Assembly (NCBI RefSeq): GCF_001434895.1
Contig: NZ_AZEE01000010.1
Coordinates: forward strand, 1 to 64,000
Direction of reading: 5' to 3'
DNA length: 64,000 bases
DNA from: Secundilactobacillus odoratitofui DSM 19909 = JCM 15043
Lineage (GTDB): Bacteria > Bacillota > Bacilli > Lactobacillales > Lactobacillaceae
Numbering within the stretch: the first letter of the stretch is position 1; every line of letters starts with the position of its first letter. Shown piece by piece: positions 1-64,000 of this stretch. Under the pieces are notes generated by a model that saw nothing but the letters and a program-made list of their open reading frames with translations, was not told the origin of the DNA and ran no database searches. The translations under genes were made by a program, and so were the position numbers.

Positions 1-101
1 AGTGATATACCCTGCACATTTGTGAAACGAAACTTTGTTCAGTTTTCAAAGGTCTATTCATTCTGTTGGATTGAATAGATAATGAATATTTAACCAATCG
101 A
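1..101 (-). other. Leader of an rRNA operon lying left of the window
   Basis: On the minus strand this is the transcribed leader of an rRNA operon. Positions 33-52 read CCTTTGAAAACTGAACAAAG, a box characteristic of pre-16S and pre-23S leaders in Firmicutes. It follows two strong tandem promoters (109-137 and 226-254). The rRNA gene itself would lie beyond position 1 and is not visible, so this is an inference from leader and promoter features. No protein gene is seen in 1-506. Confidence 0.7.
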
Positions 102-108
102 CTTATAA

Positions 109-137
109 ATCATATCATCAAGCTTATTTAGTGTCAA
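109..137 (-). promoter_or_regulatory. rRNA operon promoter P2 (proximal)
   Basis: On the minus strand, TTGACA (137-132) is followed after 17 bases by TATGAT (114-109). Transcription would start near position 102 and run left into the rRNA leader. The perfect -35 box and optimal spacing match strong tandem rrn promoters. Confidence 0.8.
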
Positions 138-225
138 GTGTTATTTATAATAACAAACTGATTTAAATGGCTTGGTTACAGCATTCCAAAGGCTGAAACG
201 TTGTCCGACTTAACAGAACTTAATT

Positions 226-254
226 AGTATATCAGGCGTTGTTATTCAAGTCAA
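226..254 (-). promoter_or_regulatory. rRNA operon promoter P1 (distal)
   Basis: On the minus strand, TTGACT (254-249) is followed after 17 bases by TATACT (231-226). It lies about 117 bases upstream of the second promoter, the usual tandem spacing of rrn P1/P2. The AT-rich tract upstream (255-300) could act as an UP element. Confidence 0.75.
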
Positions 255-506
255 TCATTATTTGAATAATTATCAACTTTTTCTCAAGCAAAACATTTAG
301 TATCAAAATAACATTATCCGCTGGGCGATAGATTCAAATCACCATCTGCATATTTATTCGTAACGAAACGTTTGTGCTTTTTAACAACGAATATAATATT
401 ACCAAGTTATCCTACTTGGGTCAAGCCAAAATTGAGGTTTTTTCAAAAAAAGAATGCTTTCAATGAATCTCCACAGAAAACAAATCGCTTTCGCACCAAA
501 TCAAAC

Positions 507-548
507 AAAAACATCCGCCAACCAATCATGAGGTCAGTGGATGTTTTT
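507..548 (-). terminator. Intrinsic terminator after ltaS
   Basis: The arms AAAAACATCC and GGATGTTTTT flank an inner partly paired region, and a T tract follows on the minus strand. It sits 18 bases beyond the ltaS stop. The symmetric A/T tracts would let it work in both directions. Confidence 0.75.
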
Positions 549-565
549 GTCAGTTTTTTAGGATC

Positions 566-2623
566 TTACTTCAATTCTGGTGCATCAGTTTTATAAGTGG
601 CCGTATTCTTGCCACCATTCTTAGCTTTAACGCTCGTTGGTTCTGATTTTTGAGCCTTCTCTAGCTGTTCCATACCATTAGAGTACTTATAGTTATACTT
701 CTTCTTATCAACCGACTTGAAGTCCTTTAATTGATAAAAACGTAAAAGATCCCCTTGAATGACTCGATCAGACAGTGAAAGTTCAGTTGTAACACGATTT
801 TGTTCCTTAGCCAATGTGGCCTTTTGCTTAGTAGTTGGCTTAATAACATCACCAGACTTCGTATTATATACAGTACTACCAACTTTAGTGAATTGTGGCG
901 TTATAAAGTCACCATTTCTGAAAGCAACGGTTTGATTGCGATTTTTGGCGAGTAGGTCATTACCAAACTGAATCGTGTTCGTATTCTTTACACCTAGCAG
1001 ATCAAGTAACGTTGGCAAGACGTCAATTTCGCCACCATAAGTATGGTTAATGCCACCCTTAAGTCCCGTTGCATGAATCATGAACGGCACTTTCTGGAAT
1101 TGGGCTAAATCGTAACTCGTCACCTTATCTTTACCTAGTAACTGTGCAATAGCAGCCCGGTGATTGTTCGAAATCCCGTAATGATCACCATACAACACAA
1201 TCATACTGTTCTTATATAAGCCAGCTTCCTTTAAGTAAGTGATAAACTCACCAAATGCTTCATCAAGGTAGTGTGCCGTCTGAACGTACGGATCAACCGT
1301 CTTATCACCAGTCTTAGTAGCTGGAAAATCGGTGTTTTGTTTATCCAGCTCATACGGATAATGATTGGTAAGTGTAATCAGTTTTGCATAGAAGGGCTGT
1401 GGTAATTCCTGCAAATACTTAGCTGAATCTCTAAAGAAGATCTTATCCTTTAGACCATAACCAACTGTATAATCGGATTTTTCCTTATAGTACTGAGAAC
1501 TGAAGAAGTAATCATAGCCCCAAGACTTATAAGTATTGTCACGATTCCAGAAACTTGGTACGTCGCCATGGAATGCTGCAGACGTATACCCATCTTGATC
1601 AAGAAGTGCCGGCGCAGCCTGGAAAGTGTTTTGCGTGCCATATTCGGTCATTGCAGACCCTTGTGGTAGCCCGAATAAAGAGTTTTCAAGCATCATCTCG
1701 GCGTCTGAAGTCTTCCCCTGTGCTACCTGATTGTAAAAATTGTCAAAACTCATGGTGTTTTGGTTTTTGTAGAACTTGTTCAAGTTAGGTGTAACTTCCT
1801 TACCATCCACCTTGTAGTTGATCAAATATTGTTGAAAACTTTCCAAGTGAATGATAATGACATTCTTGCCTTTTTGAGTGCCAAAGGTCGTTGCGTTAGC
1901 TGCCACACGATTATGTTTCAAATATTTCTCTACACTCTTCAGATCACTCGCATTAGCGTGGGCCCGGGTTGCACTCTGTTTTTGAGTTTGATACACACTA
2001 AACGCTGCGTATTCGTTTAAGCCCAAATACTTAACTAAGTAGTTGTTATCAAAGGTTCGCGTTAACAAGCCAGACCGATCAGCGTTGGCCATACCATATT
2101 CTGCTCCCATTAATGCAAAGGACAATATCGTCATTGTAAACGCAAAGCGGCGTTTGAACGGCCGACCATCAATGCGAATCACGTGTGTCAATAACAGGAC
2201 AATCAGTAAAATAATATCAAGATAGACAAAAAAGTCCGATGGATGAATAATCTGCCCAATACTCTTACCCAAGTTATTTTGAACATTACCCGATCCTTTA
2301 ATGATCCCAAATGAAAGGAAATCGGAAAACTCGCGGTAGTAAATAATGTTAGCAAACAACCAAGTTGTCTGAATGACATCAATAATTAACATTAGCCAGT
2401 AGACTAACCGACCTCTGAAGTACAATGCAATCCCAAATAAGAGCAACGCAGCGGGAATCGGATTGACGGCCAATAAAAACTCTTGAACGCCACCTTTCAC
2501 GCCAAGGGTAAACTCCAGCTGGTATGCAATATAAGTCTTAATACAAAATAAAACGACTACTAAAAGAAAGAAACCGAAAACGGTGTTTAATTTAGCAGCC
2601 GTCCGTTTAACAAAATCCGACAT
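566..2623 (-). CDS. ltaS: Lipoteichoic acid synthase (LtaS family)
   Basis: Membrane enzyme that polymerises glycerol phosphate from phosphatidylglycerol into lipoteichoic acid on the outer face of the membrane. The N-terminal 200 residues hold about five membrane segments, followed by an extracellular sulfatase-fold domain. The nucleophile is the Thr of GKTSDAE (about residue 305). Metal ligands are suggested by HLES early in the domain and by LYGDHYG later. I chose the ATG at 2623 because it follows CCTGGAGG at good spacing; an earlier ATG ten codons upstream lacks one. The 685 residues fit the family. The gene is monocistronic, with its own promoter and terminator. Confidence 0.93.
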   Translation of the reverse strand: MSDFVKRTAAKLNTVFGFFLLVVVLFCIKTYIAYQLEFTLGVKGGVQEFLLAVNPIPAALLLFGIALYFRGRLVYWLMLIIDVIQTTWLFANIIYYREFSDFLSFGIIKGSGNVQNNLGKSIGQIIHPSDFFVYLDIILLIVLLLTHVIRIDGRPFKRRFAFTMTILSFALMGAEYGMANADRSGLLTRTFDNNYLVKYLGLNEYAAFSVYQTQKQSATRAHANASDLKSVEKYLKHNRVAANATTFGTQKGKNVIIIHLESFQQYLINYKVDGKEVTPNLNKFYKNQNTMSFDNFYNQVAQGKTSDAEMMLENSLFGLPQGSAMTEYGTQNTFQAAPALLDQDGYTSAAFHGDVPSFWNRDNTYKSWGYDYFFSSQYYKEKSDYTVGYGLKDKIFFRDSAKYLQELPQPFYAKLITLTNHYPYELDKQNTDFPATKTGDKTVDPYVQTAHYLDEAFGEFITYLKEAGLYKNSMIVLYGDHYGISNNHRAAIAQLLGKDKVTSYDLAQFQKVPFMIHATGLKGGINHTYGGEIDVLPTLLDLLGVKNTNTIQFGNDLLAKNRNQTVAFRNGDFITPQFTKVGSTVYNTKSGDVIKPTTKQKATLAKEQNRVTTELSLSDRVIQGDLLRFYQLKDFKSVDKKKYNYKYSNGMEQLEKAQKSEPTSVKAKNGGKNTATYKTDAPELK

Positions 2624-2658
2624 AACATCGTGCCTCCAGGATAAACTTAACAAATGCC

Positions 2659-2686
2659 ATTATATCGAATCTTCATCAAATAGCAA
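2659..2686 (-). promoter_or_regulatory. ltaS promoter
   Basis: On the minus strand TTGCTA (2686-2681), 16 bases, then TATAAT (2664-2659), about 35 bases before the ltaS start codon. Confidence 0.65.
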
Positions 2687-2777
2687 TCATCACTGAATTT
2701 ACTTTGAAAAAACTTCACACTTGAATGCCCAAGTAGCGTCATTTATCGACATCACAACGCTGAGCAATATTTTGGAT

Positions 2778-2813
2778 AAAACAAAAACTATGGTCACCCA
2801 TAGTTTTTGTTTT
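2778..2813 (-). terminator. Terminator after the ykuJ-like gene
   Basis: Perfect 13-base arms ACAAAAACTATGG and CCATAGTTTTTGT around a 4-base loop, directly at the stop codon of the gene at 2812-3048. T-rich on both strands. Confidence 0.8.
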
Positions 2814-3048
2814 AGTTATCAGTCAACAATTCGAAAAGCTCAATTGCAACAAGATCGATATTATCAAATTCAAAATGTTCCTTAGCTTGATATTCATCCA
2901 AACTATACGTTTGTGTATCAGCATGGTAAACGACCTGTGCAAGCTCTACGCCGTCACGTTCGAAGCGCCGAGGTTGTGGTTCATCACCGGCATCTTCTTG
3001 CATGGCTTTGAGACGATTAATAATGCCAATTAACTGTGATTCTTCCAT
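2812..3048 (-). CDS. ykuJ: YkuJ-like protein (DUF1797)
   Basis: Small 78-residue protein resembling Bacillus YkuJ across its length: an N-terminal helix (ESQLIGIINRLKAMQE), a central strand region with a basic RRFE segment, and the ending FDNIDLVAIELFELL, which is the most conserved part of the family. It has no catalytic motif, signal or membrane segment, and its function is unknown. It is a single-gene unit with its own terminator. The start is supported by AAAGGGG seven bases upstream. Confidence 0.8.
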   Translation of the reverse strand: MEESQLIGIINRLKAMQEDAGDEPQPRRFERDGVELAQVVYHADTQTYSLDEYQAKEHFEFDNIDLVAIELFELLTDN

Positions 3049-3176
3049 GAGAATCCCCTTTCCGGAAATCGATTTAACATTCTAATTTTACCAAAGACTG
3101 GGGATATAAGCACTATTTTTTACAAATAAGGTGCCAACTTCATAAAATTTTTAAAGCATTATCAATAAGCGGTTCG

Positions 3177-5159
3177 TTAAGCTTCGGATCGTTGTGATTG
3201 ATGTGGTTCTTGAATGCGTTTGAACATCTTTTCCATATCAGTTTCAGTGAAGTGAATCAAGACTGGCCGACCATGGGGGCAATTAAAGGGATTCTCCGCC
3301 GTCTTAAGATGTGCAATCAATGCCTTGGCTTGCTGATCATCCAAGTGATGATTGGCCTTGATTGCCCGTTTACAACTCATCATGATTGCGGTTTTTTCAC
3401 GAAATTGGGCAACTGTTAAATGCCCATCCCGAATGATCCAATCCACCATCTCTTTAATTGTATCGGCCTCTTGTCCAGCTTTAAACCAAGTCGGGTGCTG
3501 TCTGACAATAAAACTATTTGGTCCAAACTGCTCCAAGTGAAGCCCAACTGACGCTAAAGTCTCCAGCTTATCACTAATTTTAAGCATATCACTGGTGCCG
3601 TAATCGAGCACAATTGGCACTAATAATCGCTGTTGATCAGCACTCACTTCGCCAATTGCCTCGCGATAGTACTCGTAATTAACACGCTCTTGAGCGGCAT
3701 GTTGATCCAAGATATAGAGCCCCTCGTCCGACTGAGCCAGCAGATAAGTGCCGTGAAATTGACCGATATAAATGAGATTTGGAAAACGTTCCGTTTGATC
3801 AAACAACTCTGTTTCAGTCGTTTTAATTGGCTGCGTCGGCATCGGAACCGGTGTGATTGGTGCGTCAAATGGCGTCACTTGTTGATCACGATACTTTTGT
3901 TCAAACTGGCTGACTACTGGACTCGTAAGATCAGCTGCCGTTTTTATTATCAGCGGGTGATTCACACCATCAGATGGCTGTTGATTGAACAGGCCTGCGT
4001 CCGTTGACTTAGACTGACTTTCAGCAGATTCCTTCGACGGTACTGGCATACCTTCCAGTGGCCGACTCGCCGGATTTTGCGGGATATATGGTTGCGATAC
4101 CGCTGTCAAATTCGCAGCGACCTGCTGTGGATCTACCTGGCCGTGGTTCAAATTCGTCAACCCGTCCGGAATCAAATTTTGCCGTGCGAGCTGTTCACGA
4201 ATTGCTGAAGTGATCAGTTCACCCAGCTGATCTTCCTTACTGATTCGAACTTCTTGTTTAGTTGGGTGAACGTTCACGTCAACTAACAGTGGATCCATGT
4301 CCAAGTTGATGACCGCTAGTGGATACCGCCCCACCATCAGTTTTGACCCATAGCCCTCAATAATGGCCTTCGTCAGTTGAAAGTTTTTGATATAGCGCCC
4401 GTTTAACAAAATTGAGACGTAACTCCGACTTGCACGTGTTAATTCTGGCAATGAAACAAAACCACTCACAGCAAAATCAGCGTCTTTTCCCTCGATTGGA
4501 ATCATTTTAGCAGCCTTGTTCATGCCATATATGCTACCAATAACCTGCTGTAAATCGCCACGACCGGCCGTACGGACTAACTCACGACCATTGTGCGATA
4601 AAGAAATCTGAATGTCAGGATGACCAAAAGCTAACCGGTTCACGATATCAACAATTTTAGAAAGCTCAGTATTCATCGACTTTAAGTATTTCAATCTGGC
4701 TGGGACATTGTAGAACAAATCCTTCACTAAAATATCTGTGCCACGTCTAGCCTCAGCTGGTTTTTGATCAATCAGCTTGCCACCAGTGATGTGAATCGTC
4801 TGACCTTCACCACCAGTAGAACTGGTCAATTTGACATCAGCAATGGAAGCAATACTTGGCAAAGCCTCCCCGCGAAAACCCAAGGAATGAACCCGAAACA
4901 GGTCCTTACGATCGTCAATTTTGCTGGTTGCATGGCGCCTAAAGGCTAAAGCCAACTCATCGCCTTCAATGCCGCAACCATCATCAATGATTTGAATTGA
5001 TTTTAAGCCCGCATCTTCAACTAGAATATCGATCTCATGACTACCGGCATCAATCGCATTTTCAACCAATTCTTTAACAACTGAAGCAGGACGCTCAATC
5101 ACTTCCCCAGCTGCAATTTGATCAGCTAAAACTGCTGAAAGCTCATGAATTACTGCCAT
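3177..5159 (-). CDS. mutL: DNA mismatch repair protein MutL
   Basis: Couples MutS mismatch recognition to strand incision. The N-terminal GHKL ATPase motifs are all present: ENAIDAG, DDGCGI, HATSKI and GFRGEAL in the first 100 residues. A low-complexity linker covers roughly residues 340-460. The C-terminal domain carries [12 protein letters not shown], which fits the metal-binding endonuclease motif, plus CKRAIKA and CPHGRPV, so this is a nicking MutL as in bacteria without MutH. The 660 residues match the lactobacillar length. It starts 12 bases after mutS ends, so the two are co-transcribed. The next gene downstream is separated by about 128 bases. Confidence 0.97.
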
Positions 5160-5171
5160 ATTATCACCTCG

Positions 5172-7868
5172 TTAACGCTTTTTCTTACCTTGGTTTAACT
5201 GTTGCTGCCACTTATAGACTTGATTCATCACATCCATGGGTGTTAACCCCATTAGATTCATTGACCTCAATTGCTCAGCAACTTGATCAGCTTGAGTTGG
5301 CTCTTTTTCAGGCTCTGCAAACAACGATAACTGCGTGTCAGCTTCGTGCTTGGTTTCGGTTACCTGAATGGTCGATTCAGCCACTGGCGTAACGGGTACC
5401 TCAGTCTTAGAAACCGGCTCAGACTCAACAGCCGGCTGATTTGCGTGTTGCTGCTGTGCTGCGACAACCTGCACCGTGGCGTGCTGATCCGAAGAGGTTT
5501 CCAAATGACTCAAAATCGTATCCGCGCGTTGTAGCAATGAGTCTGGTAAACCAGCTAACTTAGCTACGTGGATCCCATAGGACTTATCAGCGGGTCCATC
5601 TTGCATCTGGTGCAAAAAGACGAGTTCCCCGTCCTTTTCGACCGCACCCACATGTACGTTCTTTAATCCCTTTAAACTATCTTCTAGAACAGTTAATTCA
5701 TGATAGTGGGTTGAAAACAGGGTTTTCGCGTGCACATGATCATGGACAAATTCAATGATGGCCTGCGCTAACGCCATACCATCATACGTTGCGGTACCAC
5801 GGCCAATCTCATCAAATAAAATGAGCGAGTTGGCGGTTGCATGAGAGAGCGCTTCATTAGCTTCTTTCATTTCCACCATAAAGGTACTCTCACCTGAAAT
5901 TAGGTCATCCGCAGCACCAATTCGCGTAAATATTTGATCAAAAACCGGCATGGTTGCTGACGTCGCAGGTACAAAACACCCCATTTGGGCTAATACAACT
6001 GTCAAAGCCAACTGCCGCATATACGTACTCTTCCCAGACATGTTGGGTCCGGTAATGAGCAAAATATCAGTTGATTCAGGCATCGCCACGTCATTTGGCA
6101 CGTAAGTTTGACGTCCCAAGACCTTTTCCACCACTGGATGTCTGCCAGCTTCAATCGAAAGCTCGTGACCACCAGTAGTCAAAGTCGGCGCGACAAAGCG
6201 ATACTTTTCGCTGACATCCGCAAAGCTCTGTAAAACATCCAGCTCTGACACAGCGTGCGCCAAGCTTTGGATCCGTTGAATATTTTGCTTGACTAGTTCT
6301 CGAACTTTCACGAACAATTGATATTCTAAATCAGTCGACTTTTCTTCCGCCTCTAAAATAAGATGTTCTTTTTCCTTTAATTCGGGCGTTGTAAATCGTT
6401 CAGAATTAGTCAACGTTTGTTTTCGTTCATAGCGGTCCTCAGGTAACTTATCCAGATTTGCCTTAGTGACTTCAATATAATACCCAAATACCCGGTTATA
6501 CCCGATTTTTAGGTTATTGATCCCAGTAATTTGCCGTTCGGATGCCTCTAATTCAGCCAACCACTGTTTACCGTTATGCATGGCTTGCCGATACTGATCT
6601 AGCGTTGCATCGTAGTTGTCTTTGATGACACCACCATCCGTTACGGACAACGGTGGCTCCTCAACGATTGCTGAATCAATCACTTCAGTCACATCATCAA
6701 TGGGGTCCAAGCGTTCGAGAATGTCATCAAACGTTGTTTGTGGCAGCTCATTTAGCACATGCTGCAACTTAGGAATCTGCTTGAGTGAGGTTTTCAGTTG
6801 AATTAAATCCCGACCGTTAACACTCCCGAAAGCAACGCGACCGGCTAGTCTTTCCAAATCGTAAACCTGTGTCAGTTCCTCTTGCAAGCTATTGCGCTCG
6901 AAGTACTGATCAACTAAAACGGCTACCTTTTGCTGACGGGCCATAATGTCGGTCCGGTTAACTAACGGCCGATCAAGCCATTGCTTTAATAACCGACCGC
7001 CCATTGCCGTCTTGGTTTCATCTAACAGCCACAATAGCGTCCCACTCTTTTTGCCCGTGCGGATGTTTTGCGTTAACTCCAAGTTTCGCTGTGAATAATG
7101 GTCCATTTTGAGGAAAAAGGCTGGCTTGTAAACCACCGCTCGTTGCAGGTGAGCAAGACTCCGTTTTTGAGTCGTGACGATATAGGTCAATAAATGATTT
7201 AAAACCGTTTGTTGTTCGGTTAGTTGAACATCTTGCGTTAAATAACTAAGTTCCGCTTTTACTTCAGTGTCGGTCTGAGTTGAAATTAAAATACCGACCT
7301 TTTGTAACTGACTGGTAACGTCTGCTTCAACAGTTTGATCAACCACGATTTCTTTAGTCTGCAAGCTCATGACTTCGTTTAAGACGGCCTCAAAGTTGTT
7401 CAAACTGGTCACTTTTAATTCACCAGTCGAAAGGTCCGTGTACGCAAACCCAAATTGTTCATCAGTTTGAGTCAGTGCCGTTAAGTAGTTATTTTGCTTA
7501 GCATTGCCCACACCAGTATCCGTTTGTGTACCGGGCGTCACCAACTGGATAACTTCTCGTTTCACCATTCCCTTGGCAAGTTTTGGATCTTCCATCTGCT
7601 CACAAATGGCAACTTTATATCCCTTATCAACCAAGATATCGATATAGTTTTGAGCTGCGTGATGCGGAACACCACACATTGGAATCGGATTTTTAGAACT
7701 GTGATTACGCGTCGTCAACGTTAACTCTAACAACTGAGCGCCCTTGATGGCATCATCATTGAACATTTCATAGAAATCACCGAGTCGATAAAACAAAAAA
7801 GCGTCTGGATACTGATCTTTAATTGCTTGATATTGAACCATCATCGGCGTTTGATTTTCTTTCGCCAA
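5172..7868 (-). CDS. mutS: DNA mismatch repair protein MutS
   Basis: Recognises base mismatches and small loops. The mismatch-wedge motif FYE of GDFYEMF lies near residue 32. The ATPase domain carries GPNMSGKST (Walker A), then the STFMVEM and DEIGRGT segments. A Gln/Val/Thr-rich tail of about 60 residues contains QLSLF, a good match to a sliding-clamp binding motif. I place the start at the TTG at 7868, eight bases after AGAGG; a GTG three codons earlier overlaps that ribosome site and has none of its own. Order is ymdB-mutS-mutL on one transcript. Confidence 0.95.
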
Positions 7869-7895
7869 TCTCTCCACCTCTTACTTCATAAATCT

Positions 7896-8699
7896 TTAAT
7901 TATCATAGGGATGTGCGGGGTCAATTAAAACCCGCTTGATTTTTGTTGCATGACCAGTTTCATCATTGATATCAATCACGCAACCGCCTAAGATTCCGGC
8001 ATCATTAGTTTCAACTTCATAACGCGCTGGTCGCTGATTTAAAAAGCGGCCGATCACACTAGCAGATTGCATGCCCAAAATACCACTGGTTGGACCGGTC
8101 ATGCCAGCATCCGTTAAGAAAGCCGTTTGGTGATCAATAATTTGTTCATCACTGGTTTGAACGTGCGTGTGCGTGCCGACCACCGCCGATACTCGGCCCT
8201 TTAAATACTCCGCAATTGCACGTTTTTCACTGGTCGCTTCCGCATGCATATCAACAAAGATCACCGGCGTTTCTTTTCGAATCTCATCGACCAGACGATC
8301 GGCTGTCGCAAAGGGATCATCCAGCGGGGGTAAGAACACTCGACCTTGCAAATTGATCACGGCCAAAGTGGCTTGGTTAACCCTTAACTTCGTCCAACCA
8401 AGACCGGGGACGTCCTTACCAGGAAAATTAGCCGGTCGTACTAATTTAGTCGCATCATCAATAAATTCAAACAGTTCTTTATTATCCCACGTATGGTTGC
8501 CCATCGTGACAACGTCCGCACCGCTGGCAAGGAGTTGCTTGTATATTTTTTGACTAATGCCACGGCCGACTGGCGTTGAATTCTCGCCATTCACAATGGT
8601 CGCTTGGGGCTTCAAATCCCGCTTGAGTTTCGGTAGATAAGTTTGAATCATCTCAACGCCGACATTCCCGACGACATCACCAATAAATAAAATCCGCAT
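7896..8699 (-). CDS. ymdB: YmdB-type metallophosphoesterase
   Basis: Calcineurin-fold phosphoesterase of the YmdB family (267 residues). Bacillus YmdB has 2',3'-cyclic nucleotide phosphodiesterase activity and influences RNase Y-dependent transcript levels. Metal-ligand motifs are visible in order: GDVVG near residue 7, NGEN, GNHTWDN, DMHAEATSEK and GTHTHVQT. There is no signal or membrane segment, so it is cytosolic. It lies next to rny, a common arrangement in Firmicutes, but a terminator at 8794-8830 separates them. Here ymdB leads the mutS-mutL unit. Confidence 0.92.
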   Translation of the reverse strand: MRILFIGDVVGNVGVEMIQTYLPKLKRDLKPQATIVNGENSTPVGRGISQKIYKQLLASGADVVTMGNHTWDNKELFEFIDDATKLVRPANFPGKDVPGLGWTKLRVNQATLAVINLQGRVFLPPLDDPFATADRLVDEIRKETPVIFVDMHAEATSEKRAIAEYLKGRVSAVVGTHTHVQTSDEQIIDHQTAFLTDAGMTGPTSGILGMQSASVIGRFLNQRPARYEVETNDAGILGGCVIDINDETGHATKIKRVLIDPAHPYDN

Positions 8700-8793
8700 G
8701 TTGTTCCTCTAATCTAATTTAGTTTGAAGCAATATGTTTTAGTTTAACACATCAGACGTATAAACGACCGCCTACAGAACTTTAACACCCATT

Positions 8794-8830
8794 AAAAAAG
8801 ATCATCAAAGTCATAAGGGCTTTGATGATC
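8794..8830 (-). terminator. rny terminator
   Basis: The arms GATCATCAAAG and CTTTGATGATC are followed by TTTTTT on the minus strand, 22 bases beyond the rny stop codon. Confidence 0.85.
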
Positions 8831-8851
8831 CATTGATTCAATTGCTAAGCC

Positions 8852-10411
8852 TTACTTAGCATATGCAACCGACCGAACTTCACGAATAACAGAAACTTTG
8901 ATGTGACCTGGATAATCCATATCACTCTCAATTTTTTCTTTAATGTCGTGGGCCAGGGTAACTGCATCTAAATCTGAAATTTTGTTTGGTTTAACGATTA
9001 CGCGAACTTCGCGCCCTGCTTGAATGGCGAATGACTTCTTGACGCCGTCAAATTCATCAGCGATATTTTCTAACCGTTCCAAACGGTGAATGAAGCTCTC
9101 AAGTGAATCGCTTCGTGCACCGGGTCTCGAAGCAGAAATCGTGTTTGCTGCCGCCACTATTTCAGAAATCACATAGTGTGGTGTAGCAGTCGATTCGTGG
9201 GCCGCAATTGCATCAATCACAACTGGGCTTTCTTTATACTTCTTGGCTAGGTCAATCCCAATCTGAACGTGAGACTCCTCAACGTCATTTTCAACCGCTT
9301 TACCAATATCGTGTAATAATCCTGCGCGTTTTGCTAGCGTAACATCCTCACCTAATTCGGCTGCGAAGATTCCTGATAATTTAGCAACTTCAATGGCATG
9401 TGTTAAGACATTTTGACCATATGAAATTCGATAATTCATCTGACCGACAAGTTTAATCAATGCTGGGTGCATTGAGTGAATGCCGAGATCAAAGACTGTT
9501 TGCTCACCGAGATCTTGGATTTGTTCGTCCAATTCCTTGCGTGCCTTTTCGACCATTTCTTCAATTCGAGCTGGATGAATTCGACCATCTTGAATCAGCT
9601 TCTCAAGGGCCAGCTTAGCAACTTCTCGACGAATCGGGTCAAACCCACTCAAGACGACAGCTTCTGGCGTGTCGTCAATGATCAGGTCAATTCCAGTCAA
9701 GGTCTCTAAGGTTCGAATATTACGCCCCTCACGACCGATGATTCGACCTTTCATATCGTCATTTGGTAGTGTCACAACGGAAACGGTTGTGTCAGACACC
9801 ATGTCGGCACCACTACGTTGAATGGCCTGAACGATCAATGACTTAGCCTTCTCATCCGCCTCTTGGGCAGCTTGTTGATTACTTTCCTTAATCATCTTAG
9901 CGCGTTCAGCACTTAACGCCTGTTTTGCTTCGTTAATTATCAAAGACTGCGCTTCCTCTTGAGAAAGTGCAGCCGCTTCTTCTACGGCAGCCTGCCGTTT
10001 TTCAACCAATGAGTCCGCTTGCTGTTGTAATTTAGCTAACTTCTGTTGTTCAGAGTTCAACTTGTTTTCTTTGTGCTCTAAAACATCTTCGCGCTTTTGA
10101 AAAGCGTTATCTTTGCGATCAAGCGCTTCTTCTCGCTGTAAAACTCGATCCTCTTGCTTTTGAACTTCTCCACGTTGCCGTTTCAAATCACGTTCAATTT
10201 CTGATCGATAGCGATGACTTTCATCTTTGGCTTCAAGCAAGGCCTCTTTGGTGTCCGTCTCTGCTTGCTTTTTCGCATCAGCTAAAATATCTTGTGCGTT
10301 TTCGTGCGCTGCGTTCAACTTACGCTCAATCAGCGTTTTGTGAACAAAGTATCCGATTCCCACACCTACAACGATAGCGATGATAGCGAGGATTATTTCT
10401 GGAATACCCAT
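8852..10411 (-). CDS. rny: Ribonuclease Y
   Basis: Membrane-anchored endoribonuclease that initiates mRNA decay. Residues 3-24 form one membrane helix. A long charged coiled coil follows (about 30-200), then a KH RNA-binding domain ([13 protein letters not shown]) and an HD domain with LLHDIGKA and the later AAHE metal ligand. The 519 residues are standard. It has its own strong promoter and terminator and so is monocistronic. The start follows GGAGGTGG at correct spacing. Confidence 0.97.
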
Positions 10412-10494
10412 GATTCCACCTCCGCATCATCAAAATTATTTGATTGCTAAATCAGTAAATTTTTAGATGTTAATTGATTATTGACACAATTAAT

Positions 10495-10523
10495 ATTTTA
10501 ATGTTTCAACCATAGCCTGTCAA
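10495..10523 (-). promoter_or_regulatory. rny promoter
   Basis: On the minus strand TTGACA (10523-10518), 17 bases, TAAAAT (10500-10495). The untranslated leader of about 80 bases is AT-rich. Confidence 0.75.
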
Positions 10524-10644
10524 TAAAACATCACGCCACCACGGTAGTTATTTAGTTTAGTGCTGCTTTTAAGTGTCGTTTTTTCATTGTATTCTCATAA
10601 TTAGCCGATAAAGCATTTCAACTCGCGACCCATTTAATTGCTTC

Positions 10645-10687
10645 GAAAAATAATGACCGTGCCATGTACTAAGCATGAACGCAAGTC
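10645..10687 (-). terminator. Probable recA terminator
   Basis: On the minus strand an interrupted hairpin begins at the recA stop codon: TGAC/GTCA, CGT/ACG and CATG/CATG pair around small interior loops, followed by TTATTTTT. The stem is imperfect, so this is moderate evidence only. Confidence 0.5.
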
Positions 10688-11759
10688 ACGATTCATCGAA
10701 TGGTCCTAAATCCAACGTCTCAACATCATCAATTTCTGACGAAGACTGATTGGCCGACTGCTCGAGTTCACCATCAATACCATACGCCAACCGAACCTGA
10801 GCCCGGATCTCAGCCATCAATTGTGGATGTTCGGCAAGGTAATGCTTGGCCTTTTCGCGTCCCTGACCAATGCGTTCATCGTGATAGGCGTACCAGGACC
10901 CCGCTTTTTTCAAGATGGCCTTATCAGTCGCCATATCGACTAACTCACCAGTTTGAGAAATGCCAGTACCATACATCATATCCACTTCTGCCCGTTTGAA
11001 AGGTGGTGCCACCTTATTTTTGACAACCTTGATTCGAACACGATTCCCGATAATTTCCGATCCATCCTTGATTTGTTCAGCTCGCCGAACTTCTAGTCGA
11101 ATCGTCGCGTAAAACTTTAACGCACGGCCGCCAGGTGTCGTTTCTGGATTACCAAACATCACACCCACTTTTTCACGAATTTGGTTGATAAAGATGGCAA
11201 TGGTTTGCGTTTTATTAACCGACCCTGATAATTTCCGCAACGCCTGAGACATCAGTCTGGCTTGCAGGCCAACGTGGGCGTCACCCATTTCACCCTCAAT
11301 TTCTGCGCGTGGCACGAGTGCAGCAACTGAGTCCACCACCAGCAAATCAATAGCACCACTCGCAACCAGTTCATCCGCAATTTCAAGTCCCTGCTCACCC
11401 GTATCCGGTTGGGATAAAAGCAAGTCGTCAACGTTCACGCCTAGCTGTCTGGCGTAGGCTGCATCAAGCGCATTTTCTGCGTCAATGTAAGCCGCGATAC
11501 CGCCATTTTTTTGCACTTCGGCGACAGCATGAAGGGCGACAGTTGTTTTGCCGGAACTTTCAGGCCCATAAATTTCGATAATGCGGCCTTTAGGATAGCC
11601 ACCAACGCCCAATGCGTTATCTAGTGCTAATGAACCGCTTGACACCGTCGCGATGTGCGTATCTGCAGCCTCACCCATCCGCATAATGGCACCTTTGCCG
11701 AAGTTTTTTTCGATTTTTTTCAACGCTGCATTAAGAGCTGCTTGCCGTTCTTCTGCCAT
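10686..11759 (-). CDS. recA: Recombinase RecA
   Basis: Strand-exchange ATPase for homologous recombination and SOS induction. Walker A is GPESSGKTT and the Walker B region is [10 protein letters not shown]. The L2-region [22 protein letters not shown] and the C-terminal acidic tail are intact. I use the ATG at 11759, which follows GGAGGAGG; the reading frame extends 21 codons upstream but those have no ribosome site. The 357 residues are normal. It follows cinA by 85 bases, the usual cinA-recA pairing. No clear LexA-type GAAC-4-GTTC box is seen upstream. Confidence 0.98.
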
Positions 11760-11844
11760 ATTCGTCCTCCTCCGTACTAAGTACGACTGCGTGTTTGGCT
11801 TCGTAGCACAATGCCACAACACGATTGAAACGTCATGGAATCAC

Positions 11845-13092
11845 TCATTTTTCATTTAAACGTTGCCGAACCAAATCCAAACCAGACATGACCGATCGAG
11901 CTCGAATCTGCTGACGGCCATTATTAAAGTGGTATAAGTAGGCTTGCGGGGCTTGATTTTTGAATGCGATCCCAATCCAAACGGTTCCAGCAGGTTGGTG
12001 TTCCAGTTCATCGGGACCAGCCACACCCGTGAATGAGACCGCAATATCCGTGTTGAGTTGCTGTTTAGCTTGTTTAGCCATCCAAATCGCAGTTTGTTCA
12101 CTCACAACGCCATGAGTTGCAATCACTTCACTTGGAATCGCAAGTAATTGCTGTTTGGCTTCATTTGCATACGTCACAAACCCGCCAGGAAATACCGCAG
12201 AGACACCCGGAACGCGGCCAATCGTACTTTGAAATTCACCAGCAGTTAAGCTCTCAGCAGCAGTAATTGTCAGATGGTGTTTAATCAGCTGTGCCACAAC
12301 GGCCGCTTCCAAAGAAAAATCATCACCATGGCCATAGAAATACTGACCGTCAATCGACAAAATCTTATCTTCGATCTCATCAATTAATTGATTCGCCGAT
12401 ATGTCATCAACTGCCGAGGCGGTTATGCGTAATGTGACCTCCGCTGCTTTTGCGTACGGCGCAATTGTCGGATTAGATTGAGTTGAAATTAGATCAGCTA
12501 AATCTGTCACCAATTGTGATTCCCCGATACCAACAAAGCGCATCACTCTTGAAACGTACACTTGCTTTTCAGCACGGTGTTGCTTAAGTGCTGGCATGAG
12601 TTCAGATTCAATCATTTTCAAACACTCTGCCGGTGGTCCCGGTAGTAAAACGTAACTGGCGCCGTGGTCATTGAGGTATAAATCACCTACCGCGTAGCCA
12701 TTATGGTTAGCCAGACTGATGGCGTGCTCGATTTTTAAGGCCTGCTTTTGATTGTTTGCAGATTGCATTCGACCGGTTAATTGCGCCTGATGGTCAATTT
12801 TAGCTTGAGCCGCTTGATCAACCACTAACCGCTCGTGTAAGTGTTTAGCGACAATTTGCTTGGTCAAGTCATCCTCCGTGGGACCAAGCCCACCGATGGT
12901 CATCACCATATCACTGCGTTGCTCCGCAATAGTTAAAACTTGCTCTAGTCGTTGCGGATTATCTCCCACAACCGTTTGATAATAGACATTAATGCCAATT
13001 TCAGCTAACTTCGCCGCCAAGTACGCGCCGTTAGTGTTGGTAATTTGGCCGAGTAATAATTCTGTACCTACTGCTACAATTTCTGCATTCAC
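11845..13092 (-). CDS. cinA: CinA: competence/damage-inducible protein, NMN deamidase family
   Basis: Two-domain protein of 415 residues. The N-terminal molybdopterin-binding-like domain (about 1-170) has TELLLGQITNTN and GGLGPTEDD. The C-terminal CinA/PncC domain (about 255-415) has AAESLTAGEFQ, FPGGFVTYANEAK and SFTGVAGPD. Family members act as ADP-ribose pyrophosphatase and nicotinamide mononucleotide deamidase in pyridine nucleotide recycling, and are co-transcribed with recA in naturally competent Firmicutes. The ribosome site is weak, and a TGA codon directly before the ATG fixes the start. Upstream, a terminator separates it from pgsA. Confidence 0.94.
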   Translation of the reverse strand: MNAEIVAVGTELLLGQITNTNGAYLAAKLAEIGINVYYQTVVGDNPQRLEQVLTIAEQRSDMVMTIGGLGPTEDDLTKQIVAKHLHERLVVDQAAQAKIDHQAQLTGRMQSANNQKQALKIEHAISLANHNGYAVGDLYLNDHGASYVLLPGPPAECLKMIESELMPALKQHRAEKQVYVSRVMRFVGIGESQLVTDLADLISTQSNPTIAPYAKAAEVTLRITASAVDDISANQLIDEIEDKILSIDGQYFYGHGDDFSLEAAVVAQLIKHHLTITAAESLTAGEFQSTIGRVPGVSAVFPGGFVTYANEAKQQLLAIPSEVIATHGVVSEQTAIWMAKQAKQQLNTDIAVSFTGVAGPDELEHQPAGTVWIGIAFKNQAPQAYLYHFNNGRQQIRARSVMSGLDLVRQRLNEK

Positions 13093-13203
13093 ACTGTCAC
13101 ATCCCTATACTCATTTTCTCAATCTTACCACGCGACTTGAAATTGCGTTACCTGAACCGCTGATTGTTCCTAGCTGTTGTCGATATCCGTTATCTTGATA
13201 ATC

Positions 13204-13239
13204 AAAAAACCAGTACCTCCTGTATTAGGACGCACTGGT
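13204..13239 (-). terminator. pgsA terminator
   Basis: The arms ACCAGTGCGTCCT and AGGAGGTACTGGT pair with one mismatch and one G-T pair, followed by TTTTT on the minus strand. It ends the ymfF-ymfH-rodZ-pgsA block and isolates cinA-recA. Confidence 0.8.
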
Positions 13240-13288
13240 CAATGATTGTTTCATAATTTCGATTAAATCGTATTATCCTCGCACTTCA

Positions 13289-13876
13289 CTATTCATGAAA
13301 TGAATCCGCAAAAACACTACCGTTTTTGACAAAGTAATCGATTCCCGAGTAAACCGTAAAGAATAGGCAAACGTACAGCAAAATCGTACCAAGTGGGAGA
13401 TGCCAGTTAGCAAACAACACGTTGTTAAGCAGTAATAAGATAATACTAAACATTTGTGATGTTGTCTTAATTTTACCCGGCCATGCTGCAGCTAATACCT
13501 GACCATCGTTTTCAACAATGATTAATCGTAATCCTGTGACGGCTAATTCACGGCAGACAATAATCGCAACTACCCATGCAGGTGCTAAGCCCATCTCGAC
13601 GAGCAAAATAAAAGCCGTCATGACGATCATTTTATCCGCCAAGGGATCAGCGAACTTGCCAAAATTAGTGACGAGGTGTTGACGCCGAGCAATCTGGCCA
13701 TCCAAAAAATCTGTAATTGAAGCGACGGCAAATACAATAGCAGCCACAATTTGGGTAATCGGAATTTTGGTACCCAACCAAATCACACTGCCCCAGCTCA
13801 TTGGAACTGCCAAAATCAGCAGAAAGATTGGTATTAAAATGATTCGAACAACGGTTAACTTATTTGGTAAATTCAA
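13289..13876 (-). CDS. pgsA: CDP-diacylglycerol-glycerol-3-phosphate 3-phosphatidyltransferase
   Basis: Integral membrane enzyme that makes phosphatidylglycerol phosphate, the committed step to phosphatidylglycerol, which LtaS consumes. The CDP-alcohol phosphatidyltransferase signature is complete near residues 62-90: DFLDGQIAR, then GKFADPLADK, giving the two Asp pairs of D-x2-DG-x2-AR-x8-G-x3-D-x3-D. About five membrane helices are visible in 195 residues. Order ymfF-ymfH-rodZ-pgsA is conserved in lactobacilli. Confidence 0.96.
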   Translation of the reverse strand: MNLPNKLTVVRIILIPIFLLILAVPMSWGSVIWLGTKIPITQIVAAIVFAVASITDFLDGQIARRQHLVTNFGKFADPLADKMIVMTAFILLVEMGLAPAWVVAIIVCRELAVTGLRLIIVENDGQVLAAAWPGKIKTTSQMFSIILLLLNNVLFANWHLPLGTILLYVCLFFTVYSGIDYFVKNGSVFADSFHE

Positions 13877-13911
13877 CCCGTTTACCTCCCCAAAAAATTG
13901 ATTTCAGTATA

Positions 13912-13937
13912 AAAGGTAAGCCAAGCGGCTTACCTTT
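13912..13937 (-). terminator. Short hairpin between rodZ and pgsA, possible attenuator
   Basis: Perfect 11-base arms AAAGGTAAGCC and GGCTTACCTTT surround a GCTT loop. Only a short T run follows on the minus strand, so it may reduce or process the transcript rather than end it. Confidence 0.5.
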
Positions 13938-13940
13938 AAA

Positions 13941-14888
13941 TTACTTGAACTGAACGGTGATATTTTGTACTTGCGACGAAGTTGTCGTTGTAGAAGAACT
14001 GGTCGTAGTCGTGGTGCTATCACTGGTTGTCGATGAAGCTGTCGTAGCGGAAGACGTCGAGGTTGTTGAAATTGGTAGTTTTTTGCCACCAATCGTAATT
14101 GACGTCGATGGTGCGTTCCCTAAGTTGAAGGTTGCAGAAGTTGCACTTGAACTAACCTTAACACTCTGGGTCTTGCCGGCGGTTAACGTGCCTTGCCATA
14201 CGGTACTGCCGTTGGAGGTGACTGACACCCAAGCACTGGCACTACTCTTCAACTTCACTGTCTTCGTCTTTGGCGCATTCGTCATATCATAAGTCGTGGT
14301 TGTCCCAGAAGTCGATACTTTTGAGAAACTTGCCTTGCTGGCAGAACTTGACGCTTTCTTAGCCTTTTTGCTTGATGCCTTCGAAGAAGCGCTGCTAGCT
14401 TTTTGACTACTACCAGAAACTGATACCGAGCTACTGTCCACGTTTTGTGAACTGCTGCTCTGTTGTGAGTTCTTAGTGCTGGCATACCAGATCCCAATCA
14501 AGACTGCCACCACAACCACTACGGCTGCGACGATGGGCACTTGTCGCCGAATTTTGGCCGTTCGATCGTCTACTTTACGTTGAGCTGAACGCGTCTCTGG
14601 ATTTTCTTCATTAACCCGATCCTTGTATTCCTGGGTCTTGGTACTTGGTAATTGATCACTGAACTGGTCAAGTAGTTCGTTACCATCCAAGCCCACGGTC
14701 TCAGCATACTGCTTGATAAACGCACGAACATAGAAATCACCTGGTAAATCTGAGAACTGGCCATCTTCAATCGCGATAAGGTATCGTTTTTGAATCTTGG
14801 TGGTCTGTTGCAGATCGTCCAGGGTATAACCCTTTGCAATCCTGGCGTCACGTAATGTTTCGCCAATTGACTTACTATTTTCACTCAT
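13941..14888 (-). CDS. rodZ: RodZ-like helix-turn-helix membrane protein
   Basis: Cytoskeletal adaptor that links MreB to the membrane. The N-terminal Cro/CI-type helix-turn-helix domain spans about residues 8-75 (IGETLRDARIAKGYTLDDL). A basic stretch leads into one membrane helix at about 114-135. A Ser/Lys-rich linker follows, then a DUF4115-type beta domain (about 200-275) and a Ser/Thr-rich tail. The low-complexity linker and tail are typical of lactobacillar RodZ. It lies directly upstream of pgsA. Confidence 0.88.
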   Translation of the reverse strand: MSENSKSIGETLRDARIAKGYTLDDLQQTTKIQKRYLIAIEDGQFSDLPGDFYVRAFIKQYAETVGLDGNELLDQFSDQLPSTKTQEYKDRVNEENPETRSAQRKVDDRTAKIRRQVPIVAAVVVVVAVLIGIWYASTKNSQQSSSSQNVDSSSVSVSGSSQKASSASSKASSKKAKKASSSASKASFSKVSTSGTTTTYDMTNAPKTKTVKLKSSASAWVSVTSNGSTVWQGTLTAGKTQSVKVSSSATSATFNLGNAPSTSITIGGKKLPISTTSTSSATTASSTTSDSTTTTTSSSTTTTSSQVQNITVQFK

Positions 14889-14928
14889 AGAAATTCTCCA
14901 CCTATAAAATCTTGTTTTTTTCAGTCCT

Positions 14929-14957
14929 AGTATAGCATAGGTCCGTCTATGATTTAA
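14929..14957 (-). promoter_or_regulatory. Probable rodZ promoter
   Basis: On the minus strand an extended -10 box TGCTATACT (TATACT at 14934-14929) has a weak TTAAAT at -35 with 17-base spacing. It would give rodZ-pgsA a transcript independent of ymfFH. Confidence 0.5.
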
Positions 14958-14993
14958 TGACGAATTCTACCATCACCTTATTTTAACGGTTTC

Positions 14994-16286
14994 TTAATCT
15001 GATAAAGCTGGCAAAATCAGCTGGGTGCTTCGTGCACTAGCCTGAATAAACTGGGTCGTCGTTTCAATCACATCGGCCATCGTCAAATCCTTAATAACGC
15101 CGACTTCGTCAAACAAATTTGCGTCGCCGTATAAACGATCATCAAACTGATTGGCGATTGCCTCGAGTGAATTAAAGGCGCTTAGGGTGCTCCCAATGGC
15201 TTCACGTTGTACAGCAACAAACCGGTCACTTGCGGCTTGCAATTTTTCGATTGCATGTTGCAAAATCTCATTTACAGCCGTTTCAAACGCCTCAGGATCT
15301 TCGGCTTCACCGGCCAAGATTACGTGGTGAGCACCCCGCTGCAATTCAATGTTGTACCCAAAACTATCATCAATAACGCCGCGATCATAAAGTGCCAAAA
15401 ATTCAGGAGAGGTCTCACCAAATAAGAGGGTAAACCCTAATGAGAGTGCGTCTTCATACTTAAGCCGTGCGAGCCCCGTTGGCAAGTCATCCATTCCACG
15501 CAACCCAATCGTAACCTTGGGTCGTTCGATGGGCGTCATCAATGTTTTTCGAGCCGTCACTTGGCCGGTCTTCGTCGGTGTGATTCGTTGAATGGCAGTC
15601 GCAGGTGCAAATTGTTTAGCGGACTGATTCGCCTCGATCCAGTCTAGGGTCTCTTCCACCGCTAGTTTACCAACAACAAACAGGCTCATATTACTTGGGT
15701 GATAAAAAGTCCGATGGGCAGTATACAAGTCGTCTGCCGTAATCGCATCAATCGAACTTAAGGTCCCCGCAATATCGTTCGCTAGTGGTTGATTGGGATA
15801 TAAGTTAGCAATCGTGCCAAAATACGCACGAGAATTAGGGTCATCTTCGTACATTTGAATTTCTTGACCAATAATGCCTTTTTCTTTGTTAACGGTTTTG
15901 GCGGTAAAATATGGTGACTGAACAAAGTCTAATAACGTGATCAAATTCTCTTTCAGATGGTGCGTTGCTGAAAACAAGTAGCTGGTATGCGTGTAACTTG
16001 TAAAGGCATTTGAGCTGGCTCCATAATGTGCGAAGGTATCAAACGCATCGTGATCTGCTTTCTCAAACATCTTGTGTTCCAAGAAATGAGCAATGCCCGC
16101 TGGCTGGGTAATCGATTGGGATTGGCCTAATGGGACAAATTTTTGATCCACGGAACCATAATCGGTGGTCATCACCGCATAGGTTTTATGATAACCGGCT
16201 TTAGGCAACAAATAGACCCGTAACCCGTTAGTGAGTGTTTGTGAATAAAGCGTTTCGCCTAATTCGGGGTATGATTGCTTTTTCAT
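14994..16286 (-). CDS. ymfH: M16 family zinc metallopeptidase YmfH
   Basis: Insulinase-type peptidase of 430 residues. The inverted zinc motif HFLEH is present near residue 68, and the downstream glutamate lies in GIIGQEIQMYEDDP, so the active site looks intact. The two M16 half-domains are recognisable. Its ATG overlaps the stop of ymfF (ATGA), indicating translational coupling, and the two are expected to form a heterodimer. The substrate is unknown. Confidence 0.9.
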   Translation of the reverse strand: MKKQSYPELGETLYSQTLTNGLRVYLLPKAGYHKTYAVMTTDYGSVDQKFVPLGQSQSITQPAGIAHFLEHKMFEKADHDAFDTFAHYGASSNAFTSYTHTSYLFSATHHLKENLITLLDFVQSPYFTAKTVNKEKGIIGQEIQMYEDDPNSRAYFGTIANLYPNQPLANDIAGTLSSIDAITADDLYTAHRTFYHPSNMSLFVVGKLAVEETLDWIEANQSAKQFAPATAIQRITPTKTGQVTARKTLMTPIERPKVTIGLRGMDDLPTGLARLKYEDALSLGFTLLFGETSPEFLALYDRGVIDDSFGYNIELQRGAHHVILAGEAEDPEAFETAVNEILQHAIEKLQAASDRFVAVQREAIGSTLSAFNSLEAIANQFDDRLYGDANLFDEVGVIKDLTMADVIETTTQFIQASARSTQLILPALSD

Positions 16287-17542
16287 TTTGAGGCCTCCCC
16301 CTTCAAAAAGAATACTGCTTGTTGTTCAACCCGCTGGGCAACTTGCGCAACGTCTTTTGGTGTGACGCGTTGAATAGCAGCTACCCATTCGGCAGCACTC
16401 ACGTTTTTTCTTACCAATTGATTCAACATCGCCTGGTTCACCAAGGCGCGTTGGGAATCTTGCCGTGATTCTCGGCCATTGATTAAGCTGGCAACAACTT
16501 GGTTAAATAATTCATCACTAAACTCACCCTGACTGATTGCTTGTAGTTGGGCCGCAATAATTTCTTCCACAGCTGCTTGATTACGCTGATCGATTCCAGT
16601 TTGAACAAGCAACGTTCCGGTGAAACCATCAAAACGACTTGATGCGTAGTACGCCAAACTATTCTTTTCACGAACGTTTTTAAACAACATCGAAATTGGC
16701 GTGCCACCAAATAAACCATTGAACACAATGGCATCATAAAAACCTTGCTCTCGATAATAAATTGGTAACCGGTAGGCCAGATTTAATTTTGACTGTTGCA
16801 AAGGTTGTACTTCAGTCAGTCTACGGACCGGTTGCTGTTCACGTTTATAAATCAACGGCATTGCCGACTCGGTCCGGTCATCTAATGGCCATTGAGATAA
16901 AGCGTGCACTACCGCGGCTTCATCGACATCACCAGCAATCGTAATTTGAATCTGATCCCGGCTTAAAAGCTGCTGATAATCAGCTAGTAATGACTTAGCA
17001 TCTAACCCAGCAATCGTGTCAGCATCACCGTACAAACTGGTAGCAAAAAACGGTTGTTCTTCAAAATATAACTCACTCAATTGTTGTTCAGCATAATACT
17101 GTTTATCATCGTTGAGTGACCGTAAATAAGCCACCAAGTTTTGTTGCTGACGCTTGAAGGTGACCGGCTCGAAACCTTGATTTTCAGTCAACGGTTCATA
17201 AATGACGGTCCTCAAGAAATCCACCATTTCCTTTAACAGTGATTGGCCGCCAATAAAGTGATCATTAATGATGGTACTCGAAAAGCGTAGACCAGATACT
17301 AAACCGTACCGAAAAACGTTCACGCCATAGTTAGCACCGTACATCATCGATAATTTAGAAGCTAGTGCCGTTTGTGTCGGAAATTGCGCACTACTAGTTT
17401 CAAGCAGCTGCGCTAATAAAATTCGTTTGGACAGTGCTGTTACTTGTCCCGGTTCTAAGAAATCAACCGTCATACTTATTGTTTTAAATTGTGATGTTTT
17501 GATAACATTTAACCAAACACCATTTGCTAATTGCTTTGGCAA
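16283..17542 (-). CDS. ymfF: M16 family peptidase-like protein YmfF (inactive partner)
   Basis: M16-family homologue of 419 residues that lacks the HxxEH zinc motif at the expected N-terminal place (QLLETSSAQFPT), so it probably serves as the non-catalytic partner of YmfH. I place the start at a TTG (17542), which follows GAGGAGG by seven bases and gives an N-terminus MPKQLANGVWLNV. The upstream in-frame ATG at 17569 would put this ribosome site inside the gene. It is divergent from the aspartate kinase gene. Confidence 0.88.
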   Translation of the reverse strand: MPKQLANGVWLNVIKTSQFKTISMTVDFLEPGQVTALSKRILLAQLLETSSAQFPTQTALASKLSMMYGANYGVNVFRYGLVSGLRFSSTIINDHFIGGQSLLKEMVDFLRTVIYEPLTENQGFEPVTFKRQQQNLVAYLRSLNDDKQYYAEQQLSELYFEEQPFFATSLYGDADTIAGLDAKSLLADYQQLLSRDQIQITIAGDVDEAAVVHALSQWPLDDRTESAMPLIYKREQQPVRRLTEVQPLQQSKLNLAYRLPIYYREQGFYDAIVFNGLFGGTPISMLFKNVREKNSLAYYASSRFDGFTGTLLVQTGIDQRNQAAVEEIIAAQLQAISQGEFSDELFNQVVASLINGRESRQDSQRALVNQAMLNQLVRKNVSAAEWVAAIQRVTPKDVAQVAQRVEQQAVFFLKGEASK

Positions 17543-17640
17543 TTTTCGCCCTCCTCGTGACATTACCAAACCATATTAGATGATTTAACCGCAAAACGCT
17601 ACCCTTTAAGCTTAAATCGGCCAGAATATTGCAAAATGAG

Positions 17641-17669
17641 TTTAAAAATAAATGGCATTTTGATATGCT
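17641..17669 (+). promoter_or_regulatory. Probable aspartate kinase promoter
   Basis: TTTAAA, 17 bases, TATGCT, about 39 bases before the start codon. The -35 box is weak. No lysine riboswitch fits in the short leader. Confidence 0.45.
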
Positions 17670-17708
17670 TAACACAAAGTAATTTAATAATCGGAGGTTT
17701 TTGACTGC

Positions 17709-19064
17709 ATGAAAGTCGTTAAATTCGGCGGGAGTTCCCTCGCCAACGCTGCTCAAGTTAGCAAAGTGGTTCATATTATTCAATCAGATGAACAACGCCG
17801 CTTTGTCGTTGTTTCTGCTCCCGGCAAACGGTTTGCTGGTGACATTAAAGTCACTGATTTATTGATCCAATATGCGCAAGCCACCATCAATCATCAGTCG
17901 ACAGACACCATCACTGGCCAAATCATTGCGCGCTACGAAGAAATTGCCACCGCTTATCACATTGACCCCGTGGCCTTCAATCAAATCAAGGATACAATCT
18001 TGGCTTTGCCTAACGATGATTATCAAGACCGTGATTATTTGATGGCGACCTTTAAAGCACACGGTGAAAAACTGAACGCCGTGCTGATTGCCCAAGTGTT
18101 GCAATCAGTTGGCGTAAACGCCAAATATCTGGATCCAAAGGATGCCGGTATGGTTGTTACTGATTCGCCAAACGACGCTGAAATTGTCCCCGAAAGTTAT
18201 GATCGTTTAAGTGAATGGGCTGATAGTTCACTTGTCCGGGTGATTCCAGGGTTCTTTGGTTACAACGCACAAGGTCAGATTTGTACCTTTTCTCGAGGCG
18301 GATCAGATATCACGGGCGCCATCGTGGCTCGTGGCGTTCACGCTGATCGCTACGAAAACTTTACGGATGTGGACGCCATCTACGCGGCAAATCCAAGTGT
18401 CGTCTCACACCCGATTGCAATTCACAACATGACCTTCCGTGAAATGCGGGAACTGGCCTATGCGGGTTTTTCAGTCTTTCACGATGAAGCGCTCATCCCC
18501 GCTATTCAAGGTGATATCCAAGTGGTTGTCAAAAACACCAATCACCCGAGTGAACGCGGCACATCGATCACTTCTCAAAAACGGGTTAACCCGGCCTATC
18601 CAGTCTCGGGGATTGCCAGTTCACCCAACTTCTGTGGGATTTACATCCGAAAATATATGCTGGATAAAAAGAGTTATTCCCAAAAAATTCTCAACATATT
18701 AGCCGAATACGGTTTAACTTACGAACACATGCCATCTGGGATCGATGATTTGACCGTGATCATGCACCAAGATCAACTGTCAGCCGATTTGGAAGATACA
18801 CTAATTCGCGAATTAGTGATTGCATTACGACCAGATGAGATTCACATCACCCACGATTACGCCCTTTTAATGGTCGTCGGTGAAGGGATGGCTAACCGAA
18901 CAGGTATCATGTCAAAAGCCACCGATGCCTTAGCGCGTCAAAACGTCAAGCTGGTCATGGTCAACCAAGGTGCCTCTGAAATTTCAATGATGTTTGGCAT
19001 CCAGCAAGACCACGCTGATATTGCCGTTCAAGCATTATACGATACGTTTTTCCCGGATCTGTAG
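17709..19064 (+). CDS. Aspartate kinase
   Basis: Phosphorylates aspartate at the head of the lysine, threonine, methionine and diaminopimelate pathways. The N-terminal MKVVKFGGSSLA is the amino acid kinase signature, and the catalytic core includes TFSRGGSDITGA near residue 195. Two C-terminal ACT regulatory domains cover about 305-450 (MANRTGIMSKATDAL in the second). At 451 residues it is a monofunctional enzyme of the class with a fused regulatory region. It is alone on the plus strand among minus genes, with no other pathway gene adjacent. Confidence 0.95.
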   Translation: MKVVKFGGSSLANAAQVSKVVHIIQSDEQRRFVVVSAPGKRFAGDIKVTDLLIQYAQATINHQSTDTITGQIIARYEEIATAYHIDPVAFNQIKDTILALPNDDYQDRDYLMATFKAHGEKLNAVLIAQVLQSVGVNAKYLDPKDAGMVVTDSPNDAEIVPESYDRLSEWADSSLVRVIPGFFGYNAQGQICTFSRGGSDITGAIVARGVHADRYENFTDVDAIYAANPSVVSHPIAIHNMTFREMRELAYAGFSVFHDEALIPAIQGDIQVVVKNTNHPSERGTSITSQKRVNPAYPVSGIASSPNFCGIYIRKYMLDKKSYSQKILNILAEYGLTYEHMPSGIDDLTVIMHQDQLSADLEDTLIRELVIALRPDEIHITHDYALLMVVGEGMANRTGIMSKATDALARQNVKLVMVNQGASEISMMFGIQQDHADIAVQALYDTFFPDL

Positions 19065-19073
19065 TCAGCTCTT

Positions 19074-19323
19074 CTGATAAATAAAGTCATGAGGTTGGGA
19101 AAAAGTCCATATTAGCAAAAATCGAACTAGTCCTTAGCTTCAAATTAATTAAAAATTTCAATGAACTTCAAGACTATTATCTAGTCTAATCGTGTGAAAA
19201 ACTCAAGCCCTGGCCGTAGAAGCAAAAAAATCGTGGATTCCTACAAATCAGGAATCCACGATTTTTTCGCTTCTATTCTGGGACTTAAACGAGTTTTGTC
19301 CCACACTCGACTTTATTTATCAG
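19074..19323. repeat. Palindromic intergenic repeat, copy 1
   Basis: This element fills the gap between convergent aspartate kinase and the ABC binding protein. Its ends are a perfect 15-base inverted repeat: CTGATAAATAAAGTC at 19074-19088 and its complement at 19309-19323. Inside, AAAAAATCGTGGATTCCT (19225-19242) pairs perfectly over 18 bases with 19250-19267. The 3' part, from the GAAGC at 19219 to 19308, matches copy 2 (49227-49366) with about two changes. The central hairpin could terminate transcription from both sides. No target-site duplication or coding sequence is visible. Confidence 0.85.
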
Positions 19324-19366
19324 GAATACTTTGAGCCAAAGCTCAAAAACCACTTTAAAATTAATT

Positions 19367-20212
19367 TTACTTATTTAACAGTGGTGAATCGGCACTCTCA
19401 CCAAACCACTTATGATTAATTTTGGCTAACGTACCGTTTTTAGCAAGAATCTTGAGGCCGCGATTAATCTTGTGTCGCATCGTGACATCCGTTTTACGCA
19501 TACCGACCCCGAACTGTTCCTTTGGGAATGAACCATTCATGATTTTATAAGCCTTTGGATTACTTTCGTGGTTAACATAGTAACCAGCATAGGTCGAATC
19601 AATAATCATACCTTGAATTCGGCCGGCATTCAAATCAATGAAGGCGTTGGTGAATGAATCATAGAGCACCGGTGTCTGCCCCTTAATGCGATTTTTAAGT
19701 AACTTGGGGTACTCACTGATGTCTTGGGCACCAGACGAACCCGACTGTGCGCCGAGGGTCTTACCAGTCATATCAGCGTACGAATCAATATGATTCTTGC
19801 GTAGGGTGACCAAGGTCTGATCGTTTTGCAGGTATGTATCGCTGAAAGCAACCTTTTTTTCACGTTCAGGTGTCTTGGAGTACCCGTTCCAGATGAGGTC
19901 AATGGTCCCATTATTCAGTTCAGTCGCATTCATTGACCAGTCGATAGATTGAAAGCTGACCTTAATACCATAGAGTTTGAACACCGCTCGCGCAAGGTCA
20001 ACATCATAGCCCACAAGCTTACCACTCTTTTCGCGAAAGCCCATTGGGACAAACGTATCATCTAACCCGACTGTCACAAAGCCACGCTTCTGAATTCTTT
20101 GCCAGTTATCAACGTGGTTGGCACGTTGGCCAACACTCACACCGCTACAGCCAGAGATTAACGACACCGTGCAAAGTAACATTAACAAACTTAACCAAAA
20201 TCGTTTTTTCAT
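19367..20212 (-). CDS. Amino acid ABC transporter substrate-binding lipoprotein (probable histidine)
   Basis: Periplasmic-type binding protein family 3, attached to the outer membrane face as a lipoprotein. The signal peptide MKKRFWLSLLMLLCTVSLIS is followed by the lipobox GC. Family motifs include GFREKSGKLVGYDVDLARAVF and the ligand-contacting WNGYSKTPERE. I use the ATG at 20212; the frame extends 22 codons upstream into the ATPase gene without a ribosome site. It is third in a permease-ATPase-binding protein operon behind a T-box with specifier CAC, which suggests histidine uptake. Confidence 0.9.
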   Translation of the reverse strand: MKKRFWLSLLMLLCTVSLISGCSGVSVGQRANHVDNWQRIQKRGFVTVGLDDTFVPMGFREKSGKLVGYDVDLARAVFKLYGIKVSFQSIDWSMNATELNNGTIDLIWNGYSKTPEREKKVAFSDTYLQNDQTLVTLRKNHIDSYADMTGKTLGAQSGSSGAQDISEYPKLLKNRIKGQTPVLYDSFTNAFIDLNAGRIQGMIIDSTYAGYYVNHESNPKAYKIMNGSFPKEQFGVGMRKTDVTMRHKINRGLKILAKNGTLAKINHKWFGESADSPLLNK

Positions 20213-20225
20213 GCTGTGCCCCCCA

Positions 20226-20864
20226 CTATGCCTTAATTGGTTCAACACGTAATATTTGATCAGCAATATTCTCAGCAAAGGTCATATCATGTGTGACAAC
20301 GATTTGAGTCATTTGATTTTGTTTCAAGCCTAAAATAATCTGTTCAACCGTTTGCCGCAAATCAGGATCAAGCGCGCTGGTTGGTTCGTCGTAGCAAAGG
20401 ATCTTGGGGTTCATTGCGAGTGCACGAACGATTGCGACCCGTTGTTTTTGGCCGCCAGACAATTGATAGGGATACAGGTCTTCTTTACCAGACAAGTTTA
20501 ACTGGTCGATTAAAGCTTGACCACGCGCTTCAGCATCTGCCTTGGACTGCTTAAGCACTAACTGTGGTGCCAAAGTAATGTTGTCTTTTACCGTCAAATT
20601 GGGAAATAGTTGAAAATCTTGGAACACTACGCCAATCACTTTATCGTTGTCACGGTTATTGGCAGGATCATACGGTTGACCGTCTAAAATAAATTCACCA
20701 GAATCCACCGTCTCAAGACCACTAATACAACGCAACAAGGTCGTTTTACCAGCGCCAGAAGGTCCGACAATTGCTAAAATTTGACCATCTGGCACTTCCA
20801 AATTCAAATTATCTAAAATCGTCCGACCGTCAAATTGTTTTTTGATATTTTTTAATGTTAGCAT
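20226..20864 (-). CDS. Amino acid ABC transporter ATP-binding protein
   Basis: ATPase subunit of a polar amino acid importer (212 residues, slightly short for the family). Walker A is GPSGAGKTT near residue 34, the signature is LSGGQKQRV, and Walker B is ILCYDEPTSALDP, followed by the switch His in VTHD. The ribosome site AAAGGAG is strong. It lies 20 bases after the permease and 13 bases before the binding protein, so all three are one operon under the T-box. Confidence 0.95.
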   Translation of the reverse strand: MLTLKNIKKQFDGRTILDNLNLEVPDGQILAIVGPSGAGKTTLLRCISGLETVDSGEFILDGQPYDPANNRDNDKVIGVVFQDFQLFPNLTVKDNITLAPQLVLKQSKADAEARGQALIDQLNLSGKEDLYPYQLSGGQKQRVAIVRALAMNPKILCYDEPTSALDPDLRQTVEQIILGLKQNQMTQIVVTHDMTFAENIADQILRVEPIKA

Positions 20865-20884
20865 TTAATCGCTCCTTTCTGCGC

Positions 20885-21529
20885 TTAACGCCATGACCGG
20901 TAGTGCTGTTCAACACGACGTAAGATAAAAGTGGCTACGGCCGTCATCAGTAAGTAAATGATCCCGACTAAGACCAATGGTAACAGCGTGACGTCACGGG
21001 CCGTCGCAACGTTACCCGCCCGAAGAAGGTCACCCAAGCCAATGACGTAAACCAGTGAAGAATCTTTAATCAAGTTGATCACTTCGTTACCGATTGAAGG
21101 AACCACGATTTTAACCACTTGCGGAATAACGATCCGTAACAAGGTTTGGCTCCGAGTCAGGCGTAATACTCGTGCACTTTCATATTGACCGTTTGGAATC
21201 GCCTGAAAGCCGCCACGGAAGATTTCAGCAAAGTACGCTGTATAATTCAAAATAAATGCAAAGAGTGCTGCATCATACCGTTGGAAGATGACGCCAATAA
21301 TTGGTAAACCATAGAAAACAAAAATTAATTGTAACAGCAGTGGCGTGCCACGCATCAACCAAACGTAGAATTTTAGCAGCCAGCGAAGTGGCTTGAAATT
21401 CGCCGTTAAGCCTAAACTAACGAGAATACCAAGTGGAATTGCTGCAATCAGCGTCCAGAAAAAGATTCTCACTGTCATCCAAGCACCACTCAGTAGTGAT
21501 GGTAATATTTCAGTTGCGTAATGTAACAT
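20885..21529 (-). CDS. Amino acid ABC transporter permease
   Basis: Membrane subunit of a polar amino acid importer (HisM/GlnP type). Five membrane helices are visible, with the cytoplasmic EAA-type loop ESARVLRLTRSQTLLRIVIPQ that contacts the ATPase. I place the start at the ATG at 21529, nine bases after GGGGGAG. The reading frame extends 27 codons upstream into the T-box terminator and is not translated there. It is the first gene after the leader. Confidence 0.93.
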   Translation of the reverse strand: MLHYATEILPSLLSGAWMTVRIFFWTLIAAIPLGILVSLGLTANFKPLRWLLKFYVWLMRGTPLLLQLIFVFYGLPIIGVIFQRYDAALFAFILNYTAYFAEIFRGGFQAIPNGQYESARVLRLTRSQTLLRIVIPQVVKIVVPSIGNEVINLIKDSSLVYVIGLGDLLRAGNVATARDVTLLPLVLVGIIYLLMTAVATFILRRVEQHYRSWR

Positions 21530-21547
21530 AACGTCTCCCCCTTCTAA

Positions 21548-21921
21548 TAAAAAAAGCCCCCTTGAACCAATCTGGTTCAAGAGGGCGACAATGTCGCGGT
21601 TCCACCTCATCTTGATAACTGTTCACACAGCTATCCTCATGAAGTTTATCAATTAAAAAATCCTCCTGGCATAAGCCAAGAGGACGATTGAATTCGTGGT
21701 ACCACCTCTGATTCACTGATTATTCACATAATCAGTCTCAGTAAGTTTAATTAATAAACTTCAGCGATAACGAGCTTACCGGAACTTCCCTACTTATCGT
21801 TCAGGAATTCAACTCCCAGATGTGATTCGCACTAGCTAATGGCTTGGCTTCCAGCACCCCAAGCTCTCTGATTCATTAACTAACACTACTAGTCTGTTCA
21901 ACGTTGTCATATATCAAATTA
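21548..21921 (-). ncRNA. T-box leader, specifier CAC (His), with two antiterminator/terminator units
   Basis: tRNA-sensing leader. Stem I has a base helix CAGA/TCTG and a specifier loop whose 3' side reads GAATCACA, placing codon CAC at 21824-21822. The first T-box core, GGTGGTACCACG (about 21695-21707), is followed by terminator 21655-21685. A second stem III, a second core GGTGGAACCGCG (about 21595-21607) and a second terminator (21548-21586) follow with no second stem I. The same loop geometry gives GTA in the valS leader and ATG in the metNIQ leader, which calibrates the reading as histidine. Confidence 0.9.
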
Positions 21922-21927
21922 GTTCTC

Positions 21928-21955
21928 ATTATAACTGAATCTGACCAACTGTCAA
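21928..21955 (-). promoter_or_regulatory. Promoter of the T-box controlled ABC operon
   Basis: On the minus strand TTGACA (21955-21950), 16 bases, TATAAT (21933-21928): both boxes are perfect consensus. Confidence 0.85.
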
Positions 21956-21985
21956 TTTATTTAAGCGAAAAAAGCAAAAATCGAG

Positions 21986-22789
21986 CTATCCTCGTTTAAA
22001 CCATTGACCAATTCGCGTCCAGAATCCGGCTTTAGGCTGCTCCAATTTCATCAATGGTACAGTCTCGCCTTCCAGACGACGGGCAATGTCACGATAGCCA
22101 CGTCCGGCAGCGTTTTGCGTTTCAAGTACGATTGGTTCGCCGCGGTTAGACGTGGCAATCACTGCATCGTCATCAAGGACGATGCCCAACAATGGTACAC
22201 CCAAGTGGTGCGTGATTTCGTCGATATCCATCGTATCGCCCTCAACCATCATGTGACTGCGAATACGGTTGATCAATAAGTGCGATTCTTCTTTCAACGG
22301 ATTCTTTTCAAGTAAACCCACAACACGGTCCGCATCCCGCACCGCTGAAATTTCGGGTGTAGTGACAATGATTGCGGTGTCCGCACCAGCAATGGCATTC
22401 ATGAACCCTTGTTCAATCCCTGCTGGACAATCAATTAACACATAGTCGAATTCGTTTTTTAGTTCGACCACGATTGACTTGGCCTGATCTTGAGTGAGAG
22501 CAGTTTTATCCGCGTTTTGAGCAGCTGGTAATAAGTAGAGTAAATCATCAAACCGCTTATCTTTAACGAGCGCCTGTGCTAGCTTAGCCCGGCCCTCAAC
22601 CACGTCAACAATATCGTAAATAATCCGGTTATCCAGACCCAAAACAACGTCCAAATTACGCAGACCAATATCAAGGTCAACTAGACAGACCCGCTTACCC
22701 ATCAAGGCGAGTGCGGTACCGATATTCGCGCTGGACGTCGTTTTACCGACGCCCCCCTTACCAGAGGTAATTACAATTGATTTTCCCAT
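21986..22789 (-). CDS. minD: Septum site-determining ATPase MinD
   Basis: Membrane-associated ATPase that recruits MinC to block FtsZ assembly away from midcell. The deviant Walker A KGGVGKTT lies near residue 10, and the switch regions DLDIGLRNLD and DCPAGIEQGF are intact. The last residues, AGFWTRIGQWFKRG, form an amphipathic membrane-targeting helix. Its ribosome site lies in the end of minC. It is last in the mreBCD-minCD operon; no MinE or DivIVA is encoded here. Confidence 0.97.
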   Translation of the reverse strand: MGKSIVITSGKGGVGKTTSSANIGTALALMGKRVCLVDLDIGLRNLDVVLGLDNRIIYDIVDVVEGRAKLAQALVKDKRFDDLLYLLPAAQNADKTALTQDQAKSIVVELKNEFDYVLIDCPAGIEQGFMNAIAGADTAIIVTTPEISAVRDADRVVGLLEKNPLKEESHLLINRIRSHMMVEGDTMDIDEITHHLGVPLLGIVLDDDAVIATSNRGEPIVLETQNAAGRGYRDIARRLEGETVPLMKLEQPKAGFWTRIGQWFKRG

Positions 22790-22795
22790 CTAAAC

Positions 22796-23458
22796 TTAAC
22801 CTCCCATTTTATGGTACAGTTTCGGACTGATCGTTTTTAATGCTGCAAGCGACCCATACTCCAATACGTGTAAATCATTAACATATGCAATTGTTTGTGA
22901 ATCGGCTTGCGGTTGATCCGCTTCAACAATACTAATTTGTTCACCGATTCGAACCTGTTGTGCTTCATGTAAATCACCAATAACGACTTGATCTTCCGCA
23001 CTTGGAAAACCAGCTTGAACGATGCCCAACACGGTACCCATGATGTAGATACTGCCAGTCGTTAGCAATCGACCACCCTCATTGATGGCACCCAAGAATA
23101 GTACGTCACCCTTTAATTCAAGGGTTTGACCATTACGAATCGTTTGAGACGCCAAATGAACATTGTCTTGTTCTTTCAACGTGATTGCGTCTTCAATCGT
23201 CATCACATCTGGAATCACTTTATGAATACGAAAATGGTCATATTCACCAATAATTTGTTCAAGTTGTTGATGTTGTTGCGCAGTGAGCAACCGCGAAATG
23301 GGTAACACATCAAAACTAATTTGATCGGTGACTTGGGCATCCGTCGCCAGATTATCAAGGAGCCCCCTAAGCTCAACCTTGATTTCCTCAAAGCTAGCCG
23401 CTTGATCCAACACAATTTGATAACCATCTTGATTACCGCGTAACACTACAGCTTGCAT
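22796..23458 (-). CDS. minC: Septum site-determining protein MinC
   Basis: FtsZ polymerisation inhibitor (220 residues). A divergent N-terminal domain (about 1-100) is followed by the C-terminal beta-helix domain, which shows the family pattern GDVLFLGAINEGGRLLTTGSIYIMG near residue 125 and GFPSAEDQVVIGD. It is placed 15 bases after mreD and 6 bases before minD, a tight operon. Confidence 0.92.
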   Translation of the reverse strand: MQAVVLRGNQDGYQIVLDQAASFEEIKVELRGLLDNLATDAQVTDQISFDVLPISRLLTAQQHQQLEQIIGEYDHFRIHKVIPDVMTIEDAITLKEQDNVHLASQTIRNGQTLELKGDVLFLGAINEGGRLLTTGSIYIMGTVLGIVQAGFPSAEDQVVIGDLHEAQQVRIGEQISIVEADQPQADSQTIAYVNDLHVLEYGSLAALKTISPKLYHKMGG

Positions 23459-23473
23459 ATGCCAAACCCCTCT

Positions 23474-23998
23474 TTAATTTTTCAACCGGTTAAATAACCA
23501 TTGAACTGGAAAATACAATATAACGTAAGCCGCTAAATTATAAGCGAGTGTTGGCGCCAATGAATAAACAAGCATGTCGGCAAACGACGCACTCGTCAAG
23601 TGAACCACCAGGTTGCCAAAATAACTCAGTGCACACACGACCGTAATGTCGATAAAATACACTAATAAGCCACTCAAAAAATTGATTGGAAAGGCCTTAT
23701 AACAAGCCCGAGTTAATGCGACTACGATTGGAAATACGAAGACAAAAATACCAAAAATTCCTGTGTAATACAGGTCGAACAAACCGCCAGCAACGGCAGC
23801 CCAAATGCCAAGTGGAATTGTAATTTGGTCTTCAAAATAAATCGAGTAAACTAACCACAACACAACTAAATAACTACTCATTGTGTATGGGTAGTTAAAT
23901 AACTGCTTCGGGAAAGCCGCACCCAAAATACCATCTAAATAAAAGAAAAGTAACAACCCAATTGGAAAGCCGTAACGTAATTTAGTTACCCGTAACAT
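23474..23998 (-). CDS. mreD: Rod shape-determining membrane protein MreD
   Basis: Integral membrane component of the elongasome with about five helices in 174 residues. Sequence conservation in this family is low, and the call rests on size, topology and position between mreC and minC. I use the ATG at 23998, which follows AAGGAGG; the frame extends 14 codons into mreC. Its start overlaps near the mreC stop. Confidence 0.85.
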   Translation of the reverse strand: MLRVTKLRYGFPIGLLLFFYLDGILGAAFPKQLFNYPYTMSSYLVVLWLVYSIYFEDQITIPLGIWAAVAGGLFDLYYTGIFGIFVFVFPIVVALTRACYKAFPINFLSGLLVYFIDITVVCALSYFGNLVVHLTSASFADMLVYSLAPTLAYNLAAYVILYFPVQWLFNRLKN

Positions 23999-24008
23999 GA
24001 TTGCCTCC

Positions 24009-24872
24009 TTAATTGGTTGTTTGCGATTGTCGAACGGCAACCGTTACGTAACTTAAGTTAGAAATATCAGCAGCGGGTTTAATGGTCACCTTTGAGGCCA
24101 GACCATAATTATCAGTCCCAGTAGCAGTCACCGTCCCAACGAGTAACCCCGCTGGCATGATACCGCCAAGGCCACTAGTCATTACCTTGTCGCCCTTTTC
24201 AATCTTAGTCTTCGAAGTAATGTTACCCATCTCAATGCGGTTTTTATTACTATCAAAGCCGGTTACGATACCGTTGACAGTACTACCACTCTTGTTAGTG
24301 ATCTGGACGGCAAAACGGTTTGCGGATTCGCTGCTATTTGATAACAGTTCAATTTTAGAATTAGTTCGGTTAACTTCTGAAACTCGACCAACTAAACCTG
24401 AACCAGACAACACGGGCATGTTTTTCTTAATACCAGCCGCACTCCCCTTATCAATAATAACTTGGTCTTGCCATGATGAAGGGGTCCGAGCGATAACCGT
24501 TGCGTTGACCGCAGTATAATCCGTTAACGTATGAGAAAGCTTCAACTCTTTTTTGAGCTTGGTGTTCTGCTGCGTCAAAGCTTGATCGTGCACCTTAGTC
24601 TGAGCTAATTCTTGAATCTGACTCTTCAGACGTTGATTTTCCTGATAAGTATTAAGCAAATCAGAAACAGCCGTCACTGAGCCCTTTACGCCATTAACCG
24701 GCCAAGCAACGACTCGGTTAACCAGCCCAACAACGTCGTTTCCAAATTGTTGAATCAGTGGTGGCGTTGAACGTTTGTTTCGAATCGCAACCGAAACGCT
24801 CATTAAGCCAAAACTGACAATCAGACAAACGATCACAATGACCAATCGCCGGTTTGAAAAGAATTTATTCAT
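24009..24872 (-). CDS. mreC: Rod shape-determining protein MreC
   Basis: Bitopic scaffold linking MreB to wall synthases. One membrane helix (about 9-28), a coiled coil (about 65-110, containing QENQRLKSQIQELAQ), then the beta-barrel domain with VIARTPSSWQDQVIIDKGS and GLVGRVSEV. The 287 residues are normal. The 178-base gap before it, unusually large inside an operon, is filled by a large palindrome (24884-25042). Confidence 0.94.
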   Translation of the reverse strand: MNKFFSNRRLVIVIVCLIVSFGLMSVSVAIRNKRSTPPLIQQFGNDVVGLVNRVVAWPVNGVKGSVTAVSDLLNTYQENQRLKSQIQELAQTKVHDQALTQQNTKLKKELKLSHTLTDYTAVNATVIARTPSSWQDQVIIDKGSAAGIKKNMPVLSGSGLVGRVSEVNRTNSKIELLSNSSESANRFAVQITNKSGSTVNGIVTGFDSNKNRIEMGNITSKTKIEKGDKVMTSGLGGIMPAGLLVGTVTATGTDNYGLASKVTIKPAADISNLSYVTVAVRQSQTTN

Positions 24873-24883
24873 GATCGTCCTCC

Positions 24884-25042
24884 AGTGAGAGAGTGAGTTA
24901 ATTCAACGGGCGTAAGTAAATAATTCCGTATGTTCGATAGTTGAACATACGGAATTATTTGCTTACACGGCCGAAGATATTCATTAAACAACGATGGTGT
25001 GCCAATATGCCACACTCGCTTGTTTAACTAGAATGTCTCACT
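24884..25042. repeat. Three-way-junction palindromic element between mreB and mreC
   Basis: The outer stem is AGTGAGA (24884-24890) with TCTCACT (25036-25042), plus AGTTAA (24896-24901) with TTAACT (25024-25029). Hairpin A pairs 24912-24935 with 24943-24966, with one mismatch in 24 pairs. Hairpin B (24987-25024) pairs AACAA, CGA and TGTG in steps. Together they fold as a cloverleaf-like RNA in the mre transcript. No T tract follows, so it is not a simple terminator. It could be a miniature inserted element or a processing site. Confidence 0.75.
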
Positions 25043-25050
25043 CCCGAATG

Positions 25051-26055
25051 TTATTTCTTTTTCATGACGTCGATGCTCTTAAGGGATTCACCAGTACCAA
25101 TTGCGACACAATCCAATGGATCGTTAGCAATAAATACGGGTACCTTAGTTGCATCAGCAATCACGTCTGGTAAGTTGCGTAGCAGTGCGCCACCACCAGT
25201 TAACACAATTCCGTGATCAATCACATCCGCTGCAATTTCAGGAGAAGTTTCTTCAAGGGTCTCCTTGATTGCAGTAATAATCTCTTCAACGCCTTCGTGA
25301 ATGGCATCAGCGATGTCAGCTGCTGATACTTCAATGGTCTTAGGTAAACCGGTAATCAAATCACGGCCACGAATTGAAGCATCGTCGTCTTCTTTGACGG
25401 CTTCCTTAGATGCAGAACCAATGTCCCACTTCAACTGTTCAGCAGTCCGTTCGCCAATCAACAAGTTAAAGTGTTGACGGACGTACGCAACGATGGCTTC
25501 GTCCAGCTTATCACCAGCCATCCGGATAGAACGACTTGACACGATACCACCGAGTGAAATCGTTGCCACGTCAGTAGTCCCACCACCAATATCAACCACC
25601 ATGCTACCAGTTGGGTCCATAACAGGTAAACCGGCACCAATGGCGGCTGCAAATGGTTCTTCTAGCACGTAAGCGTCACGTGCGCCGGCTACTCGAGTTG
25701 CATCGATAACGGCACGTTTTTCAACTTCTGTAACACCACTTGGTACACAAACCATGACGTAGGGTTTACCGTTTGAGCTCCCTAGGGTCTTTTCAATATA
25801 GTACTTCATCATCGCAACGGTCGTGTCATAATCAGCAATCACGCCGTCCTTCATTGGTCGAATGGCCACGATACTTGCTGGGGTCCGCCCGATCATTGCT
25901 CTTGCATCTTCACCAACGGAAACAATTTCGCCAGTTTTCGAATTCTTAGCCACAACGGATGGTTCACGCAACACGATACCCTTGCCGTCGACGTAAACAA
26001 TTGTGTTGGCAGTTCCGAGATCGATGCCAATGTTTTTAGTTCCTAATCCGAACAA
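25051..26055 (-). CDS. mreB: Rod shape-determining protein MreB
   Basis: Actin-fold cytoskeletal protein that guides lateral wall synthesis. The phosphate-1 loop GIDLGTANT, the phosphate-2 loop DIGGGTTD and the adenosine motif TGGGALL are present in 334 residues. The start is a TTG (26055), the only in-frame start near the GGG-containing ribosome site; a nearby ATG is out of frame. It heads mreBCD-minCD. A second homologue (mbl) is at 54608-55612. Confidence 0.97.
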
Positions 26056-26120
26056 TCTGTTTCATCCCTTCATTTAGCCACAATCACACGCTGAGATTGC
26101 TTGTTAATTTGCTAGGTGTT

Positions 26121-26149
26121 ATTATACCATACCTCTGTAATTTAATAAC
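26121..26149 (-). promoter_or_regulatory. Probable mreB operon promoter
   Basis: On the minus strand an extended -10 TGGTATAAT (TATAAT at 26126-26121) with a weak GTTATT at -35. A small palindrome ATACCTAAAATTAGGTAT lies just upstream. Confidence 0.5.
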
Positions 26150-26264
26150 TACTCGCCGGTAAAAGCATACCTAATTTTAGGTATATCTGGCAAGTATTAA
26201 TTTCGTATTTAAAGGAAATTAAATATTACATAGATTTTATTGATATTATCCATTCAGTCAGCCG

Positions 26265-27575
26265 CTATGGTGCCATAAAAAATTGTCGAACATCTGAAAT
26301 GAAGTAAAGTGAGCCAGTAATTAAAAACAAGTCTGAGTCACTCATTTGTTGCGTGATTTGACCAATGGCGACTTGCCAATTTGGCATCACAGTAACACGA
26401 TCATCATTTTGATATTGGGCTGCCAACTGTTGTGGATCCGTTACTTGACGCTGTCCTGGTCCAGCAAAGGTGGTTAAAATGAGGTGGATGTTTGGCACTT
26501 GGCGTAAAGTGGCCAACATTTGGTCATGCTGCTTATCTGCCAAGACGGCAAACAGCAGGTATATCTCAGTGCCTTTAAACCGTTGTTTTAACAATTGTGT
26601 CAGTTCTTCAACTGCCGGTTCGTTGTGCGCACCATCAATCACAATCAAGGGATCCTTGCTAACTGGTTCAAATCGACCAGCCCACACGGTTTTAGCCAAC
26701 GATTGTTTGACGCTCTTCTCATCAACATTTAGATGATGGGCGCGTTGGTAGCAAAGAAAGGCCGCCAACGCACAACTAGCGTTATCGACTTGGTAATCCC
26801 CTAACATGGACAACCGAAGTTTCCTTAATCGTTGCGCACCAAATTGAAAATCAAACTGTTCTTGCCAGCCACGGGTCGCCTGAACTTGCGTTTGAATTTC
26901 TTCACCGACCCGATAAAGTGGCGCGTGTAACTGAGTCGCCGTTTGTGTCACAACGGCCATCGCTTCAGCAGGTAAGCGACCAGCAACGACTGGAACACCG
27001 GCTTTGATAATACCAGCTTTTTGTGCCGCAATTGCTGCCAGAGTGTTACCCAAGAGCTTCATGTGATCAAACCCAATGGTGGTAATGACCGCCACTTCTG
27101 GGGTAAAGACGTTGGTGGAGTCTAAGAGCCCACCAATTCCAACCTCAATCACGGCAACATCAACCCGGTCTTTGAAGTATAAAAACATCATCGCGGTGAT
27201 AATTTCAAACTCGGTTGGTCCACCTTCGGGATACGTTGCATCTAAATCGACCACGACTGGCTGAATTCGATTTACTAGCGCAACCAGGTCGTCATCGGCA
27301 ATCGGTTGACCATCAATTGAGATGCGTTCGTTGAACCGAATTAAAAATGGTGACGTGAACGTACCGACTGTTAAGCCATCGCCCATCAACAGGTCCCTTA
27401 AATAAGCAACCGTTGAGCCCTTCCCGTTGGTGCCGGCAACGTGGATTGCAGATAAATGTTGTTGCGGATCATGTAATTGCGCTAAAAAAGTCTTCATTCG
27501 GTTAAGGTGATCACTTTTTTTAAATTGGGTACGACCGTGAATAAATGCCAGGGCCTCTTCATAGTTAGCTACCAT
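26265..27575 (-). CDS. folC: Folylpolyglutamate/dihydrofolate synthase
   Basis: ATP-dependent ligase that adds glutamate to folates. The P-loop AGTNGKGSTV lies near residue 48. TSPFLIRFNERI and the Mur-ligase-like FDHMKLLGNTL follow, and the C-terminal domain has IDGAHNEPAV. I use the ATG at 27575, 14 bases after GGAG, because the 47 codons upstream run through a terminator hairpin. It lies downstream of valS, an order common in Firmicutes, but a strong terminator separates them here. Confidence 0.93.
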   Translation of the reverse strand: MVANYEEALAFIHGRTQFKKSDHLNRMKTFLAQLHDPQQHLSAIHVAGTNGKGSTVAYLRDLLMGDGLTVGTFTSPFLIRFNERISIDGQPIADDDLVALVNRIQPVVVDLDATYPEGGPTEFEIITAMMFLYFKDRVDVAVIEVGIGGLLDSTNVFTPEVAVITTIGFDHMKLLGNTLAAIAAQKAGIIKAGVPVVAGRLPAEAMAVVTQTATQLHAPLYRVGEEIQTQVQATRGWQEQFDFQFGAQRLRKLRLSMLGDYQVDNASCALAAFLCYQRAHHLNVDEKSVKQSLAKTVWAGRFEPVSKDPLIVIDGAHNEPAVEELTQLLKQRFKGTEIYLLFAVLADKQHDQMLATLRQVPNIHLILTTFAGPGQRQVTDPQQLAAQYQNDDRVTVMPNWQVAIGQITQQMSDSDLFLITGSLYFISDVRQFFMAP

Positions 27576-27618
27576 TTTGTTACGTGTCACTCCTTTATTT
27601 ACAATCAACGTTCTTCGC

Positions 27619-27666
27619 AAAAAACGTCCTGCCAAACAATCTGAGCGTAGATTGTTGACAAGACGT
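27619..27666 (-). terminator. Terminator between valS and folC
   Basis: On the minus strand CGTCTTGTC-AACAATC pairs with GATTGTT-TGGCAGGACG over about 16 pairs with one bulge, followed by TTTTTT. It ends the valS transcript. Confidence 0.85.
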
Positions 27667-27748
27667 CCTTGATTCACTGACGGTGGCTTACAAATGTGAT
27701 TATCCCAGAGAAACACTAAGATTCATCAATTTGCTTGCACCACCAAAC

Positions 27749-30415
27749 CTACTTTTCTGCTTGTAATGCAGTTAATCGGTCTTTGGTTGCCTGAAGTTTT
27801 GCTTCATTTTCAGCTTGTTTTTGATGTTCGCTTTCAACGACCTCAGCAGGTGCGTTAGCCACGAACCGTTCATTGGCAAGCTTCTTTTTAGCCCGTTCAA
27901 CTTCAGCTTCAAACTTCTTGATTTCCTTTTGTAAACGCGCGGCTTCTTCGTCTAAATCGACGAGTTCAGCTAATGGCACGTACACTTCTGCATCAGTAAT
28001 GATACCGGTCATGGCAAGCTTTGGCGCAGCCACGTCAGCACCAATCGTCAATGCTTTAGGGTGGACAAACCGATCAATATAGTCACGGTTAGTTTCGAAA
28101 ACGTGCGCTAATTCGGTATTTGACGTTTTAATCAGCACATCGATTTCTGAAGACATTGGTGCGTTGGCTTCAGCACGAATGTTACGAACTGCTTTAATTA
28201 ATTCAATCAAGTTGGCCATCTGTGATTCAGCCTTCTCATTGTCAAATTGGGCGTTAGTCACAGGGTAACTTGCAACCACCAGTGAGTCACCCTCATGTGG
28301 CATCGTTAACCAAATCTTCTCAGTCACGAACGGCATGATTGGGTGAAGCAAACGCAAGGTTTGATCCAAGACGTAAGCTAGCACGTTGCGCGTGTTTTGC
28401 TTAGCTTGTTCATCGTCACCATTTAAGGTTTCCTTACTCATTTCAATGTACCAATCACAAAAATCATTCCAGATGAAATCGTAAAGGGCACGGCCGGCTT
28501 CACCAAAGTTAAACTTATCGAATTGTTCAGTAACTTGGTCAATAAGCTTGTTCAAACGACTGAGAATCCAACGGTCTGCCAAATCCCACTGGTCTTCGGC
28601 TGGTAAAGTTGGCTTAGTCATGTCGCCCAGGTTCATGATGACGTAACGACTGGCGTTCCAAATCTTGTTAATGAAATTCCAAGCAGCGTCCATCTTAGTA
28701 TAGGTGAACCGGATATCTTGACCAGGTGTTGAGCCGTTTGATAAGAACCAACGTAAGGCATCGGCACCGTACTTATCAATGACGTCCATCGGATCGATCC
28801 CATTACCAAGTGACTTACTCATCTTGCGACCCTGTTCGTCACGAATCAAGCCGTGTAACAGCACGTTTTTGAATGGACGGCGACCGGTAAATTCAAGGCT
28901 TTGGAAAATCATCCGTGAAACCCAGAAGAAGATAATATCGTAACCCGTGACCAGCGTATCAGTTGGGAAGTAACGCTTGAAATCTGGCGCGTCCGTATCG
29001 GGCCAACCCATTGTTGAGAATGGCCAAAGTGCACTTGAGAACCAAGTATCCAAAACATCCTTATCCTGTTCCCAGTTTTCGATGTCCTTTGGTGGTTGTT
29101 CGTCAACGTAGATTTCACCAGTTTTTTTATTGTACCAAGCTGGAATTTGGTGACCCCACCAAAGTTGACGTGAAATGACCCAATCATGGATATTTTCCAT
29201 CCATTGTGAGAAGGTTTTTTCAAATCGTTCTGGTACGAAGTCCACCTTGTCATCAGTTGTTTGGTTTTTCAACGCTTGTTCAGCAAGTGGCTTCATTTTA
29301 ACAAACCACTGAGTTGACAGCCGGGCTTCAACTTGAACCCCGGTCCGTTCTGAGTGGCCAACTGAGTGCACGATTGGATCAATTGCAATCATCAAATCTT
29401 GATCCTGCAAATCTTGAACCATGGCTTTACGTGCTTCAAACCGATCCATACCTTCATACTTACCGGCTTTTTCGTTCATTGAAGCATCTTCATTCATCGT
29501 GTTGATGCGTTCCAAGTTATGACGATTACCAACCAAGAAGTCATTTGGGTCGTGAGCCGGTGTAATCTTCACGGCCCCAGTCCCAAAGGCTGGGTCGGCG
29601 TGTTGGTCAGCAATTATTGGAATTTCTCGGTTAGCTAATGGTAAAATCACTTTTTTGCCAACCACATCCTTATACCGTTCATCACTTGGGTTAACGGCAA
29701 TCGCAGTATCACCCATCATAGTTTCTGGACGAGTGGTGGCAATTTCAATGTAATCTTTACCATCAAGTGTCGTTTCGCCATCAGCAAACTTGTATTTAAC
29801 ATGGTAAAAAGCACCTTTGTCGTCTTTATGAATGACTTCAATATCAGACAATGCGGTCCGAGCTTGTGGATCCCAATTAATAATGTATTCACCACGGTAG
29901 ATCAAACCCTTTTTGTAGAGTTGAACAAAGACCTTCTTAACGGCTGCTGAGAGACCTTCATCAAGGGTGAAACGTTCGCGAGAATAATCTAGTGATAAGC
30001 CTAGCTTGCCCCACTGGGTCTTGATCGTGTTAGCATATTCATCTTTCCATTCCCATACTTTTTCGATGAACTTCTCACGGCCAAGGTCGTAACGACTGAT
30101 ACCCTGTTCCCGAAGTTTTGCCTCCACCTTAGCTTGCGTCGCAATCCCGGCATGGTCCATCCCTGGTAACCATAACGTATCAAACCCTTGCATCCGCTTT
30201 TGACGAATGATCATGTCTTGCAACGTAGTGTCCCAAGCATGACCCAAATGCAATTTACCCGTGACATTTGGCGGCGGAATCACGATTGAATAAGGATGGG
30301 CTTTCTTATCCCCACTTGGTTTGAATAGACCGTCTTGAAGCCATTCGTTATAACGACCGGCTTCAACAGCTTGTGGATCATACTTGGGTGGCATTTCTGT
30401 GGACTTATCTGTCAT
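27749..30415 (-). CDS. valS: Valyl-tRNA synthetase
   Basis: Charges tRNA-Val. Class I signatures: [15 protein letters not shown] near residue 47 (HIGH motif as HLGH) and KMSKSLGN near residue 525. The editing domain holds [15 protein letters not shown]. The C-terminal coiled-coil arm ([20 protein letters not shown]) is complete. The 888 residues are normal for Bacilli. It is controlled by its own T-box leader with a GTA codon. Confidence 0.98.
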
Positions 30416-30450
30416 ATAATCTCTTCCCTTCTTTTTTGATTGCTATGTAA

Positions 30451-30685
30451 GAAAACAGCACTCCATCCTATCACTAGGACGAAGTGCTGCTTCGCGGTAC
30501 CACCTAAATTGGGCGTTCAAGCCCCTCTTAATAACAATCTTTAACGGATGTCACTCCGGTCAGACCTACTTGTTCAGTCTGACAGCTCACAAGTTACTTT
30601 CGATCAAGAAACTTAAAAACGTCTCAGCCATGCGTCTTCTCTCTGAATAGTCACCTTAATCTACTCTCTTGCTCATTGCTTATAC
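30451..30685 (-). ncRNA. T-box leader of valS, specifier GTA (Val)
   Basis: Stem I base helix CAAG/CTTG closes a specifier loop with 5' side AGAGTA and 3' side GAAAGTAA, placing GTA at 30597-30595. The AGAGAG element and distal loop follow. The T-box core GGTGGTACCGCG lies at about 30493-30505, and the terminator with arms GCAGCACTTCGTCCTA/TAGGATGGAGTGCTGT lies at 30451-30491 ahead of a T run. The UGGU bulge matches the A discriminator of tRNA-Val. Confidence 0.95.
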
Positions 30686-30690
30686 ACGTT

Positions 30691-30719
30691 ATCATAGCCA
30701 ATTTTAAGCTAGGCGTCAA
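30691..30719 (-). promoter_or_regulatory. valS promoter
   Basis: On the minus strand TTGACG (30719-30714), 17 bases, TATGAT (30696-30691). The -35 box lies inside the last codons of tpx. Confidence 0.8.
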
Positions 30720-31218
30720 CTCTAGATGTCAATTTTTCTAAAGCTGACAAGGCGGCCAAATAATCTGGCTCGTTAGTAATTTCAGGGACGATTTCTTCAT
30801 AAGTAATCGTGCCATCAGCGGCTACGATGAGAATCGTTCGGGCCAAAAATCCTAGGTTCGGTAAATATAGGTCAGTCGCGTAGCCAAACGATAACTCTTC
30901 ATCCGACAACACCTGTAAATTAGTGACGCCTTCAGCGGCACACCAATTCTTCTGTTGTTGAATCGTATTGTTGGAAATCGTGACAAAAGTTGCATCTGGA
31001 TAATGGTCAGCCTGTTGGTTAAACTTTTTAGTCTGTAAACTGCAGACAGGCGTATCAAGGTCGGGCACCACTGAAATTACAAGCGGTTTACCAATTAGCT
31101 GGGCCATCTTGACCTTTTCGTTGGCTTGATTAAAAACCTTAAACTTAGGCAATTGGTCGCCAACCTGTGGCGGATTACCTTCTAATTCAACTGTTTCGCC
31201 TTTAAACGTTACCTTCAC
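30709..31218 (-). CDS. tpx: Thiol peroxidase (Tpx, atypical 2-Cys peroxiredoxin)
   Basis: Reduces peroxides with thioredoxin. The peroxidatic Cys lies in DTPVCSLQT near residue 60 and the resolving Cys in NWCAAEGV near residue 94. The 169 residues fit the family. I choose the GTG at 31218, eight bases after AAAGGAG, giving MKVTFKGETVELEGN. The open frame extends 32 codons upstream but without family similarity. It follows iscS and thiI and probably shares their transcript. Confidence 0.93.
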   Translation of the reverse strand: MKVTFKGETVELEGNPPQVGDQLPKFKVFNQANEKVKMAQLIGKPLVISVVPDLDTPVCSLQTKKFNQQADHYPDATFVTISNNTIQQQKNWCAAEGVTNLQVLSDEELSFGYATDLYLPNLGFLARTILIVAADGTITYEEIVPEITNEPDYLAALSALEKLTSRVDA

Positions 31219-31297
31219 TTCTACCACTCCTTTGGATGCAGCTTTTAAACTTAATTTACCGCGAGGGCCTACAAAAAGCAAGCAAAATAAGGATTGC

Positions 31298-32515
31298 TTA
31301 CAGTAATTCTGCAAAGACCTCTTCTTGTTGGTTCATGTAGTTCTCGCCAGGTTTGATTTCAGTCACAGTGATGCCATCTAAAGCTTCTTGCATCAAGCCC
31401 TCAACGTCAATTAATTTTTCGAAATTACGGGTTTTCTCCAAATCAGGACGGGTTTTGGGTGCTGGCGGCGTGAAAATCGTACAGCAATCTTCAAATGGTA
31501 AAATCGACAAATCGTACGTGTCAATTTGTTCGGCAATCCGAATAATCTCAGTTTTGTCCATCGATACCAGCGGTCTGAGTACTGGCATAGTCGTCACGTC
31601 ATTGATGGCCATCATACTTTCAAGCGTTTGTGAAGCCACTTGTCCGAGTGATTCGCCGGTAAAGACCCCTTTATCGCCCCGCGCCAGTGCAATTGCGGCA
31701 GTGATCCGTAACATCATTCGACGTTGAATGGTCATCAAATAACCTTCAGGTACCTTTTCTTTAATAGTTTCTTGAACTTTCGTAAACGGTACTTGTACAA
31801 ATTGGATACTACCAGCATACCCAGCAATCTTCGAGGTCAAATCCTTAGTCTTAGCCAAAGCTTGTTCACTGGTATATGGCGGACTAAAAAAGTGGACCAT
31901 GTCCAGCTTAACGCCACGTTTCATCCCAAGGTACGCTGCAACGGGTGAATCAATCCCACCAGAAATCATCATAGCTGCCTTACCACCAGTTCCAACGGGT
32001 AAGCCGCCAGCCCCAGGAATCGTTTCGCTACTCAAAAAGATACCGTTCAGGCGAACTTCCACCCGCAAAGTAATGTCAGGTTGCTTCATCTTCACATCAA
32101 TACCCGGGATATTGCGCAGGATGTGCCCACCAAGTTTATCGTTAATTTGATTCGTGTCAAACTCAAAGTGATGGTCTTGGCGCTTAGTATTAATTTTAAA
32201 CGTCATGCCGGGTTTGTACTGAGCTTGGATCATGGTTAAGGCGGTTGCCTTGACTGCTTCGAAATCCTTTTCAAGCTTAATCACCGGTGAGAAATTTTCA
32301 ATACCGAAAACACCTTTAAGGCGTTCAATGACGGGGGCTGAATCAACCCCATTGAGTGCCACGTGTAATCGGTCATGTTGTGCCCGAATTTCTAGGCCTT
32401 CAAATTCATGGAGGCTACGTTTCACATTACGACCGAGTTGACGGATAAAGTCCTTACGGTTTTTACCCTTGGTCGATAGTTCGCCGTAGCGCACCATAAT
32501 CTCAGAATATTGCAT
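31298..32515 (-). CDS. thiI: tRNA 4-thiouridine synthase ThiI
   Basis: Adenylates U8 of tRNA for sulfur insertion. Domains in order: N-terminal ferredoxin-like plus THUMP (about 1-165), then a PP-loop ATPase with SGGIDSPVA near residue 184. At 405 residues it ends after the PP-loop domain and lacks the rhodanese domain of the enterobacterial form, as is normal in Bacilli. The adjacent cysteine desulfurase is the expected sulfur donor. Confidence 0.95.
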
Positions 32516-32539
32516 ATCAGGTCTCCTATTCTTGTTTAA

Positions 32540-33688
32540 TTACGCAGACAACACTTTAAATTTATCGTAGAGTTGGTCAAATACTTGGTTGAATTGATCA
32601 GCTTCAGCTAAGGTGTTGTGATCATCCAATGAGATCCGAATCGCACTCGTCGATACGTCTTCAGGTACCTGCATTGCCGTCAACGTACTTGACGCTAAGT
32701 GTTTCTTAGAACTGCAAGCACTGGTGGTAGAAATATAAATGCCCTGTTCTTCAAACGCGTGCACGATGGTTTCACCACGAACCCCCTGAATTGCAAAGCA
32801 AAGGATGTGTGGTGCGAAGCCGTCGTTAACCTCTGAGAATGTCGTGACTAACGGAAAATCCTTGACGTGATTGAAAATTCGCTCCTTAATTTGCGCTTGC
32901 AGAGCAACTTTTTGTTGTTCATCGGTCAATAACAACCGTAATGCCTTGGCCATGGCCGCAATTGCCGGCAAGTTCTCGGTACCACTGCGCAAATTACGTT
33001 CCTGACCGCCACCCGTTAACAGCGGCGCAATCTTGCGACCACGACGAGCATAGATGAAGCCGATTCCTCGTGGTGCGTGAAATTTGTGCCCGGAAAAAGT
33101 CACAAAATCCACCCGATCGTTCATGATCAAATCTTGAATGCCTTTGCCAATTCCTTGAACGGCATCAATGTGAAAGTGAATCTTAGGATGGTCTTTTAAG
33201 ACTTCGGCGACTTCCTTTAAGGGTTGAATCGTACCAATCTCGTTATTAACCGCCATAACTGAGACCAAAATCGTCGTTGGTCGAATCGCTTGTTTAAGAT
33301 CTTCAATCGAAATTCGACCATGTTCATCAACGGGTAAATAGGTTACTTCAAAACCCAGTTGTTTTAACTGTTCCATTGAATTATGAATCGCCGGATGCTC
33401 AACCGCGGTGGTGATCAAATGATTACCAAATTCGCGTTTTTCAATTGCAGTACCCTTTACGACCCAATTATCGCCTTCGGTGCCCCCGCTGGTAAATAAA
33501 ATCTCACTCTGTGACGCACCAAGTAGATCCGCGATTTGTTTACGTGACTGCTCAAGCAAGTTAAAGGCTTGCTCCCCGAACTGGTGCAAGCTTGACGGAT
33601 TGCCCCAGATACGCTGGCTGACAGTATCATAAGTCGAGACCACTTCGGGCGCCGCCTGAGTTGTTGCACTATTATCAAAATAAATCAT
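32540..33688 (-). CDS. Cysteine desulfurase (ThiI partner, NifZ/IscS-like)
   Basis: PLP enzyme that removes sulfur from cysteine to form an active-site persulfide. The PLP lysine lies in FSGHKFHAPRG near residue 202. The catalytic Cys lies in TTSACSSKK near residue 325, with the longer loop of group I enzymes. ATSGGTEGDN-type residues near 68 bind the cofactor. It sits 24 bases upstream of thiI, matching the Bacillus nifZ-thiI pair for tRNA thiolation. An Fe-S role cannot be excluded. Confidence 0.92.
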   Translation of the reverse strand: MIYFDNSATTQAAPEVVSTYDTVSQRIWGNPSSLHQFGEQAFNLLEQSRKQIADLLGASQSEILFTSGGTEGDNWVVKGTAIEKREFGNHLITTAVEHPAIHNSMEQLKQLGFEVTYLPVDEHGRISIEDLKQAIRPTTILVSVMAVNNEIGTIQPLKEVAEVLKDHPKIHFHIDAVQGIGKGIQDLIMNDRVDFVTFSGHKFHAPRGIGFIYARRGRKIAPLLTGGGQERNLRSGTENLPAIAAMAKALRLLLTDEQQKVALQAQIKERIFNHVKDFPLVTTFSEVNDGFAPHILCFAIQGVRGETIVHAFEEQGIYISTTSACSSKKHLASSTLTAMQVPEDVSTSAIRISLDDHNTLAEADQFNQVFDQLYDKFKVLSA

Positions 33689-33743
33689 TTATACTAAGCC
33701 TCTTTGCTTTTAGATTGGTTCGACTCCAATCAAAACTGTGTTG

Positions 33744-33772
33744 ATTATAAATGATATACCGCAAGTAAGCAA
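33744..33772 (-). promoter_or_regulatory. Promoter of the desulfurase-thiI-tpx unit
   Basis: On the minus strand TTGCTT (33772-33767), 17 bases, TATAAT (33749-33744). The leader holds a small hairpin GATTGG/CCAATC. Confidence 0.7.
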
Positions 33773-33898
33773 GCCATGACACACGCGGATTTTGCTGTTT
33801 AACTGCCATCATCAGTCCAGGTCGTCGCTGCCTTTGTTAAGTTGCACTCACTAAATGTAAGGCCCACCCCTATCGTCTACACTGTCATCTTTCAGGCG

Positions 33899-33940
33899 AA
33901 AAAAAGATTGCCGATTTTAGTTCAAAAATCGGCAATCCTG
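33899..33940 (-). terminator. ezrA terminator
   Basis: The arms GATTGCCGATTTT and AAAATCGGCAATC around a short loop, followed by TTTTTTT on the minus strand, 29 bases after the ezrA stop. Confidence 0.9.
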
Positions 33941-33968
33941 GTGAGTTATATAGGTTTACCCGGCAAGA

Positions 33969-35711
33969 TCAATTAGACGAAACGTCTTCTTCTCTGGTTG
34001 ATTCAGTCACGGGCTGTTTACTTTGATAATATCGGTCTTCAAGACGTTTATAGGAACCAGGTTCAACTTGATCAAGCACCGTCGCGATGGTTTCGAGACT
34101 CTTAGCGTAGTCGTACTCTTCATCAAAAAGTCGTTGTGCCTCACCGCTGGCCTTGGCCACTTCATCGTGAGTTAGGCGGTAGCGATTGGCGTATTGGATC
34201 AACTGTTCAGCTAACTGGGCGCTATCCACTAAATCAGCTGTTTTTTCGGTTAAAATGTCCAAATCAGATTGAATCATGATCAACTGTTTCGTAATATCTT
34301 CCATATTAATCTGGACTTGGTTCATATCATCAGTTAACTTATCAATCTCGTCATTAACGACGTGATAATAATCCAAATACGTCTTGGCAACGCCCGGTAA
34401 ATTCAAGTTTTCAACTTCACGGCGTAAACTGTGCAGTTTAAATTCAAACTGTTGTAGCGTTTGGTTGGCTTGCTTTTCTTCTTGAGCCAATCCGGCAACA
34501 GCATCATTAATTTCTTGTTGTTGCTGTTCAATTTGAGTCAACGTTTTGCTCTGTTGATCCTGTCGCGCTTCTACCTGTGTAAAAATGGCAGTTTGCCCGT
34601 GAATCGCCTCAACATCCGCTTGATAATCGCTCTCAATTGCCCGTAGTTGCTCTGTAAAACCACGCGTATTTTCCAGTTCTTGATGATCTAACGTATAGTT
34701 TTGGTTTAATCGTTCAAGTTCACGTAATAGCAAGCTATTTTGATTTTTAGCGTGCGCAATAAACTTCGCCAAGTAGTCTAAATTGGCAACTGCTTTAGGC
34801 TTAGCTGTCATCTCAGCTTGCATCAAGTCATAAAAATGATCAATTTTAGTTGATAAAGCAGTATCTGCTTGGGCAACTGCGTCAATGTCCAAGTCCGTTA
34901 GTTTCTGTTTACTTACGTCAACTTCCTTTGGTAAATCAGCCAGTTGTTGCTTTAAATCCTCAACTGAAAAACGGTAACCGTCTTCGCTTAACTGTTGCTC
35001 GCCTTGTTGGAGTTCTTGAATTTGAGCTGGAAATTCCGTTTCCAAATTTTTAACCAATGGCGGAATTTGGGCAATCATTTCTTCAAGTTGATCCGTATCC
35101 TGCTGTAATTGAGCAAGCAATTGTGCAGCTGACTCATGATCACCTTGGCTAGTCAGTTCACGAAACCGGTCATTATCGTCTTCTAAGTGACCAAGTTGTG
35201 TTTCAAGGCCATCGATGGCCCCGCCATACATAAAGTTCTTGGCTAACAGCGTCTTACGGAGAGACTGATACTTCACTTCAAGGGCTTTGACGGCCTCTTT
35301 ATGCTGCGCATCCACATCCTTTAGCTCTTGAACGTGATCGTTGATCTGTTGCATCGCCTGTTGTGCGATCGACAATGATTCATTGGCCTTTTTGACCGCT
35401 TGAGACGCACCCAATACGTGGTACTGCTTGGCACTCTCAATTGCTTCGTCAACTTGCTTCTTAAGACGTGGTAGTCGGTGGTCAGTTAATTCGACAAACT
35501 CCGAATTGAGCTGCTCAACTTGTTCTAAAGTTTTACCCGTCAAGCTCATGGCCTTAACTTGGTCAACCGCTGTTTCGAGCTTGTCAATTTCTAGTCCCTG
35601 GCGTTTTTGGTTGATTCCCTTCAATTGTCGAATTAAATATTGCTGATAGATTAAAACACCCGCATAAATGACAATTGCTAGGATAATGATCCCGATTAAA
35701 ATCCTAAACAT
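33969..35711 (-). CDS. ezrA: Septation ring formation regulator EzrA
   Basis: Negative regulator of FtsZ ring formation that also links division to wall synthesis. An N-terminal membrane helix (residues 4-25) is followed by about 540 residues of spectrin-like coiled-coil repeats rich in Gln, Glu and Leu. The C-terminal region contains the NRYRLTHDEV and YDYAKSLETIATVLDQVEPG segments typical of the family. The 580 residues are close to the usual length. It is monocistronic with its own terminator. Confidence 0.94.
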   Translation of the reverse strand: MFRILIGIIILAIVIYAGVLIYQQYLIRQLKGINQKRQGLEIDKLETAVDQVKAMSLTGKTLEQVEQLNSEFVELTDHRLPRLKKQVDEAIESAKQYHVLGASQAVKKANESLSIAQQAMQQINDHVQELKDVDAQHKEAVKALEVKYQSLRKTLLAKNFMYGGAIDGLETQLGHLEDDNDRFRELTSQGDHESAAQLLAQLQQDTDQLEEMIAQIPPLVKNLETEFPAQIQELQQGEQQLSEDGYRFSVEDLKQQLADLPKEVDVSKQKLTDLDIDAVAQADTALSTKIDHFYDLMQAEMTAKPKAVANLDYLAKFIAHAKNQNSLLLRELERLNQNYTLDHQELENTRGFTEQLRAIESDYQADVEAIHGQTAIFTQVEARQDQQSKTLTQIEQQQQEINDAVAGLAQEEKQANQTLQQFEFKLHSLRREVENLNLPGVAKTYLDYYHVVNDEIDKLTDDMNQVQINMEDITKQLIMIQSDLDILTEKTADLVDSAQLAEQLIQYANRYRLTHDEVAKASGEAQRLFDEEYDYAKSLETIATVLDQVEPGSYKRLEDRYYQSKQPVTESTREEDVSSN

Positions 35712-35791
35712 CTAATCCCCGTCCTTCATTACCAATATACAACTATGTATCATAGATTATGTTTGCTTTTTTTCTAAACTATCATTAAAAT

Positions 35792-35817
35792 CTATGCTAG
35801 CTTAAATTATAGCATAG
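35792..35817 (-). promoter_or_regulatory. ezrA extended -10 promoter within an inverted repeat
   Basis: On the minus strand TATGCTATAAT is an extended -10 box. It lies in a perfect 8-base inverted repeat CTATGCTA-N10-TAGCATAG, which could be an operator covering the start site. The -35 region is poor. Confidence 0.5.
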
Positions 35818-36002
35818 TTAATGAAAAGGCTTTAGAAGAATTTTAAATGACTACTTTGTCTTATACATTGTCCCGATTGTATCACGCCAACTACCGATCA
35901 ATCTATCAAGTATTGGCACTAATTTGGCGGTGGTCTTTGACGAAGTGAAAGTTTCTTGACCTCATTTAATTAACTAACTAATCAACCAGAGGAGTGTTAG
36001 AC

Positions 36003-36476
36003 ATGCCAGAAACTAAACCCACTGTCTCCATTATGAACCAACAATTAGATGCACTTTTATACAATGAACATAACCTTATTGCCAATCTGTCCAACGCTTG
36101 TGCCCTACTCAATCAATCACTAACCGATTTGAATTGGGCGGGTTTTTATCTTTACCAACCCGAAACGGACGACCTCATTCTCGGACCTTTCCAAGGTAAT
36201 GTCGCTTGTGTTCATATTCAAAACGGGGCGGGTGTCTGTGGTACGGCACTCAAAACCCAATCAACTCAACTGGTTAAAAACGTTCACGAATTTCCTGGTC
36301 ACATTGCGTGTGACTCAGCAAGTAATAGTGAAATCGTTGTGCCTTTGACCAAGGACGGCGTCAAAATTGGCGTCATGGATATCGATTCACCAACCCTTGC
36401 ACGTTTCACGCCGGCTGATCAAGTCGAACTCGAAACCTTTGCCCAGATTCTACTAAAACATATTGACATTCACTAG
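36003..36476 (+). CDS. Free methionine-(R)-sulfoxide reductase (GAF domain)
   Basis: Reduces free methionine R-sulfoxide. It is a single GAF domain of 157 residues with the three family cysteines in VACVHIQ, AGVCGTA and IACDSAS (near residues 79, 89 and 113), and the NWAGFYLY and SEIVVPL segments. This is the YtsP/fRMsr family. I use the ATG at 36003, eight bases after GAGGAG. It lies upstream of rpsD, whose promoter begins inside its last codons; the ytsP-rpsD neighbourhood is conserved in Firmicutes. Confidence 0.92.
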   Translation: MPETKPTVSIMNQQLDALLYNEHNLIANLSNACALLNQSLTDLNWAGFYLYQPETDDLILGPFQGNVACVHIQNGAGVCGTALKTQSTQLVKNVHEFPGHIACDSASNSEIVVPLTKDGVKIGVMDIDSPTLARFTPADQVELETFAQILLKHIDIH

Positions 36477-36492
36477 TCATTCGCGATACACT
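36463..36492 (+). promoter_or_regulatory. rpsD promoter
   Basis: TTGACA (36463-36468), 18 bases, TACACT (36487-36492). The -35 box overlaps the end of the upstream gene. Transcription would start near 36499. Confidence 0.65.
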
Positions 36493-36501
36493 GGTGTTTG
36501 T

Positions 36502-36641
36502 GTAAAATAATGCAGCGGTGAGCGGTAAGCTCGTCAACAGATCACTGCCAATTGGTGGTTCAGTTAGTAACCTGCGGCTGCACAAGGCGAACACTGCAAA
36601 GGGATCTGCACGAATATCAAACTCACGTTAGATTATTTTAC
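36502..36641 (+). ncRNA. Structured rpsD leader, probable S4 autoregulatory RNA
   Basis: A long-range stem closes the leader: GTAAAATAAT (36502-36511) pairs perfectly with ATTATTTTAC (36632-36641). Between them several GC-rich short stems can form. Firmicute rpsD mRNAs carry an S4-binding leader that represses translation of its own gene. Position and the closing stem support this, but the pseudoknot was not modelled. Confidence 0.65.
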
Positions 36642-36671
36642 TCCAACTAAAATTATTGGAGGAACCAATTT

Positions 36672-37277
36672 ATGTCACGTTATACTGGCCCAAGCTGGCG
36701 CGTTTCACGTCGTCTTGGCGTTTCACTTTCAGGTACTGGTAAAGAATTAGCACGTCGCCCATTCGCCCCTGGCGAACATGGTCAAGGTCGTCGTTCAAAG
36801 TTGTCCGAATATGGGACTCAACTTCGCGAAAAGCAAAAGTTACGTTTCACTTACGGCATGACTGAACGTCAATTCCACAACTTATTCGTTCGCGCCGGCA
36901 AGATCCGCGAAGGTAAGCATGGTGTTAACTTCATGATCTTACTCGAACGTCGTTTAGACAACGTTGTTTACCGTTTAGGTTTGGCTACTACTCGTCGCCA
37001 AGCGCGTCAATTGGTAAACCACGGCCACATCACTGTTGATGGCAAGCGTCTTGATATCCCTTCATACGAAGTTAAACCTGGTCAAGTGATCAGCGTTCGT
37101 GAGAAGTCAAAGGATATGCAAATCATCAAAGATGCTGTGGAAGCCGTTGTTGGTCGTCCTCAATACGTTGAATTCGATGCTGATAAGCTCGAAGGTAAGC
37201 TTGTTCGTTTACCACAACGTGAAGAAATGGATGCTGAAATCGACGAATCACTTATCGTTGAATACTACAACCGTTAA
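36672..37277 (+). CDS. rpsD: 30S ribosomal protein S4
   Basis: Primary 16S rRNA-binding protein, 201 residues. The N-terminus [21 protein letters not shown] is the cysteine-free form without a zinc site. The S4 RNA-binding domain occupies about 92-155 ([27 protein letters not shown]). Strong ribosome site GGAGG. Monocistronic with leader and terminator. Confidence 0.99.
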
Positions 37278-37289
37278 TCTTTAACGCGT

Positions 37290-37323
37290 CAAAAAGAACC
37301 GCACAATGTGCGGTTCTTTTTTT
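37290..37323 (+). terminator. rpsD terminator, shared with the convergent yktB-like gene
   Basis: The arms AAGAACCGCACA and TGTGCGGTTCTT are followed by TTTTTTT. It ends two bases before the stop of the convergent gene, and the A tract on the other side makes it bidirectional. Confidence 0.9.
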
Positions 37324-37325
37324 GT

Positions 37326-37928
37326 TTACTTCACTTGGTTCAACGTCCGATAGATAGGCTTCAATTCATTAACAGTCTCGATCAACACTGTCTGTACTTT
37401 GACCGGTGTTTTAAAAATCGAATCATTTCGGTACCACTGCCGGCCAACCAAGAAGTCAGCCTGCTTCACTTGTTGATAATGAGTCAACTGCTGAGTTAAC
37501 GTTAGCTCAGACGCAATCGTACTTTTCTTTGCCATGTGGTTCGGACTCAACTCATAGTTGACCGGTAATTTAATGAGTTCTGGCAGCAACGTCGTCCAGC
37601 AAGTAGTTAACTGTGCACGTAATTTGGCCTCAGCCAGACTGCCGACCCAGCAAAATAAACGGTCATCCCAAAAGCCAATCATCAGATGCGGCATCATTTT
37701 GTATCCTCGAGGATTGGCACTAAACGCAATCCAAGTGTTCATTGGTGGATTTTTAAACCGGCGCAAATGTTTGGCCACGTGAGCATACACTGGCTGCTCA
37801 CCTTGCAATTGTGCAATGATCAATGGCGCAAGCGCCTCAAATTTTGGATCGATTTGCGATCTAATGCCCGCCATTCGTCCTGCTAAAGTTGGGTCTTCAA
37901 AAACCTTAAAGTCTGTTTCATCAAACAC
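37326..37928 (-). CDS. yktB: YktB-like protein (DUF1054)
   Basis: Soluble protein of 200 residues with the DUF1054 pattern: FDETDFKVFEDPTLAGRMAGIRSQIDPKFEAL at the start, then HVAKHLRRFKNPPMNTWIAFS and the RGYKMMPHLMIGFWDDRLF core. Function unknown. I choose the GTG at 37928, eight bases or so after GGGGGAG, because the preceding 11 codons have no family similarity. It converges on rpsD. Confidence 0.85.
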   Translation of the reverse strand: MFDETDFKVFEDPTLAGRMAGIRSQIDPKFEALAPLIIAQLQGEQPVYAHVAKHLRRFKNPPMNTWIAFSANPRGYKMMPHLMIGFWDDRLFCWVGSLAEAKLRAQLTTCWTTLLPELIKLPVNYELSPNHMAKKSTIASELTLTQQLTHYQQVKQADFLVGRQWYRNDSIFKTPVKVQTVLIETVNELKPIYRTLNQVK

Positions 37929-38002
37929 GTTGTCTCCCCCATTCGTTCTTTTACCAACCATGTTACAATAGAGTTATTACAAAAGAAAGCTGGTGTGACG
38001 CA

Positions 38003-38476
38003 ATGCCTGACAGTGATCCACTCTCAACACACTTAGATAACGCCATGTATGGGCCACCCAAGCTGCATCCCGATGAACAACGTAAATACCTTGGCACTTT
38101 TCGAGAACGCGTCTCTCTTTTAATCACCATCGAACAACTCCAACATGCTCAATATCAAGAGGCCTTTAAAACGGAGCTAACCGAACATCCTGATTTACAG
38201 GCCATCTTTAATGGTCATACTGGTATGTCTGCACTCAAACCCTATTTGACCATTGCTGGTCAGTTACAACGGGCGTTTACCATTGTTCAAGACGACTTTT
38301 ATGGTGATACCCCGACCAGCTCTGGACTGGTGGTCATTGCCAAAACGGCCATCAACGTTTACCCAATTGCGGTTGAGAAAAAGTACCCGCCTAAATCTAC
38401 CCAAAATACGTCGACTGCAACTGCCAATTCCAATACCGGCTTTTGGCAAAACATTAAGCACCACCTCGGTTTATAG
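38003..38476 (+). CDS. yueI: YueI-like protein (DUF1694)
   Basis: Small 157-residue protein of the YueI family, recognised by the segments MYGPPKLHPDEQRKYLGTFRERV and GLVVIAKTAINVYPIAVE. It has no catalytic or membrane motif and the function is unknown. The C-terminal 35 residues are a Ser/Thr/Asn-rich tail. The ribosome site is weak. It is followed after 30 bases by rarA and is probably co-transcribed. Confidence 0.8.
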   Translation: MPDSDPLSTHLDNAMYGPPKLHPDEQRKYLGTFRERVSLLITIEQLQHAQYQEAFKTELTEHPDLQAIFNGHTGMSALKPYLTIAGQLQRAFTIVQDDFYGDTPTSSGLVVIAKTAINVYPIAVEKKYPPKSTQNTSTATANSNTGFWQNIKHHLGL

Positions 38477-38506
38477 ATACAAAACAAGAAGGGACTGATC
38501 ACTACT

Positions 38507-39781
38507 ATGCCACAACCACTCGCATACCGTATGCGGCCACAACGGATCGAAGACGTGGTAGGTCAACAACACCTGGTTGGCCCGGGTAAGATCATCGCTC
38601 GCATGGTTAAGGCAAAGATGCTATCTTCCATGATTTTATATGGACCACCTGGTACCGGTAAAACGAGTATTGCCAGCGCCATTGCCGGCTCAACAAAGTA
38701 CGCCTTTCGCAAACTTAACGCTGCGACTGATTCCAAAAAGGACCTTCAAATTGTCGCCGAAGAGGCCAAAATGAGTGGGACAGTTATTTTGTTACTAGAC
38801 GAAATTCACCGGCTGGATAAAACTAAGCAGGATTTTTTGTTACCTCACTTAGAAAGTGGTCGGATCATTCTAATTGGTGCCACCACCGAAAATCCTTACA
38901 TCAGCATTAATCCTGCCATTCGGAGCCGGACTCAAATTTTTGAAGTCAAACCACTCACGCCGGACGACATTAAAGTGGCCATTAACCGGGCACTAGTAGA
39001 CGACCAAAATGGTCTGGGTGATCAAAACATCCGCCTTGCACCTGAAGCCGCCTCACTACTCGCCACCGCAACCAATGGCGATCTACGTAGCGCTTTAAAT
39101 GGTCTGGAACTTGCGGCTAAGTCTACTGATCCAACTGATGGCGTCATTGAATTGACCCTGCCCATCATTGAAGAATGCGTTCAAAAAAAGGCCTTCAGTC
39201 ACGATAAAGACGGTGACGCTCATTACGATGTCATTTCGGCCTTTCAAAAGTCAATTCGCGGCAGTGATACCGATGCCGCCCTCCACTACTTGGCCCGGCT
39301 CGTAACTGCTGGTGATTTGCCATCGATTGCGCGTCGCTTAACCGTCATTGCGTACGAAGACATTGGTTTAGCCAATCCACCGGCCGCCGCACGGGTCGTT
39401 GACGCCGTTACAGCGGCTCAGCGACTGGGTTTCCCAGAAGCAAGAATTCCCCTGGCTGATGCGGTAATTGAACTATGTTTGTCGCCAAAATCAAACTCAG
39501 GGATGATGGCAATTGACGCAGCTATGGCAGATATTGCCAGCGGTCACTATGGTGATATTCCAGCTCATTTAAAAGATGCCCACTACAAAGGCGCTGAGAA
39601 ACTTGGTCATGGCGTTGATTACCAGTACCCACACAACTTTACCAATGACTGGGTCAAACAACAGTATTTACCAGACAAACTCAAAAATGCGCAATATTAT
39701 CAGCCTAAAACCAATGGGAAGTTTGAAACTGCCCTCGCTCAGCAGTATGAGCGCTTAAAAACGGCGCAACGTGACTCGTAA
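38507..39781 (+). CDS. rarA: Replication-associated recombination protein RarA
   Basis: AAA+ ATPase (MgsA/WRNIP1 family) acting at stalled replication forks. Walker A is GPPGTGKTS near residue 48, Walker B LLLDEIHRLDK, sensor 1 IGATTENP. The C-terminal tetramerisation domain ends with LGHGVDYQYPHNFTNDWVKQQYLP. The 424 residues are normal. The 6S RNA gene follows directly, as in other Firmicutes. Confidence 0.95.
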   Translation: MPQPLAYRMRPQRIEDVVGQQHLVGPGKIIARMVKAKMLSSMILYGPPGTGKTSIASAIAGSTKYAFRKLNAATDSKKDLQIVAEEAKMSGTVILLLDEIHRLDKTKQDFLLPHLESGRIILIGATTENPYISINPAIRSRTQIFEVKPLTPDDIKVAINRALVDDQNGLGDQNIRLAPEAASLLATATNGDLRSALNGLELAAKSTDPTDGVIELTLPIIEECVQKKAFSHDKDGDAHYDVISAFQKSIRGSDTDAALHYLARLVTAGDLPSIARRLTVIAYEDIGLANPPAAARVVDAVTAAQRLGFPEARIPLADAVIELCLSPKSNSGMMAIDAAMADIASGHYGDIPAHLKDAHYKGAEKLGHGVDYQYPHNFTNDWVKQQYLPDKLKNAQYYQPKTNGKFETALAQQYERLKTAQRDS

Positions 39782-39793
39782 TGGGTTATCTAA

Positions 39794-39822
39794 TGGTCAC
39801 ACACCCAAATTTATGCTAGAAT
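39794..39822 (+). promoter_or_regulatory. 6S RNA promoter
   Basis: TGGTCA, 17 bases, then the extended -10 TGCTAGAAT (TAGAAT at 39817-39822). Start predicted near 39829. Confidence 0.65.
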
Positions 39823-39828
39823 ATAGTT

Positions 39829-40018
39829 AAGTTCTAGGGTGTGCGCGTTGCCCACATACGTGTTTGCCGAACAATTATTGTTACATTGGGACTTGGGTTA
39901 ACTCGGTTGGATTGCAGGCCTTATCACTTGGTAGCATGAACACCGATATACCTGTCCCACCTGCTTATCAGCGGGCCAAAACCTATCGGGCAATTAACGG
40001 CACTATTAGATCTTCAAA
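39829..40018 (+). ncRNA. ssrS: 6S RNA
   Basis: This roughly 190-base RNA would bind housekeeping RNA polymerase. A closing stem pairs AAGTTCTAGGGTG at 39829 with CACTATTAGATCTT ending at about 40018. The length equals that of Firmicute 6S-1, and the site between rarA and a universal stress gene is the classical 6S location in lactobacilli (the Lacto-usp motif). A terminator follows. The central bubble was not folded in detail. Confidence 0.75.
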
Positions 40019-40034
40019 GTGGCAACACTTTGGG

Positions 40035-40070
40035 AGCTGGCTTGCACCTTGTAAGTCAGCTTTTTTCTTT
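40035..40070 (+). terminator. 6S RNA terminator
   Basis: The arms AGCTGGCTT and AAGTCAGCT around GCACCTTGT, then TTTTTTCTTTT. A second small hairpin AAAGTG/CACTTT lies just upstream. Confidence 0.85.
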
Positions 40071-40093
40071 TGAATGAGACGGAGGAATTTTTT

Positions 40094-40384
40094 GTGTTAA
40101 TTAACATTTTAATGATTGTCTTTATCTTACTGACCTTCTTTATTGGTGGCTTTTTCCTGACGCATACAAATAAAGCGTTTTTAGTCTTTCACCCAGAATC
40201 CAATCGCAACTTGGCTGGCATTGTAAAATTTGGTGGTTGGTCATTGATTATAATCGGTGTGGTGGCTTGCGTTGCTACCGTCATGCAAAACAACGTGTTC
40301 ATTTCCATGACTTTGTTGGTGGCCGTGCTTGATATTGTTGCCGTTCAGTTAATGTTGGTCCACTTTTTCCCAAAAAATCAATGA
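40094..40384 (+). CDS. Small hypothetical membrane protein
   Basis: A 96-residue protein with three hydrophobic segments (about 2-22, 44-65 and 70-90) separated by short charged loops. I do not recognise the family. I choose the GTG at 40094, seven bases after GGAGG; an ATG eight codons earlier lies before that ribosome site. It sits between 6S RNA and uspA. It may be transcribed by read-through from the 6S promoter or from a weak promoter that I cannot define. Confidence 0.65.
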   Translation: MLINILMIVFILLTFFIGGFFLTHTNKAFLVFHPESNRNLAGIVKFGGWSLIIIGVVACVATVMQNNVFISMTLLVAVLDIVAVQLMLVHFFPKNQ

Positions 40385-40462
40385 AAACGGTTTACATTTT
40401 ACTTTATAATTTCTTAAAAATAACGTAGAATAGAGTTAACAAGTAGAGAGAGGTGAGTCATC

Positions 40463-40942
40463 ATGTTACAACAATATAATCACATTCTAGTTCCCGTTGA
40501 TGGTTCCTACGAAGCCGAATTAGCCTTCGAAAAGGCCGTTGCGGTCGCTAAACGTAACGATTCAGACCTACATTTGGTTCACGTGGTGGACACACGTGCT
40601 TTTCAAAACATCTCTAGCTTCGACACAACGATGGTGGAAGAAGTCACGGATACTGCAAAGAAAACGCTAGATAAGTATATTCAACAAGCCAAGGATGCGG
40701 GTGTCACCAGCGTTGATTATTCAATCGAATATGGTGCACCAAAGACCATTATTGCGCGCGATATGCCTAAAAAACTAGACGTTGATTTAATTATGATTGG
40801 GGCAACTGGCCTAAACGCCGTTGAACGTCTCTTAATTGGTTCTGTTACTGAATATGTCACTAGAACCGCAGTTTGCGACGTCCTCGTTGTTCGGACTGAC
40901 TTAGAAAATAAACCGGCCAAGCAACCTGCTAAACGGAACTAA
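40463..40942 (+). CDS. Universal stress protein (UspA family)
   Basis: Cytosolic alpha/beta nucleotide-binding protein of 159 residues. The start is the family pattern YNHILVPVDGSYEAELAFEKAV. The ATP-binding type motif GATGLNAVERLLIGSVTEYV (G-2x-G-9x-G-S/T) lies near residue 115, so it probably binds ATP. Its position after the 6S RNA is conserved in lactobacilli. A bidirectional terminator follows. Confidence 0.92.
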   Translation: MLQQYNHILVPVDGSYEAELAFEKAVAVAKRNDSDLHLVHVVDTRAFQNISSFDTTMVEEVTDTAKKTLDKYIQQAKDAGVTSVDYSIEYGAPKTIIARDMPKKLDVDLIMIGATGLNAVERLLIGSVTEYVTRTAVCDVLVVRTDLENKPAKQPAKRN

Positions 40943-40961
40943 AACATCGTTTCACCAATAT

Positions 40962-40995
40962 AAAAACGCCAAGTCAAATCGACTTGGCGTTTTTG
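40962..40995. terminator. Bidirectional terminator between uspA and tag
   Basis: The perfect arms AAAAACGCCAAGTC and GACTTGGCGTTTTT around a 5-base loop, with A/T tracts serving both convergent genes. Confidence 0.9.
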
Positions 40996-41004
40996 TATGG
41001 ATAC

Positions 41005-41577
41005 TTACGAAACAACTTGACTCAATTCATCATGACGATAGCAATTCACCAAATGATCATTCACCATGCCCGACGCTTGCAACAAGGCATAACAGGTTTT
41101 AGGTCCGATTCGTTTAAACCCCAGCTGTTTTAATTGTTCAGTTAAGGTTGAGACGAACGGTTTCGTCACAATTACTTCACCGGGTGCCAAATGATGGTCA
41201 AGCGGCATCGCGTTAACGTGCTGCCAGAGCGTTTCTGATAGTGACCACCCCATCTGATGCAAGCCGGTTAACACTTTTGAATTTTCTATCACCGCATCAA
41301 TCTTGCTATGATTGCGAATAATTCGGTTGTCGTGATACAGGCCCTGGACTTGCTTCGTATTCATCTGGGCAATCAACTGCGGATCAAACTGATAAAATGC
41401 TTGGCGAAGTGCTTGACGATACTTTAATATCAACTGCCACGTTAATCCCGCCTGAAAAATTTCGAGTGACAAATTCTCAAATAATCGTTGTTCATCGTGA
41501 ACGGGAACACCCCACTCTAAATCATGATAAATCAATAATTGCGGACTTTTTTCAGCCCAATGGCACCGTGTCGTCAT
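41005..41577 (-). CDS. tag: DNA-3-methyladenine glycosylase I
   Basis: Excises 3-methyladenine from alkylated DNA. The N-terminal RCHWAEKSP and YHDLEWGVP provide the Cys and His of the zinc snap, and the C-terminal MVNDHLVNCYRH provides the second His and Cys. The substrate-binding LEIFQAGLTW is intact. The ATG at 41577 has GGAG eight bases upstream; the frame extends 14 codons further. The length of 190 residues is usual. Confidence 0.95.
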   Translation of the reverse strand: MTTRCHWAEKSPQLLIYHDLEWGVPVHDEQRLFENLSLEIFQAGLTWQLILKYRQALRQAFYQFDPQLIAQMNTKQVQGLYHDNRIIRNHSKIDAVIENSKVLTGLHQMGWSLSETLWQHVNAMPLDHHLAPGEVIVTKPFVSTLTEQLKQLGFKRIGPKTCYALLQASGMVNDHLVNCYRHDELSQVVS

Positions 41578-41612
41578 CTCCATCACTCCTTTAGAGATAA
41601 CTACGTTGGCGC

Positions 41613-43286
41613 TTAACAAAATTGGTTAATCATATTCTCAACGATTGCCCAATTAAACTGTTTCACGGGTTGTCGATTAACTTGCTGTAACTGGGTCAAT
41701 TGGTTGGTGATTTGACCGTCCACGCCCAGGATCCGCATCATCTGCATATCATGAACCCGGTCTGGCGTCCAAACAAAAACCGGTGAGCCAATCGAATGGG
41801 CTTGTCGAACCATTGTGGTGTTCAGTCCAATAGCTTGTAACGAGTAGAAATCGGCAGGTAGCTGTTTAATTGACATTAAATTCAACGGCACAACGTAACC
41901 AACAATTAAATTACTATTGTATTGTTTCAGCTTTAAAACGGTCTGATAGCTCATGGTATGAACGAAGTCATGATGATCCACTAATTGTTGGCCATACTGG
42001 GCGACGAACCGCTTCGTCATGTCATGACTATCCAGTGGCGTTACCTTTAGCTCAACCATCACACGTTGCCGTGTTTTTTGAGCGGCCGTTAAATAAGTTG
42101 ATAGTTCAACTAAATGAGTGGTTTGCCCATGATAGTTAATTGGCCGCGCCAACGCTTGTTTTAGCGTCATCCGTTGAATCGCCTTGGTTTGATGCTTAGG
42201 ACGTCCTTCCAAGTTAACTCGATCACCATGGGAGACCACAAAGTAACCATCTTTGGTCTCTTGAACGTCGATTTCAACAAAATTGGGGTTTTGGCGAACT
42301 GTTTTTTCTAAGGCCGCCACTGAATTGGGCACCCCATTCTCACCAATCACACCACGATGTGCCACCGTAACACTTGGTGACGCAACTGCCCCGAAGTGAA
42401 AGGCCTGGAAACCAAACAAAGCAATTAGCACAAACACTAATCCCGTTGGAAACCAAGCCATACTATGAAGTTGATCGTCAGTTTCATCAAATTCCGGGAC
42501 AAATTTCGGTTGGGCAATTGATTCCCAAATCATTGCGATTAAAAAGGCACTTAACATCAATAGCGATAAGGTAACCAACAAAATCAAAATCACCAAACTA
42601 ACACCGTTACTAACGCCATTAGTTAACTGATTACCCAGCCCGCGCAATCCCCAAACCACAGCGTGATTGACGATAAAGAGTGGTAACCAGAATGCAATTA
42701 ACGGCCGAAAAAACCAAACTAACCGGTGCCAACCGTTAATCGGAACCAGTTCCGGTTTAACTGTCACTCGTAAATGACCCAAAATCTGTAAAAAACCATA
42801 CAATAAGCCAAAATAAACGACAACTAAAACCGCTACGGCGATACGACGCTGTAAAACAAATAAATCTACCCATGACGCTGGAATCATGACCAGATTTAAG
42901 ACTGGTGCTGTAAACCCCGCATCACCAAAAGGTAACCATAAGATAGCTAATAGCAGGACAAATCCCGTAAGTGAGACCCATCGTTTGCCAAGGCGGCGCC
43001 AGGCGGTCATCATGAGTAAATCAGTTTGATTTAAAATTGTTTTGTTGGTCGTAATCGCGGTTAAAATGAGATTGATTTCAAAAACGAGACCCACCATAAA
43101 GCAAATAATCAACACAACTTTAATTGCAACTAGGCCTGCATTTAACATTAAAATATGCAACGTTACCAAAATCGCCATCAACAGCAGCCAACCTAAATTG
43201 ACGGCTCGTACCTTTAACAGTTGATAGCAAGTCTGGAATAGCCGTTGATAATACGTTATCTTTTTCATTCCTTTAACCATCACCAT
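41613..43286 (-). CDS. Membrane-anchored glycerophosphodiester phosphodiesterase
   Basis: The N-terminal half (about 1-305) has eight or so membrane helices resembling the glycerophosphoryl diester phosphodiesterase membrane domain. The C-terminal GDPD domain (about 325-550) has the catalytic AHRGVIGENGVPNS, EIDVQETKDGYFVVSHGD and MVELKV segments with both catalytic His. It hydrolyses glycerophosphodiesters, perhaps lipid or teichoic acid products, presumably outside the cell. The start is uncertain among three nearby ATG codons. It ends 36 bases before tag. Confidence 0.88.
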   Translation of the reverse strand: MVMVKGMKKITYYQRLFQTCYQLLKVRAVNLGWLLLMAILVTLHILMLNAGLVAIKVVLIICFMVGLVFEINLILTAITTNKTILNQTDLLMMTAWRRLGKRWVSLTGFVLLLAILWLPFGDAGFTAPVLNLVMIPASWVDLFVLQRRIAVAVLVVVYFGLLYGFLQILGHLRVTVKPELVPINGWHRLVWFFRPLIAFWLPLFIVNHAVVWGLRGLGNQLTNGVSNGVSLVILILLVTLSLLMLSAFLIAMIWESIAQPKFVPEFDETDDQLHSMAWFPTGLVFVLIALFGFQAFHFGAVASPSVTVAHRGVIGENGVPNSVAALEKTVRQNPNFVEIDVQETKDGYFVVSHGDRVNLEGRPKHQTKAIQRMTLKQALARPINYHGQTTHLVELSTYLTAAQKTRQRVMVELKVTPLDSHDMTKRFVAQYGQQLVDHHDFVHTMSYQTVLKLKQYNSNLIVGYVVPLNLMSIKQLPADFYSLQAIGLNTTMVRQAHSIGSPVFVWTPDRVHDMQMMRILGVDGQITNQLTQLQQVNRQPVKQFNWAIVENMINQFC

Positions 43287-43307
43287 CTCACTTTATCCGT
43301 GAATATC

Positions 43308-44288
43308 CTATGCTAAAAAGTCAATTACGGAGTTCAAATACTGCATAATAGACTGACTAAAATCATGGCGAATAATCATCGCTTCAATGAGTCGACCACG
43401 ATTGTAGATTTGATTCCAGCCCGCTTGACTCTCCTGCGTCTGGACGACCACTAATTGTTGGCGCCAGCGCTTTAACTGTTTTAACAAATATTCTGCGTAT
43501 AATTTGTTTTTATTGGTAATTCTCGCGAGATAACCCGCTAAACGTTGTGGTTCTCCAAAAATCAAAGCACCATCTAAACGCTTATAACGTTCAATTAACA
43601 AAGCCATCAAAAACAGCTTGTCCGCACGGGTCAACTGGGCGCGTTCGGAAAGTTCGTCCAGCAAGTTACCAATGTGCGTATAGGCATGCGCCCACCCGTT
43701 CATATCAATGAAACCACGCGTGTCAGTTTCAAGCACTAGGTAAAGCGCTAATTGATCAACTACTTGATTGACCAAGGGTTGGGTCATGAAGTGGTAACCA
43801 GCCCGATCGGCATACATCAGGACTGATAAAATCAAGACCGCGAACGCTCGCTGGTATACCGCATCATTTTCCGGCTCAAGAATGTGGGCAAATAAGACCG
43901 TATCACTAGTCAGATAACGTACCATCATCACCATTTGTTGTTCAGACAAGAGGTGTTGTTGAATTAAATCATTGAACAAGAAATAAACACCCTTATCACG
44001 CACGTGTGGATCAGGCGATCCAATGTGTCTTAAGAGCTGTAAAACTTCTTGATCTGACACACTGGCTAATTGCTCTTGATGAAGCTGTTCATTGAACTGA
44101 ATCAGCATCGCTTTAATGCCATCATCGTCGTCAGGCAGCGTTAATTCGGTTGGCTCCTCTGGCGTCACCTGCGCAATAATCTGTTCAAGTTGTGTACTCA
44201 GTGATTGATAGAGTTCCCCCGCATTAACTTGGGCGCGAATCTCCTTTAATTGCAATCGGTATGCTTCAATTTGGTTATTAGCTTCCAC
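43308..44288 (-). CDS. Hypothetical protein, DUF2785-like
   Basis: A 326-residue soluble, helix-rich protein with no signal, membrane segment or catalytic motif. The arrangement SPDPHVRDKGVYFLFNDLI, AFAVLILSVLMYADRAG and the Trp/His-rich WAHAYTHIGNLLDEL resembles the DUF2785 family. Function unknown. It lies between the GDPD gene and the ABC operon, 86 bases after the last ABC permease gene, and may be part of either transcript. Confidence 0.6.
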   Translation of the reverse strand: MEANNQIEAYRLQLKEIRAQVNAGELYQSLSTQLEQIIAQVTPEEPTELTLPDDDDGIKAMLIQFNEQLHQEQLASVSDQEVLQLLRHIGSPDPHVRDKGVYFLFNDLIQQHLLSEQQMVMMVRYLTSDTVLFAHILEPENDAVYQRAFAVLILSVLMYADRAGYHFMTQPLVNQVVDQLALYLVLETDTRGFIDMNGWAHAYTHIGNLLDELSERAQLTRADKLFLMALLIERYKRLDGALIFGEPQRLAGYLARITNKNKLYAEYLLKQLKRWRQQLVVVQTQESQAGWNQIYNRGRLIEAMIIRHDFSQSIMQYLNSVIDFLA

Positions 44289-44374
44289 TGTCCTCGCTCC
44301 GTTCTTAACCTAATGCGTCTATTCTATCACGTTTCACAACCATTCGACTATCTCTTACGCCCACCCCAGAACTT

Positions 44375-45157
44375 TTAACGCGGTACGCGTAACTTCAGTG
44401 TTAGATAGTAGGCAATGCTTAACATGACAGCAATGTACACACTCCCCGAAATCATGGGTGCGTAAACAACCAAGTGCCCAGAATGGATATTGTCGTTCAC
44501 AACCCCAATAATAAAGACTAAAAATTGCCAAAGCCAGGTCAACTTTAAACTACTTTGATCATTCAAGACAACCAGCACAATCAATAAAATAAACATTAGA
44601 ATTGGAATACCAACAATCAAAAGCACCTGAACTCGTCGACTAAATAGTCCTAAAATGGTCCCAATCACCATGCCGGTAACCGCAACGCAAGCGATAAACA
44701 GGAGTGTAATCAACAATACGGCAAGTAAATTGGCTGCACTGTTTTTAAAATAATCTCCATACAAAACGCTCAAGCCAAACAACCGGGTCCCACTTTTACC
44801 AATCAAACGTTGATAAAGTGCGCCATATACCAGATTAATCGCTTCACCGAGAACAATAATCAGTGCCAGCGCGTAGACTTTACTCCTAAAGTAGGTTTTA
44901 CGGCCAATCCCATTTTGGATAAATAACTTGAAACCATCATAGGTCATGCCACCCGTCACAAATACAAAAATTGTGAGCACAATCGCAGTTAACCCGTTCG
45001 GAATATAAGATGACAGTGAGTAGTCATCAGCTTGTCCCAAAATCAATGAAAAAATGAATGGCAAAACAACGATACCAACCACTGCCCAAAGGTATGACCA
45101 GCCAAGCAATTTAAGTAAATTTTGAAATTGATACTTGAACGCCGCTTTAGTTCTCAA
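44375..45157 (-). CDS. ABC transporter permease, ABC-2-like
   Basis: A 260-residue membrane protein with six predicted helices and short loops, no extracellular domain. It overlaps the upstream ATPase gene by 11 bases, so the two form one transporter. No substrate signature is visible. With the GntR regulator two genes upstream, the set resembles Ytr-type envelope-stress exporters. Confidence 0.8.
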   Translation of the reverse strand: MRTKAAFKYQFQNLLKLLGWSYLWAVVGIVVLPFIFSLILGQADDYSLSSYIPNGLTAIVLTIFVFVTGGMTYDGFKLFIQNGIGRKTYFRSKVYALALIIVLGEAINLVYGALYQRLIGKSGTRLFGLSVLYGDYFKNSAANLLAVLLITLLFIACVAVTGMVIGTILGLFSRRVQVLLIVGIPILMFILLIVLVVLNDQSSLKLTWLWQFLVFIIGVVNDNIHSGHLVVYAPMISGSVYIAVMLSIAYYLTLKLRVPR

Positions 45158-46022
45158 CGGTTGCCACCTCCTGACTGGTTAAATTAACGAATAGTTTTTG
45201 AAGATCAATGTGGCTCACGGACACCGTATCTGGAATCGCACGATCACCAACTAATTCACCATAGACATAGTTCACACGTAAGTTACCAAGCTGATCTTGA
45301 CCAATCACATTGAGTCCAGCGGTATACGCCACCACATCTTCGGTGGGACCAGTGATTGCATACCCTTTTTGTAGCATCTCTTCAGTCGATTCGTTGATCG
45401 TGATGTGGCCATTTTGGAGAACCCAAACTTGCTCAATCAGATTAGCGATTTCTTCAATTAAGTGGGTTGAAATCACGAAGGTCCGAGGCCGCTTGGCGTA
45501 ACTATCAAGTAACGCATCATAGAATAATTCTCGGTGGTTAGCATCTAACCCGAGCGTTGGTTCATCCAAGAAAACGTAATCAACATCCACAGAGAGGGCA
45601 ATAATCAACTTCAAAATTGACCGATAACCAGTTGATAGCTTATTAAAGCGCGTTTTAACATCCAATCCAAACTGCTGCGTCAAATTTGAAACCAATTCAA
45701 GGTCCATCCCTTGATATAATCCCGCGGTAAGTTTGAAAATTTCGCCTACACGCATCCGTGATGGGTACAAATTGCCTTCACTCATTAAGTAAATTCGGTT
45801 GAGCACGCGATCATTATTGGCAATAGGTTCGCCTTCAATGGTCACCTCACCAGCAGACATCGGAATGCGATTGGTAATAATATTAAATAAGGTACTTTTC
45901 CCAGCCCCGTTGCGACCAAGAAGTCCGTAAATTGTATCGGGTTGAATATTGAGGCTGATATCGTCAAGCACCCTGTTTTTATTAAACTGCTTCACCAAAT
46001 GTGCTACTTTAATCGGTTTCAT
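45147..46022 (-). CDS. ABC transporter ATP-binding protein (YtrB-like)
   Basis: ATPase subunit of 291 residues. Walker A is LLGRNGAGKST near residue 35, the signature is degenerate (LSTGYRSIL in place of LSGGQ), Walker B is DYVFLDEPTLGLD, and the switch His is in STHL. A C-terminal extension of about 70 residues follows the ATPase core. It overlaps gntR by 14 bases and the permease by 11, so translation is coupled through all three. Confidence 0.9.
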   Translation of the reverse strand: MKPIKVAHLVKQFNKNRVLDDISLNIQPDTIYGLLGRNGAGKSTLFNIITNRIPMSAGEVTIEGEPIANNDRVLNRIYLMSEGNLYPSRMRVGEIFKLTAGLYQGMDLELVSNLTQQFGLDVKTRFNKLSTGYRSILKLIIALSVDVDYVFLDEPTLGLDANHRELFYDALLDSYAKRPRTFVISTHLIEEIANLIEQVWVLQNGHITINESTEEMLQKGYAITGPTEDVVAYTAGLNVIGQDQLGNLRVNYVYGELVGDRAIPDTVSVSHIDLQKLFVNLTSQEVATVEN

Positions 46023-46389
46023 GTGCTTCGAACCCCCTCTTCACCATTTCAATGATGGCTTGTTCTGACAGCGTTAGTTTTTGAGCTTCATTAACGAGGT
46101 TAATGACATAGTCTTGATAAAACTCGGTCTGTCGTTTATCACGAATCTTGCGATGCGCCCCGGTAGACACAAACATTCCTAGTCCCCGCTTTTTTTCTAA
46201 AAAACCAGCGGTAACTAGGATGTTCATGCCTTTAAGGACGGTGGCAGGATTAATATGAAATTGTTTTGAAATTTCCGTTGTCGACGGTACCTGAGCACCT
46301 TCTTCGAAACTGTTAAGAAAAATTGCTTCTTCAATTTGCTCAGCTACTTGTAAATACAACGGTTCAGTACTATCAAAATTAAACTGCAT
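46009..46389 (-). CDS. GntR family transcriptional regulator (YtrA subfamily)
   Basis: A 126-residue regulator with an N-terminal winged helix (EPLYLQVAEQIEEAIFLNSFEEGAQVPSTTEISKQFHINPATVLKGMNIL) and a short helical C-terminus without a ligand domain, which is the YtrA subfamily. It lies inside the ABC operon, 37 bases after one transporter and overlapping the next. It is a good candidate to bind the operator at 49043-49064 and repress the whole unit. Confidence 0.92.
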   Translation of the reverse strand: MQFNFDSTEPLYLQVAEQIEEAIFLNSFEEGAQVPSTTEISKQFHINPATVLKGMNILVTAGFLEKKRGLGMFVSTGAHRKIRDKRQTEFYQDYVINLVNEAQKLTLSEQAIIEMVKRGFEAHETD

Positions 46390-46426
46390 GATGCACCATC
46401 CGTTCCCTCATTCCAGCGTTTTGCGA

Positions 46427-48244
46427 TTATTTATCAATCTTAAGTTTAGGTAAGACGATATGTTCATAAAGCAAAACAGTAATTACATAGTAAATCATAT
46501 ACAAGACGAAGAAGATTGTAAATGGCAACCAGAGTTGATTGTATGGATCAATCATCATGACTTTAAACATTTGCAGTCCGAACAGGACGTGAACAACACC
46601 CACCAAAGCGGGAAGTGCAAATAAAACCAGTATTTCATTCATAATCGATCGCCGTAAGATTTGTGGTCGTGTGCCGATTTTATTTAACATCTCATAACGC
46701 CGTTGGTCACTCGCCGCACCACTCAAAATTTTGAACATCAAGCAACTGGCTAACATCGCCAAAAAGGCAATTCCGAGGAAGAAGCCCATAAACTCAAGAC
46801 CACCAAATAATGCGGTTCCCATGACGAACAAGCCATAACTCCCTGGTAAATTATCATACGACGTAATACCAGCACTCTTAACGATTTGCTTCATCAACTT
46901 ACCACTGGCCTTGAGATCTTTTACTCGGAACAGCGTCAGTTGATGGGGTTGGCCTTTTACCGACTCAAATTGGCTGGCTGAAACCACCTTGACTGCTTTG
47001 ATTCGTTGAGATCCGGATTGCAGAAAACTTAGCTTATCGGTATTTTGTTTTAATTGGTTGACCGTTAACTTGATGTACTTAGGTGTTCCCAATTTTGATT
47101 TTTTTGCAGAATCAAAAACGGTTGTCTCTCCTAAACCAGTAGCTTGGAACGGATGTTGACCAAATTCACCGGCATTATAATAAACGGTTGATTTAGTTTC
47201 TTTTTGCGAATACGTCGCCTTTGTCGCGAGATTCAACTTGTTAATCAGGTGGTTGGTTTTGGTAGACGGATCAACCAAAGCTGCCGAATATGCTGAATTG
47301 GCTGTCGCCATTGTCTTAATCTGACGGTTAAATCCAATCCCAACTGTGATTGCGCCAAGTGCTAGGGCAAATAAGATTGAGACGATGGATAAAATTTTAG
47401 TGTAGTTACGAATGCGAAAACTTAATTGGGAAAGTGTAAAGTTACCTAATCCACGAGTTGCCCAGTTCGTGCGTTTAAGCAACACAACTAACCAGACAAA
47501 GATAGCGTTGAATAAAAAGTAAGTTCCTAGAACAATTGTCACTAACGCAATTGGAATTGCTGCCAAATTTAATTGCTTAATGTGGCTCATCGCGTAGTAA
47601 CCAACCACTAAGAAACTAAGGCCGAAGACGACTTGTAGAATCTGGCTAACTGGCTTTAAAGTTGGTCGGTTTGGTTGACTGTCACCCTTTAACAATTGCA
47701 AAACCGGTGTCTTTGTTAACGCAAGTCGATTAATGACCCCAGCCACTAAAAACAAACCAATGTATAACCCAATGGTTGCAACGACGGCCGGACCGTACAC
47801 CGCACTAAAATGATGTAGCTTTTCACCAAGCATGTGTTGCATCAATAAGGCGCCGATTGAACCCGTCAAACCACAACCAACAATCGCACCAACGACTGAG
47901 GCAATCGTTCCAATTACCGTCGTTTCGACTAAAATCAACTGGCCGATTTTAGACTGCTTCGCACCTAGCATCATGAATAGGCCATAGTCATGCCGCCGCA
48001 TACTCATCAAGAACGAGTTGGCGTAAAAAATGTACACCAACGTGATAATCGTAAGTAGAATTGCACCAAACTGGAAAATGAAACTTGCGCCAGTTACCTG
48101 TGCGTTGGCCTTAATAAAGGACTGATTAGTGGCGAGGGCCTCAAACATGTAAAAAATGGCACTGGAGATAACGAGCCCGAAAAACAGTACCACGTAATCT
48201 TTAAGCCGGCTTTTAACGCCGGTAAACGCTAATTTTGTTAACAC
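46427..48244 (-). CDS. ABC transporter permease, BceB/FtsX-like
   Basis: Large permease of the antimicrobial-peptide resistance type: ten predicted helices, with a large extracellular domain between the seventh and eighth (about residues 310-480). The N-terminus LAFTGVKSRLKDYVVLFFGLVIS is typical. I choose the GTG at 48244, seven bases after GGAGG; the start lies 13 bases after the ATPase stop. No BceRS-type two-component system is nearby; the neighbouring regulator is GntR. Confidence 0.88.
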   Translation of the reverse strand: MLTKLAFTGVKSRLKDYVVLFFGLVISSAIFYMFEALATNQSFIKANAQVTGASFIFQFGAILLTIITLVYIFYANSFLMSMRRHDYGLFMMLGAKQSKIGQLILVETTVIGTIASVVGAIVGCGLTGSIGALLMQHMLGEKLHHFSAVYGPAVVATIGLYIGLFLVAGVINRLALTKTPVLQLLKGDSQPNRPTLKPVSQILQVVFGLSFLVVGYYAMSHIKQLNLAAIPIALVTIVLGTYFLFNAIFVWLVVLLKRTNWATRGLGNFTLSQLSFRIRNYTKILSIVSILFALALGAITVGIGFNRQIKTMATANSAYSAALVDPSTKTNHLINKLNLATKATYSQKETKSTVYYNAGEFGQHPFQATGLGETTVFDSAKKSKLGTPKYIKLTVNQLKQNTDKLSFLQSGSQRIKAVKVVSASQFESVKGQPHQLTLFRVKDLKASGKLMKQIVKSAGITSYDNLPGSYGLFVMGTALFGGLEFMGFFLGIAFLAMLASCLMFKILSGAASDQRRYEMLNKIGTRPQILRRSIMNEILVLFALPALVGVVHVLFGLQMFKVMMIDPYNQLWLPFTIFFVLYMIYYVITVLLYEHIVLPKLKIDK

Positions 48245-48257
48245 TTGTCCGCCTCCA

Positions 48258-49013
48258 TTAATCAAACGTGCCTAAAGCATCCAAGATAGCTTGGTAAAAT
48301 TGCTGCCGCGTTTGCCCTGCCCGTTTTAGTTCCTGACCAATTTTACCGTCTTTGATGAACAAGATTCGTTGACAGTAACTGGCTGAAAATGGGTCATGGG
48401 TAACCAGTAGCACTGGCACCTGTTGTTCACTGTTAACACTGGTCAACATTTCGAGTAGGTCTCTCGCACTATTCGAATCTAACGCGCCCGTTGGTTCATC
48501 ACCAAACAGAATTGCCGGGTGTGCAACCAAAGCTCTGGCAGCTGCGATTCGTTGCTTTTGACCACCTGAGATCTCGGTCGGATACTTTTCTAAGATTGCT
48601 TCAATATCCAGTTGTTTAGCGACTCGCATCACTTCGGGTTGAATTTTTTTGCGGGCAACGTTTTGCAATGACAATGGCAGCGCGATGTTTTCGTAGTTGG
48701 TCAAATTTTCAAGCAAGTTAAAGTCTTGGAAGATAAACCCAACTTGTTTAGCTCGAAAGTCAGCAATTTGATTCCCCTTCAATGAAGTTAAGGACTGCTG
48801 GTTGATTTCAACATCGCCACTAGTTGGTGAGTCAAGTGTCGCTAAAATATTGAGCAACGTGGTTTTCCCAGAACCAGATGCGCCCATAATTCCGACAAAT
48901 TCGCCAGGTTGGACATCAAAATTAATCCCTTTCAATGCCTCGTATTGTTTTTGGCCAGCTTTGCCGTAGATTTTATGCAAATCTCGTACTGACACGATTG
49001 GTGCTGTTGTCAT
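48258..49013 (-). CDS. ABC transporter ATP-binding protein, BceA-like
   Basis: ATPase of 251 residues in the MacB/LolD group. Walker A is GASGSGKTT near residue 43, signature ISGGQKQRI, Walker B ILFGDEPTGALDS, switch His in VTHD. First gene of the operon with a consensus promoter. It works with the permease just downstream in peptide antibiotic sensing or extrusion by family analogy. Confidence 0.93.
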   Translation of the reverse strand: MTTAPIVSVRDLHKIYGKAGQKQYEALKGINFDVQPGEFVGIMGASGSGKTTLLNILATLDSPTSGDVEINQQSLTSLKGNQIADFRAKQVGFIFQDFNLLENLTNYENIALPLSLQNVARKKIQPEVMRVAKQLDIEAILEKYPTEISGGQKQRIAAARALVAHPAILFGDEPTGALDSNSARDLLEMLTSVNSEQQVPVLLVTHDPFSASYCQRILFIKDGKIGQELKRAGQTRQQFYQAILDALGTFD

Positions 49014-49042
49014 AATCGTCCTCCATCGCTTTTTGTTATTTG

Positions 49043-49091
49043 GTTAATTACTTATGTAACTAACTATAAAAGGTCCGTGATTATCTGTCAA
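49043..49091 (-). promoter_or_regulatory. Promoter and palindromic operator of the bceAB-gntR-ytr operon
   Basis: On the minus strand TTGACA (49091-49086), 17 bases, TATAGT (49068-49063). Immediately downstream the sequence GTTAGTTAC-ATAA-GTAATTAAC (49064-49043) is a 9-base inverted repeat with one mismatch, covering the start site. Such placement suits a repressor, plausibly the operon's own GntR. Confidence 0.75.
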
Positions 49092-49226
49092 TTCTTTTTT
49101 GAAAACTCGTTTTATTTTAACAATTAGATACTTCGTGACCCTGATACTACCAGGCATACGGCGTAGTTCTTAAGAAATTACAAACTCGCCACCAATGTTG
49201 TTTTCCAATCTGTTCAGACAATCAAA

Positions 49227-49366
49227 AAGAGGCTGAAAAAAAGGCTATATTGACAAAACTCAAGTTCCGGCTATAGAAGCAAAAAAATCGTGGATTCCTA
49301 CAAATCAGGAATCCACGATTTTCTCACTTCTATTCTGGGACTTAAACGAGTTTTGTCCCACACTCT
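49227..49366. repeat. Palindromic intergenic repeat, copy 2
   Basis: A nearly complete palindrome of about 140 bases between the bceA-like promoter and the end of metQ. The core AAAAAATCGTGGATTCCT with its complement matches copy 1 (19074-19323), and the 3' arm from the GAAGC at 49276 to 49365 differs at about two bases. Here the 5' arm TTGACAAAACTCAAGTTCC mirrors the 3' arm better than in copy 1. It can serve as the metQ terminator. Confidence 0.85.
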
Positions 49367-49381
49367 TCAATCAAGTTCAAT

Positions 49382-50212
49382 TTATTTGTATGATTTAGCT
49401 GGTAAAACAGCACCTTTGTAATGGTTATAGATCCACTTTTGGGTACTCTTTGATTGTAACGCCTTCATCAACTTCTTGATGGCTGGCTTGTTTTGGTCGC
49501 CTTTACGGACCGCAACGATGTTAACGTATGGTGACGTAGATTTTTCAGTGTCGATGGCATCCTTACGAGGATCAAGGCCTGATTGAACGGCATAGTTGGC
49601 GTTAATGAACACCACGTCGCCTTCACCATTCTTGTAGATGCTAGGCATCAACTTTGGTTCGTAAGAATACTTGAACTTCAAATGCTTCGGGTTAGATGCA
49701 ATATCGGAGAAGTTGGCCGTAGTAATATCAATGCCCTTCTTGACTTTGATCAAACCGGCATCTTGCAACATCGTTAGGACACGGCCGTAATCAGAGGTGT
49801 TAGAGCTTACGAGCACCGTCCCGCCCTTTTTAATATCTTTAAGATTCTTAACTTTCTTTGAGTAAGCTGAGATGGGTTCCAAATGAACACCGCCGGCACT
49901 CACCAAGGTCCCATGGTTAGCCTTATTCCACTCCTTTAAGAATGGAATGTGTTGGAAGTAGTTGGCATCTAATTCCTTGCTGGCTAAGGCCTTGTTGGGC
50001 ATCACATAATCTTGGAAGACTTTGACTTTCAAGTTGACGCCTTCCTTTTTTAATTGTGGGGCAACATGCTTCAAAATCTGAGCATGAGGTACCGCACTAG
50101 CACCCACGGTAATCGTGGTTTCATTGCTTGATTTACTATTCCCACAGGCTGCTAGTAAAACCGTTGTAGCGGCAACCCCAACAATTCCTAAAATTCGTTT
50201 TGAAATTTTCAT
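49382..50212 (-). CDS. metQ: Methionine ABC transporter substrate-binding lipoprotein
   Basis: NlpA/MetQ-family lipoprotein of 276 residues. The signal MKISKRILGIVGVAATTVLL ends at lipobox AAC with Cys near residue 23. Family motifs VGASAVPHAQIL and DANYFQHIPFLKEWN are present. Third gene of metNIQ, under the Met T-box. Confidence 0.95.
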   Translation of the reverse strand: MKISKRILGIVGVAATTVLLAACGNSKSSNETTITVGASAVPHAQILKHVAPQLKKEGVNLKVKVFQDYVMPNKALASKELDANYFQHIPFLKEWNKANHGTLVSAGGVHLEPISAYSKKVKNLKDIKKGGTVLVSSNTSDYGRVLTMLQDAGLIKVKKGIDITTANFSDIASNPKHLKFKYSYEPKLMPSIYKNGEGDVVFINANYAVQSGLDPRKDAIDTEKSTSPYVNIVAVRKGDQNKPAIKKLMKALQSKSTQKWIYNHYKGAVLPAKSYK

Positions 50213-50247
50213 GATACATTCCTCCCATAGAATCGTTAATAATAATT

Positions 50248-50931
50248 TTAAAGTGTCCGTTTATCAATTCGACGGACCAGAAAATCCCCAATAAATTGAA
50301 ATGCAAAGACGATAATGACAATAATCACTGTGGCGACTAACACGATGGTGTTGTTGCTAGCCTGAAACCCGTCAATGTATGCCAGGTTACCAAGGCCACC
50401 AGCACCAATGGCACCGGCCATGGCCGTGTAACCAATCAATGAGATCGTCGTTACAGTGGCGCCAGAAACTAGCGCTGGCATGCTTTCAGGTAACAAAACC
50501 TTGTAAACAATTTGCCAACGACCAGCCCCCATCGCTTCGGCCGCTTCAATCACACCACGGTCGATTTCGTGAAATGCTAATTCAACCATTCTGGCGTAAA
50601 ACGGCGCGGCCGACACAATCAATGACGGCAAGGCCGCTGTTGGGCCGATAATCGTACCAACCAGATTCTTAGTGATTGGCAACAATAGCATGATTAAAAT
50701 AATAAAGGGAATCGAACGAAAGACGTTCACGAGAAACGATACGACCCAGTTCAGCGCTTTCACACCAATGTTAGTACTGCTCGTTGTCTCAAATAATAAC
50801 AGGCCTAGCAAGATCCCTAACACAGCCACGACAATCATTGAAACAATCGTCATCCAGATGGTTTCCCAAGTGGCGGCACCCATGCTGCCCCAATCAACCG
50901 TTTTGAACGCAAAATATGACCCATCAGTCAT
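50248..50931 (-). CDS. metI: Methionine ABC transporter permease
   Basis: Membrane subunit of 227 residues with five helices and the coupling loop [37 protein letters not shown] is the MetI-type segment. Its start overlaps the metN stop by eight bases, with the ribosome site CGGAGGTG. Confidence 0.95.
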
Positions 50932-51958
50932 GGTGAATCACCTCCGTTTCAACCCGCATGGTCTTCAGTAACGTAATGGCACCATCTAAACTCGATTTGT
51001 CACCAATCAGTTGAAGAAACAGGGTTCCAATCGCACCTTCTTGAGTTTGATGGATACTGCCTTCAATGATACTAACTTGTAAATCGGGATATTTATGAAT
51101 AATTTCTGACACAATTGGTAATTTAGCTTGATCACCATGAAAAACTAACTGAATGATCATGCCATTTGGATAACTTGAGATTAAGTCATCCACCACGATA
51201 TTCGTATCCGTTAAGGAAGGATCAACCTCTTCATTCACAAAGCGCTTCGTGATCTCTTGTTGCGGATTTCGAAAGACGTTAAACACCGTTCCTTGTTCAA
51301 CCACGCGTCCTGAATCCATCACGGCAACGTGATCACAAATTTTTCGAATAGCGTGCATCTCGTGCGTAATCAAAACAATGCTTAGATTTAGTCGTTTGTT
51401 AATTTCAAGCAATAAATCCAGCACCTCATCCGTCGTTTGTGGGTCAAGGGCACTGGTTGCTTCGTCAGAAATTAAAATCTCTGGATCATTAGCCAATGCT
51501 CTGGCAACCCCAACCCGTTGCTTTTGACCACCAGAAAGTTCGGAGGGGTAGGCGTGTTCGCGGCCTTTTAAGCCAACTAATTCGACAAGATGCTGTGCCT
51601 TTTGTTTCCGCTCCTTACGTGAAACACCGGCTACTTCAAGCGGAAACATAATGTTTTGAATCACCGTTCTCGACCAAAGTAAGTTAAAATGTTGAAAAAT
51701 CATACCAATCTTTTGACGCTTTTTCCTTAAATCACCACTCGAAAGCGTGGTCATCTGATCGCCGTTAATATCAATTTCACCACTGGTCGGCGTTTCCAAA
51801 CCATTCAACATCCGAGTTAAGGTACTCTTCCCAGCACCAGAATAGCCAACGATGCCATAAATCTCACCATCTTCGATCGTCAAATTAACATCGGCAACCG
51901 CGGTGAGATCACCTTCTTTGGTGTTGAAAGTTTTGGTCACATCTTTAAATTCAATCAC
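50924..51958 (-). CDS. metN: Methionine ABC transporter ATP-binding protein
   Basis: ATPase of 344 residues. Walker A is GYSGAGKST near residue 38, signature LSGGQKQRV, Walker [14 protein letters not shown]. The C-terminal NIL domain (about 265-340) binds methionine and inhibits transport. I use the GTG at 51958, seven bases after GGGGGAC, giving [11 protein letters not shown]. The open frame extends 44 codons back through the T-box terminator. Confidence 0.96.
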
Positions 51959-51983
51959 TGTGGTGTCCCCCTTTTTAAGAAAA

Positions 51984-52275
51984 TAAAAAAACTTCGTCCA
52001 GTTAAATCCCATAGATTTAACAAGGGCGAAGTTTATCGCGTACCACCTTATCTTCATCGTTACCTCACAGCAACGATCTCGTTGAGTCATTCAAGACTCC
52101 AACGCGATATTGGGCGTTACCCAGCCAAAGCTCATGCCACATGCACTCACTCAAGCTACAATTCACAAGACCATCTTCATCAATCACAATGATTCCTTCT
52201 CACCTAACGGAACTCTCTTCGCATCGTATCATGACTACTCATCTTGACGTTATTTTCATCTTTAATTATTCAATG
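51984..52275 (-). ncRNA. T-box leader of metNIQ, specifier ATG (Met)
   Basis: Stem I base helix CAAGA/TCTTG closes a specifier loop with 5' side TGAGTA and 3' side GAAGATGG, placing ATG at 52174-52172. The AGAGAG element and a distal loop follow. The T-box core reads GGTGGTACGCG (about 52037-52048), one C shorter than the usual GGTGGTACCGCG. The terminator with arms AACTTCG/CGAAGTT lies at 51984-52033 with a T7 run. Confidence 0.9.
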
Positions 52276-52280
52276 ACAAG

Positions 52281-52309
52281 AGTATATGCGTCTCACATGA
52301 GAATGTCAA
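52281..52309 (-). promoter_or_regulatory. metNIQ promoter
   Basis: On the minus strand TTGACA (52309-52304), 17 bases, TATACT (52286-52281). An inverted repeat CACCTA-N12-TAGGTG lies just upstream of the -35 box. Confidence 0.85.
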
Positions 52310-52352
52310 GTACACCTATCATCATAATTTTAGGTGTTTCACAGAATGTTGA

Positions 52353-52655
52353 TTAAGCCTCTTTGACGTCAACTAACCACGCATCTGCTTCTTTTTCGCT
52401 GTTCAGGCTTTCGAAATCCTGATCCAATTGTGGGTTAACAGCGACAATTTCGCCACTAACTGGACTATCAATATCAGAAACCGCCTTCTCAGCTTCAACG
52501 CTCATCAACGTCTTGCCAGCAGTCACTTGATCGCCAACGCTTGGTAAATGAGCAAACTTGATGCTGCCTAATTCATCTTGGCCGGCCTTTGTTAAACCAA
52601 CCCGTGTCTTATCAGCCATCACTTTTGTCCAGAAATAAGTTGCTTCTTCACTCAT
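52353..52655 (-). CDS. gcvH: GcvH-like lipoyl protein
   Basis: Small lipoyl-domain protein of 100 residues with glycine cleavage H-protein similarity: WTKVMADKTRVGLTKAGQDELG, then the lipoylation site SVEAEKAV with Lys57. It is about 25 residues shorter than standard H protein. No gcvP or gcvT lies in the window, so a role as lipoyl carrier or relay rather than in glycine cleavage is possible. I use the ATG at 52655 after GAGGTGAAAGG. It follows rodA by 30 bases. Confidence 0.85.
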   Translation of the reverse strand: MSEEATYFWTKVMADKTRVGLTKAGQDELGSIKFAHLPSVGDQVTAGKTLMSVEAEKAVSDIDSPVSGEIVAVNPQLDQDFESLNSEKEADAWLVDVKEA

Positions 52656-52685
52656 ACCTTTCACCTCATACCAATTATTTTGATG

Positions 52686-53885
52686 CTACTCAAATTCCTC
52701 GTTACGACTAAACATGTAACTCTTATTATGATAACGCATTGACATAATTAAGCCAATGCCTATCATGTTCCCAATCAGAGCCGAGCCACCTTGACTAACA
52801 AATGGCAGTGGAATACCAGTTAGTGGTAACAAACCAATATTCATCCCAATGTTTTCAAAGGTATGGAACAGGATCATCATAATAACACCGGTTGAAATGT
52901 AAGCATAAAACACGGTCTTGGTATCAAACGTGACTTTGATCATTTGGTAAATGAGCAAGAAATACAGCAAAATCAGGATAAAGCTCCCGATAAAGCCGAA
53001 GTTTTCGCCAATGACTGAGAAAATCATATCTGATTCGCGCACCGGTACGTACACTTTTGAAACGTTAAAACCAGTTCCAAAAATACTGCCAGAACCAATC
53101 GCCTTCATACTTTGCCAGAGTTGATACCCCTGATCTGAGGTATTGCTAGACGGATTGAGCCAAGTATCAATTCGAGAGAATTGATACGACGCAAAGCCCA
53201 AGTGTTCCAATATGACTCGGCCACCCGAAGTTGCCACTAAGGCTAGCGCCGAGCCGCCAATTGCGACGATTGCAGTCACTGCCGGTACGATAATCTTCCA
53301 GGTGATTCCCGATACAAGGGCCACCCCACCAACGATGGCGAAGAACACTAACATCGTCCCAAAGTCGTTTTGTAACTTTAACAACACAGCAACTGGTAGT
53401 AACCACAAAATGAGTTTGCCCAATAGCATCCAATCTGATCGTAAACTATGTTCATAATACGTATGGTTGTGGTCACTGGCCACTCGAGCTAACATCAAAA
53501 TGAAAGCCGGTTTCATGACCTCAGACGGTTGAAATGTAAGTGGTCCAATCGCAAACCATGACTTGGCACCAGTACTTGCAGCATACGACCGACTGTAAAA
53601 GACAAGCACTGCCGCCAGCAAGAAGATGCCTAACCAATAGGCTAACGGTGCCACCTTCCAAAGTTGCTCGGCATCAAACTGCATAATCACCACCACAGCA
53701 ATGGTCCCAATCACGTACCAAACAACTTGTGAAACTAAAACTGAAGATACACTGGTTGCACTCGAATCATGAGTAGCAGCCACGTAAATTGAAGCTAGTC
53801 CGATTAAGGCCAGCATTAAGACACAAAATATGACCCCGTAATCAATTCGTGATTCCGAATCGTCATCTTCACGACGTTCCTTCAT
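52686..53885 (-). CDS. rodA: Peptidoglycan glycosyltransferase RodA (SEDS family)
   Basis: Integral membrane wall polymerase of the elongasome, 399 residues with ten helices. The SEDS signature is visible: LTFQPSEVMKPAFILMLA near residue 116, QNDFGTMLVFF near 185 and the C-terminal LPLTGIPLPFVSQGGSAL. Mbl, MurA and YidD genes nearby support RodA rather than FtsW. A 194-base gap without a gene separates it from the upstream DUF2969 gene. Confidence 0.93.
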   Translation of the reverse strand: MKERREDDDSESRIDYGVIFCVLMLALIGLASIYVAATHDSSATSVSSVLVSQVVWYVIGTIAVVVIMQFDAEQLWKVAPLAYWLGIFLLAAVLVFYSRSYAASTGAKSWFAIGPLTFQPSEVMKPAFILMLARVASDHNHTYYEHSLRSDWMLLGKLILWLLPVAVLLKLQNDFGTMLVFFAIVGGVALVSGITWKIIVPAVTAIVAIGGSALALVATSGGRVILEHLGFASYQFSRIDTWLNPSSNTSDQGYQLWQSMKAIGSGSIFGTGFNVSKVYVPVRESDMIFSVIGENFGFIGSFILILLYFLLIYQMIKVTFDTKTVFYAYISTGVIMMILFHTFENIGMNIGLLPLTGIPLPFVSQGGSALIGNMIGIGLIMSMRYHNKSYMFSRNEEFE

Positions 53886-54079
53886 GCACCAAATCCTCCT
53901 CTCTTACGCACTAAATGATGAGTCGCTAAGACTTCGCCTGACACCAGCTAACGATTATCACGTTAACTTAACTGATGTCACTTACATGAAGTTGGCATCA
54001 ATTGAGCCTTGCATCACGGCTGACAATTTAGCCAGTTTGATAGGCCCGTTTAATTTGATGACAAACTGTGCGTTAGAAA

Positions 54080-54301
54080 TCAATGATGTAAATTGTAGGC
54101 CTGGATGAGGTATTCGACCCCTTCATCTTGAGACTTAACCTTGACGGGCCGTTCTGATTCAATTTGGGCTTCAAAAGCACCATTTTCTAATGGCATCACG
54201 GTGCCAATCACATCCGAATTAATTGATAGCTGTAACCCATCGACGCCCTTAATCGTGACGTCATCGATTGCAACACCCACGGGTTGTTTCTTTTTTGACA
54301 T
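54080..54301 (-). CDS. DUF2969 family protein
   Basis: A 73-residue protein that begins with a basic MSKKKQPV stretch and has a beta-rich body (VTIKGVDGLQLSINSDVIGTV). It matches the small DUF2969 family found near yidD and mbl in lactobacilli. Function unknown. It lies 12 bases after yidD with a good ribosome site AAAGGAG. Confidence 0.75.
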   Translation of the reverse strand: MSKKKQPVGVAIDDVTIKGVDGLQLSINSDVIGTVMPLENGAFEAQIESERPVKVKSQDEGVEYLIQAYNLHH

Positions 54302-54313
54302 GGGGTAACTCCT

Positions 54314-54598
54314 TTATGGTTTGATTTTGAGATTCATTTCTTTTAAATAGGCTTCCTCAGCAGGCTTGTTGCGGTGCAAGCTAAAGTGATCCGGTACCGG
54401 GTCATAACCACCCCGCACGAAGGGATTACAGCGCAGAATACGGGCAATGCCCATCAACGTGCCCTTCACTGCACCATGCTTTTGAAGCGCGGTTAATGTA
54501 TACGCCGAACAGGTCGGAGAATAACGACAGGATGGTGGAAATAACGGTGAAATAAACCGTTGATAACCACGGACAAGTATCATTAATAGTTGTTTCAT
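54314..54598 (-). CDS. yidD: Membrane protein insertion efficiency factor YidD
   Basis: A 94-residue YidD-family protein that assists YidC-mediated insertion. The amphipathic N-terminal helix [16 protein letters not shown] is followed by the invariant [14 protein letters not shown], then [17 protein letters not shown]. Contrary to the rnpA-yidC context of many bacteria, here it follows mbl. Confidence 0.95.
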
Positions 54599-54607
54599 AT
54601 TATCTCT

Positions 54608-55612
54608 CTACGAACGACCGTGCTTCTTGGTCGTGGTGTCCATGTGTTCTAGCAAAATACCGGCACCTTTGGCAACGTTATCCAAAGGATTTTCAGAAAT
54701 AACAACCGGTACCTTTAATTGTTCAATAAATAAACGATCGATACCGTGAAGTAAAGCACCACCACCCGTGAGCATAATACCGCGGTCAATGATATCAGCA
54801 GCCAATTCGGGTGGAATAATTTCCAAAACTTCCTTAGCAGCTGCGACGATTTGGTTCATCACAACGCTGATGGCTGGGTAGATTTCTGCCGAGGTGATCT
54901 CGATTGATCTTGGCATCCCAGTTACTGAATCCCGACCACGAACTTCCATAGTCTCATTGTAGTCGTCACCTAGGTAGGCCGAGCCAATCTTGATTTTAAT
55001 TGCTTCGGCGGTTCGTTCACCAACTTGTAAATTATGCTGCGTCTTTAAGAAGTTAATAATGTTGACGTTTAGCTCATCGCCAGCAACTCGAATCGACTTG
55101 CTAGCCACAATATCACCTAGTGATAGAACGGCGATATCACTTGTACCACCACCAATATCGATCACCATATTGCCTTGTGGTTTAAAAATATCCATCCCAG
55201 CACCAACTGCGGCCACTTTAGGTTCTTCTTCCAAATAAACCTTAGCCCCACCGGATTTTTCAGCTGCTTGAATAATCGCACGCCGTTCTATTTCGGTGAT
55301 GTTAGTTGGCGCACAAATCATGATGTTTGGCTTTGCTAAAAAGCCCTTTACGTTAAGCTTACTAATAAAGTAAGAAAGCATGCTTTCCGTAACGTCAAAA
55401 TCGGAAATGACACCATCCTTCAACGGTCGAATTGCCCGAATATTGCTTGGGGTCCGACCCACCATCCGATAAGCTTCGGAGCCCACCGCTAATACCTGAT
55501 TTGATTTCGTGTCAACCGCCACCACTGATGGTTCGTTGAGCACGATACCCTTACCAACCGCATATATCAGAACATTGGCAGTTCCAAGGTCAATACCAAT
55601 ATCTTTTGCCAT
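54608..55612 (-). CDS. mbl: MreB homologue Mbl
   Basis: Actin-fold rod-shape protein of 334 residues, second paralogue in the window. [24 protein letters not shown] and TGGGALLHGID are intact. It differs from the mreB product in gene context (murA upstream, yidD downstream), which is that of mbl in Firmicutes. Ribosome site AGGAGG. Confidence 0.93.
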   Translation of the reverse strand: MAKDIGIDLGTANVLIYAVGKGIVLNEPSVVAVDTKSNQVLAVGSEAYRMVGRTPSNIRAIRPLKDGVISDFDVTESMLSYFISKLNVKGFLAKPNIMICAPTNITEIERRAIIQAAEKSGGAKVYLEEEPKVAAVGAGMDIFKPQGNMVIDIGGGTSDIAVLSLGDIVASKSIRVAGDELNVNIINFLKTQHNLQVGERTAEAIKIKIGSAYLGDDYNETMEVRGRDSVTGMPRSIEITSAEIYPAISVVMNQIVAAAKEVLEIIPPELAADIIDRGIMLTGGGALLHGIDRLFIEQLKVPVVISENPLDNVAKGAGILLEHMDTTTKKHGRS

Positions 55613-55712
55613 CCTGTTAAATTCCTCCTGAACTTAATATCTCAACCGTTAATTATAGCATACCCTACCGTTTATAAGTTTGAAGATATGATAAAGGTCG
55701 GCTGTATCACAC

Positions 55713-55743
55713 AAAAAAATCGGGGTAAACCGTTTACCCCGAC
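55713..55743 (-). terminator. murA terminator
   Basis: The perfect palindromic arms CGGGGTAAAC and GTTTACCCCG run into TTTTTTT on the minus strand, just after murA. Confidence 0.9.
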
Positions 55744-55754
55744 CATTAGTTTAA

Positions 55755-57062
55755 CTATTCTTTCGTTGCTTTAGACTTGAGCACGATTTCTTCTTGATCA
55801 GGCACTTTAACCCGTTCAATTTCGGCACCTAAGGCCCGTAGCTTCAAATGGAATTCGTAGTAACCGCGATCCAGATACTTGAGATTCGTGACTTGCGTAT
55901 AACCGTTTGCCACCAAACCAGCTAAAACCAGTGCCGCAGCAGCCCGCAAATCAGTCGCAGCCACTTCAGCACCGTTAAAACTAGTTGGTCCATAGAGAGC
56001 AACCGTTCTACCTTCAACTTTAAAGTTAGCGTTCATACGGCGTAGCTCCTCAAGGTGCATGAAGCGATTTTCAAAGACGGTTTCGGTTAACGTACTCGTT
56101 CCTTGCGCACACAACTGTAAAACCGTCATCTGTGGTTGCATATCAGTTGGAAAACCGGGGTGTGGTAACGTTTTAACGTTCGTAGGTTTAAGTTGCTCAG
56201 GTCCAATCACCCGAATACCGTTCTCGAGTTCTTGTACCGTGACACCCATTTCCTCTAACTTAGAAATCAATGGTTTGTTGTGTTCGGCAATCGCATTCTC
56301 CACTAAAACGTCACCTTGGGTTAAAGCAGCCGCTACCATAAACGTCCCGGCTTCAATCCGGTCTTGCACAACGTAGTGACTCGTGCCGTGTAATTCAGCA
56401 ACACCTTCGATCCGAATCGTTTCAGTGCCGGCCCCACGAACCTTGGCACCCATCTTATTCAAGACGTTTGCTAAGTCCACGATTTCAGGTTCTCGCGCGA
56501 CGTTCTCAATGGTTGTGGTCCCCTCAGCTAAAGTCGCTGCCATCATGATGTTTTGAGTTGCACCAACACTCGGAAAATCAAGGTAAATATTGGTACCAAC
56601 CAAACGATCCGCACTGGCCTCAATGTAGCCGTCATGTTGTGAAATGGTTGCACCAAGTGCTTCAAAGCCCTTGAGATGCAAGTCCACCGGCCGTGAACCG
56701 ATGGCACAACCACCTGGCATGGCAACGCGGGCGTGCCCATAACGCGCCAAGAGTGGCCCCATCACCACGATTGATGCGCGCATTTTAGAAACATACTCGA
56801 ATGGTGCTTGCGTCGACAGTTTTTTAGCCGCGTTAAGCCGAACGGTATTGGTATCCTCATCAAAATCAACGTCCAAATTTAAAAAACGAAGGACGTTATT
56901 CATCGTGTAGACGTCAGATAAGATTGGAACGTTGGTTAACACCATGTCATCTTCTTGTGCCAGAATTGACGCTGCCAAAATTGGTAAAACCGCGTTTTTA
57001 GCACCCTCAATATGTACAGAACCCGACAATCGACGACCACCATGTACAATAATCTTTTCCAC
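55755..57062 (-). CDS. murA: UDP-N-acetylglucosamine 1-carboxyvinyltransferase
   Basis: First committed enzyme of peptidoglycan synthesis, transferring enolpyruvate from PEP to UDP-GlcNAc. The PEP-binding Cys loop is [19 protein letters not shown], with Cys near residue 117, the fosfomycin target. The 435 residues are normal. The start is a GTG (57062) after CTGGAGGG. It is downstream of a DUF1146 gene as usual in lactobacilli. Confidence 0.97.
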
Positions 57063-57085
57063 AGAAATTCCCTCCAGAAGTTTCG

Positions 57086-57316
57086 TTATTTTACTAAGAA
57101 AATTAAGTTTCGTACGTTATCAATAAAGTTTAGGAAAAATTCGCTGCAGGTATACCCCACTGCGACTGACAAAAGCACAATCAGCACCCGCGCCTGATTT
57201 GGATATAAGCGCATCACGTTTTCAATGTGTACTTTTTGAATACTCCAAAAAGCCACAAAAATGAAAACGAAGTGACTGACGATTGTTAATAACGCCTGTG
57301 CGCCAATTGTTTGCAT
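57086..57316 (-). CDS. ywzB: DUF1146 family membrane protein
   Basis: A 76-residue protein with two membrane helices (about 8-27 and 45-65) joined by a short basic loop, matching the DUF1146/YwzB family that sits between atpC and murA in Bacilli. Function unknown. The ATG at 57316 follows AAAGGA by eight bases; a GTG two codons earlier is too close to it. Here the lipoate cassette separates it from atpC. Confidence 0.85.
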
Positions 57317-57345
57317 ACTCACTTTCCTTTCTGCATTACCTCACA

Positions 57346-57374
57346 AATATAGCATATTTAAACTAGACTGTCCC
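57346..57374 (-). promoter_or_regulatory. Probable DUF1146-murA promoter
   Basis: On the minus strand GGGACA (57374-57369), 17 bases, TATATT (57351-57346) with TG at the extended position. This promoter is needed because the cassette breaks the link to the atp operon. Confidence 0.55.
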
Positions 57375-57388
57375 TGTTTTGATTGCAT

Positions 57389-57402
57389 TTGTAATATTAC
57401 AA
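57389..57402. promoter_or_regulatory. Perfect 14-base palindrome upstream of the divergent lip and DUF1146 units
   Basis: TTGTAATATTACAA, just upstream of the DUF1146 -35 box, in an AT-rich 450-base intergenic region (57317-57767) that otherwise holds no gene. A direct repeat CCTTGTGAAT occurs at 57514 and 57623, spaced 109 bases. It could be a regulator site; identity unknown. Confidence 0.4.
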
Positions 57403-57704
57403 TCTGTCCGTTATTCAAAATGGTGAAAGAATTCACATTTTACTACAATCAAGTTTATATCTGCACTTATGCTCATCATAAGCTAAATATTTAATATCCT
57501 ACAACTTTTTAAACCTTGTGAATATGACACTGATATTTCTTACAGTTACTAGAAAATCAACTAAATACTGATATGCCAAATTTATATGTTTTAAAAATAG
57601 ATAACTATATAATATAACTATTCCTTGTGAATCGTTCTGTTTTCAGTCTAAGCGCCTATGCAGTAGCGTTTATAAGCATTTATTCGTTGGAATATTTGCT
57701 CAAT

Positions 57705-57733
57705 TTCACAAAATCGCCACTGGATGTTATGCT
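57705..57733 (+). promoter_or_regulatory. Promoter of the lipoate cassette
   Basis: TTCACA, 17 bases, TATGCT, 35 bases before the first start codon. Near consensus. Confidence 0.75.
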
Positions 57734-57767
57734 CTACCCGTAAATAAATCTCAAGGGAGCTGAATCA

Positions 57768-58010
57768 ATGATGATCAAAGAAGTTCACATGCCAAAATTA
57801 AGTCCAAAGTCCGATGACTATTTCTTCGGCAAATGGGTTAAACAACCTGGTGACACCGTCAAAACTGGTGACGTCTTGTTCGAAGTTGAAACTGATAAAG
57901 TAATTAGTCAGGTTGAAAGCCAAGAAGATGGCGTCCTCACAGCTCAAAAAGTTGCCACTGGCGACACAACTAAAGTCGGTGACCTAGTAGCCACGATTGA
58001 AACAGCATAG
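57768..58010 (+). CDS. Free-standing lipoyl domain protein
   Basis: An 80-residue protein that is just one E2-type lipoyl domain: MPKLSPKSDDYFFGKWVKQPGD, then the lipoylation turn VETDKVISQVES with Lys44, then the second half DGVLTAQKVATGDTTKVGDLVATIE. No catalytic E2 domain or subunit-binding segment follows, and the stop codon is followed 12 bases later by lipA. It is presumably the substrate of LplA and LipA encoded next to it. A biotinyl carrier role is less likely because the target motif is DKV, not MKM. Confidence 0.9.
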   Translation: MMIKEVHMPKLSPKSDDYFFGKWVKQPGDTVKTGDVLFEVETDKVISQVESQEDGVLTAQKVATGDTTKVGDLVATIETA

Positions 58011-58022
58011 GGAGGAATTAAC

Positions 58023-58907
58023 ATGTCAACTAAATCTGAAACTTCTGCACCCGTAAAACCTAACTGGCTTAAAGTAACCTATGACCAAAAGAAAGTCGAT
58101 CAAATGAACGATTTACTGTCCGGGTTAAAGTTAAACACCGTTTGTGCCGAAGCAAACTGCCCTAACTTAGGCGAGTGCTTTGGTAGCGGTTCTGCATCAT
58201 TCATCATTCTTGGTCCAAACTGTACGCGTGCTTGCCGCTTCTGTGATGTTCCCCACGGTCACCCACACGAAGTGGACTTACTAGAACCATTACGTGTTGC
58301 AGAAGCAACCAAGAAGCTCGGACTCAGTCACGTGGTGGTCACCAGTGTTGACCGGGATGACTTACCAGACCTTGGTGCTGATCAATTTGTCAAAACCATC
58401 AATGCGATTAAAGAACTCAATCCCAATACGACAATTGAAGTCCTCACGCCTGATTTTCAAGGCCACGAAGACTGCCTCGATAAAGTGATTGCAGCCGGTC
58501 CTGATGTGTTTAATCACAACATGGAAACCGTCCGTAGCATCACGCCTAAAGTTCGACACCGTGCCACCTATGACACCTCACTACACGTGTTAAAGTACGT
58601 CAAGGAACATGCACCAAAATCAATGTACGTTAAAACTGGAATCATGCTCGGTCTAGGTGAAACAGACCCCGAAGTTTATCAATTAATGGATGATTTACGT
58701 GCCATTGACGTTGATTTTCTAACGATTGGCCAATATGTTCAACCCGGTCCCAAAAACTTTACCCTAAAAGAATGGGTGCCAATGGAACGTTACCAGCGTT
58801 ACTACAAGGAAGCCATGAAACGTGGTTTTAAGTTTGTCGCAAGCTCACCTTTAGTTCGAAGCTCTTACAAAGCCAAGGAAGAACTGGAGGCCGTCGAAAA
58901 TCAATGA
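58023..58907 (+). CDS. lipA: Lipoyl synthase
   Basis: Radical SAM enzyme that inserts two sulfurs into protein-bound octanoate. The auxiliary cluster cysteines are 41, 46 and 52 (VCAEANCPNLGECF), the radical SAM cluster C67, C71, C74 (CTRACRFC), and the C-terminal RSSY serine is present. The 294 residues are complete. Lactobacilli usually lack lipA and depend on exogenous lipoate, so its presence is notable. It overlaps lplA by four bases (ATGA). Confidence 0.96.
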   Translation: MSTKSETSAPVKPNWLKVTYDQKKVDQMNDLLSGLKLNTVCAEANCPNLGECFGSGSASFIILGPNCTRACRFCDVPHGHPHEVDLLEPLRVAEATKKLGLSHVVVTSVDRDDLPDLGADQFVKTINAIKELNPNTTIEVLTPDFQGHEDCLDKVIAAGPDVFNHNMETVRSITPKVRHRATYDTSLHVLKYVKEHAPKSMYVKTGIMLGLGETDPEVYQLMDDLRAIDVDFLTIGQYVQPGPKNFTLKEWVPMERYQRYYKEAMKRGFKFVASSPLVRSSYKAKEELEAVENQ

Positions 58908-59887
58908 TCTACTTCCCGCTCACTAGTCTCGATGTCAGCTATAATTTTGCAGCTGAATATTATTTAATGACCCAAAAACATCTGCAGGAGCCCGCCTTCA
59001 TGGTCTGGGCCACAACACCGACGATTATGTTAGGAAAGTACCAGGAACTTGAAAATGAGGTCAATACTCAATTTACGAGTGAACACCACATTGCCTTGGT
59101 TCGCCGTTTATCGGGTGGTGGCACAATCTACACGGATACGGGTGGCTGTCAATTTACTTTGATCACCCCCGACAATTCTGGGCAGATCGACTTTGATGAT
59201 GGCCTATCACTCCTGTCAGACGCACTAACGACGATTGGCATTCATACGAAAACGGATAGCCGTAATGACTTGATTGTGGATGGCCTAAAGGTTTCTGGAA
59301 GTGCTCAGTACATGACACCAGGTTATCGACTTCACCATGGTAGCTTATTGTTTGATGCTAATTTAGACTGGTTGGCAAAATCACTGCATGCTGATCCGAT
59401 TAAGCTGCAAGCCAAGCGAATTCAATCAGTTCGGCAACGGACCGTGAATTTAAAAAGCCAACAACCGACTTGGTCGACTGAGACCTTTAAAACCAATTTG
59501 ATCAACCAGTTAGTCAACAGTACTCATGCCAAGGTTCAAAATTTTAGCGTCCAAGAATCAAAAATAATTCAACAGCTTGCGGACAACTTGTTTGTCAATT
59601 CGGCTGAATCGCAACCTAAAACACAGCCTTACGATCATCAACAAAAAGTGTACGTTAAAGGTGCCGGCCTGATTCAAGTTGGCTATAACCTTGACAACCA
59701 TGACCAGATAGCTGCTGTCCAGTTAAACGGTGACTTCTTCAGCAACCTTGAGCCCCAGCAATTTGAAAAAGCCTTAGTGGGAACGCCCCATCAAAAATCG
59801 GCCGTCACCACGGTGCTTCAGCAGCAATTACAGCAAGCACCAATTGTTGGCATGACAGCTGAATCATTAGCCGAACTATTATTTTAA
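58904..59887 (+). CDS. lplA: Lipoate-protein ligase (LplA/LplJ)
   Basis: ATP-dependent ligase that attaches lipoate or octanoate to the domain lysine. The N-terminal catalytic domain has RRLSGGGTIYTD near residue 66, KVSGSAQY near 130 and LHHGSLLFD near 145. The C-terminal accessory domain (about 245-327) is present, so the enzyme is bidomain. The length of 327 residues equals LplJ. Translationally coupled to lipA. Confidence 0.94.
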   Translation: MIYFPLTSLDVSYNFAAEYYLMTQKHLQEPAFMVWATTPTIMLGKYQELENEVNTQFTSEHHIALVRRLSGGGTIYTDTGGCQFTLITPDNSGQIDFDDGLSLLSDALTTIGIHTKTDSRNDLIVDGLKVSGSAQYMTPGYRLHHGSLLFDANLDWLAKSLHADPIKLQAKRIQSVRQRTVNLKSQQPTWSTETFKTNLINQLVNSTHAKVQNFSVQESKIIQQLADNLFVNSAESQPKTQPYDHQQKVYVKGAGLIQVGYNLDNHDQIAAVQLNGDFFSNLEPQQFEKALVGTPHQKSAVTTVLQQQLQQAPIVGMTAESLAELLF

Positions 59888-60044
59888 TATGATTGTGGAA
59901 TATTTTCCAACCCAAATAGCATGTCAATTATCCACAAATCACCAAGAATAATGCCATGCGTCAATTCGCTAAAACGGTGAATTTAAACGACTTTGCTAGT
60001 TTGAACCATAAAATTTAATTTATGTAAATGATAAATATTACAAT

Positions 60045-60084
60045 AAAAATCACGATCCTTATAATACTGGATCGTGATTTTTTT
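60045..60084 (+). terminator. Terminator of the lipoate cassette
   Basis: The arms AAAAATCACGATCC and GGATCGTGATTTTT around a 10-base loop, followed by further T. The A tract on the other side lets it act in both directions. Confidence 0.85.
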
Positions 60085-60134
60085 AAACGCTCTGATCACT
60101 TAAGAACAATTCACCGGTTTGGACGCTTCAATCA

Positions 60135-60171
60135 ACAAAAAAACGCATCACCCAACTGGATGATGCGTTTT
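60135..60171 (-). terminator. Terminator of the atp operon
   Basis: On the minus strand, AAAACGCATCATCCAG pairs with TTGGGTGATGCGTTTT (one imperfection near the loop), followed by TTT. It sits 10 bases beyond the atpC stop. Confidence 0.85.
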
Positions 60172-60180
60172 GCTAGTCGT

Positions 60181-60609
60181 TTATTTACCAGCAACGTTAA
60201 TTCGATTAATCGCCCGACGAAGTGCAACTTCCGCACGGAGTCGTTCATCTTTATCATGGGCCTCTTCCGCCTTTTTGATTCGAGCTTCTGCCCGTTTCTT
60301 GGCGTTTTGTGCCCGATCAACGTCGATGTCACCTTGACATTCTGCTGAATCAGCAACAATTGTCGCTGTGTTTTCAGAGAATTCAACAAAACCACCGTTA
60401 ACGGCAATTTTGTCCTCTTGGTTACCATCAACAAGTTGAACGCGTGCTTCGTCAACTGCTAATGAGGCAATCACAGGAACGTGGTTCGCCATGATACCAA
60501 GTTCACCAAGTTGGGTCTTAACGACCAACATCTTGACTTGCTCGTGATCATAAACGTTACCATCGGGGGTTACGATACTAACGGTTAAAACTGATTGTGC
60601 ATCAGCCAA
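60181..60609 (-). CDS. atpC: ATP synthase epsilon subunit
   Basis: Central-stalk inhibitor subunit of F1 ATPase, 142 residues. The N-terminal beta sandwich (about 1-88) has LTVSIVTPDGNVYDHEQVKM and ELGIMANHVPVIASL, and the C-terminal helices (about 90-142) are Lys/Glu/Ala-rich. The start is a TTG (60609) after AAGGAGGGG. Last gene of the atp operon. Confidence 0.96.
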   Translation of the reverse strand: MADAQSVLTVSIVTPDGNVYDHEQVKMLVVKTQLGELGIMANHVPVIASLAVDEARVQLVDGNQEDKIAVNGGFVEFSENTATIVADSAECQGDIDVDRAQNAKKRAEARIKKAEEAHDKDERLRAEVALRRAINRINVAGK

Positions 60610-60622
60610 TTAGAACCCCTCC

Positions 60623-62041
<1,419 letters not shown>

Positions 62042-62057
62042 TTAATTCCTCCCGTCA

Positions 62058-62951
62058 TTAGTTATTTAATGCCTCTTGCCCACCAGTAATTTCAGTAATT
62101 TCAGTCGTAATTGCTGCTTGGCGAGCACGATTATATCGCAATTCAAGATTTGCAATTAAGTCGGTTGCGTTATCCGAAGCTGACTTCATTGCGTTTGAAC
62201 TTGATGCGTGTTCCGATGTCTTCGCATCCAAGATCGCCCCGTAAACGAGGGATTCAGAATACTGTGGCAAGACAACCTTCAACACTTCACCTTCAGAAGG
62301 TTCCATGTCGTAAGCTGCGGTTAACGTTGCAGCTTGTGTTTCTTCTGCAGCGTCGCCATTCAGAGTTTCACTGTCGACTGGTAACATTTTTTCGCCACGG
62401 AACCGTGAAACGATCCGGTTAACGAAGTGGTTGTAGCAGACGTAAAGTTCTGAAAAGACGCCCGTATCATACATCGAAGTAACGGTTTTGACAATTTCTC
62501 TAACTTCATTAAAAGTTGGTACATCGCTCACACCACGATATTCGTAGGCCACGTTAGCACCGCGCTTTTTGTAAAAGTCAGCACCAGTTCCGCCGACCGC
62601 TAAAATCAAGTAATCATCGTCACCACTGTTGGCTTCGATAAATTCGTTGGTTTCGCGGATAACGTTACTGTTGTAACTGCCTACCATACCCCGGTCAGAA
62701 GTAATGACCAGGTATGCCGCTTTTTTAGACTGCGTTGATTGCGACTCGCTCGAGGAATCATCCAATAGATGAGATTTTGCCAAATGCATGACAACGGCTT
62801 TGACCTTAGCGGCGTAGTCTTGATAACCAACCGCGGCCTTTTGAATCTGATTCAACTTTGAAGATTGAACCATCTGCATGGCCGTTGTAATTTGACGTGT
62901 GTTCTTTGTTGAAGCAATCCGATGTTGGACATCACTAATTGATTCAGCCAT
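62058..62951 (-). CDS. atpG: ATP synthase gamma subunit
   Basis: Rotating shaft of F1, 297 residues. The N-terminal helix [28 protein letters not shown] and the C-terminal [17 protein letters not shown] helix form the coiled coil. The central insertion is moderately variable, as usual. It sits between atpA and atpD. Confidence 0.98.
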
Positions 62952-62976
62952 TAGCTCTCACCATCCTTCCTCAAGT

Positions 62977-64000
62977 TTATTCTTTCGCTGCAGCTTCAGC
63001 GGGTTGGAACGTTTGGGCAAATTCAGAAACGGCGGCATCCATCTTATCGGTATCTGGTAATTGACCGGTTGTGTCAATTTCCTTCAACAAATCAGCGTGG
63101 GAGGCATCGAATGAATCGAATAAGCCGCTTTCAAATTTGGCAATATCATCCAGTTCAATCTTATCTAAGAACCCATGTGTCAAAGCATATAGGATCAAGA
63201 CTTGCTTAGAAACTGAAAGTGGCGAGTGAAGGCCTTGCTTCAAGACTTCAACAGTCCGAGCACCGCGGTTCAACTTAGCTTGGGTAGCCTCATCCAAATC
63301 AGAACCAAATTGTGCAAATGATTCCAATTCATGGTATGAAGCTAAGTCCAAACGAAGTGTCCCGGCAACCTTCTTCATCGCCTTAACTTGGGCATCCCCA
63401 CCAACACGAGAGACAGAAGTCCCGGCATCAATGGCTGGTCGAACACCTGAATAGAATGAATCACTATCCAAGAAGATTTGACCATCGGTGATAGAAATCA
63501 CGTTGGTTGGAATGTAAGCAGAAACGTCACCGGCTTTGGTTTCAATGATTGGTAACGCAGTCATTGAACCACCACCGAGATCATCACTCAGCTTAGCAGC
63601 CCGTTCAAGTAACCGTGAGTGGGTGTAGAAAATGTCACCAGGATAAGCTTCACGACCTGGAGGCCGACGAAGAATCAATGACAGTTCACGGTAAGCATCA
63701 GCTTGTTTTGATAAATCATCATAAACAATCAAAACGTGCTTGCCGTTGAACATGAATTCCTCACCCATCGCAGCACCTGCATATGGTGCGATGTATAGTA
63801 ATGGTGCTGGTTCCGAAGGACCGGCAGTCACAACAATCGTGTAATCCATGGCGCCATACTTACGTAAGGTTTCCACAGAACTACGAACAGTTGATTCCTT
63901 TTGGCCAATCGCAACGTACACACAAATCATGTTTTGGTCTTTTTGGTTAATGATCGTATCGATGGCGACAGTTGTCTTACCAGTTTTACGGTCACCAATG
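62977..64000 (-). CDS. atpA: ATP synthase alpha subunit (3' part; 5' end outside window)
   Basis: Regulatory nucleotide-binding subunit of F1. The reading frame continues to the right edge: the first codons inside the window give [10 protein letters not shown], the P-loop, so about a third of the protein is missing. Further markers are [27 protein letters not shown] and [14 protein letters not shown]. The C-terminus ends 25 bases before atpG. The annotated end at 64000 is a partial boundary, not a start. Confidence 0.98.

Follow-up and report, generated by a model that had tools for sequence, protein, structure and literature searches.

A tight operon of three genes in Secundilactobacillus odoratitofui, encoding a free-standing lipoyl domain (LD), a lipoyl synthase (LipA) and a lipoate ligase of the LplA type, is probably, judging from the sequences, a lipoyl-assembly module with its own dedicated carrier, LD. 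The observations that support this reading are the gene content of the genomes, strict linkage of the genes, their joint decay, a conserved lysine, an LD-LipA fusion and the grouping of LipA sequences. The operon (57768–59887) lies in a window of 64,000 nucleotides (i.e. the whole stretch of DNA analysed), which is part of contig 14 of a 2.75 Mb genome that is 99.98% complete. The features of the operon and its surroundings were as follows:

52353–52664, minus strand: GcvH-like protein, 103 aa; a possible acceptor outside the cassette, 5 kb from the trio
57705–57733, plus strand: candidate promoter-like site, TTCACA-17-TATGCT with TG before the second hexamer; 9 of 12 matches
57768–58010, plus strand: LD, free-standing lipoyl domain, 80 aa, PF00364, lipoyl Lys44 (ETDK); proposed lipoyl-assembly carrier
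58023–58907, plus strand: LipA, lipoyl synthase, 294 aa; assigned by TIGR00510, motifs and fold
58904–59887, plus strand: LplA-type ligase with catalytic and C-terminal domains, divergent, 327 aa
60047–60084, plus strand: terminator-like hairpin with a 12-bp stem, a 10-nt loop and a T run, read from the sequence

The coordinates and families agree with the operon of free lipoyl domain, LipA and LplA proposed in the original prediction, including the spacing of 12 bases between LD and lipA and the ATGA overlap at the lipA/lplA junction. LD scored 59.3 bits against PF00364 (cut-off 22.1) and carries a modifiable lysine, Lys44, that was invariant in 20 of 20 aligned sequences; it is thus a member of this family. 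PF00364 was the only Pfam family above its cut-off in the 80 residues. The E3-binding and catalytic domains were absent, so that LD is not an E2 acyltransferase, and GCV_H gave no match, so that the carrier of the cassette is not GcvH. LipA belongs among the lipoyl synthases by its TIGR00510 score (332.9 bits, cut-off 310.25) and by its two cluster motifs, CX4CX5C and CX3CX2C; it also matched radical SAM in Pfam and has kept RSSY. The ligase has kept RRLSGGG and a Lys loop. It scored above the cut-offs of PF21948 (155.3 bits) and PF10437 (42.1 bits) and slightly below that of the LplA equivalog TIGR00545 (277.3 bits, cut-off 280), and is therefore considered LplA-type but divergent; its identity was 27% to an LplA1 and 25% to LplA2 of its own genome. 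An AlphaFold chain of LD and LipA (mean pLDDT 85.6, pTM 0.78) matched 4u0p with Z 39.5 and rmsd 1.3 over 275, mainly through residues 105–379, the LipA part. Docking of LD on LipA was also considered from this chain and set aside, as the position of LD in the model is not usable as evidence.

The operon had been predicted to possess its own promoter and terminator. The promoter is a candidate site of a kind that was mildly enriched in the scan (11 found; shuffles 6.3, sd 2.7), and downstream a hairpin and T run are visible, the hairpin being absent from the scan listing because the loop limit of the scan was 8 nt. No Rfam match (riboswitch or other known RNA) was obtained in 57000–60600 at E up to 0.1, and no long conserved block was seen by eye in 12 aligned upstream stretches from Secundilactobacillus.

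A survey of 397 Lactobacillaceae genomes, some of them shared with the sample for the order used below, found LipA above the cut-off in 23, in keeping with the earlier statement that most lactobacilli lack lipA. A free LD of the window type was present in 25 of the 397 among the matches listed, in frames of 25 to 111 codons (83–111 as reported when reading through stops). Listed matches in frames of at least 200 aa were taken as E2s by frame length, and weaker matches past the listed ones were left unclassified, so that the count may omit free LDs that have diverged strongly. All 23 LipA genomes were LD genomes, and in 23 of 23 the adjacent genes lay on one strand in the order LD, lipA, lplA. 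The co-occurrence (23 of 25 LD genomes, n = 397) has a Fisher p of 2.5e-35 when the relatedness of the genomes is ignored. Across the 23 trios the gap between LD and lipA reached up to 344 bases, and in 22 of them lplA and the lipA stop share 4 bases. The two LDs without intact LipA (G304 and G256) contained internal stops, with lipA decayed or missing. Decayed trios were noted at the loci L211 and L090 (both Lentilactobacillus hilgardii) and at L095 (G256), where LD has stops and lipA is fragmented or missing, showing loss of the whole unit.

The surroundings of the trio, named by eye, were variable. In the window it is flanked by murA, mreB and ATP synthase genes; ATP synthase and murA were the flanks at 10 of 12 Secundilactobacillus loci, and other genes flanked the trio in the collinoides/paracollinoides pair. 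Of four loci with the Agrilactobacillus genus code, three lay beside glycolysis genes, and further flanks were seen elsewhere. Across these differing groups in Lactobacillaceae, the trio alone was common to all.

Beyond the family, LipA was found at E up to 1e-40 in 25 of 395 Lactobacillales genomes. The trio was present in 14 of these, the window genome and 13 genomes from four further family codes, one of them with a fusion. LDs of the other Lactobacillales families were 36–52% identical to that of the window, with frame and linkage intact. The remaining 11 LipA genomes, all of one family code, had no LD beside lipA, and a gene labelled LipM-type by its motif adjoined lipA in all four whose neighbours were read (L182, L183, L185 and L192). 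A scan of named genomes for LD was evaluated for the best 80 of 88 loci, which comprised 50 free LDs from Bacillota, 27 of E2 type (a contig end truncates one) and 3 LDs of Alphaproteobacteria situated in E1 operons. Within the fetched DNA, LipA adjoined 47 of the 50 free Bacillota LDs (in one case truncated where the contig ends) and LplA was present at 49; the exceptions were a decayed copy of Lentilactobacillus hilgardii and, for LipA, also two contig ends. The genera at these loci are, among others, Lentilactobacillus, Agrilactobacillus, Loigolactobacillus, Liquorilactobacillus, Limosilactobacillus, Trichococcus, Floricoccus, Enterococcus, Vagococcus, Alloiococcus, Facklamia and Sedimentibacter. 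In Lactobacillales the trio begins with LD; several Clostridia carry lplA upstream of LD, some with lplA on both sides, and a Vescimonas plasmid is annotated as ligase, ‘biotin/lipoyl-containing protein’, lipA and ligase. As a separate observation, the alphaproteobacterial E1a-E1b operons at L260, L262, L265 and L274 carry a lipoyl domain outside an E2; at L274 it sits in a 428-aa ‘biotin/lipoyl-containing protein’, with a separate E2 gene one gene later.

This conservation bears on the idea that LD is left over from a 2-oxoacid dehydrogenase operon, as an E2 reduced to its lipoyl domain and without a present role, which we regard as highly improbable. The window LD shared 33–44% identity with the lipoyl domains of 11 chosen E2s from E1a-E1b-E2 operons and 31% with that of its own PDH E2, and one Clostridiales contig (DMJQ01000075; loci L218 and L264) combines an E1a-E1b-E2 operon with an LD cassette, a hint of a possible origin of LD. 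However, the Vagococcus LD had no such preference (27–37% versus 30%), and the NCBIfam model that best matched LD (acetoin dehydrogenase E2, 71.5 bits) scored PDH E2 equally (73.9), so that even the origin of LD is unsure. A loss of function is itself unlikely given the identity retained across Lactobacillales families, the intact frame and linkage and the conservation over 20 aligned rows. Derivation of LD from the E2 of acetoin dehydrogenase was also considered and found to be unsupported; the E2 at L233, first taken as acetoin-type, fits PDH E2 models better.

In one genome (G872), LD and LipA form a single protein of 366 residues with LplA downstream; both parts exceeded their cut-offs (PF00364, 48.9 bits; TIGR00510, 356 bits), and this LipA is a long branch in the tree described below. 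Genomes from the phylum search with LipA frames of at least 444 aa were re-read, along with G872 and its neighbour G659, and none of the 10 re-read from that search had a fused LD. Among these, L279 and L280 (Clostridial-type genomes) encode LipB-LipA fusions with TIGR00214 and LipA above cut-off, and L278 has an 820-aa frame with LplA-type and LipA parts around an unassigned middle part; the seven remaining frames appear to be open by chance. The fusion partners of LipA are thus enzymes that provide its substrate and, in G872, the domain on which that substrate would sit.

In a LipA tree of 65 rows, 32 LD-linked LipAs were separated from 33 without LD by a branch with SH-aLRT 95; the latter are a biased sample made up of 28 from among the best phylum hits, 4 of the 11 Lactobacillales genomes above and L270, and the tree omits L239 (129 aa, too short) and L218, L225 and L244 (partial or no LipA). 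In the LplA tree, 28 downstream cassette LplAs fell outside a branch (99) holding 46 other and 6 upstream LplAs; here L222_0 is spurious (branch of 9.5), and three Sedimentibacter/Tissierellia rows labelled as cassette are upstream in position. Both trees were quick searches, unrooted and without bootstrap.

Linkage and fusion also bear on the alternative that LD is the end user of the lipoyl group, a free redox or acyl carrier (e.g. acting with E3 in peroxide defence) that lipA and lplA keep lipoylated. LD is a full lipoyl domain with an invariant lysine, it leads the operon in Lactobacillales, E3 is encoded in the genome and the trio persists in genomes without GcvH or LipL, all as this alternative would have it. 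Yet every LD genome among the 397 has LipA or a decayed LD, among the matches listed, although further LplAs able to lipoylate LD exist in the genomes checked. LD and lipA decay together and can be fused, and no further gene travels with LD in Lactobacillaceae. We consider an end-user role unlikely.

Across the rest of the genome, the picture differed in part from that originally drawn. The cassette had been described as self-contained, with no E1, E2, E3 or octanoyltransferase. The operon indeed has no E1, E2 or E3, but a PDH operon (E1a-E1b-E2-E3) is encoded elsewhere and contains the single 2-oxoacid dehydrogenase E2 of the genome; with this operon and an E2 in all genomes searched (see below), a self-contained system without a dehydrogenase is wrong for the genome. 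A LipL-like transferase is encoded as well. Neither LipB nor LipM was found in the genome by the PF21948 search, which agrees with the lack of an octanoyltransferase as far as these two are concerned. A conventional dehydrogenase and LipB or LipM had been named as evidence against the original prediction, and of these the dehydrogenase alone was found. The PF21948 proteins number five, i.e. four of LplA type (that of the cassette and three more, two of which neighbour each other) and the LipL-like one. The LipL-like protein had its best NCBIfam match in NF053589 (203 bits, below the cut-off of 400) and was weakly similar to LipM-type proteins; on this basis no LipM was counted in the genome. 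A BCCP is present, as are two GcvH-like genes, one inside the window and the second adjoining an LplA2-like gene. At the latter locus (L012:5091-7013; G000 C11), the 129-aa GcvH-like gene is divergent from the LplA2-like gene and is followed by a 101-aa gene without an NCBIfam match, an arrangement that recalls GcvH-L/LplA2 pairs. Outside the cassette, the genome appears equipped to scavenge lipoate, with three further LplAs, the two GcvH-like proteins, the LipL-like protein and E2, and the trio would add synthesis from octanoate. Three congeners without the trio (G020, G057 and G088) keep E2, LipL-like, GcvH-like and LplA genes, as expected if the trio is such an addition.

Transfer partners were searched for in 41 genomes, 36 of them with an intact trio. 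A LipL-like match was obtained in 32 of the 36 (broken in G282 and G371), and these 32 also matched GcvH clearly. The remaining four genomes with an intact trio (G191, G169, G146 and G225) had neither; their weak matches to the GcvH model were BCCPs where the frames were of GcvH size (G191 and G225) and otherwise lay in frames of 409–418 aa, the size of an E2. Over all genomes searched, LipL-like and GcvH-like proteins were jointly missing in these four and in G256 and jointly present in the other 36 of 41. The persistence of the trio in the four genomes indicates that it is independent of LipL or GcvH, and the relay there cannot be LipL; the final step calls for a different transferase or for E2 to be modified directly. 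An E2 was present in 41 of 41 genomes. An acyl-ACP thioesterase, which could provide free octanoate, was also found in 41 of 41, including the three trio-free congeners, and was rejected as a discriminating source since it occurs with and without the trio.

Based on these data, a route in three steps can be proposed. The cassette LplA would activate free octanoate with ATP and attach the octanoyl group to Lys44 of LD; LipA, by its established sulfur-insertion chemistry, would put two sulfurs into octanoyl-LD; and the lipoyl group would be handed to pyruvate dehydrogenase E2, by the LipL-like transferase where it is present and by another route where LipL is missing. From the genomes we infer the octanoylation of LD, the substrate that LplA takes and each transfer of a lipoyl group. 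That LD might be the platform on which LplA loads octanoate and LipA adds sulfur, with lipoyl then passed on, one of two roles first suggested for it, is the best reading of the strict co-occurrence, the recurrence of the trio in the order and in Clostridia, the LD-LipA fusion and the LipA grouping. According to PMC7253636, E. coli LplA attaches free octanoate, bypassing LipB, and in B. subtilis LipA acts on GcvH and LipL relays lipoyl from GcvH to E2. Human LIAS was crystallised with H protein, and the authors predict clashes with E2 domains (PMC12246082), which would be a reason for a dedicated carrier. In the light of these precedents, a free LD tied to lipA and lplA looks like a dedicated acceptor.

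The E2 found in all 41 genomes could be modified directly by LplA and LipA as in E. coli, with LD as an accessory (e.g. a docking or activating subunit) rather than a covalent intermediate. The four trio genomes without LipL and the E. coli precedent (PMC7253636) fit such a scheme, but an adaptor would need neither the invariant Lys44 nor the whole lipoyl domain that has been kept, and we judge it quite unlikely. A more specific form of the dedicated-carrier reading is put forward tentatively. LD may be a carrier without catalysis of its own, the counterpart of ACP for a cofactor, and where LipL and GcvH are lacking (Liquorilactobacillus, Loigolactobacillus) a different transferase may move lipoyl from LD to E2, possibly the cassette LplA acting as an amidotransferase.

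The trio shares features with several known systems. As in the LipM-GcvH-LipL pathway of Bacillus subtilis (LIPT2-GCSH-LIPT1 in human), LipA would assemble lipoyl on one small carrier, with a probable relay to E2, for the trio where LipL exists. The trio differs in three respects: lipA comes with a gene for a free lipoyl domain of E2 type as the carrier, the place of LipM (not found in the genome) is taken by a ligase, and four intact-trio genomes have neither LipL nor GcvH. It also resembles the E. coli LplA/LipA octanoate bypass and the ‘Lpl/LipA combinations’ reported from 14% of bacterial genomes in the accessible part of Tanabe et al. 2023 (PMC10332631), in which LplA octanoylates from free octanoate and LipA sulfurates; unlike these, it has a dedicated acceptor gene locked to lipA-lplA. 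No free lipoyl domain is mentioned in the available text of that report, whose main text has 0 occurrences of ‘lactobacill’. In sLpl(AB)-LipS1/S2 with LbpA of sulfur oxidisers, a ligase, a synthase and a small lipoyl-binding protein are likewise encoded together, whereas the synthase of the trio is LipA, LD is E2-type and not GcvH-type, and the neighbours in the window are murA, mreB and ATP synthase genes. The bifunctional LplA-LipA fusion NF053790 of NCBIfam also couples the two enzymes, but the genes of the window are separate and the ranges of the model (LplA to 325, LipA from 331) leave no room for a lipoyl domain. No description of an LD-lipA-lplA trio was found in the literature by titles and the starts of abstracts, a body of text from which most subscription journals are absent. 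The trio resembles the LipM-GcvH-LipL relay, but would use a carrier that is not an enzyme and a ligase where that relay has LipM.

In the pathways covered by the accessible parts of PMC10332631, PMC7253636 and PMC12246082, lipoate is assembled on a working part of an enzyme, E2 or GcvH. If LD is a carrier for assembly alone, the relay can run without the H protein of glycine cleavage. Genomes that lack LipL and GcvH would make it directly testable which enzyme moves the lipoyl group, a gap also noted by Tanabe et al. 2023 (PMC10332631) for LipM/LipA genomes without LipL. Such a carrier would furthermore provide a minimal three-gene kit for lipoyl-group production and would allow lactic acid bacteria that make lipoate themselves to be predicted. 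In some lactic acid bacteria and their relatives, a tiny free protein is most likely the workbench on which lipoate is built, a place held elsewhere by a working enzyme subunit.
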